Positions 1 through 64,000 of a DNA stretch of 64,000 bases are shown here, piece by piece; the first letter of the stretch is position 1, and each line of letters begins with the position of its first letter. Both the position numbers and the translations under genes were made by a program. Below the pieces are notes generated by a model. That model ran no database searches and was not told where the DNA came from. It saw nothing but the letters and a program-made list of their open reading frames with translations. Origin of the DNA: Methylophaga marina (GTDB lineage Bacteria > Pseudomonadota > Gammaproteobacteria > Nitrosococcales > Methylophagaceae). The stretch spans positions 744,001 to 808,000 of the forward strand of contig NZ_AP027741.1 in NCBI RefSeq assembly GCF_030296755.1, read 5' to 3'.

Positions 1-617
1 CCCTGACAGACCAATCCATTGAAGGCGAAGATACCACGCACTTTTCCATACTCGACAGTCAGGGTAATCGGGTGGCTGCTACGTTAAGTGTTAACTATCC
101 ATTCGGTTCTGGGTTTGTTGCAGAAGGAACTGGCGTATTACTTAACGACGAAATGGATGACTTTTCTTCCCCATCTGGTGCCGCCAATGTTTATGGTCTT
201 GTTGGTGAAAAAGCCAATGCTATTGCCCCCTACAAGCGACCACTGTCGAGCATGACACCGACCTTTGTCGAAAATAATGATCGTTTACTTATTACCGGCA
301 CACCCGGTGGCAGCCGCATTATCAGTATGGTGTTACTTAGTGTACTTGATTTTATCGAAGGCAAAAGTGCAGAAGTTATCGTGGCTGCACCTCGCTACCA
401 TCATCAATATCTACCTGATGAAGTGCAGGTAGAAAACGTGGGTTTTAACGAACAGGAACTGGATGCACTAAAGCAAAGAGGTCATCACATCACCCAACTA
501 TCACGTCAATACGGTGATATGCACGTCATCATCCAAGATAAAATCAACAGCACACTCAATGCCGCCAGCGATCCGCGTGGTGAAGGTCAGGCGACGGTCA
601 CCACACTGGAAAAATGA
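1..617 (+). CDS. ggt: Gamma-glutamyltransferase, C-terminal part (truncated by window edge)
   Basis: The reading frame is open from base 3 and the gene begins before the window. It cleaves the gamma-glutamyl bond of glutathione in the periplasm and is an autoprocessing N-terminal nucleophile enzyme. The visible part is almost exactly the small subunit: a TTHFSILD motif near the edge, whose first Thr (bases 33-35) should be the nucleophile exposed by self-cleavage, then NDEMDDFS, KRPLSSMTPT, GTPGGSRII and the APRYHHQYLPDE segment, all family hallmarks. The end (ASDPRGEGQA) is the usual C-terminus. The TGA stop at 615-617 directly abuts the stop of the convergent membrane-protein gene. The signal peptide and large subunit are outside the window, so completeness cannot be judged. 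Confidence 0.95.
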   Translation, partial: LTDQSIEGEDTTHFSILDSQGNRVAATLSVNYPFGSGFVAEGTGVLLNDEMDDFSSPSGAANVYGLVGEKANAIAPYKRPLSSMTPTFVENNDRLLITGTPGGSRIISMVLLSVLDFIEGKSAEVIVAAPRYHHQYLPDEVQVENVGFNEQELDALKQRGHHITQLSRQYGDMHVIIQDKINSTLNAASDPRGEGQATVTTLEK

Positions 618-1088
618 TCACAGCCGCATTTTTTGCGGCATGATGCCTCTTCTTGCTTGCGCTAGGGCGCTGGTTTCTAAAATAATCAAACCCACTATCG
701 TCAGTGAGATCGGAATCAGACAAAACCAGCCAACCACCGCCAGTTGAATCATTCGCATATTGGCATCTTCCTGTCCTTGTAACACACCCCATGCGATAAG
801 AAAGAGTACAAGTGAGACGGCATAAGACACAATAAGAAAACGACTACGACGCCAGGCACATTGCCAATGTGCTAATACCAGTTCCGTTTTATTTGCCGGC
901 CTGTGTGCTTGAATCCAGATCGATAAAATCATCATCAGTGAGCAGGCAATTGGCACACTGAAAATTAGCCACAGATTTTCCGTTGCAAAAAGTATGGCTG
1001 GCAAAAGAAAATGAAAAATAGCGATATTGAACATCATCCTTTCATGCGGCTGACTGGCGAGATGTGCTGTGTTATCCGTTTCAGACAT
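618..1088 (-). CDS. Four-helix inner-membrane protein, paralogue of the gene just upstream
   Basis: I do not recognise the family. The 156-residue product has about four hydrophobic segments (near residues 20-37, 40-58, 83-101 and 115-140) and no catalytic motif. It starts with a soluble tail followed by PHERMMFNIAIFHFLLP, which closely matches PHERMMINLALFHLLLP in the 147-residue gene upstream on the same strand. Both also share a central AWRRS/AWRHA patch and a LETSALAQAR/LEMTALSDAR ending, so they are tandem duplicates. The two are 20 bases apart and probably co-transcribed. Its stop abuts the stop of gamma-glutamyltransferase. Function unknown; the coding call itself is well supported by the conservation between the pair. 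Confidence 0.75.
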   Translation of the reverse strand: MSETDNTAHLASQPHERMMFNIAIFHFLLPAILFATENLWLIFSVPIACSLMMILSIWIQAHRPANKTELVLAHWQCAWRRSRFLIVSYAVSLVLFLIAWGVLQGQEDANMRMIQLAVVGWFCLIPISLTIVGLIILETSALAQARRGIMPQKMRL

Positions 1089-1108
1089 AAAGACTCCCCT
1101 ATTGATTA

Positions 1109-1552
1109 TTACGCACCTTTGCGTGCATCAGATAAAGCGGTCATTTCCAACATAAAGATGAGCAAAACCATCAGTAAAATCGGTACGGCCGCAATTCGGC
1201 TGAAGACTACGAGCATAATGGTCGCCATATTATGATCAGGCTGCATAGCTGAAATAGACCATGCCACCAGCATAATCACAACAGACACGCCATAGCTGAT
1301 TAGCAACCACTTGGCATGACGCCATGCTAAATTCCAATGTTGCTGAATGACTACACTAGCATACTGAACAAACTTGGCTTTCCAGGCAATCCATCCTATG
1401 CTGACCAGAGCACCCACAAGCGCAAAACTCAGAATCCAGGCAATGTGTCCGGAACTGAATGCAGCCACAGGAAGCAATAAATGAAACAAGGCGAGATTAA
1501 TCATCATACGTTCATGCGGCAGGCTGGCTTCTTTTATATCATTGTTCATCAT
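1109..1552 (-). CDS. Four-helix inner-membrane protein, first gene of a tandem paralogous pair
   Basis: A 147-residue protein of unknown family with about four predicted membrane helices. It shares with the following gene the PHERMM entry motif, the HWNLAWRHAKWLLISYG / HWQCAWRRSRFLIVSYA central block and the ET(M)TALSxAR(K/R)G end. This indicates a local duplication followed by divergence to roughly one-third to one-half identity by eye. It is divergent from the TatD-type nuclease gene, with only about 30 bases between start codons, so the promoters must overlap. There are two adjacent Met codons at the start; either could be used. Confidence 0.75.
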   Translation of the reverse strand: MMNNDIKEASLPHERMMINLALFHLLLPVAAFSSGHIAWILSFALVGALVSIGWIAWKAKFVQYASVVIQQHWNLAWRHAKWLLISYGVSVVIMLVAWSISAMQPDHNMATIMLVVFSRIAAVPILLMVLLIFMLEMTALSDARKGA

Positions 1553-1583
1553 TTAATCCATTAACATTTGCTAATATAGCTTT

Positions 1584-2351
1584 ATGATGAACCTGATAGA
1601 CAGTCATTGCCACCTTGATTTTGATGCATTTGATGAAGACAGAGAAAAAATTATTTCTGAATGTGCTTCATCCGGCATTCAACAGATCATCGTACCCGGC
1701 GTTACTGTATCCCAGTGGCCAAAACTCATTAAAACCTGTGACCATTATCCGGCGCTTAGGTTGGCTTTGGGCTTACACCCGATGTTTATGGCGGAACATA
1801 AGCCTGATCATATTGATCAGTTACGCACAGCATTAACAAAGAACAAAGCGATCGCTGTTGGTGAAATTGGTCTCGACTTTTTCGTCGCTGATGCTGACAA
1901 AGAAGCACAGACCGAGCTGTTTAAAAAACAGCTAAAGCTCGCCGCTGATTTCAACCTACCTGTTATTCTGCATGTTCGCAAAGCGCATGATGAAGTGCTT
2001 AAACTGCTGAGAGAAATCAAGGTTCCGGGCGGCATTGTGCATGCGTTTAATGGTAGTCTGCAGCAGGCAGAACATTATCAAAAACTGGGATTTTTATTTG
2101 GTGTTGGCGGTGCCCTAACCTACCCTAGAGCAAACAAATTGAAAACGTTATTTAGCCAATTACCAGAAGAGTATATTGTGCTGGAAACGGATGCGCCCGA
2201 TATGCCTCTCGCGGGTTATCAAGGTGAGCGAAATACGCCTGAACGCATTCCTATCATTCTCAGCACACTGGCTGAGCTACGTTCGGTTTCAGAAGCATCG
2301 CTGGCAGCAGCCACCACGGCCAACTGCCAGAGAGTGTTTCATCTGGTTTAA
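1584..2351 (+). CDS. TatD family metal-dependent deoxyribonuclease (YjjV-like)
   Basis: A 255-residue TIM-barrel hydrolase of the TatD family, cytoplasmic, which binds two divalent metals and cleaves DNA from the 3' end. Metal ligands are visible in order: the DSHCHLDFD N-terminal motif, VGEIGLDFF (Glu ligand), LHVRKAHDE (His), GGIVHAFNGS (His) and ETDAPDMPL (Asp). The length fits YjjV and TatD (about 260). There are two adjacent ATG codons at the start; the first is used here. The last four bases overlap the stop of the convergent ferritin-like gene. The choice of the YjjV subgroup is an impression from overall similarity. Confidence 0.92.
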   Translation: MMNLIDSHCHLDFDAFDEDREKIISECASSGIQQIIVPGVTVSQWPKLIKTCDHYPALRLALGLHPMFMAEHKPDHIDQLRTALTKNKAIAVGEIGLDFFVADADKEAQTELFKKQLKLAADFNLPVILHVRKAHDEVLKLLREIKVPGGIVHAFNGSLQQAEHYQKLGFLFGVGGALTYPRANKLKTLFSQLPEEYIVLETDAPDMPLAGYQGERNTPERIPIILSTLAELRSVSEASLAAATTANCQRVFHLV

Positions 2352-2637
2352 TCGTGATGACCGATTTCACCTTCCGTGAATAAATAGTCTTTCAACTCAT
2401 CATTAAATTTAGGATCACGACGACGAATCCATTCCAGTGTCATAGCAGCATGCTCTTTTTCTTCGTCACGATTATGTTCCAGAATTTTTTCAACTCAGGG
2501 TCATGACAGGCATCTACCCGCTGGTTATACCAATCAACGGCTTCTAGCTCTTCCATTAATGAAACTATCGCGCGATGCATATCGCGAGTTTCAGTTGATA
2601 ATTCTTCGATGGGTTCGTGATAGCCTTCACTTGCCAT
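2348..2637 (-). CDS. Encapsulated ferritin-like protein (EncFtn), frame broken by one base
   Basis: The N-terminal frame gives MASEGYHEPIEELSTETRDM, then a helix with EELEAVDWYNQRVDAC, hallmarks of encapsulated ferritin-like proteins: iron-oxidising two-helix ferroxidases that assemble as rings inside encapsulin shells. The frame is lost at the A6 run (complement of 2485-2490). One additional A restores LEHNRDEEKEHAAMTLEWIRRR and a normal end (LFTEGEIGHHD), giving 96 residues, a usual family length. The ferroxidase Glu and His residues of both helices are then present. The start is the ATG at 2637 behind a GAGGAG ribosome site. No encapsulin shell gene is in the window. Whether the shift is real, a sequencing indel, or ribosomal slippage cannot be told from one sequence. 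Confidence 0.85.
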
Positions 2638-2766
2638 ATAAATCTCCTCTCTCTTAAAAGTGGTTGTATACGATGTTCTTGTGAACGATGCTAAAACTAG
2701 CATGTAGGGCGATAAGTTGGCACTATCAGAGGTTAAAAAACACCATAAATAATTCTCAGGACCATC

Positions 2767-3678
2767 ATGGCAAATAAAGATATTTCGCTGATTCTAGACA
2801 CTGTTAACGACATTATTATTGGAAAACAACAACCTATAAAATTAGCACTTGCCTGTCTGTTAGCCAGAGGTCATTTGCTGATTGAAGATCTGCCGGGTGT
2901 AGGCAAAACCACGTTAGCTCATACGCTTGCGGCTACCATGGGGCTGAGTTTTCAACGCATTCAATTCACCAGTGATATGTTGCCCGCCGATATTATTGGT
3001 ATCAGCATTTATGATAGGGAGTCCTCTAAGTTTCATTTCCACCACGGCCCTATTTTTACTCAGTTTATTCTGGCTGATGAAGTCAATCGCGCCTCGCCCC
3101 GAACCCAAAGTGCGCTGCTTGAAGCCATGGAAGAGCATCAAGTTACCGTAGATAACGACACCTTAAATCTACCTGAACCATTTTTTGTGATTGCCACGCA
3201 AAACCCCAGTCATCAGATTGGCACTTTCCCTTTACCGGAATCGCAGCTAGATCGCTTCCTGATGCGCATAGAACTGGGCTACCCCGATGCCAACGCGGAG
3301 CGACAATTACTCAAGGGAATAGATAGGCGTCAACTGTTAAAGCAACTTCAGGCAGTCATCACAGCCAACGTACTACTAACACTACAACAGCAAGCCAGCG
3401 AACTTATCGTGTCGGATGCGCTGATTGATTACCTGCAAAAAATTCTGCAACACACACGTGAATCCGGCCATTATCATCACGGTCTGTCTCCCAGAGCGGG
3501 TTTAGGTTTACTTAACGCGGCAAAAGCCTGGGCATTTATTGAAGGCCGCGATCATGTCTTACCGGAAGATATACAAGCCGTTTTGCCTAGTGTGGTGAAT
3601 CATCGTCTGCAATTGGTGGATGAGACGCAACAGCCAGACTGGATTGATAGTTTAATTCAACAAGTTCCTATCCCCTGA
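2767..3678 (+). CDS. MoxR family AAA+ ATPase
   Basis: A 303-residue cytoplasmic AAA+ ATPase of the MoxR class, thought to act as a chaperone with DUF58 and transglutaminase-like partners. A Walker A motif (DLPGVGKTTLA, near residue 45), a Walker B region (FILADEVNRA, near residue 105), the sensor segment VIATQNP and the family GTFPLPESQLDRF block are all present. The C-terminal lid ends normally (SLIQQVPIP). It heads a run of three co-directional genes, with DUF58 starting two bases after its stop, the classical MoxR-DUF58-TgpA arrangement. The substrate is unknown. Confidence 0.95.
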   Translation: MANKDISLILDTVNDIIIGKQQPIKLALACLLARGHLLIEDLPGVGKTTLAHTLAATMGLSFQRIQFTSDMLPADIIGISIYDRESSKFHFHHGPIFTQFILADEVNRASPRTQSALLEAMEEHQVTVDNDTLNLPEPFFVIATQNPSHQIGTFPLPESQLDRFLMRIELGYPDANAERQLLKGIDRRQLLKQLQAVITANVLLTLQQQASELIVSDALIDYLQKILQHTRESGHYHHGLSPRAGLGLLNAAKAWAFIEGRDHVLPEDIQAVLPSVVNHRLQLVDETQQPDWIDSLIQQVPIP

Positions 3679-3680
3679 TA

Positions 3681-4643
3681 ATGGTCAACAGCTTCACTCA
3701 ATTTTGGCAGAAATGGCAGCAGCGACAGCGTATCTTTATTATGCCGTCAGCCTATGGTTATGCTTATGTCGTGCTGCTGATAGTCATGTTGCTGGGCGCG
3801 ATTAATTATAATAATAGTCTCGGACATTTACTGTGCTTTTTGCTGGTTGGTCTTGGTCAGGTAGCGATGCATCATAGTCATCGAAATATCAAACATCTGA
3901 GTTTGACGGTGACAGCTTTAGATCAGGTGTTCTACGGCCAATCTGCCCAGTTTCGATTAACGACAAACAACACGAAACCACAGGCTAGTTTTCAGCTGGA
4001 GGTCCGACACAAAATCAGTACAAAGAAATCACGTTGGCCCTTTATCAAACGTTATCAATCTTTGCAGTTATTGGATAAGGTTGATGGCCATAGCAACCAC
4101 ACGTCGACACTGACTATCCCAACACTAAAACGTGGATGGCAACCATTAAATACCCTTAGCGTGACTAGCAGCTATCCTCTCGGTTTATTTCAGTGTTGGA
4201 CATTATTCGACACCTCAGCTCAGGTCTTGGTCTATCCTCAGGCGAAAGGTCAAAAGCCATTACCCATGAACGCTGAGACCGGACAGGAAGCACGCAAGCA
4301 TGAGCAGCAAGGAGAAGATGATTTTGCAGGCTTACGATCCTATCGCGAAGGTGAAGCGTTGCACCGCGTCGCCTGGAAAGCGATGGCTCGTGATGATCAG
4401 ATGCGTAGCAAACAGTTCTCATCACCACAAGGCAGAGAGCTATTATTCCGCTGGGAAGATGTGGCTGATATCAACGACACTGAGCAAAAACTGTCTCAGC
4501 TCAGTCAATGGATTTGCCAGGCAGAGCAACAAGGTGATCGCTATGGCCTGATGTTACCTCACACTGAAGTCGCTACTTCTCATGGTCCGTCTCATCAACA
4601 TCATTGTTTAAAATTGTTGGCGTTGTTTGATGAAAACCGTTGA
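3681..4643 (+). CDS. DUF58 domain protein
   Basis: A 320-residue membrane-anchored protein. Two adjacent hydrophobic segments lie near residues 25-65, followed by a beta-rich region and the DUF58 signature (DDFAGLRSYREGEALHRVAWKA, around residues 213-234). DUF58 proteins partner with MoxR ATPases and are often related to von Willebrand factor A domains; the biochemical function is not established. The gene lies between moxR (two-base gap) and the transglutaminase-like gene (about 14-base overlap), which indicates translational coupling and joint action. Confidence 0.93.
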   Translation: MVNSFTQFWQKWQQRQRIFIMPSAYGYAYVVLLIVMLLGAINYNNSLGHLLCFLLVGLGQVAMHHSHRNIKHLSLTVTALDQVFYGQSAQFRLTTNNTKPQASFQLEVRHKISTKKSRWPFIKRYQSLQLLDKVDGHSNHTSTLTIPTLKRGWQPLNTLSVTSSYPLGLFQCWTLFDTSAQVLVYPQAKGQKPLPMNAETGQEARKHEQQGEDDFAGLRSYREGEALHRVAWKAMARDDQMRSKQFSSPQGRELLFRWEDVADINDTEQKLSQLSQWICQAEQQGDRYGLMLPHTEVATSHGPSHQHHCLKLLALFDENR

Positions 4644-6678
4644 TTTATCACCACCGCAAGCCACTATCAATGCTTTAATTCTGGCGCTGAGTCTTGCGGC
4701 TATTCCACACATTATCTACCAGCCTGTATGGGTAGGCATGACGTTTGTGATCATGATTAGCTGGCGCTTATTGCATCACTGGAAAGACTGGCCTTTGCCT
4801 GCAGCGAGTCGCTGGTTGAAAGTGTTACACAACGGCACAGCCCTGCTGACTATTGTGATGCTTTTTGCCCAGTTTGGTCTCACCATTGGCCGTGATGCCG
4901 GTGCCGCTTTACTCACTATGATGCTGGCCTTCAAAGTGGTGGAAATCCGCTCTCTGCGTGACTATTACCTCAGCTGTTTTCTGGGTTTCTTTGTCGTCAT
5001 TACCAACTTCTTTTACAGCCAAAGTGTGTTTATGGTGGTGCTAATGCTGATTGTGGTTATCGGCCTTGGATATTGCTTACTCAGTGTGAACAGTCAGGTC
5101 AGTGCTCTAAATATCAAACAACGCTTATGGTTATCCAGCAAAATGGTGTTACAAGCCACACCGATGATGCTGTTTCTGTTTGTATTGTTCCCACGAATCT
5201 CTGGCCCAATCTGGGGTTTGCCACAAGATGCTAATGCCAGTCAGTCTGCTCAAATGACAGAACAACTGACCTTAGGTGATTTACCACCGTCGCAGGGAAT
5301 GTCAGGCATTAATGATCAGATTCAAATGGGTAAAATCAGTCAGCTTATTCAGTCTGACGCCATCGCGTTTCGGGTGAAGTTTACTGACAATGAGCTTCCT
5401 CCTACTGCAAAGCTGTACTGGCGTGGTCCCGTTTTGTGGCAAACAGATGGCACCGTCTGGTCGCCAATAGCAGAAAAACCATTACAGTCACAACACCCCC
5501 ATATTCAGATTTCAGGATCGTCATACCACTATCAGATGACCTTGGAACCACACAATAAAACCTGGTTATTCGCCCTCGATTTTCCAACAGAACAGCCACA
5601 AACCCTGGCAAGCCACCTCACCAGCGATGGGCAATTAAACAGTGATAAACCGATAAAACAACGCACGCAATATTCGCTGACATCCAGCCCGTCTTATACA
5701 TTTAATGCAGCAGCAGAACCGAACCTTGATGCAGCATTACAATTACCCGAAGGCAAACATCCCCAGACACTCGCTCTGGCAAAACAATGGCAACAACAGA
5801 CCGATACACCTCAGCAGTACATCAACACTGCGTTAGCATTTTTTAAAAACGATGGGTTTGTGTATTCATTAAGCCCGCCAAGATTAAATGGCGACACTGT
5901 CGATCAGTTTTTATTCAACACCAAAGAGGGTTTCTGCGAACACTACGCTGCCAGTTTTACTGTGCTAATGCGAGCAGCAGGCATTCCGGCACGTATTGTC
6001 ACGGGTTATCAGGGTGGAGATATTAACCCGGTTGATAATATTCTCACTGTGAGACAACGTGATGCCCATGCCTGGAGCGAAGTCTGGCTACCCGAGCGAG
6101 GCTGGGTAAGAATTGATCCAACGGCCGCTGTGTCACACCAACGTATTGAACAAGGCATCGAACAGCTATTACCGCCTGGCAGACAATCACCTGCAATGCT
6201 TGGCAATCACAGTCAACTCGTCGCGGCATGGAACAGTCTCAAAAATAACTGGAACGCATTTAACACCGCCTGGGACATGTGGGTTGTGTCTTTCGGGCCT
6301 GAACGCCAGCTTGAGTTGTTATCCAAATTGGGCATGAACAATCCCAACTGGAAGAAAATGACGCTGGTCTTGACGATCTTATTCGTTTTCACCGGACTCA
6401 TTATGATGTTGGGTGTCTGGTTTAAACGTTCACCTGATGATCCAGCTGTTGCCTTGTATCAGCAATTTTGTAAGAAATTAGCTAGAACGGGCATAACAAA
6501 AGCCGACTACGAAGGCCCACAAGATTTTGCCCAACGCGCTCAAGTCGCCTTACCCAAGTATCAGCAGCAAATTGAGAGCATTACCACCCAATTTACAACT
6601 TGGCGCTATCGCCAACAAGACGATCAAACACTGGCCTCATTACGTGAAGAAGTAAAGGCATTTAACCCCAAGCACTAA
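4630..6678 (+). CDS. TgpA-like membrane transglutaminase (DUF3488 plus transglutaminase-like domain)
   Basis: A 682-residue protein with several N-terminal membrane helices (the DUF3488 region, to about residue 190), a large periplasmic part with a transglutaminase-like domain, a further helix near residue 580 and a cytoplasmic DUF4129-type tail. The catalytic triad is visible: Cys in KEGFCEHYAASF (near 436), His in RDAHAWSEVWL and Asp in RIDPTAAV. Related TgpA of Pseudomonas is essential, and the family is tied to cell-envelope functions. I use the ATG at 4630, not the preceding TTG. It overlaps the DUF58 gene by 14 bases and completes the MoxR-DUF58-TgpA operon. Confidence 0.93.
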   Translation: MKTVDLSPPQATINALILALSLAAIPHIIYQPVWVGMTFVIMISWRLLHHWKDWPLPAASRWLKVLHNGTALLTIVMLFAQFGLTIGRDAGAALLTMMLAFKVVEIRSLRDYYLSCFLGFFVVITNFFYSQSVFMVVLMLIVVIGLGYCLLSVNSQVSALNIKQRLWLSSKMVLQATPMMLFLFVLFPRISGPIWGLPQDANASQSAQMTEQLTLGDLPPSQGMSGINDQIQMGKISQLIQSDAIAFRVKFTDNELPPTAKLYWRGPVLWQTDGTVWSPIAEKPLQSQHPHIQISGSSYHYQMTLEPHNKTWLFALDFPTEQPQTLASHLTSDGQLNSDKPIKQRTQYSLTSSPSYTFNAAAEPNLDAALQLPEGKHPQTLALAKQWQQQTDTPQQYINTALAFFKNDGFVYSLSPPRLNGDTVDQFLFNTKEGFCEHYAASFTVLMRAAGIPARIVTGYQGGDINPVDNILTVRQRDAHAWSEVWLPERGWVRIDPTAAVSHQRIEQGIEQLLPPGRQSPAMLGNHSQLVAAWNSLKNNWNAFNTAWDMWVVSFGPERQLELLSKLGMNNPNWKKMTLVLTILFVFTGLIMMLGVWFKRSPDDPAVALYQQFCKKLARTGITKADYEGPQDFAQRAQVALPKYQQQIESITTQFTTWRYRQQDDQTLASLREEVKAFNPKH

Positions 6679-6748
6679 CTGTCTTTGCCAAGCTGCATGA
6701 ATTTACGGAAAATAGACAACCTTAATTTGTTGGTTTCAAGGAACACGC

Positions 6749-7486
6749 ATGGCACATTCCAATCCCCTGTTCGAACGCACGCATATTCTGATTGGTGATG
6801 AAGGCATCGAAAAGCTGCAAAACAGTCATATTTTTCTGGCGGGCATTGGTGGTGTCGGTTCCTATACAGCCGAAGCCTTAGCTAGAATGGGTGTAGGTAA
6901 AATGACACTGGTTGACCATGACGTAGTTTCCGGCTCGAACATGAACCGCCAACTTGTTGCGCTACGTTCGACTGTGGATGTATTAAAAGCTGACGTCATC
7001 GCTGATCGTATTAAAGATATTAACCCGGACTGTCAGGTCACCTTAATCACCGACTTTTTAACACCAGAGTCGATCCCCACCGTATTATCACAAGGCTATG
7101 ACGTGGTGATAGATGCAATTGATAGCTTAAGCAGTAAAGCTGCTTTATTAGAGACCGCATGGCGTAATGAGATGACGGTTTTTGCCAGCATGGGTGCCGG
7201 TGGTAAGCTCGATCCTACTCAGGTTAAAACCGGTGATTTAATGGATACATCCATTTGTAAACTTGCCAAACATCTGCGTGGGCAATTACGTAAACGTGGT
7301 GTTGGCAGAGGCATTCAGACGGTGTATTCATTAGAAGCCCCTCTTCCTCCGCTACCACCAGAACCTGTCAGCCGTGGTCGGGCCCGCGCGGTAAATGGGA
7401 CGGTCAGTTATATGCCATCTATCTTTGGCTTAACCTTAGCAGGCCTTGTTATCAATCATATTATCGGTGACTCACGACGTGTCTGA
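6749..7486 (+). CDS. tcdA: tRNA threonylcarbamoyladenosine dehydratase TcdA
   Basis: A 245-residue E1-like (ThiF/MoeB superfamily) enzyme that cyclises the t6A base at position 37 of ANN-decoding tRNAs to ct6A using ATP. A nucleotide-binding GIGGVGSYTAEALARMGVG motif lies near residue 31, followed by the VDHDVVSGSNMNRQ segment and the DAIDSLSSK block. The ending with GLTLAG and a short hydrophobic tail is typical of CsdL/TcdA. The stop is overlapped by the likely start of the following HEAGH-motif gene, suggesting co-translation. Confident call. Confidence 0.93.
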   Translation: MAHSNPLFERTHILIGDEGIEKLQNSHIFLAGIGGVGSYTAEALARMGVGKMTLVDHDVVSGSNMNRQLVALRSTVDVLKADVIADRIKDINPDCQVTLITDFLTPESIPTVLSQGYDVVIDAIDSLSSKAALLETAWRNEMTVFASMGAGGKLDPTQVKTGDLMDTSICKLAKHLRGQLRKRGVGRGIQTVYSLEAPLPPLPPEPVSRGRARAVNGTVSYMPSIFGLTLAGLVINHIIGDSRRV

Positions 7487-7982
7487 TCCGACGGATGTTA
7501 TTAACTGCAATGACTTTATGTTGCAGCAACTACACACCCTACTCAGCAAATACGGCTTGGAAATAGAGAAAGTCTCAGCAGATGAAGCCATTCCAGGCAG
7601 TTTTTTTGGTGAACGTGAAGCCGGTTTAATTGGCAATAAACTCATCGTCCGTTCTGACACCCCGGTTCATTCTGTCTTACACGAAGCTGGTCACTATATC
7701 TGTATGGACCCAGAACGTCGTGCCAACTTACACACTGATGCCGAAGGTGATTACGATGAAGAAAACGGCGTCTGTTATCTGCAAATTCTATTAGCGGGTC
7801 ATATGCAACAAATGGGCCAAGCCCGTATGCTCAGAGATATGGATCGCTGGGGTTATACCTTTCGTCTAGGCAGTGCCAAGGCCTGGTTTGAACAAGATGC
7901 CGACGACGCTCGTCAATGGTTGGAAGACTTCAATATTATCGATTCAGCACAACAGCCCACATGGCAGGTTCGTAGCACATAA
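7479..7982 (+). CDS. Uncharacterised protein with a HEAGH zinc-hydrolase-like motif
   Basis: About 167 residues, family function unknown to me although similar proteins seem widespread in proteobacteria. The central VLHEAGHYIC (near residue 68) resembles the HExxH helix of zinc metallopeptidases, and acidic and aromatic residues follow (DYDEENGVCYLQ, SAKAWFEQDADDARQWL). It could be a small metal-dependent hydrolase or only a metal-binding protein. I chose the GTG at 7479 because a GGTGA site lies 8 bases upstream and the gene would overlap tcdA by eight bases. An ATG at 7518 (MLQQLHTLL) is the alternative. Coupling to tcdA hints at a link with tRNA modification, which is inference. Confidence 0.75.
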   Translation: MSDPTDVINCNDFMLQQLHTLLSKYGLEIEKVSADEAIPGSFFGEREAGLIGNKLIVRSDTPVHSVLHEAGHYICMDPERRANLHTDAEGDYDEENGVCYLQILLAGHMQQMGQARMLRDMDRWGYTFRLGSAKAWFEQDADDARQWLEDFNIIDSAQQPTWQVRST

Positions 7983-8054
7983 TCATTCACGCTCTTACCT
8001 GTTTCTCTTTTTATATCAGTACTTTTAATAAGATTGTAGAGTTGAACAACTTTC

Positions 8055-8101
8055 TGTACAGGTATTGAATTTTTATCTATACTTGTACAATAAATTGTAC
8101 A
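8055..8101 (+). promoter_or_regulatory. YefM/YoeB autoregulatory operator (TGTACA motifs)
   Basis: Three TGTACA palindromes lie just upstream of the antitoxin gene, at 8055-8060, 8084-8089 and 8096-8101. The last two are exactly 12 bases apart from centre to centre, which is the spacing described for the long and short palindromes bound by YefM-YoeB in enterobacteria. The first is an additional, more distant copy. The promoter should overlap these sites so that the complex represses its own operon. Confidence 0.75.
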
Positions 8102-8115
8102 TATTAAGGTGTGAT

Positions 8116-8370
8116 ATGAAAGTTGTTTCTTTTACAGAAGCGCGTAATAGTTTGAAGGCTGTTTTAGATCGAGTTATCAATGATGCCGACACCACAGTTA
8201 TTTCACGTCGAGACTCTCAGGATGCGGTGGTAATGTCATTAGATTATTACAATAGTCTAATGGAAACCGTTCATTTACTTCGTTCCCCCGCAAACGTTGA
8301 GCATCTGAATAAATCCATTGCTCAGTATAAACAAGGAAAAGTTGCAGAACGGAAATTACTGGATGAGTAA
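8116..8370 (+). CDS. yefM: Antitoxin YefM (Phd/YefM family)
   Basis: An 84-residue antitoxin that binds DNA through its N-terminal half and neutralises the YoeB RNase through its C-terminal half. The start MKVVSFTEARNSLKAVLDRV and the ISRRDSQDAVVMSLDYYNSLMET block are diagnostic of YefM. I use the ATG at 8116, preceded by AAGGTG. An upstream in-frame codon at 8065 would add residues that the family lacks and would run through the operator. The end overlaps the toxin gene by eight bases. Confidence 0.95.
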   Translation: MKVVSFTEARNSLKAVLDRVINDADTTVISRRDSQDAVVMSLDYYNSLMETVHLLRSPANVEHLNKSIAQYKQGKVAERKLLDE

Positions 8371-8626
8371 ACGACTGCTGACATGGACAGATGAAGCATG
8401 GAATAGCTATTTATATTGGCAGACACAAGACAAAAAAACGCTCAAACGAATCAATAAGTTGATTGCTGATGTTAAACGCTCCCCATTTGAAGGCATAGGA
8501 AAACCAGAGGCCTTAAAAGAAAACTTGTCTGGCTTTTGGTCACGGAGAATCGATGACATCAATAGATTAGTCTATGCCGTCGATAACAGTGCTATAACTA
8601 TTATTTCCTGCCGCTATCATTATTAA
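8363..8626 (+). CDS. yoeB: mRNA interferase toxin YoeB
   Basis: An 87-residue RelE-superfamily toxin that cleaves mRNA at the ribosomal A site. With the start at 8363 (MSKRLLTWTDEAW) the protein matches YoeB in length. The catalytic residues known from E. coli (Glu46, Arg65, His83) appear as E49, R68 and H86, with the conserved final Tyr (CRYHY). The active site therefore looks intact. The gene overlaps yefM by eight bases, as usual for this pair. Confidence 0.95.
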   Translation: MSKRLLTWTDEAWNSYLYWQTQDKKTLKRINKLIADVKRSPFEGIGKPEALKENLSGFWSRRIDDINRLVYAVDNSAITIISCRYHY

Positions 8627-8654
8627 CGGCTATACCGAAAAGAAAATCATCAAT

Positions 8655-8738
8655 CGTTGGGTTTCGCTAACGCTTTACCCAACCTACACAATAAAAAAAC
8701 TCTCTTTCGTAGGTTGGGTTGAAGCATGAAACCCAACA
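8655..8738. repeat. Imperfect inverted repeat with GTTGGGTTTC / CCCAACCTAC arms
   Basis: Between yoeB and the YbaK-type gene, the left arm (8656-8687) carries GTTGGGTTTC and CCCAACCTAC separated by 12 bases. The right arm (8709-8737) carries GTAGGTTGGG and GAAACCCAAC in the opposite order. The two arms can pair, and each can also fold on its own. Elements of this look (about 30 bases rich in GTTGGGTTTCG) are common dispersed intergenic repeats in several bacterial groups. No coding potential is seen in 8627-8819. Confidence 0.6.
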
Positions 8739-8819
8739 AATACAACCACTTCAAAAATCTGATTTTCACTGTACACTGACTAATATCCAAACTTAACTAT
8801 GGCACTTACAGGAGGCACA

Positions 8820-9314
8820 ATGAGTACGCCGATTTCTTCACCCGTCACTGATTTACTTGAAGCTCAAGGCATTGCGTTTGAGGTGATTGAAATCCCCTTA
8901 ACCGAAGACAAAAAACCGGTGCGTAATCTGGAAGAGCTGTTAAGCAGTCAGGGTCATGATCCGAAGTCTGTGGTGCGTAGTCTGCTGTTTAAAACCGGCT
9001 CTGATAATTATGTGCTGCTGGCTGTCGCCGGAGGTGGTCGTGCTGATTGGGGCATTTTAAGAAAGCATCTAGAAGAGCGAAAACTGCGTATGGCCGAGTT
9101 TGATGAAGTGCCAGAAGCGACTGGTTACGTAGTAGGTGCTGTGCCACCGATTGCTTTGCCTGACAGCGTCACTGTGTTACTCGATGAGAGTGTGACAAAA
9201 TTTGATAATGTCGTGATTGGCAGTGGCGTCTTAGGTTACGCCTTGGGCTTAACCTCAGCTGACTTACAAAAAGTGATGGCTGATGTCGACCGCGGCACAT
9301 TTGTGAAAGAGTAA
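8820..9314 (+). CDS. YbaK/ProX-type aminoacyl-tRNA editing domain protein
   Basis: A 164-residue stand-alone member of the YbaK/Cys-tRNA(Pro) deacylase superfamily, which hydrolyses mischarged aminoacyl-tRNAs in trans. Visible family features are VRSLLFKTGSDNYVLLAVAGG (the conserved KT-strand segment), the GYVVGAVPP motif and the ending GSGVLGYALGLT. I use the ATG at 8820, which has a clear GGAGG site at 8811-8815, rather than an upstream ATG at 8799. The specific substrate (Cys-, Ala- or other tRNA) cannot be determined. A strong hairpin terminator follows. Confidence 0.85.
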   Translation: MSTPISSPVTDLLEAQGIAFEVIEIPLTEDKKPVRNLEELLSSQGHDPKSVVRSLLFKTGSDNYVLLAVAGGGRADWGILRKHLEERKLRMAEFDEVPEATGYVVGAVPPIALPDSVTVLLDESVTKFDNVVIGSGVLGYALGLTSADLQKVMADVDRGTFVKE

Positions 9315-9327
9315 AGACTCGCTATAT

Positions 9328-9362
9328 AAAAAGGCTGACATCATGATGATGTCAGCCTTTTT
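9328..9362. terminator. Bidirectional rho-independent terminator
   Basis: A perfect long stem (AAAAGGCTGACATCAT paired with ATGATGTCAGCCTTTT), flanked by A and T runs on both sides, sits between the convergent YbaK-like and MscS-type genes and can serve both strands. Confidence 0.92.
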
Positions 9363-9375
9363 TGTATGATGGCAT

Positions 9376-11774
9376 CTACTCCCCGTCGTCGAAGTCACCT
9401 TTATATTTCGGGTTAGGTTTAGCTGACTTCGAACGCTTATCTCCTTTTTCCTGATGTGAATGAGAGTCTGGCTGCTCTTCTTGTTCAGTTTCACCATGTG
9501 ATAACTCTTTCACTTCAAGTTCATTCACCATGCGCAAAGGTGCCGCTGGCGCTTTACCCTCTTTGTCCTCACCAAAGTAAAGAGTGAGGTGTGGGAATGG
9601 AATTTCGATACCCGCAGCATCCAGATGGCGTTTAACCAGACGGTTATAGGCTCGACCAATACTCCACTGACTACCAGGTAGCGTTTTGATTCTGACTCGA
9701 ATATTCACCGAGCTATCTGCTAGAGCTGTTACCCCATGTACTTCCAGCTCATCATCAAGAATTTGAGAGCGTAATTCATCATCAGACATCAATTCTGCAA
9801 AAGCTTCACGTAATTTGATGATGACTTGATCAGTATCTTCCCTATAAGCCACACCATACTCACCGAGATGATATGCAAACTCTCGCATATAGTTGGATAC
9901 CGTCCCCACTGATGAGAATGGAATAATATGGAATGTACCAGACAAATCACGTAAGCCCAGCGAACGAATAGTCAGCTTTTCGGCTACGCCAGTAATACCA
10001 TCTGCTGTGACCACATCACCTGTATTAATCGCATTTTCTAGCTGGATAAATATACCGGTAATCACATCTTGAACCAGTTTCTGTGCACCAAAGCCAATGG
10101 CTAAGCCCATTACACCTGCACCAGCAATCAGCGGTCCAATATTGATACCCACTTCAGATAAAACGATCATAACGGTCATCACCGTAATGGTGATAGCAAC
10201 CGCATTCCTGAAAATAGTTAACAGCGTTTTCTCTCTAGCACTGGGCATATGACCGCTATCTTCAGGATTGAGACGATGCTCAATCCAGCTGGCCAGCACA
10301 ATCCATGTCAGCATTGCAGCTGACACAATTAAGAAAATCGAAATGGCTGAGGTGATGACGTGCATTCCCGTCGCAGAACTCATCCAGTTCGCTAAATTCA
10401 CAATGCCCCAGGCATCCAGAATGGCACTGATAACCAGCACAACAACTATCAACTTGAAGACTTTAAATACACGAGGCAGCTGCTCATTAATACGATTCTC
10501 GGCATTTGCCAGGTGCTGCTTAAAGGCTTTTGGCAGAGTAATGCCATGTTCAGAGGCCATATCCAACAAAGCAATCACCCCGATACCGACCAGAACAGCT
10601 ACAACTGTTTTTATCGTCGCTAACAGAATAATCGGCAAGGCCTCTTCTGATTTAACTAAAAGCCCTGTACCCAATACCAGAAAATAGATAGATGCAAACC
10701 AATGCCAAGTCTTGGCTAAGACCCGTAAGGTGACATCATTCACACTAAAATGGCTATGTTTGGCTGTAGCGATTAACTGCTCTTTCACCGTATTTTTCTT
10801 TTTAAAGACCACGCTTAGAGCAAAAATAATGGTAAAGAGAACAATAAGAAGATTGGCTAATTGACTCAGACTTTCTGAAATCGACATAGCCAGAAATGGC
10901 ACAATAAACAACGTGCCGTAACCAACTAATGACACGATGATAGAAAAGAAGCTCGACCAGTAACGAGCGGTTTCCGTGGAAATAGAGAGTAAGCGCAAGC
11001 CTTCATTTCTTGCTGCAAATATAGCTCTAATCAGTACTTTGGTAAGCTCAACTGCCAGGAAGATATTTAAAAACAGCGTTTCTGAAACAGCAATATCACC
11101 TACTTTTCCTACCGCTAACAAAGCAACGCCATACCCCGCCAGCCAAGCTAATGCCACTACAGCAATATCTACAATTGTTGCAATGATGACCGCGGTTACT
11201 TTAATGATAACAGCATGTGTACTATGCTCACGCATAGCGAAATTGTTGGTACTGCGAAAAATAAACCGAGCCAGTATTCTGAATATAATAAAACTCAGAA
11301 TAGTTGCTGCAGCAACAATCGCTGTAGTGATGAGATCCTTAAACCAACCTTGAGTCGTTTTATCAGATCCTGTCCAGATAGAGGTAATCGCATCCCAACT
11401 ACCTTTAAGGGTGGACATCATGGTTTGAACAACCGACTGACTTTGCTCTGCAATAGCCGCGGCAAGGGAATCCTCAGACTTTTTATCTTCCGCTTTTTTT
11501 CGCTATTCGATGACTCTTTGTCATTTTGCTTATCAGCATTGTCTGACAAATTGTTTAATTCTTCGATTAACTTATCACGCGTTTCAGGATTCTCAATTAA
11601 GTTGGCTAAACTTCGGTAAACATCGGCTTGTGATTCACCCGATTTTGGATTCTGCAAGCTTGTAGAAGATGGAGCAGCATTCGCCATCGATTGCGTTGGT
11701 GAAGCCAAACCCAGCAAAAATACAGTGAGAAGTAATACCTGGGGCAATAAAAAATACGTTCGGACGTTTGGCAC
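9376..11774 (-). CDS. MscS family mechanosensitive channel, frame broken by one base near the N-terminus
   Basis: Large inner-membrane small-conductance mechanosensitive channel. The C-terminal 681 residues (9376-11421) hold about ten membrane helices and the MscS core: pore helix and beta domain (AGAGVMGLAIGFGAQKLVQD, then the TADGITGVAEKLTIRSLGLRD segment), and a hydrophilic tail. Upstream, a secretory signal (MPNVRTYFLLPQVLLL...) and a charged region are in another frame (11418-11774). Adding one A to the A7 run (complement of 11506-11512) joins them through EDKKSEDSLAAAIAEQ into 799 residues with no stop. The stop of the upstream part overlaps the first Met of the downstream part. Probably an intact channel with a sequencing indel; alternatively the 681-residue form is made alone. 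Confidence 0.85.
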
Positions 11775-11984
11775 AAAGTTCTCCTGAAGTTAAGCCAAAT
11801 TATATATTGCGAAAAAGATAATGGCTGGCAACCATAACAACTCAGCACATCAGACACAAATTAGAACACACTCATGACTATCAATAAATGTGGTGATTGA
11901 ATTGAATGTCAGGCTGGTAGAATAGAATCAAAAATAATCTATCCTCTATTTTCTATCAAAGATTCTTTTCAGACAGGACTTCTT

Positions 11985-13201
11985 ATGGACTCTGATATCC
12001 GACTCAGTTATGCCGGGTTGTTAAAAAATCATTTTGGTCTGATTGCTGCTGCTTATCTGGCAGTGTTTACCGGTAATCTTGGACAAAGCTTTTTTATTGG
12101 TTTATTTCGGACTGATATCAGCGAATATCTTAATATATCTGCCGGTGAGTTTGGCTCTATCTACGCGGTGATTACGATGATCAGTGGCTTTTTGGTCATG
12201 CACTTTGGTCCAAAAATCGACTGGATAGCGCCGCGTCGTTATGTACTTAGCGTGCTTATTGTTTTAACGATTGGCGTATTAATGCTCACCTTATCCCCTT
12301 GGTGGGGCTTATGTGTGTTTGGCTTAGGCTTGCAGCGCTTATGTGGACAGGGATTGATGACTCATTTTGGCAGCACACTTGCCGGACGTGAATTCTCTAC
12401 TAATCGAGGTAAAGCACTGGGGCTTGTCACGCTGGGCATGCCAACAGGTGAAATTATATTACCGCCTATTATTGCTTTAATGGCTGTCAGTTTTAGCTGG
12501 CAGCAGGTGTGGTGGAGTATTCTTGCCGTGCTTATTGGGCTCTGGGCTTTACTGATTTTATTTGTTGACTGGCCTCCTGCACCACGTCAAAAGAACGAGC
12601 ATAAACAACATAAAGACGCAGGACCCAGCCCTACCCGTGATCTACGTTTCTGGTTATTACTGCCAATGCTGATGGTATTACCCATTACCCTGACAGGCAT
12701 TTTTATCTATCAAGCTCAGATGACAAAAGATTTACTCGCCAGCCCGACGACATATGCTTTGGCCTTAACAGGATTAGGTATCGCTCGTTTTCCCGGAGCG
12801 TTATTAGGGGGCGTTGGATTGATGAATACGGTGCCACCACGTTGGCAAAACTTTACCTGATTCCATTTGCTTTAGCCTTATTAATTGCCGCTACCGTTGG
12901 TGGAGATATGGGTATCTGGATTTTAATGCTTGGGGCTGGCACAGCATTAGGTATGTCTTCGCCGATTGGGGATACGTTATTGGTTCGACTATGGGGCCGA
13001 GATCACTTAGGTCAGGTGCGTTCGTTGAAGTCGGCTTTTTTAGTGTTTTCTACTGGTATCGCACCGGCATTTTTGGGTTTTATGATCGATGCTGGCGTGA
13101 CTTTCCAAAGTATCTTGTTAGGCATGCTGACTTTCCTGATCATGGCCTGGATATTGGCACAAGGGCCGATAAAGGAAGCACATCAAAGTTCGGAGATATA
13201 A
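11985..13201 (+). CDS. Major facilitator superfamily transporter, frame broken by one base
   Basis: A twelve-helix MFS permease in two frames: 11985-12860 (helices 1 to about 7) and the remainder to 13201. Adding one G to the G5 run at 12807-12811 gives LLGGRWIDEYGATTLAKLYL, a typical loop between helices 7 and 8 with the G-R-x-x-D/E motif. It also gives an uninterrupted protein of 405 residues, the normal MFS size. Without it the first frame ends with a run of non-family residues. The substrate is not identifiable; the helix 4-5 region (REFSTNRGKALGLVTLGMPTGE) resembles MFS carriers of small organic acids. Preceded by about 120 non-coding bases. Confidence 0.82.
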
Positions 13202-13306
13202 TTTTTTCATTCTACAGTTTTTCCGTTATTATCAAATCAACCTTAAATGACCTTGCGTAAATTAAGGTTTATTGTTCCCATTTAAATTTAAAAACAAGGA
13301 AAGTAG

Positions 13307-13768
13307 ATGAAAAAAGTATTATTTGCTGCTGTTTTGATAGCAGTAACATTCCTATCTGGTTGCGCTTCTGTTCCAATGGAAAGCAAAGAAAACAGCGATC
13401 TGGCAAAACAATTCAAGTCTCCCTCAGAAGGTAATTCAGGCTTGTATGTTTATCGCTCAGGTAGTTTTGGAGGCGCACTCAAAAAAGACGTATGGGTTGA
13501 TGGAGATTGCCTGGGTGAAACTGCTCCAGACATGTTCTTTTACAAAGAAGTAAAAGGTGATGAGCAGCATAAAATTGCTACCGAATCAGAGTTCTCACCT
13601 AACGACTTATTGTTGAATACCGAAACTGGCAAAAACTATTTCATTAGACAGTATATGAAAATAGGTGTTTTTGTGGGTGGTGCCGGTGTAGAACTTGTTG
13701 ATGAAGAAAAAGGCAAAAAAGACATTAGCTCTTTAAACATGGCAAAAACTGGAACATGCAGTAAATAA
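13307..13768 (+). CDS. DUF2846-like lipoprotein
   Basis: A 153-residue protein with a lipoprotein signal peptide (hydrophobic stretch, then FLSGCAS lipobox, Cys near residue 19), so a membrane-anchored periplasmic or outer-membrane lipoprotein. The mature part has LYVYRSG, KKDVWVDGDCLGETAP and KNYFIRQYMKIGVFVGG segments typical of DUF2846 proteins, beta-rich with unknown function. An AAGGAAA ribosome site precedes the ATG. Stands alone between the MFS gene and a convergent SDR gene. Confidence 0.8.
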   Translation: MKKVLFAAVLIAVTFLSGCASVPMESKENSDLAKQFKSPSEGNSGLYVYRSGSFGGALKKDVWVDGDCLGETAPDMFFYKEVKGDEQHKIATESEFSPNDLLLNTETGKNYFIRQYMKIGVFVGGAGVELVDEEKGKKDISSLNMAKTGTCSK

Positions 13769-13777
13769 TCTTAAAAA

Positions 13778-13806
13778 CCAATGAGAGATATTCTTTCTCT
13801 CATTGG
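13778..13806 (-). terminator. Rho-independent terminator for the SDR gene
   Basis: An 11-base perfect stem (CCAATGAGAGA with TCTCTCATTGG) has a short loop. On the minus strand it is followed by a T run (complement of TAAAAA at 13772-13777), as expected just past the end of the SDR gene. Confidence 0.7.
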
Positions 13807-13824
13807 CTTCACTATTAACCCGTT

Positions 13825-14619
13825 CTAAGGACAGGTATAACCACCATCTATCACCAAATCTGTGCCAGTCATAAACGAAGACTCATCAGACGCCAGAAAA
13901 ATCGTACCGTAGGCAATTTCATGAGGTTTACCAAAGCGTTTCATCGGCACCATTGAGATAAGAGCGTCCCATTCTTCTTTTGGCACACTGCTTTCAAATA
14001 AATTGGTATCGAACATACCGGGACAAATGGCATTAACTCGAATATTGTCGCCAACAAATTCCAACGCCGCTGACTTGGTCATTAATCTGACAGCAGCGTT
14101 CGTACTCTGATAAGCCGTCGATACACCTGCTCCCGCAATGCCATAGATAGATGAAAAGTTAACAATAGAACCACCGCCTGCGCGTTTCATGGCCGGCACG
14201 GCCGCTTTCATTCCTAATAAAACGCCGAGTTGGTTTATATTGACTATCTGGTAAAACTTTTCGACAGTATGCTCAAGTAAGCCTGCGTGATAATAAATGC
14301 CAGCATTATTAACCAATACATCCAGACGACCAAAATGCTTTTCGGTTTCTGCAACAGCATCTTCCCAGTCTTGTTCCTTGGTCACGTTGAGGGCTACGGC
14401 AATCGCTTCTCCCCCGCTCTGTTTGATTTCCTCAACCAGCTTAAGCGTTTTGTTCCACAGAGCATCGGCAGCTTGTCCATCGGCAATGATCGGATCCTGC
14501 TTTAAATTAGCTGCCACAATTTTGGCACCTTCTTTTGCCATCATCCGAACCTGCTCACTACCGAGTCCGCCGCCAGCCCCTGTTATTAAAATGACTTTAT
14601 TGTCTAATCTGCCCGCCAT
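13825..14619 (-). CDS. Short-chain dehydrogenase/reductase with the catalytic lysine replaced
   Basis: A 264-residue classical SDR oxidoreductase, cytoplasmic. The cofactor motif TGAGGGLG (near residue 14), the NNAG motif and the catalytic Ser (NFSSIYG) are present, and the C-terminus (TGTDLVIDGGYTCP) is standard. The active-site motif, however, reads YQSTN in place of YxxxK: the codon for the essential Lys is AAC (Asn). The closest general look is the 3-alpha/20-beta-hydroxysteroid dehydrogenase group. Either the enzyme is inactive or altered, or there is a single-base error. Encoded alone, convergent to the lipoprotein gene. Confidence 0.9.
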   Translation of the reverse strand: MAGRLDNKVILITGAGGGLGSEQVRMMAKEGAKIVAANLKQDPIIADGQAADALWNKTLKLVEEIKQSGGEAIAVALNVTKEQDWEDAVAETEKHFGRLDVLVNNAGIYYHAGLLEHTVEKFYQIVNINQLGVLLGMKAAVPAMKRAGGGSIVNFSSIYGIAGAGVSTAYQSTNAAVRLMTKSAALEFVGDNIRVNAICPGMFDTNLFESSVPKEEWDALISMVPMKRFGKPHEIAYGTIFLASDESSFMTGTDLVIDGGYTCP

Positions 14620-14696
14620 GATTGTTTCCTCTACTCTTTTGAAAGAATGAAAAGCAATGAAATACCTTGCTTGTTAGAAACATCGTAGAAAGGATA

Positions 14697-14722
14697 AAAA
14701 AGTGCCGCAAGACGGCACTTTT
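14697..14722 (-). terminator. Rho-independent terminator after the double-receiver gene
   Basis: A stem AAAAGTGCCG / CGGCACTTTT with a five-base loop is followed on the minus strand by further T residues (complement of AAAAAA before 14701). It lies about 90 bases past the stop of the response-regulator gene. Confidence 0.75.
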
Positions 14723-14814
14723 CAGAGACTTAGTTACTTAAAAGTAACCTTTGCTAGGCAATATCGATGAGGAAAAAGTACTAACCCCAGACCGGGCAAT
14801 AGCTAGAGCTGATC

Positions 14815-15615
14815 TCAGCTCTCATCAAGAACGCTGACTAATAATTGGCGAATTGCTTCAGGCTCAAACGGTTTATCACAGATAGCGGTCACACCTGCGG
14901 CTTTGACTTCACCTAAACGGGCAGCATCGTCATCGCTGGTGACCATGATGATAGGTAAAAATGCATTATTGAGCTCTTGACGGACATATTCGACTAATTG
15001 CTTGCCATCCATATTCGGCATATTCAGGTCGGTAAAAATCAAATCAAACTCATTATTTTTAATGACTTCTGCTGCCGCTGCACCGTCATTCGCTTTGGAT
15101 ATAATCGCCATTCCTAGGTTTTTCAGTACACGGGTAATATGGTTTCGGGCAGTCAGACTATCATCAACCACCAGCACTTTCAGTTCCTGGATATCATAGT
15201 TTTCCAGTTCCAGTCTGGCAGGTTCCATAAAGTCGATAGTGGTTGCCAGGGCTTTTTCTAAATCCTGGCTATTAAATGGCTTCGGTAGCATCGCCACAAT
15301 ACCAGCCTGACGGACATCATCCAGCTCTTCAAAACGCGTTTCGCTTGATACCAGCATGAAGTATGTAGTGGTTTCATTTTTGAACTTGCGAGCGAGGGCA
15401 ATCAGCTTTGCAGCCTCCATATCAGGTAAATGCAAAGCACTGATAACTAAATCAGGCGGATATTGCATCATGATTTTTAATGCTTCCATCCCCGTTGCAA
15501 CACCTTCAATGTTATACACACCTGCCTGCTGAAGATGGCTAACAATAATTTTGCGTTGAGTGGCAGAAGGCTCCACCAGCACAATAGATAAATCCGACAA
15601 ACTCACTGAAGCCAT
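14815..15615 (-). CDS. Double-receiver response regulator, first receiver degenerate
   Basis: A 266-residue protein made of two CheY-like receiver domains and no output domain. The second (about residues 145-264) is intact: VVDDS acidic pair, phospho-acceptor Asp in FDLIFTDLNMPNMDG, and CDKPF lysine. In the first (about residues 10-125) the acidic pair is VEPS and the acceptor position is Ala (DLVISALHLPDM), although the KPF lysine stays. The first domain therefore cannot be phosphorylated in the usual way. I use the ATG at 15615 with CGGAG upstream rather than the in-frame ATG 87 bases earlier. It probably acts through protein contacts in a phosphorelay or chemotaxis-like pathway; no kinase is nearby. 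Confidence 0.88.
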   Translation of the reverse strand: MASVSLSDLSIVLVEPSATQRKIIVSHLQQAGVYNIEGVATGMEALKIMMQYPPDLVISALHLPDMEAAKLIALARKFKNETTTYFMLVSSETRFEELDDVRQAGIVAMLPKPFNSQDLEKALATTIDFMEPARLELENYDIQELKVLVVDDSLTARNHITRVLKNLGMAIISKANDGAAAAEVIKNNEFDLIFTDLNMPNMDGKQLVEYVRQELNNAFLPIIMVTSDDDAARLGEVKAAGVTAICDKPFEPEAIRQLLVSVLDES

Positions 15616-15797
15616 ATGCTCAACTCCGTTGTTTAAAGACTGGCTATGGCTAAAATATACCAAGAAGTGCCGAGTAGTGCTCGATAGATGACTTATTTCC
15701 ATAAGTTATCACTGACATTATCAAATTTTTTTCACACTGGCTTTTATATTATCAATCACTCGCCTATGCTGTATGCGTCAACTGATAAAGGAATGTT

Positions 15798-17330
15798 ATG
15801 CCTGAAGATCTGCACATCAAGATTCGTAATTTGGAAAAATCTGATTACCCTCAGCTCAAACTATTGATGGATAAAATTTACGATGATATTGGTGGCGCCT
15901 GGCCGGAACATACTATTTTCAAACTGATTGATGACCTACCTGAAGGTCAGATTTGTATCATTGATCATGACACTATCATTGGGGTCGCTCTGTCAGTACA
16001 GGTGAATTACCAACGCTTTAGTAACCCACATACCTATGATGATTTAATCAGCAAAAAAGAAACCATTCTGAATAATAAAAATGGTGATGCTTTGTATGGG
16101 CTGGATGTCTTGATTCATCCTGATTACCGAGGCTATCGTCTGGGAAGGCGTTTATACGAAGCGCGCAAAGAGTTATGCAGACAACATAACCTGAGAGCAA
16201 TTCTGGCCGGTGGTCGTATTCCAAACTATCATCAATATGCTGAAGAAATGACGCCCGCTGAGTATTTTGAAGCGGTTAAAAACAAACGTATTTATGACCC
16301 CATTCTGACCTTTCAATTATCGAATGACTTTCAGGTCACGCGCCTATTAAAACAATACCTGCCTGAAGATGAAAAGTCTCAGGGTTACGCGACTTTGCTG
16401 GAGTGGCGCAATATTTTTTATGAACCTGAAAGCACGGTGATTGAAACCCGTAAAACTCAGGTTCGCATTGGTGCCATTCAATGGCAGATGCGTGAAGTTG
16501 AGTCTGTTGAAGAATTGTTAAGTCAGGTCGAATATTTTATTGATGCCTTATCGAGTTATAAAAGTGACTTTGCCCTGTTTCCTGAGTTCTTTAATTCCCC
16601 GTTGATGGGACTTAGTCCCGACCAACGCAATCAGACCGAAGCGATTCGTTTTTTAGCGAGCTTTACTGAACGCTTTAAAACAGAAATGTCGCAAATGGCG
16701 GTCAGTTACAACATCAATGTGATTACAGGTTCCATGCCGTTATTAGAAGACGATGTGCTCTATAACGTCAGTTATCTCTGCCGTCGTGATGGCACGATTG
16801 AGAGACAAACTAAGGTGCATATCACCCCTCATGAACGGCGCGACTGGGTAATTGAAGGTGGCGACCAGTTACAGGTCTTTGAAACAGATGCAGGGCGTGT
16901 TGGCATATTGATTTGTTATGACGTCGAATTTCCTGAACTGGCTCGTTTGTTGGCACAACAGGATATGGATATTCTTTTTGTACCCTACTGGACTGATACC
17001 AAAAATGGTTATCTACGTGTTCGTCATTGTGCCCAGGCACGTGCCATTGAAAATGAATGTTATGTGGTGATTTGTGGTAGTTGCGGTAACTTACCTCAGG
17101 TAGAAAATCTGGATGTCCAATATTCTCAGGCGGCCGTGTTCTCCCCTTCTGATTTCTCCTATCCACACGATGCCGTGATGGCAGAAACCACACCGAATAC
17201 CGAAATGATCATGTTTTCAGATTTGGACTTGGATAAACTCAAGTTGACTCGAAGTGAAGGCTCGGTGAATAACCTAAAAGACAGACGGACTGAACTCTAT
17301 ACGCTCAATTGGAATGGGAAAACCAAATGA
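15798..17330 (+). CDS. GNAT acetyltransferase - nitrilase (carbon-nitrogen hydrolase) fusion
   Basis: A 510-residue two-domain enzyme. The N-terminal part (about 1-200) is a GNAT domain with the acetyl-CoA loop in HPDYRGYRLGRRLYEARKEL. The C-terminal part (about 220-500) is a nitrilase-superfamily amidohydrolase with the Glu (FALFPEFF), Lys (RQTKVHITPHE) and Cys (GILICYDVEFPE) catalytic triad, all present. Such fusions are known but their substrates are largely undefined. The ATG at 15798 follows AAAGGAA. The stop overlaps the next start as ATGA, so an NTF2-like protein is probably co-translated. A role in amide or amine metabolism is inference. Confidence 0.93.
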   Translation: MPEDLHIKIRNLEKSDYPQLKLLMDKIYDDIGGAWPEHTIFKLIDDLPEGQICIIDHDTIIGVALSVQVNYQRFSNPHTYDDLISKKETILNNKNGDALYGLDVLIHPDYRGYRLGRRLYEARKELCRQHNLRAILAGGRIPNYHQYAEEMTPAEYFEAVKNKRIYDPILTFQLSNDFQVTRLLKQYLPEDEKSQGYATLLEWRNIFYEPESTVIETRKTQVRIGAIQWQMREVESVEELLSQVEYFIDALSSYKSDFALFPEFFNSPLMGLSPDQRNQTEAIRFLASFTERFKTEMSQMAVSYNINVITGSMPLLEDDVLYNVSYLCRRDGTIERQTKVHITPHERRDWVIEGGDQLQVFETDAGRVGILICYDVEFPELARLLAQQDMDILFVPYWTDTKNGYLRVRHCAQARAIENECYVVICGSCGNLPQVENLDVQYSQAAVFSPSDFSYPHDAVMAETTPNTEMIMFSDLDLDKLKLTRSEGSVNNLKDRRTELYTLNWNGKTK

Positions 17331-17713
17331 AGGAACATCCCATCATCAGACAGATCAAAGCAGCAGACCAAGCCATCATGGCGGAAGACTTTGATAGATT
17401 ATTAGATATTTACACTGGCGATGCGGTGTTAGTAGTACAACCCGGCATGAATGCGGTGGGCAAAGCTCAGATTTGTCAGGCATTTGAAAAAATTGCTGTT
17501 TACTTTCTGCATGGCTTACAGGTCACACAGGAAGCGTTAGAGATTTTAGAAACTGGCGATACCGCCCTCGTATTGGCGAACACCATTATCTCTGCGCCTG
17601 ATGCTGAACCGACCACAAGACAAGCCACATATGTATTTGTCAAAAACAGCGATGATATCTGGCGATGCGCCATTGATAATTCATACGGACATGCCATTCT
17701 TCAGAGCAAATAA
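17327..17713 (+). CDS. NTF2-like (SnoaL/DUF4440-type) protein
   Basis: A 128-residue small alpha+beta barrel protein of the NTF2-like superfamily. The features are the N-terminal helix (IRQIKAADQAIMAEDFDRLLDIYTGDAVLVVQPG) and the alternating strands that end in YVFVKNSDDIWRCAIDNSYG. Members bind or turn over small hydrophobic ligands or act as association modules. The start at 17327 overlaps the stop of the GNAT-nitrilase gene by four bases, which indicates translational coupling. Specific function unknown. Confidence 0.8.
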   Translation: MKEHPIIRQIKAADQAIMAEDFDRLLDIYTGDAVLVVQPGMNAVGKAQICQAFEKIAVYFLHGLQVTQEALEILETGDTALVLANTIISAPDAEPTTRQATYVFVKNSDDIWRCAIDNSYGHAILQSK

Positions 17714-17744
17714 CAGCGTTTTATTTTATTAATACGAGGCTAAA

Positions 17745-18323
17745 ATGGAATTAGAAACACAAACACCTCAAACCGTTATGGAAACGGATAGCAACCCTGC
17801 TGCAGGGGATCAAGCTTATTTTTCGGTATCCACAACTAAGCTAAAGTGGCTTTATCTCGCCACATTCGGTTTATATGGTATCTACTGGTTTTATAAAAAC
17901 TGGAAACTTCAGCAGCCTTATATCGATGACAAAATCATGCCTGTCATGCGTGGCATATTCTCTATTTTTTGCTCATGCATTAACGAAACGCATCAAGCAA
18001 AGTATGTTACGTCAGGATATTCCCGAGAATAAACACCTCTTGCAACCATGTTTGTTTTACTGGTCGTTCTTGGCAACCTGGCAAGCACCTTGGCTGATAA
18101 CCAAGTCGTGCCGCCATATTTCAATATTATCTGGTTGATAATGTTCTACCTCAGTGCTTATCCGCTGATAGAGCTACAAGATAAAATCAATATGCTGAAA
18201 GACGATCCTATTGGCAGTATCAACTCACGCTATGACTGGAGAGGATACGGTGCCTTACTTATCGGTGGCGTGCTATGGCTGCTGGCTATACTTGGTGCGG
18301 TTGCCCTGATTGCCCAAAACTAA
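17745..18323 (+). CDS. Multi-pass membrane protein of unknown function, frame broken twice
   Basis: Three frame segments read as one protein. The start at 17745 gives a soluble tail and AYFSVSTTKLKWLYLATFGLYGIYWFYKNW, then MPVMRGIFSIF. The T run at 17965-17970 shifts the frame (one T too many or two too few). The middle continues FAHALTKRIKQSMLRQDIPE..., and the T4 run near 18055-18058 needs one more T to continue LLVVLGNLASTL to the stop at 18323. The restored product is about 193 residues with three to four membrane helices. The GLYGIYWFYKNW motif is common in small bacterial membrane proteins of unknown function. Confidence 0.7.
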
Positions 18324-18334
18324 ACGGAGACATC

Positions 18335-18757
18335 ATGACATTAGAGAACATCTACCATTTAGCCTTTACCGGTTTATTTATCATTTTATTAACTCTGTTA
18401 ATCCAGTGGTTTATAGCCAGTAAATCCAAAGCCTCTCAACCCGGTGCTGTGCCTGGGAAAATTGATGACAACCTAAGTCACTCCTCTTTTGTTTTCCGTG
18501 CTCATCGAACCTTTATGAACTCACTCGAAAACCTGCCTTTGATGCTCGGGACGTCTTTTATGGCGATTCTTATCGGCGCTAATGCCCTATGGACAGGTAT
18601 TTTTATTTGGGTATTTGCCATCGCCCGAATTTTTCATATGGCGTTATATTACAAAATTGCCACTGAAAAAAATCCAAGCCCAAGAACACTCTTTTTCATG
18701 ATTGGTCTATTGGCGAACGTTGCATTGCTGGGCTTATGCGCTATAACGCTTATCTAG
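18335..18757 (+). CDS. MAPEG family membrane protein
   Basis: A 140-residue, four-helix integral membrane protein of the MAPEG (eicosanoid and glutathione metabolism) superfamily. It shows the conserved FRAHRTFMNSLENLPLML segment (helix 2 with the Arg/Asn/Glu residues) and the ARIFHMALYY motif. Bacterial members may have glutathione-transferase or peroxidase activity. The ATG at 18335 has ACGGAGA upstream and lies 11 bases after the preceding membrane-protein gene, so the two are probably one transcript. Confidence 0.88.
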   Translation: MTLENIYHLAFTGLFIILLTLLIQWFIASKSKASQPGAVPGKIDDNLSHSSFVFRAHRTFMNSLENLPLMLGTSFMAILIGANALWTGIFIWVFAIARIFHMALYYKIATEKNPSPRTLFFMIGLLANVALLGLCAITLI

Positions 18758-18877
18758 CCTAAAGTTATTGAGGCCTTCAAATTAATCCTTGTTAAAACCT
18801 TGAGACTCGACAAAATATAAAATATTGGTAAATATGCAATGAAACGATAATTTCAAGCCCATACGTAGACGAGTTTT

Positions 18878-20125
18878 ATGATAATGAGAGACACCATCCT
18901 CCAAGGCTTAGAAACTGAAATAGCCCTGTCAGAAGCGTCAGAAATTACTAGCAACCTCAGCTATATTTTGTCTGTTATCCGTAAACATCTGGACATGGAC
19001 GTCGCGTTCATATCAGAAATTACTGATGATATGAGAAAAATCGAAATCGTTGATACTGCTTATCCTGATTCACCGCTCACCCCTGGGCACGCCGATCCAA
19101 CCGAACACACTTATTGCCAGAGAATTATTGAAGGTGAACTGAACGAAGTTATCCAAGACACATCAAAAAACCATATAACTAAAGTGATGCCTATTACTGA
19201 AGAGTTGCAAATTGGTAGCTACCTAGGCGCCCCTATTGTGCTGAATGATGGTGAGGTTTACGGCACGTTTTGCTGCTTCAGCCATACACCAAACGATAGT
19301 CTGAATGAACGAGATCTGGCGCTCATGAAAATATTTGCTGATATTGCTGCACGCCATATTGACAAGCAATTGCACAAGAAACAAGAAGACAACCAAATAA
19401 AAAAACGCATCACCGAAGTATTAAATAATCATGAGGTAAAAACCGTCTTCCAGCCTGTATTTCATGTGGACCAACAAAAAGTCATCGGCTATGAATGTTT
19501 ATCGCGTTTTACCAGTACACCCTATCTCACTCCAGATATCTGGTTTCAGCAAGCAGAATCGGTTGGCTTAGGGGAAGAACTTGAAATCATGGCTATTGAG
19601 GCTGCCATTGATAAGATGAGTGCTTTCTCTAACGACACCAGTTTCTCATTAAATATTTCACCTGAATACGTGATAAATGGTGCTGTTGAGCGCGCATTAA
19701 CTCAACATATTCTGGACAAAAAAATTGTCCTTGAAGTCACAGAACATGCTCAGATAACAGACTATCGCGCATTCAGAAATGCTGTCGAGTCATTACGTAA
19801 TCAAGGTGTACGTCTTGCCATTGACGATGTCGGGGCAGGCTATTCCAACTTCCAGCACATACTTGAGTTGGGTGCAGATATCATCAAATTAGATATCAGC
19901 CTGATCAGAAATATTGATACCGATACGTCCAGAAAAGCACTTACCGCCGCATTAATTGCTTATGCCAAAGAAACTGCCTGTGAAGTGTTAGCCGAAGGAG
20001 TAGAAACTGAAGAGGAATTCCATGAACTGGTGCGGCTTGGCATTAAAAAAATACAAGGCTATTTCATCAGTCAGCCGTTAGATTTAGAACAAGCGATTCA
20101 TTTTCAATGCCCTGAGTTTAATTAA
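18878..20125 (+). CDS. GAF-EAL protein, probable cyclic-di-GMP phosphodiesterase
   Basis: A 415-residue soluble protein. The N-terminal GAF domain (about residues 20-165) senses a small ligand or redox state; the C-terminal EAL domain (about 185-410) should hydrolyse c-di-GMP. The EAL motifs are mostly kept: YECLSR in place of EAL, LNISP, LEVTEH, DDVGAG (for DDFGTG), KLDISL, EGVET and QGYFISQP. The metal-binding Glu, Asp and Lys residues therefore seem to be present and activity is plausible. There are two possible starts, at 18878 and 18884. No GGDEF domain. Encoded alone. Confidence 0.9.
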   Translation: MIMRDTILQGLETEIALSEASEITSNLSYILSVIRKHLDMDVAFISEITDDMRKIEIVDTAYPDSPLTPGHADPTEHTYCQRIIEGELNEVIQDTSKNHITKVMPITEELQIGSYLGAPIVLNDGEVYGTFCCFSHTPNDSLNERDLALMKIFADIAARHIDKQLHKKQEDNQIKKRITEVLNNHEVKTVFQPVFHVDQQKVIGYECLSRFTSTPYLTPDIWFQQAESVGLGEELEIMAIEAAIDKMSAFSNDTSFSLNISPEYVINGAVERALTQHILDKKIVLEVTEHAQITDYRAFRNAVESLRNQGVRLAIDDVGAGYSNFQHILELGADIIKLDISLIRNIDTDTSRKALTAALIAYAKETACEVLAEGVETEEEFHELVRLGIKKIQGYFISQPLDLEQAIHFQCPEFN

Positions 20126-20151
20126 AAGACACAGTACATACGATGTCTTTT
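20124..20151 (+). terminator. Possible terminator after the GAF-EAL gene
   Basis: AAAAGACA and TGTCTTTT form an eight-base stem around a 12-base loop right at the stop codon, followed by ACTTTTAG. The stem is AT-rich, so this is a weak call. Confidence 0.4.
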
Positions 20152-20205
20152 ACTTTTAGATGATACATTTCATACCAACCAATCTCGTAAAGAGTGATAC
20201 TCATT

Positions 20206-21249
20206 TCAATCTCTGAAAGCTTGTTTTGTTTTCAATGCCAGAGCGACCAGAGATAGCATTACCGGTACTTCGACCAACACGCCAACAACTGTCGCCAAGG
20301 CTGCACCAGAATGCAGGCCGAATAAGCTAATCGCCACGGCCACCGCCAGCTCGAAGAAATTGGACGTGCCTATCAAAGCCGCTGGTGCGGCCACATTAAA
20401 CGGCACTTTCCATAAATAAGCCCAGCCATATGCAATAGCAAAAATACCGTAGCTTTGAATCAACAACGGAATAGCAATCAAAGCAATAACTAAGGGTTTG
20501 TCCAGAATAGTTTCAGCCTGAAAACCAAATAGTAAAACCACCATCGCCAATAAACCCATGATTGAATAAGGTTTTATGGTTTGTGTGAAACGCGCTATTT
20601 CATGATGTTCCTGACTACTATCAAGAAGTTTACGCGTGAGATAACCTGCGATTAATGGTATGACCACATACAAGACCACGGATAAAAATAAAGTTTGCCA
20701 CGGCACAATTATATTGGTCATATCCAATAAAAATGCAGCAATGGGTGCAAAGGCAAAGACCATAATCAAATCATTGATGGAGACTTGTACTAAGGTGTAA
20801 TTCGCATCCCCTTTGACCAGTTGGCTCCAGACAAACACCATTGCGGTACATGGGGCTACACCCAACAAAATCATCCCAGCGATGTATTCTTTTGCTGATT
20901 GCGGATCAACCCAACCTGCAAATAAAATCTCAAAAAATAAAATACCGAGTCCGGCCATGGTGAAGGGTTTAATGAGCCAATTCACCACCAGCGTCAGACA
21001 TAATCCTTTTGGTTTTTTGCCAACATCTTTAATCGACGCAAAATCGACATTGACCATCATTGGATAAATCATTAACCAGATAAACACAGCCACGGCTAGG
21101 TTTACATTGGCATATTGCCATGCAGCTACTGTTTGAAAGACGCCTGGAAATAACGACCCAAGGCCCACACCTGCCACAATACAAAGGCCCACCCAAACGG
21201 ACAGGTAGCGTTCAAAAAAGCCTATCGCTGAAGTCGACTCCTGCTTCAT
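20206..21249 (-). CDS. acr3: Arsenite efflux permease Acr3
   Basis: A 347-residue, ten-helix arsenite/antimonite exporter of the bile/arsenite/riboflavin transporter superfamily. Landmarks are the [15 protein letters not shown] segment with the conserved Cys, [13 protein letters not shown], and the [18 protein letters not shown] helix. I use the ATG at 21249, which overlaps the arsC stop as ATGA and has AAGGA upstream, in preference to ATG codons at 21270 and 21255. It is the last gene of arsR-arsC-acr3 and expels the arsenite produced by ArsC. Confidence 0.95.
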
Positions 21250-21656
21250 ACCCATTCCTTCTTGATACATGTTTTTAATAATTGAAAAGCCTCATCAAAA
21301 GCCGCGTCTAGCGCCGCGGAAGTGCCTTGTACTTTTGCCGGATCTGGCGTGCTCCAATGTAGTTTCCGGTACTCACCATAAAAAATTGGACATATTTCAT
21401 CAGCGGCCTGATCACAAACGGTGATAACGTAATCAAAAGACTGACCAGCAAACTCATCCAAGGATTTACTGACAGGACTTCCCGGGGCAATGCCATGTTT
21501 TCTTAGTGTCTCAATCGATTTGGGGTGAACATACCCTGCGGGCTGACTGCCCGCACTCATAGCATGATATTCCTCACCTTTGAGATGGTTAATCAATGCT
21601 TCCGCCATGATGGACCGACATGAGTTTGCTGTGCATAAAACCAATATCCTTTTCAT
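21246..21656 (-). CDS. arsC: Arsenate reductase ArsC, low-molecular-weight phosphatase type
   Basis: A 136-residue thioredoxin-type arsenate reductase. The catalytic loop [13 protein letters not shown] holds the Cys-X5-Arg motif near residue 8. Two further Cys lie in [15 protein letters not shown], as in the Staphylococcus pI258 enzyme. It reduces arsenate to arsenite for export by Acr3. I use the ATG at 21656, one base past the arsR stop, because the upstream in-frame extension lies within arsR. The stop overlaps acr3. Confidence 0.95.
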
Positions 21657-21657
21657 T

Positions 21658-22035
21658 TCAACTCTCTGTTTTATCGGATTGAGGTTTACAACAATCAACC
21701 AGTTCCACAACGGCACAGTCAATATTGTCAGCCTGATGTAATCGGGCCATATCACTGCTGCAACAATCTTGAACCATAAAGGCGATCAACTCTCTCATCT
21801 GTTCAAAATTAGCGAGGTAAATGATCGAACGGCCTTGTTTACGTGACGAAACTAATTTAGCTTGGCTCAGGTGAGTCAGATGGAATGATAAGGTGTTGTG
21901 TGGAATACCCAGTGCATTACTGATAGCACCGGCAGCCATTCCCTGCGGACCAGCTTCAACAAGTAATCTGAAAGCTTGGAGGCGTGTTTCCTGTGACAGG
22001 GCATCAAAAGCGCTAAGTGCATTTTCTATTTTCAT
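21658..22035 (-). CDS. arsR: ArsR family arsenic-responsive repressor
   Basis: A 125-residue winged-helix repressor. DNA-binding features are ALSQETRLQAFRLLVE at the start, then NALGIPHNTLSFHLTHLSQAKLVSSRKQGR (recognition helix and wing). The inducer site looks like the C-terminal-cysteine type: MVQDCCSSD and VELVDCCKP supply paired Cys residues, as in the Acidithiobacillus-type ArsR, and no CVC motif occurs in the DNA-binding helix. First gene of the arsenic operon, with a perfect inverted repeat over its start. Confidence 0.93.
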   Translation of the reverse strand: MKIENALSAFDALSQETRLQAFRLLVEAGPQGMAAGAISNALGIPHNTLSFHLTHLSQAKLVSSRKQGRSIIYLANFEQMRELIAFMVQDCCSSDMARLHQADNIDCAVVELVDCCKPQSDKTES

Positions 22036-22057
22036 ATGTCGATAGTATTCGACATAT
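22034..22057 (-). promoter_or_regulatory. Palindromic operator overlapping the arsR start
   Basis: A perfect inverted repeat, ATATGTCGA - 6 bases - TCGACATAT, overlaps the first bases of arsR. The size and position fit an ArsR dimer site for autorepression. Confidence 0.7.
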
Positions 22058-22151
22058 ATTTTTTACGTCAACACTTATGGACATATTAGTAAAACAGGTG
22101 GCCATGTTAGAGTAATAGTTATATTGACGTTAAGACTTCAGGAGGAAAGCG

Positions 22152-22813
22152 ATGAGTAAAACATTAGTTATTGGTGCGAATGGCCAGATTGGAAAACAAC
22201 TGGTCAAATTACTCTGCGCTGAGAATAGTCCTGTTAAAGCCATGATTCGACATTCACAGCAAGCCCCTTTTTTCAAGACTTGGGGGCTGAAACAATGATT
22301 ACTGATCTGGAAGCACCGCTACCTGATGATGCCTTTGCTGACTGCGATAAAGTCGTTTTCACAGCGGGCTCAGGAGGAAAAACTGGAGCAGATAAGACCA
22401 TCTTGATTGATCTATGGGGCGCCGTAAAAGCTATCGACATGGCAAAGAAACATAATATAAAACAATTTGTTATGGTAAGTGCCAGAGATGCCGGTAATCC
22501 TGAAGCAGGCACCGAAGCGATAAAACACTACAATATCTGCAAACACTTTGCTGATGAGTATTTATTAACCAGTGGTGTCCCCTACACCATCTTGCGACCA
22601 GGCAAACTGATTGATGATAAGGCGACTGGCCATATTTCCACACAACGAACAGGTCATGCTGATAAAGACGTGATTACTCGAGCTGACGTAGCCGCCTGTA
22701 TTCAGTTTTGCCTGAAGCATACTGAATCCATCAATCAGATTGATGAACTCTATAATGGTGATGAAACGATCCAGGATGCCTTTATCAATAGTGTGTCAGG
22801 GCGACTAGGATAA
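22152..22813 (+). CDS. NAD(P)-binding atypical SDR (YwnB-like), frame broken by one base
   Basis: The start at 22152 has a strong GGAGG site at 22141. It gives MSKTLVIGANGQIGKQLVKLL with the glycine-rich dinucleotide motif, then stops at about 48 residues. One additional T in the T6 run at 22268-22273 continues into APFFQDLGAETMITDLEAPLPD and the rest of a normal atypical SDR: FTAGSGGKTGADKTILIDLWGA, NIKQFVMVSARDAG, PYTILRPGKL. The repaired protein is about 220 residues, the standard size for YwnB/Ycf39-like NAD(P)H-binding proteins. Specific substrate unknown. Confidence 0.85.
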
Positions 22814-22815
22814 TC

Positions 22816-23871
22816 TTACCAACCCGTTAAAAAGCGACTGTATGTACCGATACATCGCTTAATAACATAAGCTAATGTCAGGCTAATCAATATTGTGAGC
22901 GGAAAGGTAATAATAAATTGAACCAATCCGCTCATCTGTTCCAGATGGGGTAACCTCTGATACCCGACTAAGGCAATCAATACCCAAGGATGAATAAAAT
23001 AAATGGCAAAGCTAGCATCAGCTAATAACCTCAACAAAGGATTCTGAGGCTGATGTTCGCTCAGTTTTTCTAGCAAAGATAAAAAGAAAAAACATAAAAC
23101 TATCTTCTGCAAAATCAGGATATCTAAGCCATCAAAGGTAAATGGATGTAATTTATGCAGATTGCCAAAGCCGGGATAAACCATCGCTTGAAGTATCGCC
23201 AACGATACCACTGTGATTCCGAGAATGAATGCCTTGTTATGTAGATATCGCTGCACAGATTCGCAATGCATCGAGACCAGAATGCCTAATAAATACATCG
23301 GTAAAAAATACATAACGGCATGCCACGGAGACAAATTACCTGCTGGACGATGGACAATCATTGCCAATATTAAAGCGATAATGAATATTACCAAACGCGT
23401 TTTTAGACTCTGGCGAATGTAACTGATAAACAAAGGCGACATCAAAAATATCAGCATAATAAAAGGAATATACCAATAAGCAAATGACGTTCTGCCTGTC
23501 CAAAGGTACAAGCTAATCATGCCTATATAATCTTGCCAGTCCGTCAGGGATGACACGCCTAACTCTTTTGCATCCGGTAGAGAAATACCTGAACTTAAAT
23601 AATAAATGAGTGCTAGGGAGGATAAGAACAGATAAGGCGACAAGACATTTTTAACTTTCTTCAGCATGAACGAGCTATATTCAAACTGCCTGTAAAAAAT
23701 ATGATGAAAGAAAAAACCAGAGATAAAGACAAACAGTGGTGAGCCGCCCTGAATTAAATTCGCTATGACTCTTTCATCAAAACTGGTGATGGATTTGTAG
23801 CTAATAGAATGTCCGGCAACGATGCATAATATGGCGATAGCTCTGAAGTAATCAAAGGCAATCAACCTCAT
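22816..23871 (-). CDS. Acyltransferase family 3 membrane protein
   Basis: A 351-residue protein with about ten membrane helices and the family start MRLIAFDYFRAIAILCIVAGHS (R/K-x10-H motif with His near residue 21). Such enzymes O-acetylate or acylate sugars, lipids or peptidoglycan on the periplasmic side of the inner membrane. The acceptor cannot be inferred from the neighbours. Its end lies three bases past the stop of the convergent SDR-like gene. Confidence 0.9.
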   Translation of the reverse strand: MRLIAFDYFRAIAILCIVAGHSISYKSITSFDERVIANLIQGGSPLFVFISGFFFHHIFYRQFEYSSFMLKKVKNVLSPYLFLSSLALIYYLSSGISLPDAKELGVSSLTDWQDYIGMISLYLWTGRTSFAYWYIPFIMLIFLMSPLFISYIRQSLKTRLVIFIIALILAMIVHRPAGNLSPWHAVMYFLPMYLLGILVSMHCESVQRYLHNKAFILGITVVSLAILQAMVYPGFGNLHKLHPFTFDGLDILILQKIVLCFFFLSLLEKLSEHQPQNPLLRLLADASFAIYFIHPWVLIALVGYQRLPHLEQMSGLVQFIITFPLTILISLTLAYVIKRCIGTYSRFLTGW

Positions 23872-24003
23872 CTAATCAGTTACCAACAACATCAGTAAGA
23901 ACATCAGCTTATCATTCTTCTAAAGATAGAAGATGAGAACAATACACCAAATCATCATGAGCAATATGATTTATTGATATCCCGTATAGAAACCTGCTGT
24001 TAT

Positions 24004-26820
24004 CTATTTTTTGGCCTCTAACTTTGCCATAAAATCAACTTTGGGTATGGGTTTACTTAACAGATAGCCTTGATAAAAATCGCATCCATTTTCAGCCAGA
24101 AAATTAAATTGCTCTGGTGTTTCCACACCTTCGGCAACAACTGACATAGACAGACCTTTTGCCAAGGCCATTACTGCTTTTACGATTGCCTGACTGCTTT
24201 CACCTAACTCAATATTTCTGACAAATTGTTGATCAATTTTTAGCGTATTAAGTGGTAGTTCCTGAAGGTATGATAAAGATGAAAATCCGGTGCCAAAATC
24301 GTCCATCGCTAAACTCATTCCTGATTCTCGTAATGCAGTCATTCGCTGAATACAGATATCTTTGTTGGTTAAAGCGACGCTTTCGGTAAGTTCTAACTCA
24401 ATATAATTAGGGTTTGTCTGAGTTTTATCCAATATCCCAAGCAGATGGGAAATAAGATCATCTCTATTAAATTCTACTGCCGATAAATTGACCGCAATGG
24501 GAACAATAGTCAGATTTTTATCACTCAATTCATTAATAAGATCGCAACACTGCTCAAACACCCAGCGACCAATATCTATAATTAATAATGACTGCTCAGC
24601 AATGGGAATAAACTTGGCTGGGGATACCATGCCAAGTTCAGGATGCATCCACCTAATTAATGCTTCAGCACCAACTATTTCCTGTTCGCTATCGAATTTC
24701 GGCTGAAAATAAACGACTAATTCATTATTATCTAATGCCTGACGCAAATCATTTTCCAGCTTGAGATTTTCAACGGCTGTTGATGTCATTGCCGACTGAT
24801 AAAAGTGGAAATTTGCTCGACCAGCTGATTTCGCGTGATACATAGCCGCATCAGCGTGTTCTAAAATAGCGTCAGGGTTATTACCATCATCTGGAAAAAT
24901 GGCTATACCAATACTTGCCGAGATGTGCAATGTTTGTCCATTGATGTGGTATGGCTCAGCTAATGTCGATATTAGTTTCTTAGCAATATGGCTAGAGATG
25001 GAAACAGATGCTTGTTCGTCATCAAACTCGGTTAGCAGAATAACAAACTCATCGCCACTCACTCTAACCGCCAGGTCAGTCTCTCTGCAATTGTTTTCAA
25101 GGCGCTTGGCAACATCTACGAGTAAATTATCACCGGCAGCATGTCCCATCGAATCGTTGATACTCTTAAAACGGTCAAGATCAATAAATAGCACACAGAA
25201 ATTAGTTTCATCTCGCTTGGCTCTGGCCACAGCCTGTTTCAAATATTCATTTAAAACACGGCGGTTCGCTAATCCTGTCAGTCCGTCATAATGCGCCTGA
25301 TTATAAAGTTTCTCTTCCCAGGCGGCATTAGATAAAGCTACAGCAATTCGATCGCCGAAGTTTCTCGCCGTATTTTTCACCTCATGAGTGATAGCTGACA
25401 GTTGATGATAGGCAAAACCAACGATAGCCGTTAGTTGTTCGTTAACAATCACTGGCACCACGAGATAATAAAAATGCTGCTCTTGCATTATTTTTCTAAT
25501 GTACGAATAAGCGGGCAATTCACTACTGGCAAGAATAAAAATACGGTTTTGTTCAGAAATCAAATGTTGATAGTCCTCATGACTAAGGACACTGGGCTTA
25601 TCTACAATTTGAGTCGGCTGTAGACCAACGCGGAAATAAAGCTTTTCAATCGCCAATGAGTTGGGTTTAACACTTGCGATGGCCATCATATCGACACCAA
25701 GTGTTTCAGGTAACCGAGTCATAGCCGTTTCTACCACTTCATTCGCATCTCGAACAGATAAAATCTGTCGGTCTATCTCCCCCATTGTCGACTGAATATC
25801 AAATTGAGTTTGAATATGTCGAGTCATGTTGTTGAAGGAGTTAGCAAGAGACTGAAACTCATCTTCACTGTCGACTTTTACCTGATAAGAAAAGTCACCT
25901 TTGACTAGCTTTTCGGTGGCTTCCTGAAGAGCTGAAAGAGGTGTTAAATATCGAGAGATTAATTTCGTTACGGAAAGCAACACTACCAAGACAGCAAGCA
26001 TAATCACAGGTGGATAAAATGATTTGAAATGCGCATTCGCTGACAGCGCAATATCCTCGAGTTGTATTTGAACAATGATGGCATTCGGTGCTTCAAACAT
26101 ATTACGCAGTGGCGTATGCCAAAAACCGGCCAATACACTGCCGTTAACATTATCCTCCCACTTAAATGTACCACTGCTTTTGGACAACACCTCCTGTTGC
26201 AATTCTTCTGGTAAGACATTGTGCTCAGCAGTGCTAAACCATAACTGACCATTCTCACCATAGACTAGCAGCTCATTTGCACCCAGCACTTCCTGTTCCC
26301 AGATAGAATCCCCTTTGAGGCGGGCCATAAGCAAATGGTCTTGCAGCCCTAGCTGAGGAATGGCAATCCACAATGCAATGGACTCATCCTCATCAACGGC
26401 TTTGATAACCGTCCTTCCTAAACTAATCACACGCTGCTCATCAGTGCTGAGTGTGGGAAGTAATATCTGTTCACCTACAATGTATTGATTGCCAGTTGGT
26501 TTTGATACAACAATGTGACTAAAGAGCATGCCAATTCGCTCTTCGAGAATGGCGGAATCATGTGCCAGCGTTAATTTTGGAATTCTGTTTTGTAGTAGTT
26601 TAAGTGCGCTCTCAGCTACCACGAAACGGTCAATCAAACGCAAACCATAATCTTTACTGCTTTTGCGTAGCCCAGAAAACGCTTGTTCTTCCAGTTCACC
26701 ATTAACTTGATAAAACGAGACGATCCCTAAAATGCTCACAGGAATAATCGTGGCTAAAATAAAGGCTAAATAGAGGCGTTTGGCTACGGTATTTTTGCTA
26801 AAAAGAGAACGTGTCAGCAT
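24004..26820 (-). CDS. Membrane sensor with HAMP, GAF, GGDEF and EAL domains
   Basis: A 938-residue inner-membrane c-di-GMP enzyme. It has a membrane helix near residues 17-35, a periplasmic sensing region (to about 268), a second helix, HAMP (about 290-345), GAF-like (about 350-500), GGDEF (about 510-670) and EAL (about 690-935). The GGDEF site is VSGDEF with an upstream RETD inhibitory I-site, five residues apart as usual. The EAL motifs (GAEALIRW, ELTES, DDFGTG, KIDQQFV, EGVET, YQGYLLSKP) look catalytic. It may therefore both make and degrade c-di-GMP. It lies eight bases after a pilin-like gene and is likely its operon partner. Confidence 0.93.
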   Translation of the reverse strand: MLTRSLFSKNTVAKRLYLAFILATIIPVSILGIVSFYQVNGELEEQAFSGLRKSSKDYGLRLIDRFVVAESALKLLQNRIPKLTLAHDSAILEERIGMLFSHIVVSKPTGNQYIVGEQILLPTLSTDEQRVISLGRTVIKAVDEDESIALWIAIPQLGLQDHLLMARLKGDSIWEQEVLGANELLVYGENGQLWFSTAEHNVLPEELQQEVLSKSSGTFKWEDNVNGSVLAGFWHTPLRNMFEAPNAIIVQIQLEDIALSANAHFKSFYPPVIMLAVLVVLLSVTKLISRYLTPLSALQEATEKLVKGDFSYQVKVDSEDEFQSLANSFNNMTRHIQTQFDIQSTMGEIDRQILSVRDANEVVETAMTRLPETLGVDMMAIASVKPNSLAIEKLYFRVGLQPTQIVDKPSVLSHEDYQHLISEQNRIFILASSELPAYSYIRKIMQEQHFYYLVVPVIVNEQLTAIVGFAYHQLSAITHEVKNTARNFGDRIAVALSNAAWEEKLYNQAHYDGLTGLANRRVLNEYLKQAVARAKRDETNFCVLFIDLDRFKSINDSMGHAAGDNLLVDVAKRLENNCRETDLAVRVSGDEFVILLTEFDDEQASVSISSHIAKKLISTLAEPYHINGQTLHISASIGIAIFPDDGNNPDAILEHADAAMYHAKSAGRANFHFYQSAMTSTAVENLKLENDLRQALDNNELVVYFQPKFDSEQEIVGAEALIRWMHPELGMVSPAKFIPIAEQSLLIIDIGRWVFEQCCDLINELSDKNLTIVPIAVNLSAVEFNRDDLISHLLGILDKTQTNPNYIELELTESVALTNKDICIQRMTALRESGMSLAMDDFGTGFSSLSYLQELPLNTLKIDQQFVRNIELGESSQAIVKAVMALAKGLSMSVVAEGVETPEQFNFLAENGCDFYQGYLLSKPIPKVDFMAKLEAKK

Positions 26821-26828
26821 GACTTAGC

Positions 26829-27350
26829 TTAAAAGTCTTCTGCTACGCCGATAAACAAACCGTCTCTCGCAATAATGATGTCATCGAGACTGTCTTTATT
26901 GGATATTTGTTTTTTAGTCACCCCGTCTTTGCCTTTGCTATAGAAATCGTATTGGGTGTTAATAGGGTTAAGTTTTTTATCTTTTCTCACTTGGCCTTTA
27001 ATCCCTGGACCCGCATTGGCAATGTTGAGATATACATATGGATTTCCCCACGGATCATTACCATTGTTAGGTAAGTTACCTAGCTCCGTGATGTCGGCTG
27101 GAAAACGATTTGTTTCTGCATAAAATCGTTCAATATAAAAGCGTACTTCGGTTAAGTCAGCAATGGCTAACTGTCTATCCGCTTCCTCTTTATATTGTTG
27201 ATAACTGGGAACAGCAATCATAGCGAGCACGCCCAAAATAGCGACTACGATCATGAGTTCAATCAGAGTCAAACCCTGATCAAAATGTAGCTTATGTAGT
27301 TTCGTGTTAGGAATGACTGAAAGAGTTGAATAAATATTTTTGGTCGTCAA
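26829..27350 (-). CDS. Type IV pilin / GspG-like prepilin
   Basis: A 173-residue protein with a prepilin peptidase site: a positively charged leader (about 26 residues), then G, LTLIELMIVVAILGVLAMIAVPSYQQY, with the essential Glu at +5. The C-terminal part (NGNDPWGNPYVYLN, then QYDFYSKGKDG) resembles the calcium-binding GspG major pseudopilin region. No other pilus or type II secretion gene is in the window, so it is an orphan pilin-like subunit. It lies directly before a GGDEF-EAL sensor on the same transcript, which suggests a link between a surface filament and c-di-GMP. Confidence 0.85.
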   Translation of the reverse strand: MTTKNIYSTLSVIPNTKLHKLHFDQGLTLIELMIVVAILGVLAMIAVPSYQQYKEEADRQLAIADLTEVRFYIERFYAETNRFPADITELGNLPNNGNDPWGNPYVYLNIANAGPGIKGQVRKDKKLNPINTQYDFYSKGKDGVTKKQISNKDSLDDIIIARDGLFIGVAEDF

Positions 27351-27495
27351 GACTCATTTACCTTCTTGAAATACTCACTTCATCATGAGCAGCAATGACT
27401 TTGTTTGACTAATTTTATCTTGTATACAAGATATCGGCTAAACCAAATATTTCTCAATAGTGAGTTTGCTCACAAATTCAGCTGTAAATTATCTA

Positions 27496-28242
27496 TTACC
27501 AATATTTCTCAATACTGATTTGGCCTGGATCACGTCGCGAATGTTTTTTCAAACCATGTGTATTGATTAATACATCCATTGTTTCCAAGACCATATCCGG
27601 ATTACCACACAACATCACCTGACTATCATCTGCATTGATCTTTAGGCCTGTGCGTTTTTCAAAGCGACCATCTTCAACAGCTTGAGGAATACGACCTGAT
27701 AATACATCCGGTGCGGCCTCACGGCTGACAAAAGGCACATACATAAACTGCTCGCTGTGTGCTGCTTCTATCGCGTCAATCGTCGCCTGATATGTCAGCT
27801 CATTTTGATATCTGACGGCATGAACCAATACCACCTTTTCAAATTGCTGCCAGACTTCAGCTGAGTTCAGAATAGAAAGAAACGGACCCACCCCAGTCCC
27901 GGTTGACAGTAAATAGAGATGCTTTCCTTCGGGTAACTGATCCAAGGTCATTAAGCCCGCGGCTTTGGGTGCCACAAAAATTTCGTCGCCAGGCTTCAGT
28001 TTAGCGAGTCGGGTAGAGAGTAAGCCATCCAGTACCTCAATAAAATAAAAGTCGAGCGGTCTCGTATCAGGACTATTCACCAAAGAAAAAGGTCGGCTGA
28101 CAAGTTCACCGTCAATCTCCAACGCTAAACGGGTAAATTGACCAGCTTTAAACATGGGATAATCAACATTCAGTCTTAACGAGTGCAATCGATCAGTCCA
28201 TTGCTTATTTTCAACTACAGTTGCCGTTAACCAGTCAGCCAT
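27496..28242 (-). CDS. fpr: Ferredoxin/flavodoxin-NADP+ reductase
   Basis: A 248-residue flavoprotein of the bacterial FPR class that exchanges electrons between NADP(H) and ferredoxin or flavodoxin. The FAD-binding RPFSLVNSP motif (near residue 50), the nucleotide motif STGTGVGPFLSIL, CGNPDMVLE and the C-terminal aromatic-ended EKYW are all present and typical of subclass I/IIA FPR. Encoded alone, with about 145 bases of non-coding DNA after its end. Confidence 0.93.
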   Translation of the reverse strand: MADWLTATVVENKQWTDRLHSLRLNVDYPMFKAGQFTRLALEIDGELVSRPFSLVNSPDTRPLDFYFIEVLDGLLSTRLAKLKPGDEIFVAPKAAGLMTLDQLPEGKHLYLLSTGTGVGPFLSILNSAEVWQQFEKVVLVHAVRYQNELTYQATIDAIEAAHSEQFMYVPFVSREAAPDVLSGRIPQAVEDGRFEKRTGLKINADDSQVMLCGNPDMVLETMDVLINTHGLKKHSRRDPGQISIEKYW

Positions 28243-28362
28243 GGTGGTGTCTCCCTTTTTGTCGAAATGATATAACGTTCTGATTAAGGGTCATGCTACT
28301 ATCAATTGACCTTGAATACGACGAACATAATCAACATAAACTGAGCCTAAGGTTAACGCTAA

Positions 28363-28821
28363 ATGACCAACCACATCATTGCAGAAGCGACATTAACTGA
28401 TCTGAATGCCATCACACATTTGTTAACCGTTCTGTTCACACAGGAGGCCGACTTTGAGCCACAGCCAGAGAAACAAATGCACGCGGTCAGTGATATTCTC
28501 AGGCATCCAGACAAAGGCCATTTTTTACTTATCAAACATCAGTCAAAAGTGGTTGGCGTTGTCAGTTTGTTATATCTGACCTCAACCGCCATGGGCGGTA
28601 AAGTCGCTTTATTGGAAGATATGGTCATTGATGAACAACATCGGGGTAAAGGCTTTGGCTCAGCTTTGTTGAATGCGGCTGTGAATTTTGCCAGACAACA
28701 AGGTTGCCTGCGGATGACGCTATTAACCGATGCTGATAACGCCATTGCACAAAAAATGTATCAGGATGAAGGCTTTACTCATTCAGCCATGATTCCGATG
28801 CGCTTAATCTTAGACACATAA
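28363..28821 (+). CDS. GNAT family N-acetyltransferase
   Basis: A 152-residue single-domain GNAT. Motif A with the acetyl-CoA pyrophosphate loop is LLEDMVIDEQHRGKGFGSALLNAAV (Q/R-x-x-G-x-G/A near residues 90-96), and the ending MTLLTDADNAIAQKMYQDEGF is the usual motif B. The substrate is unknown. Twelve bases before the next gene; the three genes to 29600 run in one direction and may be co-transcribed. Confidence 0.88.
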   Translation: MTNHIIAEATLTDLNAITHLLTVLFTQEADFEPQPEKQMHAVSDILRHPDKGHFLLIKHQSKVVGVVSLLYLTSTAMGGKVALLEDMVIDEQHRGKGFGSALLNAAVNFARQQGCLRMTLLTDADNAIAQKMYQDEGFTHSAMIPMRLILDT

Positions 28822-28832
28822 ATAAAAACGTC

Positions 28833-29237
28833 ATGGATGCGATTAATCCCAAATTATTATGGGAAATTTTTAAACATATACAACGCTGGCTAGCAAATCT
28901 CAATCGTGCTGGTGAGGCACGTCAGCAACAATCCAGAAAAGCGCTGAGAAATGTGATTATTGCAGCTCGCGAAACCAGTGTTTATGTGAGACAGATACAA
29001 GATACGCAACAAACTGACCATGCGACCGAGCGGCATCTAGCCAAATACTGGACGCAACTTGGCTTTGATTTAGAGGATCTGGGACTTAACAAACTCGCTA
29101 AACGCTGTCATATCACCGGCAAGCATTGGGCTGACCCTAAGTTTTATACTGATGACTTTCTGGAAAAAGCGGATATCAGTCTGGAGCGAATGGAAACATT
29201 AGCAAAACAGATTTTACTGGATATTGATAAACTCTAA
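28833..29237 (+). CDS. Uncharacterised helical protein
   Basis: A 134-residue, largely alpha-helical, charged and probably cytoplasmic protein that I do not recognise. It is rich in Trp and Lys/Arg (WEIFKHIQRWLANL, KYWTQLGFDLEDLGLNKLAKRCHITGKHWADPKFY). No membrane segment, signal or catalytic motif. It lies between a GNAT gene and an LprI-like gene with gaps of 11 and 3 bases, which supports it as a real gene. Confidence 0.65.
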   Translation: MDAINPKLLWEIFKHIQRWLANLNRAGEARQQQSRKALRNVIIAARETSVYVRQIQDTQQTDHATERHLAKYWTQLGFDLEDLGLNKLAKRCHITGKHWADPKFYTDDFLEKADISLERMETLAKQILLDIDKL

Positions 29238-29240
29238 ACC

Positions 29241-29600
29241 ATGAAATATTTTTTATTTAGCCTGCTTTTTATTGTCTCACCACTGACTCATGCACAAGCA
29301 CTATGCCCAATGACGAGTGCCGAGGCGCAGCAAAGTTGTTTAGATGAAAAATTACAATCAGCGATTGATCATATGGTGAGTGACTTAACCATCATTAAAC
29401 GACGCCATGCTGATAACAAGGCATTGCTAAAATCACTGGAATTATCTCAGCAAACCTGGGACGCCTATCGCAAGACACAATGTCTTAATGTGTATCAGAC
29501 CTGGCAAAAGCATCAAAATCAAACCGCCATGACGGCCAGTTGTGCTATTGAATTGACCAGACAACGCCATCAATTTCTACAGAATTATTACCTGAAGTAA
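29241..29600 (+). CDS. LprI/DUF1311-like secreted protein
   Basis: A 119-residue protein with a signal peptide (MKYFLFSLLFIVSPLTHAQA) and four cysteines in the mature part. The AQQSCLDEKLQSAIDHM and QQTWDAYRKTQCLN segments are characteristic of the LprI N-terminal domain (DUF1311), whose members include lysozyme inhibitors. A periplasmic location is likely. Convergent with ribF six bases later. Confidence 0.78.
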   Translation: MKYFLFSLLFIVSPLTHAQALCPMTSAEAQQSCLDEKLQSAIDHMVSDLTIIKRRHADNKALLKSLELSQQTWDAYRKTQCLNVYQTWQKHQNQTAMTASCAIELTRQRHQFLQNYYLK

Positions 29601-29606
29601 ACCTGT

Positions 29607-30539
29607 TCAAACCTGTGAAAAATATTGGCGTGCCTGCTCCGCATCCAGATGAATCTGAGCAATGAGTTGCTCCAGGCCATCAAAACGCTGTTCATCACGA
29701 ATCTTGTGTAAGAAAAATACTTGGACATGCTCTCCATATATTTCTCTTTTAAAATCAAACAAATGCACTTCAAGCAAGGCTTTATTTCCACCGATGGTAG
29801 GTCGAATACCAATATTCGCTACGCCATTGACCGGCTCTTCATCAATACCAAATAACTGCACAGCAAAAACACCTGTCAGTGGAATTTTATGGCGATGTAA
29901 ATGGATATTCGCAGTGGGAAAGCCCATCTTGCGGCCGCGCTTATCACCATGGGCGACACGACCACTCATTCTGTATGGGCGTCCTAATAATTTTTCAGCC
30001 AATACTAAATCACCGCTGCTCAGAGCATTTCTTATGCGCGTACTACTCACCCGATTTTGATCAATGGCAAAGGTATGCATATTCACAACTTGGAAGCCAT
30101 ATTTTTTGCCGGCTTCCTGTAGCAACGCAAAATCCCCTTTTCTTTCACAACCAAAGCGAAAGTCATCCCCTACGACTAAATATTTGACGTTCAAACCTTC
30201 CACTAATAATTTTTGAATAAACAGTTCAGCTGACATCTCTGCCAAGCGTTGATTGAAGCGCAAGACACATAACTGCTGAATGGAATAACAACGCAATGCT
30301 TCCACTTTTTCACGAAACCGCGTCAGTCTGGCTGGGGCTTTTTCTGGTACAAAATATTCAAAAGGCTGCGGCTCAAAAGTTATCACTACGGCAGGTAATT
30401 TCAGCGTATCGCCTTTCATGGCTAATTGAGTTAATACCGCCTGATGGCCTAAGTGAACACCATCAAAATTACCAATGGTAGCGACACACCCTTGTGGTGA
30501 AGCAGGTAAATTATGAAAACCGCGAATGATTTTCGGCAT
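29607..30539 (-). CDS. ribF: Bifunctional riboflavin kinase / FAD synthetase
   Basis: A 310-residue enzyme converting riboflavin to FMN and then FAD. The N-terminal adenylyltransferase domain shows TIGNFDGVHLGHQAVL (near residue 25) and VGDDFRFGCERKGD plus the SSTRIR motif. The C-terminal kinase domain shows HGDKRGRKMGFPTANI and the GVANIGIRPT segment. I use the ATG at 30539 (MPKIIRGF) because residues of the in-frame extension upstream do not fit the family. Divergent from xseB. Confidence 0.96.
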   Translation of the reverse strand: MPKIIRGFHNLPASPQGCVATIGNFDGVHLGHQAVLTQLAMKGDTLKLPAVVITFEPQPFEYFVPEKAPARLTRFREKVEALRCYSIQQLCVLRFNQRLAEMSAELFIQKLLVEGLNVKYLVVGDDFRFGCERKGDFALLQEAGKKYGFQVVNMHTFAIDQNRVSSTRIRNALSSGDLVLAEKLLGRPYRMSGRVAHGDKRGRKMGFPTANIHLHRHKIPLTGVFAVQLFGIDEEPVNGVANIGIRPTIGGNKALLEVHLFDFKREIYGEHVQVFFLHKIRDEQRFDGLEQLIAQIHLDAEQARQYFSQV

Positions 30540-30666
30540 AAGACGTTGTCTACCAAAAAAATAATCAAACACAACAGAGTAACGGCAAATAAAAAAACAA
30601 TCCAGCAGGCAAGCCTACGCCTATTACCTTATAATAGGCGCAAAATTATTTCGGTCAGAGGCAAGA

Positions 30667-30912
30667 ATGGCAGCGAAACAAAAAAAGCTGGATTATGAAG
30701 CTGCAGTTAAAGAGCTGGAAGCATTAGTTGAACGCTTAGAAGATGGCGATATTAGTCTGGAAGAATCCCTTAAACTTTATGAACGTGGTGTATTACTGAC
30801 GCGTGATTGCCAGGAGTCACTGCAAGCAGCAGAACAAAAAGTACAAATGCTGTTACAACAATCTGGCCAAAGCAATATGGTAGATTTCGACCCGGAAACT
30901 GGTGACGCGTGA
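30667..30912 (+). CDS. xseB: Exodeoxyribonuclease VII small subunit
   Basis: An 81-residue helical protein. It shows the family signature YEAAVKELEALVERLEDGDISLEESLKLYERGV and the SLQAAEQKVQML end. It binds the large XseA subunit (not in the window) to form the ExoVII nuclease that degrades single-stranded DNA. It is the first gene of xseB-ispA-dxs, the classical gammaproteobacterial order, and overlaps ispA as GTGA. Confidence 0.96.
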   Translation: MAAKQKKLDYEAAVKELEALVERLEDGDISLEESLKLYERGVLLTRDCQESLQAAEQKVQMLLQQSGQSNMVDFDPETGDA

Positions 30913-31805
30913 ACGTCAAGTTTCCTCTCGAAGACTGGATGTTAAAACACCAGTCCCAAATTGAATTTGTATTAGAAAAACGTCTTCAGCAAGGTCTAAA
31001 GCCGGGATCAGCACGTTTATTCGAAGCCATGCGTTACGCCACATTGGGCGGGGGTAAACGTTTACGTGCGCTACTTGTTTACGCCACAGGACAAGCCATG
31101 GGAGCTAAGCAACCAGCCATGGATGTTGCCGCTGCTGCAGTTGAAATGATCCATGCCTATTCGCTGGTACATGATGATATGCCCATGATGGATGACGATG
31201 ATTTACGAAGAGGTCGTCCAACCTGTCACAAAGCTTATGATGAAGCCACGGCGCTTTTAGTCGGTGATGCCTTACAAACTCAAGCGTTCGAAACCTTGTG
31301 TGATGAGACGCTGACGGATAAACAACAAAGTCGTATGATAAAAACACTCAGTCATGCTTCGGGGGCAGCAGGCATGGCAGGAGGCCAAGCCATTGACTTG
31401 GAATCCGTTGGAAAAAAACTGGATATCGACGCACTTCAAGCCATGCATAAGTTAAAAACCGGCGCATTAATCCGGGCAAGTGTCTTAATGGGCGCCTTAT
31501 CAGCAGAACAATACGATGAAACCATACTTGAACACCTTGATCGCTATGCAGACTGCATAGGACTGGCTTTTCAGGTACAGGACGATGTGTTGGATGTGAT
31601 CACAGACACAGAAACGCTCGGAAAAACGCAAGGTGCCGATATTGCATTGAATAAACCCACATATCCTGCTTTACTAGGCCTCGAAAAAGCACAACAAAAA
31701 GCGGTTGCGTTGATAGAAAAAGCACTCACTCACCTTGATGCGTGCCCATTTAACTCAGAAGTGCTGGCCGAATTGGCCCAGTTTGTTGTGAAACGCTCAC
31801 ATTAA
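30909..31805 (+). CDS. ispA: Farnesyl diphosphate synthase (short-chain polyprenyl synthase)
   Basis: A 298-residue prenyltransferase. It makes C15 farnesyl diphosphate from IPP and DMAPP. First Asp-rich motif LVHDDMPMMDDDDLRRGRP, second QVQDDVLDVITD, and the GGGKRLRALLVY start motif are present. It begins with GTG overlapping the xseB stop and is followed by dxs after 12 bases, so the same transcript provides the first enzyme and an end enzyme of the pathway. Confidence 0.96.
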   Translation: MNVKFPLEDWMLKHQSQIEFVLEKRLQQGLKPGSARLFEAMRYATLGGGKRLRALLVYATGQAMGAKQPAMDVAAAAVEMIHAYSLVHDDMPMMDDDDLRRGRPTCHKAYDEATALLVGDALQTQAFETLCDETLTDKQQSRMIKTLSHASGAAGMAGGQAIDLESVGKKLDIDALQAMHKLKTGALIRASVLMGALSAEQYDETILEHLDRYADCIGLAFQVQDDVLDVITDTETLGKTQGADIALNKPTYPALLGLEKAQQKAVALIEKALTHLDACPFNSEVLAELAQFVVKRSH

Positions 31806-31817
31806 GAAATCGACAGA

Positions 31818-33641
31818 ATGGATACAATACTCGCTCATATCAATAGTCCGGATGATCTGCGTCAGCTGGATAAAAAACAGTTGCCCCAGCTGGCCGAAGA
31901 GTTGAGAACACTGATTATCGATAGTGTGCAGCAAACAGGCGGGCATATTTCCTCTAATCTGGGCGTTATCGAACTCACTATTGCCCTACATTATGTCTTT
32001 GACACGCCAACCGATCGGCTGGTGTGGGATGTAGGTCACCAGAGTTATGTACACAAAATATTGACTGGCCGTCGTGATCAAATGAACACCATGCGTCAGC
32101 CTGGCGGGTTATCTGGTTTTCCAAAACGTAGCGAAAGTAACTACGATACATTTGGCGTCGGTCATTCGAGCACCTCAATCAGTGCAGCGTTAGGTATGGC
32201 ACTGGCAGCACAAGCCAATAACGATCCACGTCACGCCGTCGCAATTATTGGTGACGGCGCGCTTACCGCAGGGCAAGCTTTTGAAGCTTTAGCACACGCT
32301 GGTGATTTAAGTGCCAATCTCTTAGTTATTCTTAACGACAATGAAATGTCGATATCAAGAAATGTCGGCGGCATGGCGAATTATCTTGCTAAATTACTTT
32401 CGGGAAGCTTCTATGCATCCGCTCGTGAGGGCAGTAAGCGTGTACTTGAAAAGATTCCACCAGCATGGGAAATCGCCAAACGCGCAGAAGAACATGTCAA
32501 AGGTATGATGGTTCCCGGCACCCTTTTTGAAGAAATGGGCTTCAACTATATCGGTCCTATTGATGGTCATGACATTGATACCTTGATAGCGACCATGACC
32601 AATTTGAAAAAGCGTAAAGGGCCGCAGTTTCTTCATATCGTCACCAAAAAAGGCAAAGGTTATGAGCCTGCCGAATTACATCCATGTAAATACCATGGAG
32701 TGAGTCCGGCCAATAGTAAATCTTCCGGCCCCTCCTATACTCAAGTTTTCGGCCGTTGGTTATGCGATATGGCTCGTCTGGATCCGGATTTATTCGGTAT
32801 TACACCAGCCATGTGCGAAGGCTCGGGGTTGAATCGCTTTGCCGAAGATTTTCCTGAGCGTTACTTTGATGTCGGTATTGCTGAACAACATTCAGTCACC
32901 CTCGCCGCTGGTTTGGCTTGTGAAGGCAAAAAACCCGTTGTTGCGATTTATTCAACCTTTCTACAACGAGCTTATGATCAACTGATTCATGATGTGGCTA
33001 TTCAGAATCTGAATGTATTATTTGCCATTGATCGTGCCGGTTTGGTTGGCGCTGATGGTCCGACCCATGCGGGCAGTTTCGACTTAAGTTTTTTACGTTG
33101 TATTCCGAACATGGTCATCATGGCACCCGCTGATGAAAATGAGTGTCGACAAATGTTAACCACTGGTTTTCGTTACAACGGGCCAGCAGCAGTACGTTAT
33201 CCACGTGGTAGTGGTAACGGTACCACGGTGGAGCCGGCGCTGACCTCACTGGAAATGGGTAAAGCCCGATTAAAACGCCAAGGTGAAAAAGTAGCCATTC
33301 TTGCCTTTGGCAGTATGGTCACTGCCGCAGAACAAGCCGCAGAACAGGTCAACGCAACTGTGGTGAATATGCGATTTGTTAAACCCCTTGATACAGACAT
33401 GATCAAACAAATCGCTGACTCACACGACCTTATTATCACCATTGAAGAAAATGCGGTCATGGGTGGTGCTGGCAGCGCAGTAAATGAATATTTGAGAGAA
33501 ATGAATCACGCTGTCGCCATAAAACTGATGGGCTTACCTGATTCATTCATCGAGCATGGCGTTCATAGCAGCATGTTAAGTCAGTGCGGTCTGGATGCTG
33601 ACGGTATTTTGCATACCATTAATCAGCACTTTACGGCATAA
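31818..33641 (+). CDS. dxs: 1-deoxy-D-xylulose-5-phosphate synthase
   Basis: A 607-residue thiamine-diphosphate enzyme making DXP from pyruvate and glyceraldehyde 3-phosphate, the first step of the non-mevalonate isoprenoid pathway. Visible: [18 protein letters not shown], the cofactor motif [14 protein letters not shown] ending at NDN, the [20 protein letters not shown] pyrimidine-binding part and the C-terminal transketolase domain. Its length is typical (about 620). Last gene of the xseB-ispA-dxs operon. Confidence 0.97.
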
Positions 33642-33685
33642 TACGCTGTCTTCGTGAACGATTCCTGAGTATAATAGTCAACATT

Positions 33686-34069
33686 ATGAGCGCAACGTAC
33701 ACCCTGAAAATTTTGGCCGATTTTGCCTCGGCACATACCCTGAGAGATTATCCAGGTGATTGCAGTCGCATGCATGGCCACAACTGGAAGCTGGAAGTCG
33801 AAGTCACTGCCACTGATCTGAATGATCATGGCATGGGCATGGATTTCAAAACTATCAAAACAGCGACTCGTGAGTTGGCAAAAACGTTGGACCACCGATA
33901 TCTGAATGACATCCCACCATTTGATACCATCAATCCAACGGCTGAAAATATTGCCAGATTTTTTTACCAAAAGCTCAGTGATACCTTAAATAATGATATC
34001 GCTAAAGTTTCCGGTGTTACTTTGTGGGAAACGGATCGCGCTTGCGTTAAATACAGCGAGGATAATTGA
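33686..34069 (+). CDS. queD: 6-carboxy-5,6,7,8-tetrahydropterin synthase (QueD / PTPS family)
   Basis: A 127-residue zinc enzyme of the PTPS family. The zinc His residues are in FASAHTL and MHGHNW, and the catalytic Cys of the C-x3-HGH motif is present (GDCSRMHGHNW), so it is of the QueD type, not PTPS-III. The HRYLNDIPPFDTINPTAENIA block follows the usual pattern. It converts dihydroneopterin triphosphate to carboxytetrahydropterin for queuosine. Its stop is followed immediately by folE2, which supplies the substrate. Confidence 0.9.
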   Translation: MSATYTLKILADFASAHTLRDYPGDCSRMHGHNWKLEVEVTATDLNDHGMGMDFKTIKTATRELAKTLDHRYLNDIPPFDTINPTAENIARFFYQKLSDTLNNDIAKVSGVTLWETDRACVKYSEDN

Positions 34070-34882
34070 ATGAGCACAACCCCAGCCAGCACTGAGATAA
34101 AAGACGAAATCGAAGACGTCCAGAATATCGCCGATCAACGTAAAATTGCTATTGATAAAGTCGGCATCAAAGACATTAAACACCCCGTTAAAGTCAGTGA
34201 TCGTACGACCGGTGAGCAACATACCATTGCTAACTTTAATATGTATGTGAATTTGCCACATCAATTTAAAGGCACACATATGTCACGCTTTGTGGAGATT
34301 TTGAATCAACACGAACGTGAAATTACGGTTAAGTCATTCCGCGAAATGCTTGGTCAAATGACCGAGCGCCTTGATGCTGAATCTGGCTACATTGAAATGA
34401 ACTTCCCTTATTTTGTAAACAAGGAAGCGCCCATTTCAAAAGTCAAAAGCTTGATGGATTATGACGTCACGTTTATTGGTGAAATCACCGGTGCAACAAC
34501 CATGATGACGGTTAAGGTTGTCGTTCCTGTCACTAGTCTATGTCCTTGCTCCAAGAACATCTCTGATTACGGCGCACATAATCAACGCTCACATGTGACT
34601 TTGACTGTCCGTGTAGAGAGCTTTGTCTGGATCGAAGATTTAATCGATCTTGTTGAGAAAGAAGCGTCTTGTGAAATCTTTGGTTTATTAAAGCGTCCTG
34701 ATGAAAAATACGTCACTGAACGCGCTTATGATAATCCAAAATTCGTTGAAGATATGGTGCGTGATATCGCAGCAAGATTGAATCAAGATTCTCGTATTAC
34801 GGCTTACACAGTCGAATCAGAAAACTTTGAATCTATCCATAACCATTCTGCTTATGCATTAATAAGCAAAGGGTTTGATTAA
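34070..34882 (+). CDS. folE2: GTP cyclohydrolase FolE2 (type IB)
   Basis: A 270-residue GCYH-IB enzyme that opens GTP to dihydroneopterin triphosphate, feeding folate and queuosine synthesis. The fold and residues are those of FolE2: the [21 protein letters not shown] segment, the active-site Cys in [20 protein letters not shown] and the [16 protein letters not shown] end. FolE2 is known as the metal-promiscuous replacement of zinc-dependent FolE, often under zinc limitation. The ATG directly follows the queD stop; a terminator follows the gene. Confidence 0.95.
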
Positions 34883-34903
34883 TCATTATTGATTGGTTCA
34901 TCT

Positions 34904-34933
34904 AAAAAAAGCCTGGTTAACCAGGCTTTTTTT
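34904..34933. terminator. Bidirectional terminator between folE2 and the aspartic protease gene
   Basis: AAAAAAAGCCTGG paired with CCAGGCTTTTTTT around a TTAA loop forms a strong stem with flanking A and T runs that serves both convergent genes. Confidence 0.92.
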
Positions 34934-34935
34934 GC

Positions 34936-35580
34936 TTAATATTTTTGTCTTAGATCAAGACGTTCACCATTGTGCTGAATGTCCAGCTGTCCCAGAAAGG
35001 ACATGCCGAGTAAGGTCACTGAAGGTTCTTCACCATCTAAGACGACGGCATCAACATTATGCAGTTTTATCTGCTCAAGCTGCACGTAGTCTAGTTTGAC
35101 CTTATAGCCCACACTCTTGCCTGAAGCCGTCCTTATCCCCACCTGCTGCCCTCGAAGATAATCAATCCCAAGGCGAGCTGCAGTAGCTGAGTTCATGGCG
35201 ATAGTACTGGCCCCTGTATCGACCAAAAAGCTTGTCGTATAACCGTTTATATTGCCGGTTGCGGTATACATGCCATTGCTTGGCCATAATGTCACTGCTG
35301 TTTTTTTCTCAGCTTCAATGTAGTTGCTGCTGATACGATCCCCTAGAGGGAAAGTTTGTTTTTCTCCATTGATTTCAAAAGTGGCCTTATTACTATTGGC
35401 AGCAAGCAATTTCAGGCCTTCAGGGCTTGTTTCACCGACACTCAATAAATGTTGATTACCATCCACTTCAACCACGGCTTTGTCTTTAAATAAGCCAACC
35501 ACCATAATGTCGATATTAACGGCCTCTGCTCGAGCGCTAATTAACAGTATAATAAGCGACACTAATATAACTTTAGCCAT
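34936..35580 (-). CDS. Retropepsin-like periplasmic aspartic protease
   Basis: A 214-residue protein with a signal peptide (MAKVILVSLIILLISARAEA). An N-terminal beta domain of about 90 residues precedes a single-lobe aspartic protease domain with the active-site motif TSFLVDTGASTIAMN near residue 120 and the family's GMSFLGQLDIQ end, as in TIGR02281-type clan AA proteins. One Asp per chain implies a homodimer. Divergent from the mobA-mobB gene, with about 38 bases between the starts. Confidence 0.88.
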   Translation of the reverse strand: MAKVILVSLIILLISARAEAVNIDIMVVGLFKDKAVVEVDGNQHLLSVGETSPEGLKLLAANSNKATFEINGEKQTFPLGDRISSNYIEAEKKTAVTLWPSNGMYTATGNINGYTTSFLVDTGASTIAMNSATAARLGIDYLRGQQVGIRTASGKSVGYKVKLDYVQLEQIKLHNVDAVVLDGEEPSVTLLGMSFLGQLDIQHNGERLDLRQKY

Positions 35581-35618
35581 GACTTTTCTTTTTAATCAGG
35601 TTGTTCACTAATCGCATC

Positions 35619-36733
35619 ATGAGCATTTTCTCCCCTATTACAGTCTCTGGCGTACTGCTGGCTGGCGGCCAATCCCGCCGAATGGGTGGTCAAGACAAAG
35701 GCTTGCTTCACTATCAGGGCAGAGCGATGGTAAGCCATGTCATTGATGCTATATTACCGCAAGTTGATGATTTATATATCAGTGCGAATCGACATATTGA
35801 AAAATATCAAACTTTTTCGTATCCGGTTATCACGGATAATCTCGCCAATTTCCAGGGGCCACTGTCTGGCATACTATCAGTAATGCAGCAGGTAAAATCA
35901 GCGTACTTACTGACCGTACCTTGTGATAATCCGCTTATCAGTGCCCAACTCAGGCAACGTTTAATGGAAGCCTTGTTAGCGACTGGAAGCGATATTGCCG
36001 TTGCCCATGATGGCACACAATTACAACCGGTATTTGCGTTAATTCCGCTTCGGCTTAAACAGTCTTTGTCTGAGTTTTTAGCTTCAGGTCAGCGTAAAAC
36101 CCGCGATTGGTTATATCAACATAAGGTGGTTGAAGTCGATTTTTCTGATCAGGCAGACTTTTTTATCAATATCAATTCACCTGATGAATTAACGCTAAAG
36201 CCAGAAATACGCTCAACCAAACCACTTCTGGGCTTTGCGGCGTTCAGCGGAACAGGTAAAACGACTTTACTCACTAAGCTGATACCCGCGCTCAAAGACA
36301 GAAATATCCGTGTTGCGGTGATAAAACACGCTCACCATAATTTTGATATCGATAAGCCAGGAAAAGACAGCTATCAAATCCGTGAAGCCGGTGCTGAAGA
36401 AATGATTATTGCTTCAGATAAAATGATGGCACTGATGAAAAAAATCATGACGATCTCATCGAGCCCGAATTACAACCATTAATTCAGCGTCTGGATACAC
36501 GCACCATCGACCTCATCCTTGTTGAAGGCTTTAAACACGAACGTTTCCCTAAAATAGAATTAAACCGCACAGAACTAGGCACACCAACATTATATAAGGA
36601 TGACCCGCATATCATCGCCGTTGCGTCCGACAATGCCATCGCAAGTGATGGTATGCCTTTCATGCTGGATATCAACCATATACCTGCTATGGTCGACTTT
36701 ATTGAACAGTTTATTTTTTCATGGAAAAGCTAA
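35619..36733 (+). CDS. mobAB: MobA-MobB fusion, frame broken by one base in the MobB part
   Basis: The N-terminal part (about 1-195) is MobA, which adds GMP to molybdopterin: VLLAGGQSRRMGGQDKGLL, LTVPCDNPLI. The C-terminal part is the MobB GTP-binding domain: GFAAFSGTGKTTLLTKLIPAL (P-loop), VIKHAHHNFDIDKPGKDSY. The frame is lost at the A7 run, 36438-36444. One more A gives MKKNHDDLIEPELQPLI and then LILVEGFKHERFPKIEL to a stop at 36733, in all about 371 residues. I use the ATG at 35619. The next gene is moeA, so this is a molybdenum-cofactor operon making the guanine dinucleotide form. Confidence 0.87.
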
Positions 36734-36735
36734 AT

Positions 36736-37995
36736 ATGGCCGAATTTACCCCACAGCCAAGTTGCGCTGATGATGTTGATCACAATAACTTGACGGTTGA
36801 ACAGGCTCGCCAGCGTATCCACGACTTATTGTCCCCCATTTCAAGCTGGCAAAAAGTCTCCTTGAGACAGGCACTAGGGCAGGTTTTACACCAAAGCGTA
36901 GTATCACCCAGACAGGTACCCCCTTATAACAACTCAGCCATGGATGGTTATGCGTTGCAAAGTGCAGACATCAAAAATGCCCCTTTCTCACTCAACAACG
37001 TTGGTGTGGCATTTGCGGGTAAACCCTATCAAGGTCATGTTGAAGCAGGTCAATGTATTCGTATTATGACCGGCGCAAAAATTCCGGATGGTTGTGACAC
37101 CGTGGTGATGCAGGAGCAAGTTGAATCAGACAATCAAACCATCACCATTCATACAGACGTGAAAGCTGGACAAAATGTCAGACTAGCAGGAGAAGATATC
37201 GACTGTGGTGACACGGTTCTACCTGCTGGCCGCCGATTAACACCTGCTGACTTAGGCCTCTTGGCATCGCTAGGCATAGCCGAGATTGTCACATATAGAC
37301 CACTTCGTGTTGCCTTTTTCTCTACTGGTGACGAGTTATGTGGCTTGGGTGAACACCTGGGTGATGGTCAGATCTATGACAGTAACCGCTACACCCTCTA
37401 TGGCATGCTCAGTGAGCTCAATATTGATGTCATTGATATGGGCGTTATTCCAGATAATAGAGCCGCTTTAAAAATAGCTCTAGAGCAAGCGGCGGCGGAC
37501 GCAGATGTTATTCTATCTTCTGGTGGTGTATCGGTAGGTGATGCCGATTATGTCAAAGACATGTTGGCTGAATTAGGCCAGGTCAATTTCTGGAAAATTG
37601 CTATGCGTCCAGGACGTCCTCTGGCATTTGGGCAAATTGGCGAAGCCATGTTTTTTGGTTTACCTGGTAATCCCGTGTCGGTGATGGTGACCTTTTATCA
37701 ATTTGTGCAACCTGCCCTAAAACGTCTGGCGGGTGAATCAGACACACTCCCTATAATCATTGAAGTTCCGTGCGATAATGCGATAAAAAAACGCGCAGGG
37801 CGCTTTGAATTTCAGCGCGGCATCTTATTTAGAAACAATGAAGGTCAACTCAGAGTCAGCACAACCGGAGCCCAGGGCTCTGGTATTCTTCGCTCGATGA
37901 GCATGGCGAATTGTTTTATTTTACTTGAAGAAAACTGCGACGGACTCAGTGCCGGCAGTCTTGTTAACGTTCAACCCTTTGCAGGTCTGGTATGA
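36736..37995 (+). CDS. moeA: Molybdopterin molybdenumtransferase MoeA
   Basis: About 419 residues. It inserts molybdenum into adenylated molybdopterin. Seen: [62 protein letters not shown] and the [15 protein letters not shown] motif, all diagnostic. I prefer the ATG at 36736 because a GGAAAAG sequence precedes it and it follows the mobAB stop by two bases. An ATG at 36721 would overlap mobAB. The last bases overlap ttcA as ATGA. Confidence 0.96.
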
Positions 37996-38870
37996 CAGAA
38001 TCCACAACCGAACACACTTTGGTCAAACAACAGCGCGAGTTTAATAAACTGCGCAAACGTCTACGTCGCAATGTCGGTCAGGCCATCGCCGACTACAATA
38101 TGATTCAGGACGGCGATAAAGTGATGGTCTGTTTATCTGGTGGTAAAGACAGCTATACCATGCTCGATATTCTGATTAATCTGAGAGATCATGCACCGAT
38201 TAACTTTGAGCTTATCGCCGTGAACCTTGATCAGAAACAGCCTGGCTTTCCTGAGCACGTATTACCGGAATATTTATCATCGATTGGTGTGCCATTTCAT
38301 ATCATCGAAAAAGATACCTACAGCATCGTCAAGGAAGTCGTGCCTGAAGGTAAAACCACTTGCGGCATCTGCTCACGCCTACGTCGAGGCTCTTTATATG
38401 GCTATGCTCGACAAAATGGCATCACCAAAATTGCTCTGGGCCATCACCGTGATGACATTATTGAAACACTGTTTCTAAATATGTTCTATGGCAGCAAAAT
38501 AAAAGCCATGCCCCCCAAACTATTAAGTGATGATAAAACCAATATTGTGATTAGACCTTTAGCTTATGCACAAGAATCAGATATTGCGCGATATGCCGAA
38601 GCAATGAAGTTTCCCATTATTCCGTGTAATTTATGTGGCTCTCAAGAAAATCTGCAACGTCAGGCCATTAAAACAATGTTGCAGGGCTGGGAGAAACAAT
38701 TTCCGGGTAGGTTAGAAAATATCTTCCGCAGTATTCAGAATATTTCACCCTCACAAATGGGCGATTTAGATTTATTTAACTTTACCGATCTCGAGCAATT
38801 CAGACAGGAACCCACTGGAGAAGAAGATCGCTTTCAGGACGATATTCAGCAGCCTGCTTTGGCAAGATAG
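37992..38870 (+). CDS. ttcA: tRNA 2-thiocytidine biosynthesis protein TtcA
   Basis: A 292-residue iron-sulfur PP-loop enzyme that thiolates cytidine 32 in tRNA. The PP-loop [13 protein letters not shown] lies near residue 45. The cluster-binding cysteines are in [12 protein letters not shown] (CxxC) and in [12 protein letters not shown]. The [14 protein letters not shown] motif is also typical. Its start overlaps the moeA stop by four bases, so expression is coupled to the molybdenum genes, although the functions look unrelated. Confidence 0.96.
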
Positions 38871-38924
38871 CCACAGACTTATCACCAGTTATGAGAAGTA
38901 TTACAAAACCAATACAAGTATCAT

Positions 38925-39119
38925 CGCTAAGTCATTGAATCTGGTTAACTTGAATATAAGTCATTGATTTATATAAACTTAATAAAATGGTCATTTTTTA
39001 ACCAAAACCGTCAGCCTTGTTGCGTAAGAATGACTTAGCGATTTTCACAGAAGTTAATCACAGAGTTATCCACAGAAAATGTGAGTAACTCTGTAAGTCA
39101 TTGATTGCTTCTCTAAGTC
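38925..39119. repeat. Intergenic cluster of TAAGTCATTGA repeats with a consensus DnaA box
   Basis: Between ttcA and the VOC gene (256 non-coding bases) the sequence TAAGTCATTGA occurs at 38928, 38957 and 39093. An inverted partial copy (AATGACTTAGCG, near 39029) matches CGCTAAGTCATT of the first copy, and a degenerate copy (TAAGTCGTTA) lies near 39114. A perfect DnaA box TTATCCACA lies at 39066-39074, near CACAGAAGTTAATCACAG. An AT-rich stretch runs from about 38965 to 39002. This resembles an iteron or initiator-binding region, but no replication gene is adjacent, so the function is open. Confidence 0.6.
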
Positions 39120-39126
39120 GTTATTT

Positions 39127-39516
39127 TTAGTTTTGCTTCGGTGTAAAATCTTCTGCAAACTCTAATGCATTTCCATCTGGATCACGGCAGAAAAATGCGG
39201 CTCTGCCCGACTTGCTTCGAGAAAATTCATAACCCGCATTTTCCAGACGTTCACCCAAGGCTTCTAAATCATCGACTACTAACGCCAAGTGACGATCACG
39301 ACCACCATGCGCGGGACGTCCTTCAGTAGAGTCAGGGTTGGGTAATACCATCAGATGAATCATCTGTCCTGTATCGCCGATATCTAACCAAGCACCGTCA
39401 TAAGCAAACTCAGGCCTGCTGGGGTTAAGAGGCAGCTGTAATACGTCGCAATAAAAGCGTAAAGAAACGTCTAGGTCTTTTACTAGAAAACTGGCATGTG
39501 CTATCGATTTGATCAT
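39127..39516 (-). CDS. VOC (glyoxalase/bleomycin-resistance) superfamily protein
   Basis: A 129-residue protein of two beta-alpha-beta-beta-beta units. IAHASFLVKDLDVSLRFYCDVLQLPL opens the first and RHLALVVDDLEALGERLENAGYEF the second, ending FFCRDPDGNALEFAED. Metal ligand positions (His near residue 8, His in the second unit, Glu near the end) appear present. Such proteins are lyases, dioxygenases or antibiotic binders; the substrate is unknown. Confidence 0.87.
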   Translation of the reverse strand: MIKSIAHASFLVKDLDVSLRFYCDVLQLPLNPSRPEFAYDGAWLDIGDTGQMIHLMVLPNPDSTEGRPAHGGRDRHLALVVDDLEALGERLENAGYEFSRSKSGRAAFFCRDPDGNALEFAEDFTPKQN

Positions 39517-39592
39517 ATTTCACCTGGATAAAAAACATTTAAAAGCCATAGCGTTAGTTTAACGTCAGGCGGTATGTGACACCAAAAATAAC

Positions 39593-40474
39593 TCAGGCTT
39601 TACCTTGCTTAGCCATACCGTAGGCAGCAATAAAAATAAGCGCTCCGCCTAACCACTCTGTTTGGCTCATTTGTTCACTAGTCAACCACCAGGCAGAAAT
39701 AGCCGCCACCACCAGTTCAGATAACATCAAAATGGCTGAGCGAAAAACCGGCATTCTTGCCAGGCCATATAACACGGCTATCGTCATCGCGGTAAAACAA
39801 AGACCACCAAAAACCATGACCGCCAGCCATAAATTGAGGCTGATGTCCGGTACACTTGATTGCTGTAGAACTAATACAAGCCCTGCCACCATAACCACGC
39901 CCCAGTAAACAATGGTGGTTTTGACTTCCATAGCCACATCAGCAAGTTTGCGACTTAATACGTTATTCACTGAAAACATAAATCCCGCAAACAAAGCTAA
40001 CCAGTCAGCCATATCGTTTGGCCAGGGCAGACCTATTTCCGGGTGCCATAACATGATCATCGTGCCTGACATCGCCACAATGATCATCAGCATGGAAACT
40101 CGCGAAATTTTTTCGCCTAACCACCAACGACTCAACAACACTGACCAGAGTGGAGACAGATAGAAGAGCAACATGACACGCATCACTTCACCGTGAGTCA
40201 GTGCCACTAAGAAAGCAATATTTGTAACGCCTGCTGCGGCAGCAAGCGCCCAAAGACTGGGGGGCCAGTGACCTGAAAAATCTTTTTTCTGTTTGAACAA
40301 CATGGCTGTGGCCACGATGGCGGCAGCAAAATACATGAGTAAGGTAGACCAAACAACAGGAAGACCTTGTTGTTCGAGTAAGCGCATTGGATACCAAATC
40401 AATCCCCACATAGCTGAGGAAAATAAGATACCGAGTACAGCAAGATTAAATTGTTGGTTATTCGTATTTGTCAT
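39593..40474 (-). CDS. EamA/DMT family transporter
   Basis: A 293-residue inner-membrane protein with about ten helices in two EamA repeats (FNLAVLGILFSSAMWGLIWYPMRLLEQ at the start, then MADWLALFAGFMFSVNNVLSRKLADV in the second). It belongs to the drug/metabolite transporter superfamily; the substrate is unknown. I use the ATG at 40474 (MTNTNNQQ) rather than an ATG 57 bases earlier, whose extension is hydrophilic and unlike the family. Divergent from dapC. Confidence 0.87.
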   Translation of the reverse strand: MTNTNNQQFNLAVLGILFSSAMWGLIWYPMRLLEQQGLPVVWSTLLMYFAAAIVATAMLFKQKKDFSGHWPPSLWALAAAAGVTNIAFLVALTHGEVMRVMLLFYLSPLWSVLLSRWWLGEKISRVSMLMIIVAMSGTMIMLWHPEIGLPWPNDMADWLALFAGFMFSVNNVLSRKLADVAMEVKTTIVYWGVVMVAGLVLVLQQSSVPDISLNLWLAVMVFGGLCFTAMTIAVLYGLARMPVFRSAILMLSELVVAAISAWWLTSEQMSQTEWLGGALIFIAAYGMAKQGKA

Positions 40475-40547
40475 GGCACACCTTATAACACGAGATTGCT
40501 CCAACCCGTTATAATGGTCTGATTTTTTCACTCATTCATTTGGAATT

Positions 40548-41741
40548 ATGAATCCAGAACTGGCAAAACTGCACCCCTATCCTTTCGAAAAGTTGGCTCA
40601 ACTGAAACAAGGCTGTGTGCCACCTGAAGACAAGGCACATATTGCACTATCGATAGGTGAACCCAAACACCCAACACCAGGATTTATTACCGAAGCTGTC
40701 ATCACCCATCTTCATGGACTGTCATCCTACCCTACCACCGCTGGTACGAATGAGCTGCGTCATGCCATAGCGACTTGGTTGAATAATAGATTCAATCTGG
40801 ATGGGCATATCAACGCTATGACTCAGGTGCTTCCGGTAAATGGTACGCGTGAAGCTTTATTTGCGTTTGCTCAAGCAGTCATTGATCGCGACCAAGCACC
40901 ATTAGTTTTGATGCCTAATCCGTTTTATCAGATTTATGAAGGTGCGGCTATTTTGGCAGGTGCAGAACCTTATTATATGAATTGTTCTGCCAGTCACGAC
41001 TTTATTCCAGATTTTGATGCGATTAGTGAAGATACCTGGCAACGTTGTCAGTTAATCTATATCTGCAGCCCAGGCAATCCAACTGGCGCTGTCATTGATA
41101 AAGCGACTCTGACACGTTTAATTGAGTTGGCACATCAGTATGATTTCGTGATTGCTTCTGATGAATGTTATTCCGAAATCTACCCCGATGAAACGAACCC
41201 GCCCGTCGGTTTATTAGAAGCAGCTTATGCGGCTGGTTATACTGACATGAGCCGCTGTGTGGTTTTTCATAGTCTGTCGAAACGTTCGAACGCCCCTGGC
41301 TTGAGAAGTGGTTTTGTCGCTGGTGATGCTGATATTCTGAAACAATTTCTACGCTACCGCACGTACCATGGTTGCTCAATGCCACCTGCTACACAGGCGG
41401 CCTCCATCACCGCCTGGAATGATGAAGATCATGTTGTTCATAATCGTGAGCTGTATCTGGAAAAATTTAATGCGGTATTAGAAATTTTAGCGCCAGTCAT
41501 GTCAGTATCTATGCCGCAAGCCGGTTTCTATTTGTGGGCTGAAACGCCCATTGCTGATACGGCATTTGCCAGACAATTATTTGAACAACAAAATGTCACC
41601 GTTTTACCAGGCACCTATCTGGGCCGTGACACCACTGCGGGCAATCCTGGTTCGAATCGTATTCGCATGGCGTTGGTTGCCCCGCTGGAAGAATGTATAG
41701 AAGCTGCACATCGCATTCGCAGCCTTATTGAAAGTTTATAA
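40548..41741 (+). CDS. dapC: Succinyldiaminopimelate transaminase DapC
   Basis: A 397-residue fold-type I PLP aminotransferase. Seen: the start MNPELAKLHPYPFEKLAQL, the SIGEPKHPTP motif, ICSPGNPTGAVI, ASDECYSEIY and the PLP-lysine block FHSLSKRSNAPGLRSGF. These match the DapC type, converting succinyl-amino-ketopimelate to succinyl-DAP with glutamate. It is followed by dapD, yffB and dapE, which confirms the lysine/DAP assignment. Confidence 0.94.
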   Translation: MNPELAKLHPYPFEKLAQLKQGCVPPEDKAHIALSIGEPKHPTPGFITEAVITHLHGLSSYPTTAGTNELRHAIATWLNNRFNLDGHINAMTQVLPVNGTREALFAFAQAVIDRDQAPLVLMPNPFYQIYEGAAILAGAEPYYMNCSASHDFIPDFDAISEDTWQRCQLIYICSPGNPTGAVIDKATLTRLIELAHQYDFVIASDECYSEIYPDETNPPVGLLEAAYAAGYTDMSRCVVFHSLSKRSNAPGLRSGFVAGDADILKQFLRYRTYHGCSMPPATQAASITAWNDEDHVVHNRELYLEKFNAVLEILAPVMSVSMPQAGFYLWAETPIADTAFARQLFEQQNVTVLPGTYLGRDTTAGNPGSNRIRMALVAPLEECIEAAHRIRSLIESL

Positions 41742-41764
41742 TTAAATCAATGGAGTAGACACCA

Positions 41765-42586
41765 ATGAGTGATATTCAACAAATTATTGAAGAGGCGTTT
41801 GAACGCCGTGCTGAGATTAACCCTGCTAACGCTGATAGCAATGTCAGAAATGCAGTCAATGAAGCATTAACGATGCTGGATAACGGTTCAGCTCGTGTTG
41901 CAGAAAAACAAAATGGTGACTGGGTTGTTAACCAATGGCTGAAAAAAGCGGTTTTATTATCATTCCGTTTAAATGACAACAAAATCATGCCTGGTGCAGA
42001 AACCAACTATTTCGATAAAGTTGATCCTAAATTTGCCAGCTTCAATGAAGATGACTTTAACAAAGCCGGTGTGCGTGTCGTACCACCAGCAGCGGTTCGT
42101 CGCGGATCATACATCGCCCCTGGCGTTGTTTTGATGCCCTCTTATGTCAATATTGGTGCTTATGTTGATTCTGGCACCATGGTCGATACTTGGGCGACGG
42201 TAGGTAGCTGCGCTCAAATCGGTAAAAACGTTCACCTTTCTGGTGGCGTAGGTATCGGTGGTGTATTAGAACCCTTACAAGCCGGCCCGACCATCATTGA
42301 AGACAACTGCTTCATTGGTGCACGTTCTGAAGTTGTTGAAGGTGTTGTTGTGGAAGAAGGCTCAGTTATCTCAATGGGCGTTTATATTGGTCAAAGCACA
42401 AAAATCTTCAACCGTCTGACCGGCGAAATCACTTATGGTCGCATCCCTGCAGGTTCTGTTGTGGTGTCTGGTAACTTACCTTCTAAAGATGGTTCATACA
42501 GCCTGTACTGTGCGGTTATCGTTAAACAAGTTGACGAAAAAACACGTGGCAAAGTGGGTATTAATGAATTATTACGTGATATCTAG
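41765..42586 (+). CDS. dapD: Tetrahydrodipicolinate N-succinyltransferase DapD
   Basis: A 273-residue trimeric left-handed beta-helix enzyme that succinylates tetrahydrodipicolinate for DAP and lysine synthesis. The helical N-terminus ([17 protein letters not shown]), the hexapeptide repeats around residues 110-230 ([28 protein letters not shown], then [29 protein letters not shown]) and the C-terminal [20 protein letters not shown] are diagnostic. A terminator follows. Confidence 0.97.
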
Positions 42587-42608
42587 TATCATTTTACTCA
42601 GATAAGAT

Positions 42609-42645
42609 TAGGGGTGAGCAAATCGTTATTGCTCACCCCTTTTTA
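42609..42645 (+). terminator. Rho-independent terminator after dapD
   Basis: AGGGGTGAGCAA pairs with TTGCTCACCCCT, followed by TTTTTATTTTT. This strong hairpin lies 23 bases past the dapD stop and should separate dapC-dapD from yffB-dapE. Confidence 0.93.
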
Positions 42646-42673
42646 TTTTTAGCCTTATATACATGTGACTACA

Positions 42674-43012
42674 ATGATTCTCTACGGTATTAAAAACTGC
42701 GATTCGGTCAAAAAAGCACGACGTTGGCTTGAGGCACATTCTATTGACTATATGTTTCACGATTTTCGTCAGCAAGGTCTTGAAGAGAGCACCGTCAAAG
42801 AATGGCTTCAGTCCGTTGACTGGGAGACGTTGTTGAATAAACGAGGTACAACCTGGCGGAAACTGGATGACCCACGTAAGGACAATCTGGATGAAAAAAC
42901 CGCGATTGAACTCATGTTGGAAAACCCTACTCTGATTAAGCGCCCCGTTTTGGTCAACGACTCAACGACCATAGTCGGATTTAAAGAAGATGTTTATCAA
43001 CAATTGGTTTAA
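42674..43012 (+). CDS. yffB: YffB/ArsC-like (Spx family) protein
   Basis: About 112 residues of the ArsC/Spx thioredoxin-fold family. MILYGIKNCDSVKKARRWLEAH carries a single Cys in the active-site position, and the TTWRKLDDP and LIKRPVLVN motifs are typical of YffB rather than true arsenate reductases. YffB commonly precedes dapE in gammaproteobacteria, as here. I start at the ATG at 42674; a GTG at 42665 would add three residues. No clear ribosome site. Function unknown, possibly a glutathione-dependent thiol reductase. Confidence 0.88.
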   Translation: MILYGIKNCDSVKKARRWLEAHSIDYMFHDFRQQGLEESTVKEWLQSVDWETLLNKRGTTWRKLDDPRKDNLDEKTAIELMLENPTLIKRPVLVNDSTTIVGFKEDVYQQLV

Positions 43013-43142
43013 CTTAGATTTTCTTAGCAGAGTTTTGCCCGCTATCATTCCAGGTATCGGCTACGGTAATCACCAATACGGCGTTGATGTCATTATGTTA
43101 GGTGGTGCCAGTTTATCATTAACAATCGGTATTCGTTTATAA
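42990..43142 (+). pseudogene. Possible outer-membrane beta-strand remnant
   Basis: A 50-residue reading frame, partly overlapping the end of yffB, ends with IIPGIGYGNHQYGVDVIMLGGASLSLTIGIRL. The last part alternates polar and non-polar residues as does the closing strand of outer-membrane barrel proteins. No upstream coding part is seen. It may be the leftover of a deleted gene or a chance frame; weak support. Confidence 0.25.
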
Positions 43143-44294
<1,152 letters not shown>

Positions 44295-44297
44295 GCA

Positions 44298-44594
44298 ATG
44301 CCGTTGATTCACGCACATCAAAAACGACACTACCTCTATGTGATAGCAACCATTGTGCTGCTGTTACAGTCGTTTGCTGTCTGGCATGATGCTGAACACG
44401 CATTCCATCATGCAGAAGCGCAATGTGAGCGCCTAAATGCCATCAGTCATTTCCCGCTTGCTGACGTAGCTACTGAAGTTAGCCTTCATCAGTCTCGAGC
44501 CACACTCAGTCTTGAGGTGGACTCTCCTGTAATAACACTGCCGTTCGCGCAGCGCCAATCTTATCTTATCCGCGCCCCACCATTTTTTTCATAG
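44298..44594 (+). CDS. Small His-rich membrane-anchored protein of the metal-uptake cluster
   Basis: A 98-residue protein with one N-terminal hydrophobic segment (YLYVIATIVLLLQSFAVW), then WHDAEHAFHHAEAQCE, which has four His and a Cys suited for metal binding. It is similar in layout to the short 'zinc chaperone' (DUF2607-like) proteins found before zinc transport genes; I am not certain of the family. It starts three bases after dapE and precedes the porin-like and ZnuA-like genes, so a role in periplasmic metal handling is inferred. Confidence 0.6.
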   Translation: MPLIHAHQKRHYLYVIATIVLLLQSFAVWHDAEHAFHHAEAQCERLNAISHFPLADVATEVSLHQSRATLSLEVDSPVITLPFAQRQSYLIRAPPFFS

Positions 44595-44680
44595 CCTTAC
44601 CTGATCTCTCTATTTTAATCATGCTACCGATCCGCGAACGTCTGATCTGTAGCTGTAGCTTATGGCTATGAGGAAAGTTT

Positions 44681-46054
44681 ATGAAAAGCAAAAAACTGCT
44701 TGTGTTGCTGATGACAGCTGCACTGAGCCCGGTATCACCTGCATTTGCTGGCGATATTGATGATCTTAAACAAGAAATCGCAAAAATGCGTGCTGATTAT
44801 GAGCAACGTATCCAACAACTTGAAGAACGACTATCTGAAGCAGAAGCGAATACACAGACTGTTGCCAATGAAGTCGCAATGATTCCTGAAGCACCAGCTC
44901 CTGTTGCTTCACCCAATAATAGCAATACCTTTAATCCAGCTATCAGTATGGTGTTAAACGGTACGTTCAGCCAGTACCAGAACAATGCTGAGGATTACGC
45001 TCTGGATGGGTTTAATGTCCAAGGCGAGGGCGGTTTAGCGGAAGAAGGCTTCTCTCTTGGAGAAAGTGAATTAACCGTCAGCTCAAACATCGATCAACTC
45101 TTTTATGGTCAGGCGACTTTGGCTGTACATGAGCATGAAGGTGAAACAGAGCTGGAAATAGAAGAAGCATTTATTGAAACTCTGGGTTTAGGCAATGGCA
45201 TGACCATTCGTGCTGGTCGCTATTTTGCCCCTATTGGCTACTTAAATGAACGTCACGTACATGCCTGGAATTTTGCTGACGCGCCTTTGATTTATCGTGG
45301 CTTATTTGGCAACCAACTTTCAACTGATGGTGTGAAGCTATCTTATCTGTTACCAACAGACTACATGTTTGAAGTCGGTACCAGCGTTGGTAATGGTGAT
45401 AGCTATCCTGGAAGTGGTGAACACAGTGGCATCGGTGACTGGCTGGTCTATGCGAAAACAGGTGGTGATATTGGTATAGAAAGCAGCTGGCAGGCCGGTA
45501 TATCTCACTGGCGTGCAAGCCCTGATGATCGTTCTTATGATGGTGGACACCATCATGGTCATGATGACGAAGAAGAAAGTTCAGCCGTGTTCAGTGGTGA
45601 CACTGATATCACCAATTTATCGTTGGTATACAAATGGGCACCGAATGGTAATTTCCGTCAGGAAAACCTGACCTTGATCGGTGAGTTTATGTATCTGCAT
45701 GATGATGGCGATATCAGTCATGGCAGTGACGAGTTTGCTCGTTACGATGGCAAACAATATGGCGGCTATGTAGAAGGTATTTATCAATTTAATCCGCAAT
45801 GGCGCTCCGGCCTGCGTTATGACTGGTTAGGTAGCAAGCACCGTGCGTCGGATGAAGAATTGCTAGCGGATGCGGGTCTAGAAGGTGGTAGAAACCATCC
45901 TCAACGTAGCAGTGCAATGGTGGAATACCTCCCAAGTGAATTCAGTCGTATTCGTGCACAAATTAATCACGATCAATCATACGACGATGATGATTGGCAG
46001 ATGATACTGCAATATACCGTCAGCCTTGGCGCTCATGGCGCGCATCAATACTAG
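44681..46054 (+). CDS. Outer-membrane porin-like protein with coiled-coil N-terminus, probable metal uptake
   Basis: A 457-residue exported protein with signal peptide (to about residue 23), a coiled coil (IDDLKQEIAKMRADYEQRIQQLEERLSEAEA, about 24-60), then a beta-barrel region. Barrel features: repeated amphipathic strands such as NGMTIRAGRYFAPIGYLNERH and a last strand WQMILQYTVSLGAHGAHQY. A loop near residues 286-305 carries a His/Asp/Glu-rich patch (GGHHHGHDDEEESS), which could capture zinc. It lies before the ZnuA-like gene (nine-base gap), so it probably delivers metal across the outer membrane. Confidence 0.82.
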   Translation: MKSKKLLVLLMTAALSPVSPAFAGDIDDLKQEIAKMRADYEQRIQQLEERLSEAEANTQTVANEVAMIPEAPAPVASPNNSNTFNPAISMVLNGTFSQYQNNAEDYALDGFNVQGEGGLAEEGFSLGESELTVSSNIDQLFYGQATLAVHEHEGETELEIEEAFIETLGLGNGMTIRAGRYFAPIGYLNERHVHAWNFADAPLIYRGLFGNQLSTDGVKLSYLLPTDYMFEVGTSVGNGDSYPGSGEHSGIGDWLVYAKTGGDIGIESSWQAGISHWRASPDDRSYDGGHHHGHDDEEESSAVFSGDTDITNLSLVYKWAPNGNFRQENLTLIGEFMYLHDDGDISHGSDEFARYDGKQYGGYVEGIYQFNPQWRSGLRYDWLGSKHRASDEELLADAGLEGGRNHPQRSSAMVEYLPSEFSRIRAQINHDQSYDDDDWQMILQYTVSLGAHGAHQY

Positions 46055-46063
46055 GAGTTCTAC

Positions 46064-46957
46064 ATGAAAGCGTTTATTTTTACTTTTTTATTTGTAATGA
46101 GCTCGCCAGTATGGGCGCAACTTTCAGTGTTTGCCTGTGAGCCGGAATGGGCCTCTTTAACTAAAGAGTTAGGTGGTGACGATGTGTCTGTTTTCAGTGC
46201 AACCAGAGGTTTACAGGATCCGCACTATATTCAGGCACGTCCAAGTTTGATTGCTAAAGCACGCCAGACTGATTTATTGGTATGTACAGGCGCTGAGTTA
46301 GAAACAGGCTGGTTGCCATTACTACAACGCAAAGCGGGTAATCCTAATATCCAAAGAGGTGCTGAAGGTTACTTTATGGCTTCTGATTATATTCGTTTAC
46401 TGGATAAACCCGTCATGGTTGATCGTAGCCAAGGTGATGTTCACGCATCTGGTAATCCGCATATTCAGACAAGTCCTGAGAACATCATCAACGTTGCTAA
46501 AGCGTTGACTCAACGTCTCAAGAAACGTGATCCTGAAAATGCTAATAACTATGAACAGCGCTGGCAAGATTTTGAACAACGCTGGCAAGCGGCAATGAAC
46601 CAGTGGCAGCAAAAAGCAGCTCCCCTCAAAGGTGTGCCTATTGCTGTTCAACATAAAAACTGGATTTATCTAGTGAACTGGTTAGGGTTAAATGAAGTAG
46701 CTGTATTGGAAGCTAAACCTGCTGTACCACCGACTGTAAATCAGTTGCAGTCAGTAGTTGAAAAGCTGAAGCAAACACCAGCAAAAATGGTGATTGTCGC
46801 AGCCTATCAATCATCAAGAGCGACCGACTGGTTAGTAGATAAAACCGGTATCACGAAAGTGGTACTGCCTTTCACTGTTGGCGGTAATGAACAAAGTACA
46901 AATTTATTTGAACTGTACGACAACACCATCGATTTACTTCTAGATGGTGCTAAATGA
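46064..46957 (+). CDS. Metal (probably zinc) ABC transporter substrate-binding protein, ZnuA-like
   Basis: A 297-residue cluster A-I periplasmic binding protein with a signal peptide (cleaved near VWA-Q). Metal ligands: His in GLQDPHYIQARPS (near residue 53), His in ASGNPHIQTSP and His in IAVQHKNWIYLVNWL, as in ZnuA; the fourth ligand would be an acidic residue near the end. The usual acidic-histidine loop is absent. It overlaps the following permease gene by four bases. Confidence 0.9.
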   Translation: MKAFIFTFLFVMSSPVWAQLSVFACEPEWASLTKELGGDDVSVFSATRGLQDPHYIQARPSLIAKARQTDLLVCTGAELETGWLPLLQRKAGNPNIQRGAEGYFMASDYIRLLDKPVMVDRSQGDVHASGNPHIQTSPENIINVAKALTQRLKKRDPENANNYEQRWQDFEQRWQAAMNQWQQKAAPLKGVPIAVQHKNWIYLVNWLGLNEVAVLEAKPAVPPTVNQLQSVVEKLKQTPAKMVIVAAYQSSRATDWLVDKTGITKVVLPFTVGGNEQSTNLFELYDNTIDLLLDGAK

Positions 46958-47718
46958 ACCTGATCAATCTTGATTGGTCGCTAATATTGCCTGCCCTCGT
47001 GGCAGGCATGTTAGTTCTGACAACACATGTGCCGTTGGGGCAAGAAGTACTGAAGCGTGGCATTATCTTCATCGATCTTGCTATTGCCCAAATGGCCGCA
47101 CTGGGAGTAATGGCCGCCACCATTTTTATCGGCGATATGCACGGGCCCTGGTTACAAATCAGTGCTGCAGGTAGCGCTCTCACCGCCTCTGTTTTGGTGC
47201 TGTGGTTAGAGAAACGGTATCCTCATATTGTAGAAGCCTTGATCGGCTTATTATTTATTCTGGCGGCCAGTGGTGGAATATTACTGGTTAGTCATGCACC
47301 CCATAGTGATGAGTTACTTCACGATCTATTAGTGGGACAGATTTTATGGGTGACATCGTCTCAATTGATATGGGTTGCTCTGCTTTATGCTGCCTTGTTA
47401 ATTGTCTGGTTCACCATGCGAGCACAGCGTAGCTGGCTTTTTTATATTATCTTTTCATTCACCGTCACGGCCTCTGTGCAATTAGTCGGGGTATATCTGG
47501 TCTTTGCCAGTTTAATTTTGCCAGCCCTTGCCAGCCGCGGTTTTGAGAAACCCCATCATAAGCTCTTGCTTGGTTATGGTATTGGCTTTTTGGGCTATTC
47601 CTTTGGTCTGATATTGGCATTATTGTTTGATGTACCAATGGGAGCGATGACCGTCTGGACCTTATTCGTACTCGTGGTAATAAGTCGCTTTGTTGTGAAG
47701 TGGCTAAATAGGCACTAA
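46954..47718 (+). CDS. Metal ABC transporter permease, ZnuB-like
   Basis: A 254-residue inner-membrane permease with about eight helices of the ABC-3 (zinc/manganese) family: IIFIDLAIAQMAALGVMAA and LVGVYLVFASLILPALASRGF are family segments. It overlaps the substrate-binding gene by four bases, so the two are translated together. No ATP-binding gene follows; the next gene is an unrelated membrane protein. The ATPase must come from elsewhere in the genome. Confidence 0.9.
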   Translation: MNLINLDWSLILPALVAGMLVLTTHVPLGQEVLKRGIIFIDLAIAQMAALGVMAATIFIGDMHGPWLQISAAGSALTASVLVLWLEKRYPHIVEALIGLLFILAASGGILLVSHAPHSDELLHDLLVGQILWVTSSQLIWVALLYAALLIVWFTMRAQRSWLFYIIFSFTVTASVQLVGVYLVFASLILPALASRGFEKPHHKLLLGYGIGFLGYSFGLILALLFDVPMGAMTVWTLFVLVVISRFVVKWLNRH

Positions 47719-47758
47719 GTTTGGTAGATTGTTTCAAAACATCAATCAGGAAAGCAGC

Positions 47759-48103
47759 ATGACCGAATCAACACAAGCCAGTCAGAACACAGTTAAACTG
47801 GTGTACTTATTATTTATCGCTAATATTCTTATTCAGTTTTTAGGCTTTGTTGCAGTCGTGATTGCCTATATTAATAAAGACGATGCTGCGGCATGGTTAC
47901 AGTCACACTATCAGTTTCAGATTCGAACATTCTGGATAGGGTTTCTATATTTGTTTATCGGCGTGCTCTTCGCGTTCTTTTTAGTCGGCTATATGGTCTT
48001 ACTGTTCTGGGTTGTCTGGGTCGTGGTGCGTTGCGTGAAAGGTATGAAATATCTGGATCAACAGCAGCCGCATCCTAATCCAACCAGCTGGCTTTTTGGC
48101 TGA
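47759..48103 (+). CDS. DUF4870-like small membrane protein
   Basis: A 114-residue protein with three membrane helices. TVKLVYLLFIANILIQFLGFVAVVIAYI, HYQFQIRTFWIGFLYLFIG and the later VVVRCVKGMKYLDQQQPHPNP resemble DUF4870 or Tic20-like proteins. I use the ATG at 47759, behind CAGGAAAG, rather than a start 30 bases earlier. The function is unknown. It follows the metal permease by 40 bases and is ended by a terminator. Confidence 0.78.
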   Translation: MTESTQASQNTVKLVYLLFIANILIQFLGFVAVVIAYINKDDAAAWLQSHYQFQIRTFWIGFLYLFIGVLFAFFLVGYMVLLFWVVWVVVRCVKGMKYLDQQQPHPNPTSWLFG

Positions 48104-48111
48104 GAAATGAC

Positions 48112-48135
48112 AAGACCGGGAGGCCCCGGTCTTTT
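48112..48135. terminator. Terminator between DUF4870-like and SDR genes
   Basis: AAGACCGGG and CCCGGTCTT around a four-base loop, followed by TTTT on the plus strand, sit between two convergent genes. Confidence 0.85.
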
Positions 48136-48140
48136 AGGTT

Positions 48141-48899
48141 TTATTGGCGATGAAATGCCATTGGACCATTCGCTTCATGTGTCGGCATAACTTCAATCGT
48201 CGTCACATTAACATGCTCTGGCGTATTCACCAGCCACCATACCGTGTTAGCAATATCTTCAGCATCTAAGGCGCGGGTGCCTTCATAGACTTTATCTGCA
48301 CGAGCTTCGTCCGCTTTAAAACGCACTCTAGAAAACTCCGTTTCGGCATTGCCCGGTTCCACATTCGTCACTCGCACATTCGTGCCTAATAAATCAGCCC
48401 GTGTCGCCAATGAGAATTGTCTGACAAAGGCTTTAGTACCACAGTAAACATTCCCCCCAGGATAAGGCCAATTCCCTGCTACTGAGCCGATATTGATGAT
48501 GTAACCTGATTGACGCTCCGTCATCATCGGTAAAACTGTGCGGGTACAGTAAAGTAAACCTTTGATGTTGGTATCCACCATTTTTTCCCAATCATCTAAA
48601 TTGGTTTCGTGGGCAGGTTCTAAACCTAGTGCCAAACCCGCATTATTTAATAACACATCAATTTTTTTAAATGGCTCTGACAAACTATTAATCGCAGATT
48701 CGACGGCTTTTCTGTCGGTCACATCAAAGCAGCAGGTCGCCACTTTATCTTTACCACCCAGCTCCTGCTGAAGATCGTCTAACCGTTGCTGACGTCGACC
48801 AGTCAGAATTAATTGCCAGCCATGACTGGCAAATAGTCTGGCACAAGCTTCCCCAAACCCAGAGGTAGCGCCGGTAATCATGATCGTCTTACTTGACAT
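48141..48899 (-). CDS. YdfG-type NADP-dependent short-chain dehydrogenase
   Basis: A 252-residue SDR. Cofactor motif ITGATSGFGEACA (near residue 7), NNAGLAL, the catalytic Ser in INIGSVAG and the YCGTKAFVRQFS tyrosine-lysine motif are intact. The C-terminus (IEVMPTHEANGPMAFHR) resembles E. coli YdfG (3-hydroxy acid/serine dehydrogenase). Compare the other SDR in this window, which lacks its Lys. Followed by the 48112-48135 terminator. Confidence 0.9.
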   Translation of the reverse strand: MSSKTIMITGATSGFGEACARLFASHGWQLILTGRRQQRLDDLQQELGGKDKVATCCFDVTDRKAVESAINSLSEPFKKIDVLLNNAGLALGLEPAHETNLDDWEKMVDTNIKGLLYCTRTVLPMMTERQSGYIINIGSVAGNWPYPGGNVYCGTKAFVRQFSLATRADLLGTNVRVTNVEPGNAETEFSRVRFKADEARADKVYEGTRALDAEDIANTVWWLVNTPEHVNVTTIEVMPTHEANGPMAFHRQ

Positions 48900-48924
48900 G
48901 CAATCGACTCCTTATTTTGATTAA

Positions 48925-49782
48925 TCAGGCACCTTCTGAAAACACAATGGTACGTCGACCATTGATAATAATGCGGTGCTCAATATGTGCTTTCACGGCT
49001 CTCGCCAGCACAATACGTTCAATATCTTTTCCCATCATTACCAAATCTTGCGGACTGTTATCATGCTGAACATGTTGTATATCTTGGGCAATAATCGGTC
49101 CCTCATCTAACTCAGCTGTCGCATAGTGAGCTGTAGCACCAATAATTTTAACGCCACGCTCATAAGCCTGATGATACGGCTTCGCCCCTTGGAAGGCTGG
49201 CAAGAACCCGTGGTGAATATTAATAATCCGACCAGAAAACTCGGTGACAAAATCCTCTGATAAAATTTGCATGTAGCGCGCCATGACAATCAAATCAATA
49301 TCAAACTCTGCCAGCAAACGTTTTATCTCAGCTTCTTGTGCTTGTTTGGTTTCAGCCGTTATCGGTAAATGATAGAACGGTTTATCAAACTGGCGCGCCA
49401 TATCCTCTAAATCACGATGATTACCAATGATTAGAGGGATATCACATTTCAGCTCACCTTCTAATTCTCTGAGTAACAAATCGTATGGGCAGTGAGAAGC
49501 TCTTGTCACCAGTAAAGCGACTCGATAAGGCTCTTCGCTGTAGCGAACGGACCAGTTTAAGTCGATAGTGCTTGCAAACTGGCTGAACTCGGCTTCCAGT
49601 TTTTGATGATTAAAATGACCATCATCTTCCAGCTTAATTCGCATGAAATACTGGCCAACTTCAGTATCTGTATATTGCTGGCAGTGCAAAATATTAAATT
49701 GTCTTTCGGCAAAAAAGCTGGTGATACCAGCGACTAAACCTTTTTGGTCTTTACACTGAATAAGGAAAACAATGGCGCTCAT
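48925..49782 (-). CDS. purU: Formyltetrahydrofolate deformylase
   Basis: A 285-residue enzyme releasing formate from 10-formyl-tetrahydrofolate. An ACT domain (residues 1-80, starting IVFLIQCKDQKGLVAGI) is followed by a formyltransferase-fold domain with LVTRASHCPYDLLLR, IIGNHRD, MARYMQILS and the active-site INIHHGFLPAFQGAKPY plus IIGATAHYATAELDEGPIIAQ. It supplies formate for purine synthesis or balances one-carbon folates. Confident call. Confidence 0.96.
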   Translation of the reverse strand: MSAIVFLIQCKDQKGLVAGITSFFAERQFNILHCQQYTDTEVGQYFMRIKLEDDGHFNHQKLEAEFSQFASTIDLNWSVRYSEEPYRVALLVTRASHCPYDLLLRELEGELKCDIPLIIGNHRDLEDMARQFDKPFYHLPITAETKQAQEAEIKRLLAEFDIDLIVMARYMQILSEDFVTEFSGRIINIHHGFLPAFQGAKPYHQAYERGVKIIGATAHYATAELDEGPIIAQDIQHVQHDNSPQDLVMMGKDIERIVLARAVKAHIEHRIIINGRRTIVFSEGA

Positions 49783-49841
49783 GAGGGTTTCCTAAGAAAA
49801 TAATACGGAAAAAAGCTAAATCCTAGCACTGTCACAAGGCT

Positions 49842-50192
49842 TTATGAATATTCATCATATTTGTCATTACGACCTTTGACTTTATCTCGTGGGTATTTAG
49901 CTGCATTTTTTTGCATTTTGCTTTTAATGACTTGATTCAAGTCGATGTCTAAGTCATGACAAAGATAAGCGAGATAAACAGCAACATCGGCTATTTCGTC
50001 CTCTAAATCTTCACGTTTATCGGAGGCTAATCGTTGTTGAACTTCTTCAGCACTCTTCCATTGAAACCATTCCAGTAACTCAGAGGCTTCAATAGATAAT
50101 GAGATGGCGATATCTTTGGGATTATGAAACTGCTCCCAATCTCTTTCACGGCGAAACTCAATAAGCTGCTTAAATAATTCCGGCTCAATCAT
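49842..50192 (-). CDS. MazG-like nucleotide pyrophosphohydrolase
   Basis: A 116-residue all-alpha NTP pyrophosphatase of the MazG/RS21-C6 type. The metal-binding ExxE motif is SIEASELLEWFQW, and EDEIADVAVYLAYL supplies the second E/D pair. It probably cleaves non-canonical or excess dCTP-like nucleotides (housekeeping). The gene overlaps the preceding alpha/beta hydrolase gene by eight bases. Confidence 0.88.
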   Translation of the reverse strand: MIEPELFKQLIEFRRERDWEQFHNPKDIAISLSIEASELLEWFQWKSAEEVQQRLASDKREDLEDEIADVAVYLAYLCHDLDIDLNQVIKSKMQKNAAKYPRDKVKGRNDKYDEYS

Positions 50193-50949
50193 TCTGCAAG
50201 AACTCCTCTACCACCTTTTTAAACTGTTGTGGTCGTTCAGCCTGAACCCAATGACCTGCCTTTTCTATGCCATTAAATTCTGCATGAACAAACTGTGAAG
50301 AAATCTGTTGCCGATCCTGCTCAGTGACATAGTCTGATAATTCACCATAAACAAATAGGCTTGGCATGGTGAATGTTATGTCCTCACACACGGCAGCCAT
50401 TAACTCTGGATAGTTCGCTTTTAACGCAGGCAGATTAATCCGCCATTGAAAAGCCTCGTCTTCAGAACTTAAATTCATCAGTAGAAACTGACGAACAGCC
50501 TTATCAGGAATAGATTGAGCCAATGCATCATCGATTTCACCTCGGCGGGCAAACTGAGACAAATCGAGCGCCATCATGGCATCCATCAGTGGTGTATGCG
50601 CACTGAAGTATTGACGTGGCGCTATATCTACCACAATTAATTTAGATACTTGCTCTGGATACATGCCCGCAAACATCATCGCTACTTTGCCACCAAGAGA
50701 GTGACCAAGAATAGATACTTGCCCTAACTCCATGGCCTCACACAACTCTTTGATATCTTCAGCCATGACAGTGAAATTCTGCTCATCGCTGTGTGGGGAA
50801 CGACCATGATTGCGTAAATCAACGCTAATAACCCGATAAAAACGTGAAAAATACTTTGCCATACTGCGCCAGTTATCCGCAGAGCCAAATAAGCCGTGGA
50901 TAATAATTAAAGGCGTACCTTCACCACTTTCTTGATAATGCAATTTCAT
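50185..50949 (-). CDS. YbfF-like alpha/beta-fold hydrolase
   Basis: A 254-residue esterase-type hydrolase. The oxyanion segment IIIHGLFGSADNWRSMAKYF, the nucleophile elbow ILGHSLGGKVAMMFA (Ser near residue 83) and the final His in IEKAGHWVQAERPQQF form a full catalytic set. The overall match is to E. coli YbfF, an esterase of uncertain natural substrate. It overlaps the MazG-like gene by eight bases and is divergent from the small gene at 51004. Confidence 0.9.
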   Translation of the reverse strand: MKLHYQESGEGTPLIIIHGLFGSADNWRSMAKYFSRFYRVISVDLRNHGRSPHSDEQNFTVMAEDIKELCEAMELGQVSILGHSLGGKVAMMFAGMYPEQVSKLIVVDIAPRQYFSAHTPLMDAMMALDLSQFARRGEIDDALAQSIPDKAVRQFLLMNLSSEDEAFQWRINLPALKANYPELMAAVCEDITFTMPSLFVYGELSDYVTEQDRQQISSQFVHAEFNGIEKAGHWVQAERPQQFKKVVEEFLQND

Positions 50950-51003
50950 TGATAGCTTGTTGAAACGTTATAATCGAACAATTTAAATAAACTGGAGCCT
51001 GAT

Positions 51004-51177
51004 GTGGAAGACGAAACAATTTTGGTGATGCTAGTGAAACAATATGCCGATAAATTTGGCATTACCTTCAGCTCAAAATATCTTGATGATCCTGATAAGA
51101 AACAATTACTGATCACACTGATACAAGAAGCCAATGCGGGTAAGCGCGGTCCAGTCACTGACGACGATCTACAATAA
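51004..51177 (+). CDS. Small acidic conserved-looking protein (57 residues)
   Basis: This is a 57-codon reading frame from a GTG with a GGAG ribosome site seven bases upstream (50994-50997). The product begins with GTG-encoded Met, then EDETILVMLVKQYADKFG, and ends KRGPVTDDDLQ. It is soluble and probably helical, with regular codon usage. The divergent start (55 bases from the hydrolase gene) and the terminator directly after its stop both support it as a true gene. I do not recognise a family. Confidence 0.6.
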   Translation: MEDETILVMLVKQYADKFGITFSSKYLDDPDKKQLLITLIQEANAGKRGPVTDDDLQ

Positions 51178-51206
51178 AAAAAGCCACCGAAAGGTGGCTT
51201 TTTTCT
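51177..51206. terminator. Bidirectional terminator between the 57-residue gene and fabB
   Basis: AAAAAAGCCACC and GGTGGCTTTTTT around a GAAA tetraloop form a perfect stem with runs on both sides. Confidence 0.92.
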
Positions 51207-52424
51207 TTAATCATCCAGTTTCTCGAACACCAGACAGGCATTGGTTCCACCAAAGCCAAAACTGTTCGACATTACTGTCGTCAGTCCAGCGTTATCCACG
51301 CGTTCCCGAAGAATAGGCATGCCTTCCGCTTCGGGATCTAATGTTTCAATATTGGCTGATGCAGCAAGAAAATCATTTTCTAGCATCAACAGACTATAGA
51401 TGGCTTCCTGAACACCGGCAGCACCTAAAGAATGACCTGATAATGATTTTGTTGAGCCAACGGCAGGCATATCCGCGCCAAATGTCTTTTTAATAGCGCC
51501 TAGCTCGGCTAAATCACCTACAGGCGTACTGGTACCATGTGCATTGATGTATTGCACTTTGCCGCGACTCGTAGACATCGCCAGCTGCATACAACGCATC
51601 GCGCCTTCACCTGATGGGGCCACCATATCATAACCATCTGATGTAGCACCGTAACCGGTCAGTTCAGCATAGATTTTGGCACCACGTGCTTTGGCATGTT
51701 CGTATTCTTCGAGTACGAGTACACCACCGCCACCAGCGATAACAAAACCATCACGGTCAGCATCGTAGGCACGCGATGCTTTTTCTGGCGTATCATTATA
51801 TTTGGTGGATAAAGCGCCCATTGCATCAAATAAAGAGCTCATTGACCAATGTTCTTCTTCCCCACCACCAGCAAAGACAATATCTTGTTTGCCTAGTTGA
51901 ATTTGCTCCATAGCCGTACCGATACAGTGTGCACTGGTCGCACAAGCGGATGACATAGAGTAATTGACCCCTTTAATTTTGAAAGGCGTGGCAAGACAAG
52001 CTGAGGTTGTACTACCCATCACTTGGGTAACGCGATAAGGCCCAATACGTTTTAAACCTTTTTCACGCAGGATGTCGGCTGCTTCAACTTGATTCGAAGA
52101 GGAAGCACCACCGGATCCCATAATAAGACCAGTTCGGATATTCGACACCTGCTCCTCGCTTAACCCCGCATCGGCGATCGCTTGCTCCATGGCGATGTAG
52201 GCATAAGCTGCAGCATCGCCCATGAAACGTAATGTTTTACGGTCTATATATTCTTTAAAATCAATATCGATGGTACCCGCAACATGGCTACGAAAGCCCA
52301 TATCCGCATATTCTTGTTTGAAGCGAATACCTGAGCGGCCATGGCGAAGAGACTCTGTCACTGTTTGGGCATCAAGTCCTAAGCAAGAAGTGATACCTAA
52401 CCCTGTAACGACAACACGTTTCAT
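51207..52424 (-). CDS. fabB: Beta-ketoacyl-ACP synthase I FabB
   Basis: A 405-residue condensing enzyme for unsaturated fatty acid elongation. The catalytic Cys is in [15 protein letters not shown] (near residue 163), the His pair in [12 protein letters not shown] (near 298) and [11 protein letters not shown] (near 333), and the C-terminus has [16 protein letters not shown]. All are as in E. coli FabB. It follows fabA by nine bases on the same strand; together they form the anaerobic unsaturated-fatty-acid pair. Confidence 0.97.
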
Positions 52425-52433
52425 TATGACATC

Positions 52434-52949
52434 CTAAAAATCATCGGTTGATGTAAACAGACCAACGCGTAAATCTTTTGCAGTATAGATATCGCGCCCA
52501 TCCACAGATACCGTGCCATCAGCAATAGCCAGAACTAGCTTGCGTGCAATAACACGTTTTAAATCAATACGGTAAGTCACTTTTTTGGCTGTTGGTAAGA
52601 CTTGTCCGGTAAATTTCACTTCACCTGAACCTAAAGCCCGTCCTCGACCTGGGTTACCATCCCAAGCTAAGAAAAATCCGACTAGCTGCCACATTGCATC
52701 CAGGCCTAAACATCCTGGCATGACCGGATCACCGGGGAAATGACAATCAAAAAACCAAAGATCAGGATGAATATCCAACTCGGCAATGATTTCGCCTTTA
52801 CCGTAAGCGCCACCCGTATTTGCAATATGAGTAATGCGATCCATCATCAGCATATTGGGTATAGGGAGTTGGGCATTGCCAGGACCAAACATTTCGCCGT
52901 GTCCACATTGCAATAATTCTTCGTATGTAAATGATGATTGCTTACTCAT
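52434..52949 (-). CDS. fabA: 3-hydroxydecanoyl-ACP dehydratase/isomerase FabA
   Basis: A 171-residue hot-dog fold enzyme of exactly the E. coli FabA length. The catalytic His is in [15 protein letters not shown] (near residue 70) and Asp in [15 protein letters not shown] (near 84). It dehydrates 3-hydroxydecanoyl-ACP and isomerises the double bond, the branch point to unsaturated fatty acids. First gene of fabA-fabB. Confidence 0.97.
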
Positions 52950-53036
52950 GAATTCTCTTAATTATCCCGCCAATTGGGCCCCGTATAATACCACGATCGT
53001 TTCTAAACCAGAAAAAAACGTCATTCCCATATATAT

Positions 53037-53061
53037 AAAAAAACCACGGTTACGACCGTGG
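53037..53061 (-). terminator. Terminator of the type I secretion operon
   Basis: CCACGGT and ACCGTGG form a stem around TACG and are followed on the minus strand by a T run (complement of 53037-53043). It lies 25 bases after the TolC-like gene. Confidence 0.82.
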
Positions 53062-53085
53062 CCAAAATAATCAATAAATTCTAAT

Positions 53086-54408
53086 TTACTGTTGTATAGC
53101 AATAGTTTGTGCAGTTTCAGGGGCTTTAATATTCAAGCCTTCCAACAGAAGGCCCATACTGTTCAAAATACGATACTGCGCATACAACTCATCATATGAT
53201 GTATTCACCAGTGCTGTCTCAGCTCTAAACACTTCATTTTCAGAATCTAATAAATCGAGCAATGTGCGCTGTCCAAGGCTGAATTGTTGTCTGTAGGCAT
53301 CACGTGACTTTCTACTTGAATCAACATGCTGCTGTCGGTATGACATCTGGCGCCTGACCGTCTCCCAAGCATTCCATGAGAGTCTGGTGCTCTCTTCCAC
53401 TTCACGATAAGTGTTATTACGGATTTCAGCGGCCTGGTTAATAAGAAAGGCGGTTTCCTCACGTCTCGCAGAGTCACGGCCACCATTGAGTAAGTTATAA
53501 CGCAACCTGAGCATAGCTGTAACGTCTTTATCTGTGCCCACTTGACCATCGATATTATGATCAGCACGAGTGCCTACTTCCAAATGTAGATCTGGGTAAA
53601 AAGGCGCTTTCGCTGTGGCATGCTGTGCTCTGGCTGATTCTAAGTCAAAGTTTGCTAGTCTCAATGTTGGGTGATGATCAACGGCTTTAGCGATAGCCTC
53701 TTCTAAATTATCAGGGATAAACTCACCTGGTACTTCCGGCTGCTCCAGTGACTCCGGTGCTTCACCAACGACTCTGATAAACGCGGTTTCAGCATCCCGC
53801 AATTTACTTTCTTCTTCCATTAGATTGGCTTCTGCCAACGCCAGACGACCCAGGCTCTGGTCCATATCCGCACCACGTCCAACCCCGCGTTCACTTCGTA
53901 AAACGATTTGATCATGTGTTCTTTGGTGAGCTTCAAGGTTGGTCTGAGCCAATTCGACAATATTTTGTTGTCGCAACACATTCAGATAGGCATCAACAGC
54001 CTCCAGGCCGGTATTCTCAGCAGCACTGTACACCGCTGAGGCGCGTGAGTTAGTCCTGTACTCTTGTCTCAACACTTCATTTTTGGTTTCCATACCATCG
54101 AAAAGCATTTGACGAAGTTGTAAGCTGGCTTCATCTCTATTTAGTCTGACTTCACCACGACCTGAAGAACGCGTATTAGGATTATCCGTCATTTCCCAAC
54201 CAGTACCTAATGCGAGATCAAGCGTTGGATAATAACCTGCACGGGCTTGGTCAACTTCTTTTGAAACAGCCTGTCTTTCGCTCGCTGCCGCTAAAATATC
54301 AGGATTAGACTCGATAGTTGTCATCACTGCACTCTGCAACGTTTGAGCTGATACACTCGATATCATTACCCAAAGAGGTAGAGTTAAAACTAAATTTTTC
54401 TTCATCAC
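53086..54408 (-). CDS. TolC family outer-membrane channel of a type I secretion system
   Basis: A 440-residue exported protein with a signal peptide (VLTLPLWVMISSVSA) and two similar halves of an OEP/TolC fold. SNPDILAAASERQAVSKEVDQARAGYYPTLDLALG opens the first, and HHPTLRLANFDLESARAQHATAKAPFYPDLHLEVG the second; FSLGQRTLLDLLDSENEVFRAE is the usual late helix. Together with the HlyD and ABC genes upstream it forms a Lap/agglutination-type secretion channel. It follows the regulator gene by 121 bases and may have its own promoter. Confidence 0.92.
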   Translation of the reverse strand: MMKKNLVLTLPLWVMISSVSAQTLQSAVMTTIESNPDILAAASERQAVSKEVDQARAGYYPTLDLALGTGWEMTDNPNTRSSGRGEVRLNRDEASLQLRQMLFDGMETKNEVLRQEYRTNSRASAVYSAAENTGLEAVDAYLNVLRQQNIVELAQTNLEAHQRTHDQIVLRSERGVGRGADMDQSLGRLALAEANLMEEESKLRDAETAFIRVVGEAPESLEQPEVPGEFIPDNLEEAIAKAVDHHPTLRLANFDLESARAQHATAKAPFYPDLHLEVGTRADHNIDGQVGTDKDVTAMLRLRYNLLNGGRDSARREETAFLINQAAEIRNNTYREVEESTRLSWNAWETVRRQMSYRQQHVDSSRKSRDAYRQQFSLGQRTLLDLLDSENEVFRAETALVNTSYDELYAQYRILNSMGLLLEGLNIKAPETAQTIAIQQ

Positions 54409-54529
54409 TTCAAATCCTAATCCTCTTCAGTCGGAGCGTAATACGCTCACTGACTGACCTAAGCTTTATTCCATTGTGCTTAAAAATGACATGGTGTATT
54501 AAAACATAACATTTTGTCGTTTGATATAA

Positions 54530-55201
54530 CTAACGCAAATCTCTGAAAAATATAGCCAGTGACAACCTATCCGGGATATTCATCTTTTGGAAAATGGCTG
54601 TTAAATGTGCTTTGACGGTTCTTTCTGTAATGTTCATTGTTCTGGCGATCATTTTATTTGTCGCCCCGTGACTCACTAGCTCAGCGACTTCTAATTCTTT
54701 CCGGGATAAGCTATCGAGTTTTTGCTGCTGTTCGCTTGAGAGTGTTGGCGCATGATTTAGCTCATCAATCAGACCGGCAATCACATGACGCTCGACCCAG
54801 ACTTCACCCCTCTGAATTAATTCAATTGCTATCAGCAACTTATCATCCAGTAACTCTTCCTGAAAATAGCCTCTGGCCCCTTGCTTTAAAATGGATATCT
54901 GTTCCAATACAGACAATTTTGGACCTAAAATAAGCACCCGCACACGTTCTGCGCTGGCGTCACTTTGACTAAATAAAGATTGAGCCTCACTATTTAGACA
55001 GCTCAAGTGACATAAAATAAGATTCGGTTTTTTCTGAGCAAGTGCCGCCTGTGCTTCATCAACACATGAAAAATCATGCACATCATATTGCTCAGACAAA
55101 ATCTGTTTGATGTGCACAAGTTGATTTGCATCTTGACCGATGCAATAAAGCATTGGGTTGTCTGCCTTCACTGGCATGGTGGGCATGGTCGGATTAATCA
55201 A
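54530..55201 (-). CDS. LuxR-type regulator with a degenerate receiver domain
   Basis: A 223-residue protein with an N-terminal receiver-like domain and a C-terminal LuxR/FixJ helix-turn-helix (LSRKELEVAELVSHGATNKMIARTMNITERTVKAHLTAIFQKMNI). In the receiver the usual acidic pair is GQ and the acceptor Asp is His (LILCHLSCLN), and the switch Lys is missing (GYFQEEL). Control by phosphorylation is therefore unlikely. The start overlaps the hlyD-like stop by four bases, so it is made with the secretion genes and may regulate them or the unseen adhesin. Confidence 0.88.
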   Translation of the reverse strand: MINPTMPTMPVKADNPMLYCIGQDANQLVHIKQILSEQYDVHDFSCVDEAQAALAQKKPNLILCHLSCLNSEAQSLFSQSDASAERVRVLILGPKLSVLEQISILKQGARGYFQEELLDDKLLIAIELIQRGEVWVERHVIAGLIDELNHAPTLSSEQQQKLDSLSRKELEVAELVSHGATNKMIARTMNITERTVKAHLTAIFQKMNIPDRLSLAIFFRDLR

Positions 55202-56529
55202 CGTTCTCTCATTGCCTCATTTTTAGCTTTGAGTATCGGTTTAAACAAATAATCCAGCACTGTTTTTTTACCCGTAAGAATATCAACTGTCACAGTCATA
55301 CCTGGAATAATCTCTAATGGACCTTTACTACTCTCTATATAGCTTTTATCTGTTCTTAAATAAATCAGATAAAAACTCTCTCCCTCATCATTTGTAATTG
55401 TATCAGCACTTATTCTCTCTAATGTAGCAGGAAGTCCACCATAAATGGAAAAATCATATGCCGTCAATTTCACCATCGCTTGTTGGCCTGGACTTAAAAA
55501 AGCAATATCCGAAGGGCGGATATTGGCTTCAATTAATAAATTATCTTCCACTGGCACAATTTCAACCAGATCCATTCCTGGTTGTATAACCCCACCAACG
55601 GTATTAATTTTTAACTGCTTTATCTTACCCTTCACAGGCGAACGCACCAAGGTACGCCTCACTCTATCCTCCTGAGAAGTCGTTGTTTCTTTGGTTATGG
55701 CTAATTCAGACTGTACCTCACTAAGCTGAGATGCTGCTTCTGATTTGAATCTCAGCGTCGTATCTTTTATTTTTTGCTTAGCTTCGTTAAGTGTTGACCG
55801 GATACGAGGAATCGCTAACCTGGTCGTTTCCATTTCGCCACGTAAATCATTGGTCGCTCGCTTAAGTCTTAATAATTCAACTTCAGATATAACGCCCACA
55901 GAGACCAATGGCTCAGACATTTCCAACTCTTGGCGGCTCAAATCGTAACTGGTTGTCAGCTTATTGAGCTTCGCCTGGTTTTCTAGCAGCTCTTGCTGTC
56001 GTTGTTTTACCTGTTGCTCAAGAACATCAATATTACTTTGTAATTCAAGTTGGCGTGATTGATAAAGTGCGCGTTCACTAGCAGCTAAGGCAGGTTGTTG
56101 TTTTAGGACTTCTTCAGGTAATTCTAATGGTTTGCCTTCCATTTCGGCCGTCAATCGTGCTTTACGAGCTAGTAACTCCCAGTACTTTAACTGGGTTTCA
56201 CGAAATGACGAGGAAAACCGCGTATCGTCAATCTTAAGTAATACATCATCTTTATTGACGATGTCTCCTTCATGTACCAGTACTTCAGAGAGAATACCAC
56301 CTTCCAGATTCTGTATGACTTGAACTTTACTGGATGGAATTACTTTGCCCTGCCCCCGCGTCACCTCATCTAACTCTGTAATACTGGCCCACCAGAAAGC
56401 GCAGATGAAAAACAGTGCTGTAAGCAGTAGTAAAGAGTGACCAACTCGAGATGAACTTTCCAGTGAAGCGGCACTGACTTCTGACATGAACTCCAGATCG
56501 TCTGAATGCGTTTTTTTGAACCAAGCCAT
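55198..56529 (-). CDS. HlyD family membrane fusion protein of a type I secretion system
   Basis: A 443-residue periplasmic adaptor. A single N-terminal membrane helix (SLLLLTALFFICAFWWASI, about residues 31-50), biotinyl-lipoyl half motifs around NLEGGILSEVLVHEGDIVNKDDVLLKIDD, a long coiled coil (about 140-300) and the C-terminal beta barrel ending in PGMTVTVDILTGKKTVLDYLFKPI are the family layout. It links the ABC protein to the TolC channel. It starts two bases after the ABC gene's stop. Confidence 0.94.
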   Translation of the reverse strand: MAWFKKTHSDDLEFMSEVSAASLESSSRVGHSLLLLTALFFICAFWWASITELDEVTRGQGKVIPSSKVQVIQNLEGGILSEVLVHEGDIVNKDDVLLKIDDTRFSSSFRETQLKYWELLARKARLTAEMEGKPLELPEEVLKQQPALAASERALYQSRQLELQSNIDVLEQQVKQRQQELLENQAKLNKLTTSYDLSRQELEMSEPLVSVGVISEVELLRLKRATNDLRGEMETTRLAIPRIRSTLNEAKQKIKDTTLRFKSEAASQLSEVQSELAITKETTTSQEDRVRRTLVRSPVKGKIKQLKINTVGGVIQPGMDLVEIVPVEDNLLIEANIRPSDIAFLSPGQQAMVKLTAYDFSIYGGLPATLERISADTITNDEGESFYLIYLRTDKSYIESSKGPLEIIPGMTVTVDILTGKKTVLDYLFKPILKAKNEAMRER

Positions 56530-56531
56530 AA

Positions 56532-58712
56532 CTAGCCCTTACTCACTTTAATATGACCATTTTTAAGGGCAGACAGAATTTGTTCCCGGGAGCCATCGGC
56601 AACAATATTCCCTTGATCCATCACGATCACTCTATCAACTAAACTCAAAAGTGAGGCTTTATGAGTCACCAGTAGAAGGGTCTTATCCTCAATGTGCTCT
56701 GCTAATTTGGCTTTAAAACGTTCTTCTGTACTGTTGTCCATGGCATTAGTGGGTTCATCCAGCATCACAACAGGTGAATTTAACAACAATGCTCTAGCAA
56801 CGGCTACGCTTTGACGCTGTCCACCAGATAAACCTTCACCTCTCTCCCCGACAGGCATATCAAAACCCGATGGGTGTCGATTGACAAATTCCGTCACCCC
56901 CGCAATGTCTGCCGCTTTTAATACTTCATGATCTTCAGCGAAGGGAGCCACCATGGTGATATTTTCACGAATACTGCCGTAGAACAGTACGACGTCCTGT
57001 GGTGCGTAGCCAACATTCTTTCTTAGATCGACAGGATCGACCTGTCGAATATCAGTACCGTCCAACAAAATAGAGCCTTCATTGGGTTCATACAAACCCA
57101 ACATCAGTTTTTCAATGGTACTTTTCCCAGAACCAATGCGGCCTATAAATGCCACCTTTTCTCCGGCATTAATCTTAAAAGAGACATCTGATAAAGCATC
57201 AATGGGTTGTTCTGGATAACGAAAGCTCACCTTTTTAAATTCAATGCCACCCTTGAATTCAGGCCGATGCAGAAACTCTCGTCCAGATGGTCTTTCAACA
57301 GGCAATGCCATCAAGCTATTCAATGAACTCAACGCCGCTTTAGATTGATGATAGCGAGTCAATATACCGGCTAACTGTGCCATCGGAGCTAATGCACGGC
57401 CTGTCAAAATAGTGCTGGCAATTAAGGCCCCCATAGTGATTTCATTTTCTGTAATTAAATACACACCAAACACAACAACGGTGATGGATGCCATCTGTTG
57501 CAGGAAGGAAGTAAAGTTGATCGCCGTGGCAGATAAAATACGAGCGCGTTGGCTGTATTTAGTCATAAAACCAACCGTCTGCTCCCATTTACGCTGAATA
57601 GGAGTCTCTGCACCAATACTCTTGATAGTCTCCAAGCCGGTAAGCGTTTCAATTAATGTCGAACTTCTCTGTCCGGAATGCCTGAATAAATGTTGAATCG
57701 TTTTTGATAAAGGGAACTGAATAATCAAACTCACCAGTATCGTCAGAGGTATGACGGCTAAAGGTATATACGCGACAGGCCCTGCTACCAGCCAGATAAC
57801 AGCAATAAATAATAATGAAAATGGCAAATCAACCAAGGTTGTCAGTGTCGCCGATGTAAAAAACTCTCTGAACGACTCGAACTCTTGCATACTGTTAGCG
57901 AATGACCCGACAGAATTCGACCGCGCGGACATTTTTACCGCCATCACTTTTTCAAAAATGGTGGCGGAAAGAATCACATCTGCTTTTTTACTGGCTATAT
58001 CAATAAAATACGCACGAAGTGTGCGCAGTAATAACTCAAAGACAAATACAGTGGCGACACCAATGGCTAATACCCAGAGTGTTTCTGTGGCATTATTTGG
58101 CACAACACGGTCATAGACATTCATCACAAATAACGGTGAAGCCAGAGCAAAACTATTCACCAGGATGGATGCAATAAATACTTGGCCGTAGATGGGCCAG
58201 AAACGCAAAATTGTGCCCCAGAACCAATGTTCAGCACGCGGTATAGCAGAGAATTCTGTTCGTTTATCAAAGTGATGAACAGGTTTGATAAAGATGCTGT
58301 ATCCCGAATACTGCTCTGCTAGTTCATCAAGAGACAGCTCGGACTCCCCTTCACCTGTTTCAGGGAAAATAACTTTTGCTTTTGTTTTGTTGATTTCAAG
58401 AAGAATGCAGGCATTCGCATTGTCCAATAAAAGGATGGCTGGCAAAACAAGATTTGAGATTTTTGTCAGTTTTCTCTTCACTATGCGAGAAGACAAGCCC
58501 GCGCGGTCTGCAGCGCGACTGAATAAAGAGGGTGAAAGTTTATTATCAACAAGGGGCAAACCAGCAATCAATGATTCTGGACTATGTGGTTTATTAAGAA
58601 TTTTGGCGAGAACCGTCAAGCAGGCCAGTAACGGATCATCATGAGTACGGTAGCTATCCTGAGCATCCCACTGCTCTTTTTTATTTGTGTTGATGACAGA
58701 CTCCGTATACAT
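56532..58712 (-). CDS. Type I secretion ABC transporter with inactive peptidase-like domain (LapB-like)
   Basis: A 726-residue exporter. The N-terminal C39-like domain (about 20-140) contains DPLLACLTVLAKILNKPHS in place of the catalytic DCG motif, so it is a peptide-binding, non-cutting domain as in LapB and RTX toxin exporters. Six membrane helices (about 165-450) precede the ATPase domain: Walker A GRIGSGKSTIEKLMLG, signature LSGGQRQSVAVARALL, Walker B VVMLDEPTNAMD. The substrate is probably a large RTX adhesin, not encoded here. First gene of the ABC-HlyD-LuxR-TolC operon. Confidence 0.94.
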   Translation of the reverse strand: MYTESVINTNKKEQWDAQDSYRTHDDPLLACLTVLAKILNKPHSPESLIAGLPLVDNKLSPSLFSRAADRAGLSSRIVKRKLTKISNLVLPAILLLDNANACILLEINKTKAKVIFPETGEGESELSLDELAEQYSGYSIFIKPVHHFDKRTEFSAIPRAEHWFWGTILRFWPIYGQVFIASILVNSFALASPLFVMNVYDRVVPNNATETLWVLAIGVATVFVFELLLRTLRAYFIDIASKKADVILSATIFEKVMAVKMSARSNSVGSFANSMQEFESFREFFTSATLTTLVDLPFSLLFIAVIWLVAGPVAYIPLAVIPLTILVSLIIQFPLSKTIQHLFRHSGQRSSTLIETLTGLETIKSIGAETPIQRKWEQTVGFMTKYSQRARILSATAINFTSFLQQMASITVVVFGVYLITENEITMGALIASTILTGRALAPMAQLAGILTRYHQSKAALSSLNSLMALPVERPSGREFLHRPEFKGGIEFKKVSFRYPEQPIDALSDVSFKINAGEKVAFIGRIGSGKSTIEKLMLGLYEPNEGSILLDGTDIRQVDPVDLRKNVGYAPQDVVLFYGSIRENITMVAPFAEDHEVLKAADIAGVTEFVNRHPSGFDMPVGERGEGLSGGQRQSVAVARALLLNSPVVMLDEPTNAMDNSTEERFKAKLAEHIEDKTLLLVTHKASLLSLVDRVIVMDQGNIVADGSREQILSALKNGHIKVSKG

Positions 58713-58828
58713 CTTCTTAACAATAGTGAGTTAATAAACTTGATGAGTTTCACAGTTTTTTAGTTTACTGTAAAGCACATCACGCCATAATGTGCTATGG
58801 CATTACATTAATGGGGTCATGAATAGAT

Positions 58829-59167
58829 ATGGTTTATGTAGAAAGAGATGAAACAGCTAACATCATTGCTGTTTACGATAACCCTCAAGCTGGCGCAACA
58901 GAAAAGCTATCAATAAACTCTGACGAACTGGTCGCGTATTTAACACAATCAGAAAACAAAGCAGATAGTCTGTCTGCGCTTAACGCATCAGACTTATCTT
59001 TGATCCGGGTGTTGGAAGATTTGATCAATACCTTGATAGACAAACAAGTCATATTATTTACAGATCTGCCTCTCGCTGCGCGCGAGAAATTGGCTACGCG
59101 AGAAAAAATCAGGGACAAGCTCAACAGTCTCGAAAATCTGATGAGCGATGACCCCGGATTGCTCTAA
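58829..59167 (+). CDS. Uncharacterised small protein
   Basis: A 112-residue acidic, helical and probably cytoplasmic protein starting MVYVERDETANIIAVYDNPQAGATEKLS. Similar short proteins are sometimes misnamed as tryptophan synthase beta-like; I know no experimental function. A central helix-rich part (LSALNASDLSLIRVLEDLINTLIDKQVILFTDLPLAAREKL) is its most conserved-looking area. It is divergent from the secretion ABC gene and overlaps the der stop by four bases. Confidence 0.7.
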   Translation: MVYVERDETANIIAVYDNPQAGATEKLSINSDELVAYLTQSENKADSLSALNASDLSLIRVLEDLINTLIDKQVILFTDLPLAAREKLATREKIRDKLNSLENLMSDDPGLL

Positions 59168-60570
59168 CTTTTACGGCTTTTACGCGGAGGACGCTGTTTT
59201 CTTTGAGGTGTGTTTTGTGCCGCACTTTTAACGGCTTTATCACGGTAAGGATTGTCACTGGTTTTAAACTCAATCATCACCGGTGTGCCCTGTAACTTTA
59301 GAACGTCTCTGAAGGTATTTTCCAGATAACGTTTATAACTGTTCGGCGTTGATTCAGTCTGATTTCCATGAATGATGATTCTAGGCGGGTTTTTTCCGCC
59401 TAGATGAGCATAACGGAATTTGATACGACGACCTCGGACCAGTGGCGGTGGATGATCAGCAACCGCATCTTCCAATACCCGAGTCAGGCGTGAAGTAGGG
59501 GCTTTTATCATGGCAGACTGAAATGCTTGTCTGACTGATTTGAATAAGAGGCCGACACCACTGCCATGTAATGCTGAAATAAAATGCGTTTTGGCAAAAT
59601 TCAGAAAAGGTAACCGACGCTCGATATTTGTCGTTACCCATTCACGTTCACTTTTTTCCAGGCCGTCCCATTTATTAACAGCAATAACGACAGCACGCCC
59701 ACTTTCAATAATCAGTCCTGCTAAATGCAGATCCTGCTCGACGATGCCTTCATGCGCATCCAGGACTAGCATCACTACATTGGCATCTTCTAAGGCCTGT
59801 AAAGTTTTTAATATACTGAACTTTTCAAGTTTTTCAGAGACTTTAGAGCGACGTCTGACACCTGCTGTATCAATCAATGTGTACTTGACGCCATCTTTTT
59901 CAAATGGAACATGAATACTGTCGCGGGTTGTGCCAGGTTCATCGAATGCCACCACGCGCTCTTCACCTAGCAAACGGTTTATCAGCGTAGATTTACCCAC
60001 ATTAGGTCTGCCCAACACTGCCAGTCGGATTTCATTCTCATCAAATTGCTCAGGTTCATCGGCCTCCAGCTTCTCAACCGCTGGGATGCGATCTTTGATT
60101 TCGGCTAACAGCGCATCAATACCTCTGCCCTGAGTTGCAGAGATAACCTGAGGCTCACCCAGACCTAGTGCATAGAATTCGGCAGAGATAATTTCACGAC
60201 GTTCACCTTCCGTTTTATTTATTACAAGACAAACGGGTTTGCCGTCGTTTCGTAAAAGCTGGACGACATCGGAGTCAGTAGGCATCAGTCCTGCACGACC
60301 ATCGACGATGAATAAGATGAGATCCGCTTCATCAATCGCCAGTTTTGCCTGTTTACGCATAAGATCAGACATATTGTCTGTTTGATCGGTAAGGCCACCG
60401 GTATCAATCAGGATAAAATCATAACCAGGCTCTTTCGCGGTACCGTAGATACGGTCACGCGTCAGACCAGCGTAATCCGCTACAAGCGCATCACGGCTTC
60501 TTGTTAGCCGGTTAAATATGGTCGATTTGCCGACATTCGGACGACCAACCAACGCAATTACTGGTTTCAA
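59164..60570 (-). CDS. der: Ribosome-associated GTPase Der (EngA)
   Basis: A 468-residue GTPase with two tandem G domains and a KH-like C-terminal domain, essential for 50S ribosome assembly. First G domain: ALVGRPNVGKSTIFNRL, DTGGLTD, NKTEG. Second: AVLGRPNVGKSTLINRL, DTAGVRR, NKWDG. The KH-like domain has the RIKFRYAHLGGKNPPRIIIHGNQ segment. The C-terminal tail is basic. Its ATG overlaps the bamB stop; yfgM-bamB-der is the standard order. Confidence 0.97.
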   Translation of the reverse strand: MKPVIALVGRPNVGKSTIFNRLTRSRDALVADYAGLTRDRIYGTAKEPGYDFILIDTGGLTDQTDNMSDLMRKQAKLAIDEADLILFIVDGRAGLMPTDSDVVQLLRNDGKPVCLVINKTEGERREIISAEFYALGLGEPQVISATQGRGIDALLAEIKDRIPAVEKLEADEPEQFDENEIRLAVLGRPNVGKSTLINRLLGEERVVAFDEPGTTRDSIHVPFEKDGVKYTLIDTAGVRRRSKVSEKLEKFSILKTLQALEDANVVMLVLDAHEGIVEQDLHLAGLIIESGRAVVIAVNKWDGLEKSEREWVTTNIERRLPFLNFAKTHFISALHGSGVGLLFKSVRQAFQSAMIKAPTSRLTRVLEDAVADHPPPLVRGRRIKFRYAHLGGKNPPRIIIHGNQTESTPNSYKRYLENTFRDVLKLQGTPVMIEFKTSDNPYRDKAVKSAAQNTPQRKQRPPRKSRKS

Positions 60571-61739
60571 TTTTCAGGTACTCTCAAAGCGGAAAGACTG
60601 CCATCAGCTGCAGTAACATAGACAATGCCATTGATAACTAATGGTTTGCTGTAAATTGGACCATCACTCAGTTGCTGACGTGAAACAAAGCGACCATCAT
60701 CTCTCGCTATCCAGTGAATATATCCTTCAAAATCACCTACGACAATGTAATTACCCGCAATCGCAGGCGCGGTTACCTGACGTCTAAGTAATCTTGTCTG
60801 ACGCCACAATGCATCACCACTACCATCCTGGACAGCCCAGACATAACCTTGGTCATCTGTCACATATACAGCGTCTCGGTAAGCGGCATCCAGCCCGATT
60901 TGTGATGACATATCACGTGACCATGACACACGACCAGAATTGATATCTACAGCAGCCAATTGTCCCTGGTAAGTCACAACGTAGGCAGTATCTTCAATCA
61001 CTACCGGGTCAGCATCAATATCAACTAAACGTTCCAGCTCGGTTCTGCCACGTGGAATAGCGATACTCTTTTCCCATATCACTTTACCGTCGTTCAATGT
61101 CAGGGCGACCAATTTACCGTTGTCATAGCCAGCAATGACGGTATCACCAGCAATCACAGGTCTTCCGGCACCACGTAAACTGAGTAAAGGGACAGCGCGC
61201 TGGTATGACCAAATGACCTTACCATCATCTGCAGAAATACCCGTGACACGTCCATCAGAGGTACGGCTCACAACAATACCATTTGCTGAAGTCGCCGGAG
61301 CCAACACTTCACTAGTTAATTGTGTCCGCCACAACTCTTTGCCATCGGCTTCGTTCAAAGCAACCAGCAAACCTTTATCTGAGCCGACATAGACTGCTTC
61401 CATACCACCACCAATGCCGGTCACAACATTAAAATCCAGATCGGCATCCCAGATTTCACGTCCCGTTTCAGCATTAAGTGCGCTCACCTCACCTTCATGA
61501 TCAACAGCAAAAATTTTATTATTTTGCCACCATGATGCCAGATCGAGTTTCTTTTCACCTGCACCATCATTAACACCTTTATCCCATAGGACTTTGGCAT
61601 TGAACTCACTGGCAAACTCAGTTAACGGCTCTGGTGGTTCCTCATAGGATTCTTCTGCGAACCAATCGCCTACGGTGCTACATGCAGTAAGTACGGTGAG
61701 TGAGAGACCAATGGTTAATAAGCGCAAATTAACTTTCAT
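60567..61739 (-). CDS. bamB: Outer-membrane assembly lipoprotein BamB
   Basis: A 390-residue lipoprotein (signal LTIGLSLTVLTACST, with lipidated Cys near residue 20). It is an eight-bladed PQQ-type propeller: repeats such as ETGREIWDADL, ADGKELWRTQL, DDGKVIWSYQR, NDGKVIWEKSI and NSGRVSWSRDM are visible. It is a subunit of the BAM complex that inserts outer-membrane barrels. Overlaps both neighbours (yfgM by 11 bases, der by 4). Confidence 0.96.
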   Translation of the reverse strand: MKVNLRLLTIGLSLTVLTACSTVGDWFAEESYEEPPEPLTEFASEFNAKVLWDKGVNDGAGEKKLDLASWWQNNKIFAVDHEGEVSALNAETGREIWDADLDFNVVTGIGGGMEAVYVGSDKGLLVALNEADGKELWRTQLTSEVLAPATSANGIVVSRTSDGRVTGISADDGKVIWSYQRAVPLLSLRGAGRPVIAGDTVIAGYDNGKLVALTLNDGKVIWEKSIAIPRGRTELERLVDIDADPVVIEDTAYVVTYQGQLAAVDINSGRVSWSRDMSSQIGLDAAYRDAVYVTDDQGYVWAVQDGSGDALWRQTRLLRRQVTAPAIAGNYIVVGDFEGYIHWIARDDGRFVSRQQLSDGPIYSKPLVINGIVYVTAADGSLSALRVPEN

Positions 61740-62370
61740 GTGCTACGGCCACATCATCTAATTTCATTTCAATCAGGGTATGTCTAGGTTCACCAGAATT
61801 GAGCCCTTTCAAGGCATTCTGATACGCTGTTTGCGCTTGTTGCTGCTCTCCCTGAGCAGATTTAATATCACCTTCCAGCTCAGCAAAAAGTGAGTCAAAG
61901 GCCTCCACATCATTGGATGCTACTTGCTCTAAAGCCTGTTCTAATTGCCCATGATCAAACTCAACTTTTGCTAAACGTAGTTTTGCTAACGCTTGGTGAC
62001 TTGATAACTCTGCATTCGTTATCACCCAACGCAGGTAATCTTTCGCTTTCTCATACTCACCTGCTTCACTCGCTTTTTGTGCCATTTGGAGCGCGGCGAA
62101 AACGGCGTAAGCACTATTTTTGTTATCCTGCATCAATTTTTCTGTGCTGGCTTGAGCAGCTTCAGAATCTTGATTGCTTACTGAAACAATCGCTTGCTGG
62201 TAGATCATAGCCGCTTGCTGAGTTTGAACTTGCTGATAGTTCATCCAGTAACGTACACCAAAAATGCTTGCGATACCCAGTATCACACCAATAAAGACAG
62301 AGCGGCCATTTTCACGCCACCATTGTTTTATTGCTTCTGCTTTTTCTTCATCAGATGCATAGATATCCAT
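61729..62370 (-). CDS. yfgM: YfgM-like periplasmic chaperone / Sec translocon ancillary protein
   Basis: A 213-residue protein with an N-terminal cytoplasmic tail (DIYASDEEKAEAIKQWWRENG), one membrane helix (SVFIGVILGIASIFGVRYW) and a periplasmic part of tetratricopeptide-like helices. The layout and place before bamB match E. coli YfgM, which binds SecYEG and PpiD. It overlaps the bamB start. Confidence 0.93.
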   Translation of the reverse strand: MDIYASDEEKAEAIKQWWRENGRSVFIGVILGIASIFGVRYWMNYQQVQTQQAAMIYQQAIVSVSNQDSEAAQASTEKLMQDNKNSAYAVFAALQMAQKASEAGEYEKAKDYLRWVITNAELSSHQALAKLRLAKVEFDHGQLEQALEQVASNDVEAFDSLFAELEGDIKSAQGEQQQAQTAYQNALKGLNSGEPRHTLIEMKLDDVAVAHES

Positions 62371-62469
62371 GCGGTCTCCTCAACATCGGTTTACTGATCA
62401 ACTTTATATAAAGCCGTTGATTATACGTTTTTATATGCTGCTTGTGGATCAACAATTCGTATAATCACA

Positions 62470-62525
62470 TGCACCATGAGATATCGCGAAGCACCAATGT
62501 AGTGCCAAAGCTAACAATATTGCAC
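62470..62525 (+). promoter_or_regulatory. NtrC-type enhancer sites upstream of amt
   Basis: A full dyad GCAC-7 bases-GTGC lies at 62491-62505 (GCACCAATGTAGTGC), matching the NtrC consensus. Half sites GCACCA lie at 62471 and 62522, 20 and 31 bases from it, close to whole turns of the helix. All are about 80-130 bases upstream of the sigma-54 promoter, a normal enhancer distance. Confidence 0.72.
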
Positions 62526-62601
62526 CAATTTAAATCAATAAAACCCAACACTGGTAGATTTATTATAACCATCCAATTGATTTATATTGTTTTTTCTAAT
62601 T

Positions 62602-62617
62602 TGGTGCGACTCTTGCT
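62602..62617 (+). promoter_or_regulatory. Sigma-54 promoter of the ammonium transporter gene
   Basis: TTGGTGCGACTCTTGCT has the invariant GG (62603-62604) and GC (62615-62616) exactly ten bases apart, as required for the -24/-12 elements, and TTGC at -12. It lies about 42 bases before the GTG start of amt. The -24 box differs from TGGCAC at two positions. Confidence 0.7.
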
Positions 62618-62658
62618 ATTTCGGTGCTTTATATCTAAACCAACGAGGGGATAGGATA

Positions 62659-63843
62659 GTGAATAACGCAAATGATGTTTTGTTTATACTGCTTGGCGCC
62701 ATAATGGTGCTAGCCATGCACGCTGGCTTTGCTTTTCTAGAAGTCGGGACAGTTAGAAAGAAAAATCAGGTCAACGCACTGGTAAAAATTATTGTCGATT
62801 TTGCCATATCCACTATCGCTTATTTCTTTATTGGTTACGGTATAGCCTACAATTTACATTTTTTTGATGCGGCTCCAACATTGAATGAAAATTATGGTTA
62901 TGGGCTGGTTAAATTCTTTTTCCTACTTACCTTTGCTGCTGCGATACCGGCTATTGTGTCTGGTGGCATTGCCGAGCGTGCTAAGTTTTACCCTCAACTC
63001 ATAGCGACATTTTTTATTGCTGGTTTTATTTATCCTTTCTTCGAAGGCATTTCATGGAACGGTGCATATGGTATTCAAGAGTGGTTGAGTAACACATATG
63101 GTGCCGGCTTTCATGATTTCGCTGGTTCAATTGTTGTTCATGCTGTGGGCGGCTGGATTGCATTAGCAGCAGTCTTGCACCTCGGTCCACGCCATGGACG
63201 CTATGGTAAAAAAGGTGAAATATTTGCACACCCACCTTCAAATATCCCTTTTCTGGCACTGGGTGCATGGATTCTTACTGTAGGCTGGTTTGGGTTTAAT
63301 GTCATGTCAGCTCAGGCTATTGATGGAATAAGTGGATTGGTTGCTATCAATTCACTTATGGCAATGGTTGGCGGCATACTTGCTTCGTGCCTAGTGGGTA
63401 AAAACGACCCGGGCTTTGTGCACAATGGACCTCTTGCAGGTTTAGTAGCCATATGTGCAGGTTCAGATATCATGCATCCATTAGGAGCCCTGGTGACAGG
63501 TTTGGTTGCGGGTTCACTATTCGTCTTCACATTCACACTCACACAAAACAAATGGAAAATTGATGATGTCCTTGGGGTGTGGCCTTTACATGGTCTTTGT
63601 GGTGTTTGGGGTGGTATTGCAGCTGGTATCTTCGGTCAAGTCGCTTTAGGTGGTATGGGCGGCGTTAGTTTGATGTCACAGCTTATTGGCACTGGATTAG
63701 GTGTACTTATCGCATTTGTTGGTGGATTTACCGTTTATGGTGTGCTTAAACTCGTCTTGGGGTTAAGGCTATCTCAAGAACAAGAATATGAAGGTGCAGA
63801 TTTAAGTATCCACAAAATCACAGCAACGCCGAATAATGACTAA
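62659..63843 (+). CDS. amt: Ammonium transporter Amt
   Basis: A 394-residue, eleven-helix trimeric ammonium channel. Typical residues: the AMHAGFAFLEVGTVRKKN start, the DFAGSIVVHAVGGWIALAA segment with the first pore His, the GAWILTVGWFGFNVMSA helix and the DVLGVWPLHGLCGVWGGI block with the second His. I use the GTG at 62659 because family proteins start there (VNNANDVLFILLGA). No glnK is visible downstream, since the next gene is on the other strand. Confidence 0.95.
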   Translation: MNNANDVLFILLGAIMVLAMHAGFAFLEVGTVRKKNQVNALVKIIVDFAISTIAYFFIGYGIAYNLHFFDAAPTLNENYGYGLVKFFFLLTFAAAIPAIVSGGIAERAKFYPQLIATFFIAGFIYPFFEGISWNGAYGIQEWLSNTYGAGFHDFAGSIVVHAVGGWIALAAVLHLGPRHGRYGKKGEIFAHPPSNIPFLALGAWILTVGWFGFNVMSAQAIDGISGLVAINSLMAMVGGILASCLVGKNDPGFVHNGPLAGLVAICAGSDIMHPLGALVTGLVAGSLFVFTFTLTQNKWKIDDVLGVWPLHGLCGVWGGIAAGIFGQVALGGMGGVSLMSQLIGTGLGVLIAFVGGFTVYGVLKLVLGLRLSQEQEYEGADLSIHKITATPNND

Positions 63844-63860
63844 GTAAGAATGGAATAAAG

Positions 63861-63886
63861 CATAATCCGATTGTTATCGGATTATG
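63861..63886. terminator. Terminator between amt and lpxA
   Basis: CATAATCCGAT and ATCGGATTATG pair around TGTT; the right arm includes the lpxA stop codon. T runs are absent, so function as an intrinsic terminator is uncertain. Confidence 0.6.
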
Positions 63887-64000
63887 CCACCCTCCTGGTT
63901 CTTGAGAAAATCAGATAATAGAGAAATTTCATCTGATTCTTGTTTGATGTTTTCGATGCGTATCTCAGCTTCTTCTAACTTCAAGCCTGAACGATATAAA
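63874..64000 (-). CDS. lpxA: UDP-N-acetylglucosamine acyltransferase LpxA, C-terminal end (truncated by window edge)
   Basis: The last 41 residues of a minus-strand gene that continues beyond base 64000. LYRSGLKLEEAEIRIENI and a final FLKNQEGGIIR closely follow the C-terminal helices of LpxA (family ends with the pattern FI-x-SS-x-RGI/LIR). LpxA makes the first acylated intermediate of lipid A. Only the C-terminal helical domain is visible, so the catalytic beta helix cannot be verified. Confidence 0.72.
   Translation of the reverse strand, partial: LYRSGLKLEEAEIRIENIKQESDEISLLSDFLKNQEGGIIR

Follow-up and report, generated by a model that had tools for sequence, protein, structure and literature searches.

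A conserved cassette of an outer-membrane barrel, a ZnuA-like binding protein and an ATPase-less ABC-3 permease in Methylophaga marina and other bacteria, a candidate route for zinc uptake

Introduction

The closest described relatives of the locus presented here are ZnuABC and AztABCD, in which a binding protein and a permease are accompanied by an ATPase, a component that this permease family normally requires. Some metal or vitamin permeases work without their ATPase, namely solitary BioY and NikMN/CbiMN, and zinc can be taken up without any ABC ATPase by ZevAB and ZIP/ZupT. The former are built on the S-component fold, which is unrelated, and lack a periplasmic binding protein, whereas the ancestor of the cassette would be an ABC-3 importer with one; the latter belong to other protein families, for which the cassette proteins give no Pfam match. 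For the canonical importer MntBC-A, PMC8487065 reports that D47 and H51 of the permease (D-x3-H) are essential and that mutation of Walker B in the ATPase abolishes activity. An ATPase-free relative would therefore need a changed mechanism. At the outer membrane, passage is attributed in PMC4176598 to the TonB-dependent zinc receptors ZnuK and ZnuL.

Gene organisation

The window, that is the whole stretch of 64,000 nucleotides of the Methylophaga marina genome that was analysed, carries four genes on the + strand, which according to the open reading frames and Pfam encode a small protein, a barrel, a binding protein and a permease:

44298..44594, + strand: 98-aa small membrane protein that contains His and Cys and has the C-terminus IRAPPFFS (open reading frame)
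44681..46054, + strand: outer-membrane beta-barrel, 457 aa, with an N-terminal coiled coil (Pfam BBP2, 26.8 bits, cut-off 26.2)
45254..45262, + strand: invariant HxH of the barrel (His192, His194) within GYLNxxHxH (58/58)
45542..45574, + strand: GGHHHGHDDEE loop, barrel residues 288-298, variable among homologues
46034..46051, + strand: C-terminal HGAHQY of the barrel (His452, His455; both His 58/58)
46064..46957, + strand: ZnuA-like periplasmic binding protein, 297 aa (Pfam ZnuA, PF01297, 143.5 bits, cut-off 29)
46954..47718, + strand: ATPase-less ABC-3-type permease, 254 aa (Pfam ABC-3, PF00950, 71 bits, cut-off 20.1)
47026..47106, + strand: permease signature HVPLGxxVLxRGIIFIDLAIAQxAALG, residues 25-51
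47410..47439, + strand: permease junction, residues 153-162, where canonical proteins are about 19 residues longer (DEELAxxEGV segment)
47527..47571, + strand: putative ATPase-docking (coupling) loop, permease residues 192-206, under relaxed constraint

A four-gene cluster without an ATPase had been predicted at this place from the DNA, and it is indeed there; it is also not confined to Methylophaga. The permease start overlaps the binding-protein stop, with four bases shared, and in the small protein a hydrophobic stretch is followed by WHDAEHAFHHAEAQC. Upstream lies dapE of lysine synthesis, which ends at 44294; downstream there is a DUF4870-like gene at 47729-48103, whose 21.9 bits stay under the cut-off of 25, followed at 48112-48133 by a terminator-like hairpin.

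Distribution of the cassette

Relatives of the permease were found in 94 of 369 sampled genomes. In a set of 97 loci, which was pooled from several searches and is not one random sample, barrel, binding protein and permease stand together at 86, more often than by chance; this supports the earlier view that the genes form one run, and the co-occurrence of the porin with ZnuA- and ZnuB-like genes in other genomes, which was to be checked, is borne out. A barrel homologue is present at 61 of the first 63 loci. The cassette occurs in Vibrio and, in another phylum (Campylobacterota), in Sulfurovum, and a literature search, in the portions of papers accessible to it, found no description of it.

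No plausible ATPase of its own was found in the available flanks of the 97 loci, 81 of which offer 3 kb upstream and 2 kb downstream. Within these distances a same-strand ABC ATPase occurs at three loci: the FetA-like genes beside L109 and L112 were rejected as partners because a FetB-like gene follows, and the FbpC-like gene beside L150 because the permease there is a truncated relic. The genome counts below refer to 89 cassette genomes, the 94 minus five with E above 1e-25 (G117, G184, G205, G254, G284), of which G184 nonetheless has a complete, if distant, cassette (L148). What can be read directly from these sequences is which genes make up the cassette and how well they are conserved, the residues that never vary, the absence of an ATPase and the loss of a cytoplasmic segment from the permease.

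The small protein and the barrel

What the original prediction called a small His-rich membrane protein is a real gene, but it is better described as a recurrent cassette member with H-x(2-9)-H and often CxxC. Of 73 loci that have a barrel, 58 show a small open reading frame with shared motifs upstream of it: H-x(2-9)-H in 57 of the 58, CxxC in 37, and R[AGD][PS]P at the C-terminus. The window's small protein matches nothing in Pfam or NCBIfam with E up to 1. It may resemble DUF2946, a family for which the small proteins of the window, L022 and L260 give no Pfam match.

The barrel, too, was recognised correctly together with its GGHHHGHDDEE loop, but the loop varies between homologues and is not a general feature. 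As the zinc site of the barrel it is a poor candidate: four other histidines, His192, His194, His452 and His455, are invariant in all 58 barrels compared, and in a wider set the GYLNxxHxH pattern and the C-terminal HxxH are each present in 85 of 87. The score of the window's protein exceeds the gathering threshold of BBP2 (PF07642) only marginally; the L061 barrel reaches 26.6 bits, while those of L145 and L260 do not match BBP2. The barrel would let metal across the outer membrane, a role that it would share with the ZnuD/ZnuK-type receptors, whereas by sequence it is a marginal BBP2 porin match outside the TonB-receptor families, and Pfam finds no TonB plug or receptor domain in it with E up to 1. 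The AlphaFold model (pLDDT 30) was not usable.

The binding protein and the permease

Both proteins are homologous to their ZnuABC counterparts, with Pfam scores above the cut-offs, and the sole solved-structure match of the permease is ZnuB (9oko, E 9.7e-8). They differ from ZnuABC in falling far below the NCBIfam equivalog cut-offs (41.9 of 284 bits for the permease, 47 of 268 for the binding protein), in the permease motif and missing cytoplasmic segment described below, in the lack of an ATPase and in the addition of the barrel and the small protein. The top NCBIfam models are those of AztABCD, AztC with 64 bits and AztB with 54.5, and the distant cassette L145 scores 80.2 bits for AztB; here again the cut-offs (350 for AztC, 280 for AztB) are not reached, and the ATPase is absent from the cassette.

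Conservation was counted without the near-identical L022-L024 and without short or split reading frames. In the binding protein His54, His127, His133 and His197 are conserved in 59 of 59 sequences, and Cys25 and Cys74 in 58 of 59 each; it looks zinc-type, in keeping with its original description as ZnuA-like. Permease residues 25-51 are under strong constraint (pairwise identity 0.82), and the signature D-[LIT]-x-x-[AG]-Q is found in 95 of the 95 permeases scored. It takes the position of the canonical GDxxxH, so that in the window's protein D-L-x-x-A-Q stands there, with D41 one place earlier and Q46 for the histidine (60/60). Position 94 is E in 60 of 60 and D in the three canonical sequences compared; we take E94 to be the counterpart of the essential D94 of MntBC-A. 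The further polar residues H25, Q129 and Q176 are also invariant in 60/60, which suggests a working path.

The cytoplasmic segment of about 19 residues is absent from 60 of 60 cassette permeases and present in 13 of 13 canonical ones; the deletion is not universal, since the aligned permeases of two distant cassettes, L145 and L146, retain a longer TM5-6 segment. Loop 192-206, whose coupling role we place by analogy to BtuC, has a pairwise identity of 0.247 against 0.556 overall, in contrast to 0.468 against 0.466 in canonical permeases. The relaxation is alike in genomes with another ABC-3 permease (0.254, n=33) and in those without (0.246, n=27). The AlphaFold model of the permease (pLDDT 41) was not usable.

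Genomes without a ZnuABC-type importer

An additional ABC-3 permease is present in 46 of the 89 cassette genomes, while 43 show no other (apart from what is presumably the cassette permease, every ABC-3 match has an E above 1e-15). This split was counted by hand: 46 genomes have a best E of at most 1e-40 and 40 a best E between 1e-15 and 1e-4; G122, G132 and G230, counted in the 43, have only one match, with E 1e-24 to 1e-29, taken to be the cassette permease, and G043, G062, G213, G233 and G345 show a weak third match. Leaving out eight of the 43 (five less than 90% complete, three distant) gives 35 near-complete cassette-only genomes, in 33 of which the ZnuC profile scores at most 140 bits, compared with 170-344 bits in ten of ten control genomes with ZnuB and 115-130 in five of five with neither. 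Thus 33 of the 35 have no ZnuC-like ATPase above background, one of them (G113) with a relic cassette only. Two of the 35, G062 and G123, carry znuA-znuC without an adjacent znuB, at a point where the G062 contig stops, and ZnuB may therefore be missing from these assemblies. The absence of ZnuB is also patchy: genomes of the same genus as G022 and G316 carry it, and some absences may therefore be assembly gaps or recent losses.

ATPases of other classes were followed in single genomes by reading sequence and neighbours. In the single-contig G262, reading covered the surroundings of 37 out of 40 ABC_tran matches, all of which either sit with a membrane partner of their own or represent LptB, SufC or an ABC-F-like protein; of the three others, two lie in one frame of 1022 aa (presumably UvrA) and one is below the cut-off. 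In G080, also a single contig, all 16 ATPases in open frames shorter than 400 aa have a partner or a known other role. G082 is not counted as free of unpartnered ATPases, because it has an FbpC-type ATPase without a visible partner. BtuD was dropped as a general shared ATPase, as nine of the 35 genomes have no FecCD/BtuC importer; it is possible where BtuC exists.

Alternative explanations

The lack of an ATPase could in principle be an artefact, with znuC dropped from the assembly or frameshifted beside the cassette, and the same assembly does contain frame-split genes (a znuA at L011 and a TonB receptor at L012). Against this, no ATPase gene or remnant was found among reading frames of at least 50 aa between 40000 and 52000, and three further Methylophaga records (L022-L024) have the identical gene order without an ATPase, as do nearly all other loci within the available flanks; a frameshifted ATPase next to the cassette is ruled out by these frames and relatives, and the chance of any such artefact is negligible. 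A more serious alternative is the borrowed ATPase of the original prediction: the permease would pair with ZnuC where there is one, or with some other unlinked ABC ATPase, and the cassette would be a normal ABC importer whose genes are dispersed. The M. marina genome itself has a separate znuCBA as well as Zur, both of which the prediction had proposed to look for, and about half of the cassette genomes have the second ABC-3 permease noted above. Yet the cassette is kept where ZnuB or a ZnuC-like ATPase is lacking, in some genomes even where FecCD importers are lacking too, G262 shows no unpartnered ABC ATPase among the matches read, the putative docking loop is relaxed to the same extent whether or not another ABC-3 permease is present, and the cytoplasmic deletion is found throughout the 60 permeases. 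Borrowing thus appears unlikely, and borrowing of ZnuC is a weaker reading than ATPase-independent uptake; the sequences would nevertheless be compatible with an ABC ATPase of another class shared by the cassette permease. Taken as a whole, the original interpretation is partly supported.

That the metal is not zinc but, for instance, iron, nickel, copper or manganese is improbable, though several observations point that way. Of 61 loci, 56 have no E. coli-type Zur box upstream at a threshold of 11 matching positions out of 13, and general Zur control of the cassette was discarded for this reason, with sequence support at a minority of loci; the sole match of 11 of 13 in the vicinity of the Methylophaga cassette lies inside dapE. 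Judged by score pattern, 4, perhaps 5, of 34 cassette-only genomes have a Zur-like protein and 29 or 30 do not, six have a single Fur-family protein, and Fur adjoins the cassette in G082 and G311; the gene beside the L063 cassette, considered as Zur, is actually Fur (G082, 150.9 bits) and was dropped as Zur evidence. Zinc is favoured by the third ligand position of the binding protein, which is His in zinc-type ZnuA and Glu in manganese-type PsaA, and His in 59 of 59 cassette sequences, and by the neighbours of several cassettes: zur-znuC-znuB at L061 and L070, a Zur homologue at L108 and L151, and COG0523 or DUF1826 near L112 and L191. The Zur boxes that do occur count for zinc as well: five of the 61 upstream regions carry one, compared with 15 of 1882 other windows. 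It is also conceivable that nothing is transported across the inner membrane, the permease being a docking or signalling protein and the barrel and binding protein serving periplasmic metal supply or storage. The altered transport residues (D41 and Q46 for D-x3-H) and the absence of an energy source from the cassette speak for delivery or sensing of this kind, the retained acidic E94 and the high conservation of several permease regions against it, and we consider it distinctly doubtful.

Proposed mechanism and implications

As the best reading we propose, with about even confidence, that the cassette encodes a conserved four-part metal uptake route of ZnuABC-type descent that works independently of an ATPase, with zinc as the most probable metal; the metal, the direction, the ATP independence and each transport step we infer from the sequences. 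Metal would enter through the dedicated barrel, where the invariant HxH and the C-terminal HxxH histidines may bind it, and would pass to the periplasmic binding protein with its four invariant histidines and from there through the permease into the cytoplasm, down its gradient of free metal; in the cytoplasm the level of free zinc is held very low by tight binders. The small membrane protein with its His and Cys might aid the hand-over of metal or the assembly of the complex. ATP-independent movement is possible because roughly half of the cassette genomes seem to be without a zinc importer to borrow from. The fuller account, that an old branch of ABC-3 importers shed its ATPase to become a binding-protein-dependent, ATP-independent permease in a fixed cassette with the barrel and the small protein, allowing passive flow from outside to the cytoplasm and taking the place of ZnuABC in many Proteobacteria, with presence in the Campylobacterota, is put forward tentatively, at slightly less than even confidence.

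If true, this would be a natural ABC importer that has lost its motor and kept its binding protein, which touches on the shares that ATP on the one hand, and affinity and gradient on the other, have in driving import, and the barrel would be a specific outer-membrane entry point besides the TonB receptors. The cassette could also explain the uptake of zinc-type metals in those of its carriers that have no ZnuABC. In Sulfurovum the cassette genes are annotated as an ordinary zinc ABC transporter, so that reconstructions may count a ZnuABC that does not exist.

The cassette and its genome

The source genome is a single contig of 3.11 Mb, in which the window spans 744001-808000. The genes of the cassette and its neighbours are as follows:

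43164-44294, dapE, the direct upstream neighbour of the cassette in Methylophaga
44298-44594, + strand, small membrane protein, 98 aa, directly 3' of dapE
44681-46054, + strand, outer-membrane barrel, 457 aa
46064-46957, + strand, ZnuA-like binding protein, 297 aa
46954-47718, + strand, ZnuB-like permease, 254 aa, overlapping the binding-protein gene by 4 bases
3' of the permease gene, a DUF4870-like gene, then a terminator-like hairpin

No ATPase gene lies within or adjoining the cassette in the window. The nearest named records are all Methylophaga (M. sulfidovorans, M. aminisulfidivorans and a Methylophaga MAG), with permease identities of 91-98%. The product of dapE is a zinc enzyme; the gene also lies near the cassette in locus L055, there on the other strand.

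Elsewhere in this genome znuC, znuB and znuA stand in a row (530.8-533.4 kb), with the canonical znuA split between two frames (locus L011, 6400-7400; G000:C1, about 532.4-533.4 kb). Since a TonB receptor (locus L012, 9210-11122) and, by our reading, btuC- and mtnP-like genes (locus L013) are split too, the assembly may carry sequencing errors. Genes that read as LolD-like ATPase, DUF3299-like and His-rich DUF2796-like adjoin znuCBA (L011, 551-2469) and would resemble the ZrgABCDE / PA4063-4066 zinc systems. The Zur gene lies at 2713.9 kb, and its cluster (L012, 5081-14712) reads as MerC-like, DksA, COG0523, DUF1826, Zur, ABC-2 ATPase, TonB receptor, two ABC-2 permeases and a second COG0523. 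In our own reading it resembles znuK-znuGHI of Caulobacter, described as Zur-regulated in PMC4176598.

Distribution of the cassette

The four-part set is a widespread cassette that extends beyond Methylophaga. Of 369 genomes sampled from the same GTDB class, 94 have a permease relative at E 1e-10 or better; at E 1e-30, a phylum-wide search found one in 44 of 398. The loci read first, 63 in number (L022-L024, L055-L114), all carry a binding-protein homologue 5' of the permease, and 61 of them carry a barrel homologue there too. Adding L145-L161 and L182-L197 (phylum-wide search) and a Sulfurovum plasmid (L260) gives 97 loci, 86 of which hold barrel, binding protein and permease together; several of those without the full trio are relics or cut by contig ends, L196 being a cut locus. 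No barrel was detected in L187, and the copy at L183 (3976-5729) consists of binding protein and permease only. Its binding protein has lost ligand histidines, DPN and NPY replacing DPH and NPH, and this barrel-less copy possibly has a different ligand or role. Outside Methylophaga, Vibrio campbellii (L259) carries consecutive genes for barrel, binding protein and permease. In Sulfurovum mangrovi (Campylobacterota; L260) the first two cassette genes are annotated as hypothetical and the others as zinc ABC transporter substrate-binding protein and metal ABC transporter permease, and the 10.6 kb shown contain no ATPase gene.

The small protein, too, is a real cassette member: immediately 5' of the barrel, 58/73 loci have an ORF of its type, with a hydrophobic stretch, two or more His and a C-terminal R[AGD][PS]P. 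The background for this ending is 77/2567 among ORFs of 70-220 aa in the same loci.

Is an ATPase borrowed?

The original prediction was that the cassette could borrow an ATPase. A same-strand ABC ATPase within 3 kb upstream or 2 kb downstream was found at only 3 of the 97 loci (L109, L112, L150), the flank being present at that full length in 81. All three were rejected as partners: those of L109 and L112 are FetA-like, each with a FetB-like gene behind it, and that of L150 is FbpC-like and stands behind a truncated relic permease. This relic of the cassette permease (6675-8376) lacks its N-terminal half and is flanked by an asnB-like gene and the FbpC-like ATPase gene. At L061 and L070, zur, znuC and znuB run divergently upstream of the cassette, the ATPase being 3.6-4.0 kb off on the other strand.

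A permease match at E 1e-25 or better is present in 89 genomes, and comparison by hand found a second, canonical ABC-3 permease in 46 of them and none in 43. A ZnuC profile was applied to 35 of the 43 cassette-only genomes, and in 33 (one of which, G113, has only a relic cassette) its score did not exceed 140 bits. This is near the 115-130 bits of five controls that lack both cassette and ZnuB, whereas 10/10 ZnuB-bearing controls gave 170-344 bits. The exceptions are G062 and G123, which have znuA-znuC. A FecCD/BtuC importer is also absent in 9/35 (G133, G144, G150, G174, G204, G210, G262, G316, G335), taking the weak hit in G144 and G204 as the cassette permease itself and setting G113 and G123 aside. 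G262 is one contig and 100% complete; of its 40 ABC_tran matches, 37 were read together with their neighbourhood, and each either had a membrane partner of its own, was fused to one, or was LptB, SufC or ABC-F-like. The 16 ATPases in open frames below 400 aa of G080 (single contig) gave the same outcome, both assignments resting on sequence reading and neighbours rather than family scans. G082 has one FbpC-type ATPase without a visible partner. ZnuB absence is patchy, the gene being present in same-genus genomes of G022 and G316.

The permease itself appears altered at the presumed site of ATPase binding. In an alignment with 13 canonical permeases, every one of the 60 from cassettes is shorter by 18-22 residues between two conserved glycines; the missing segment, DEELAxxEGV, precedes the sixth helix. 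The loop that follows the conserved LIxPA, and that we take by analogy to BtuC to hold the coupling helices, has a pairwise identity of 0.247 against 0.556 for the whole protein; in canonical permeases, loop and remainder are equally conserved (0.468 against 0.466). Loop identity is 0.254 (n=33) with another ABC-3 permease in the genome and 0.246 (n=27) without, and the deletion is the same in both; pairing with ZnuC therefore looks unlikely even in Methylophaga. Two distant members (L145, L146) keep a longer TM5-6 segment when aligned, which suggests that the linked ATPase was lost first and the cytoplasmic deletion came later.

Elsewhere the permease has parts under strong constraint: H25, G29, V32, G36, I37, F39, D41, A45, Q46, A48, G51, E94, G98, G128, Q129, L131, W132 and Q176, among others, are invariant in 60/60. 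H25, D41, Q46, E94 and W132 are kept in nine diverse permeases too; Q129 is not. The pattern D-[LIT]-x-x-[AG]-Q occurs in 95/95 permeases scored. In B. anthracis MntBC-A, D47 and H51 of the canonical D-x3-H are essential together with D94, according to PMC8487065, whereas the cassette permease has D41 and Q46 instead, and E94 where canonical permeases have Asp.

An ATPase-free, binding-protein-fed permease is the best-supported reading. The barrel would give the metal a private entry through the outer membrane, the binding protein would feed it to the permease, and the permease would move it down its free-ion gradient. Because the cassette scores far below the equivalog cut-offs of both ZnuABC and AztABC and has no ATPase, we do not file it under either. 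A search of open-access literature found no published account of it, most subscription papers being outside that scope; if ATP independence is shown, the cassette would be a new class.

Metal, control and candidate sites

Zinc is our best guess for the metal. Among the links to zinc are neighbouring genes: zur-znuC-znuB beside L061 and L070, COG0523 or DUF1826 near L112 and L191, and, adjoining L108 and L151, a Zur homologue. A further link is the Zur box of at least 11/13, which occurs in 5/61 cassette upstream regions as against 15/1882 other windows. Other counts argue against general control by zinc and Zur. The remaining 56 loci have no such box, and 5' of the cassettes in Methylophaga a single 11/13 match was found, which falls inside dapE. 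By a score pattern derived from five genomes whose weak Fur-family hit adjoins ZnuC or ZnuB, a Zur-like protein is present in four, perhaps five (G204), of 34 cassette-only genomes; six of the 34 have a single Fur-family protein, and Fur adjoins the cassette in G082 and G311.

In the binding protein, His54, His127, His133 and His197 are invariant (59/59), and Cys25 and Cys74 are kept in 58/59 each. The third ligand position is His in ZnuA, the zinc type, and Glu in PsaA; His there in the cassette protein would be the zinc-type choice. In the barrel, proposed as a zinc-specific porin, the His-rich loop first noticed (GGHHHGHDDEE) proved variable, being His-rich in some homologues and not in many. 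Other histidines of the barrel are invariant, and these, with those of the binding protein, would be the candidate metal sites: His192, His194, His452 and His455 are kept in 58/58, those at 452 and 455 belonging to a C-terminal HGAHx(F/Y) with its remaining letters nearly constant, and the HxH and C-terminal HxxH patterns are each found in 85/87.
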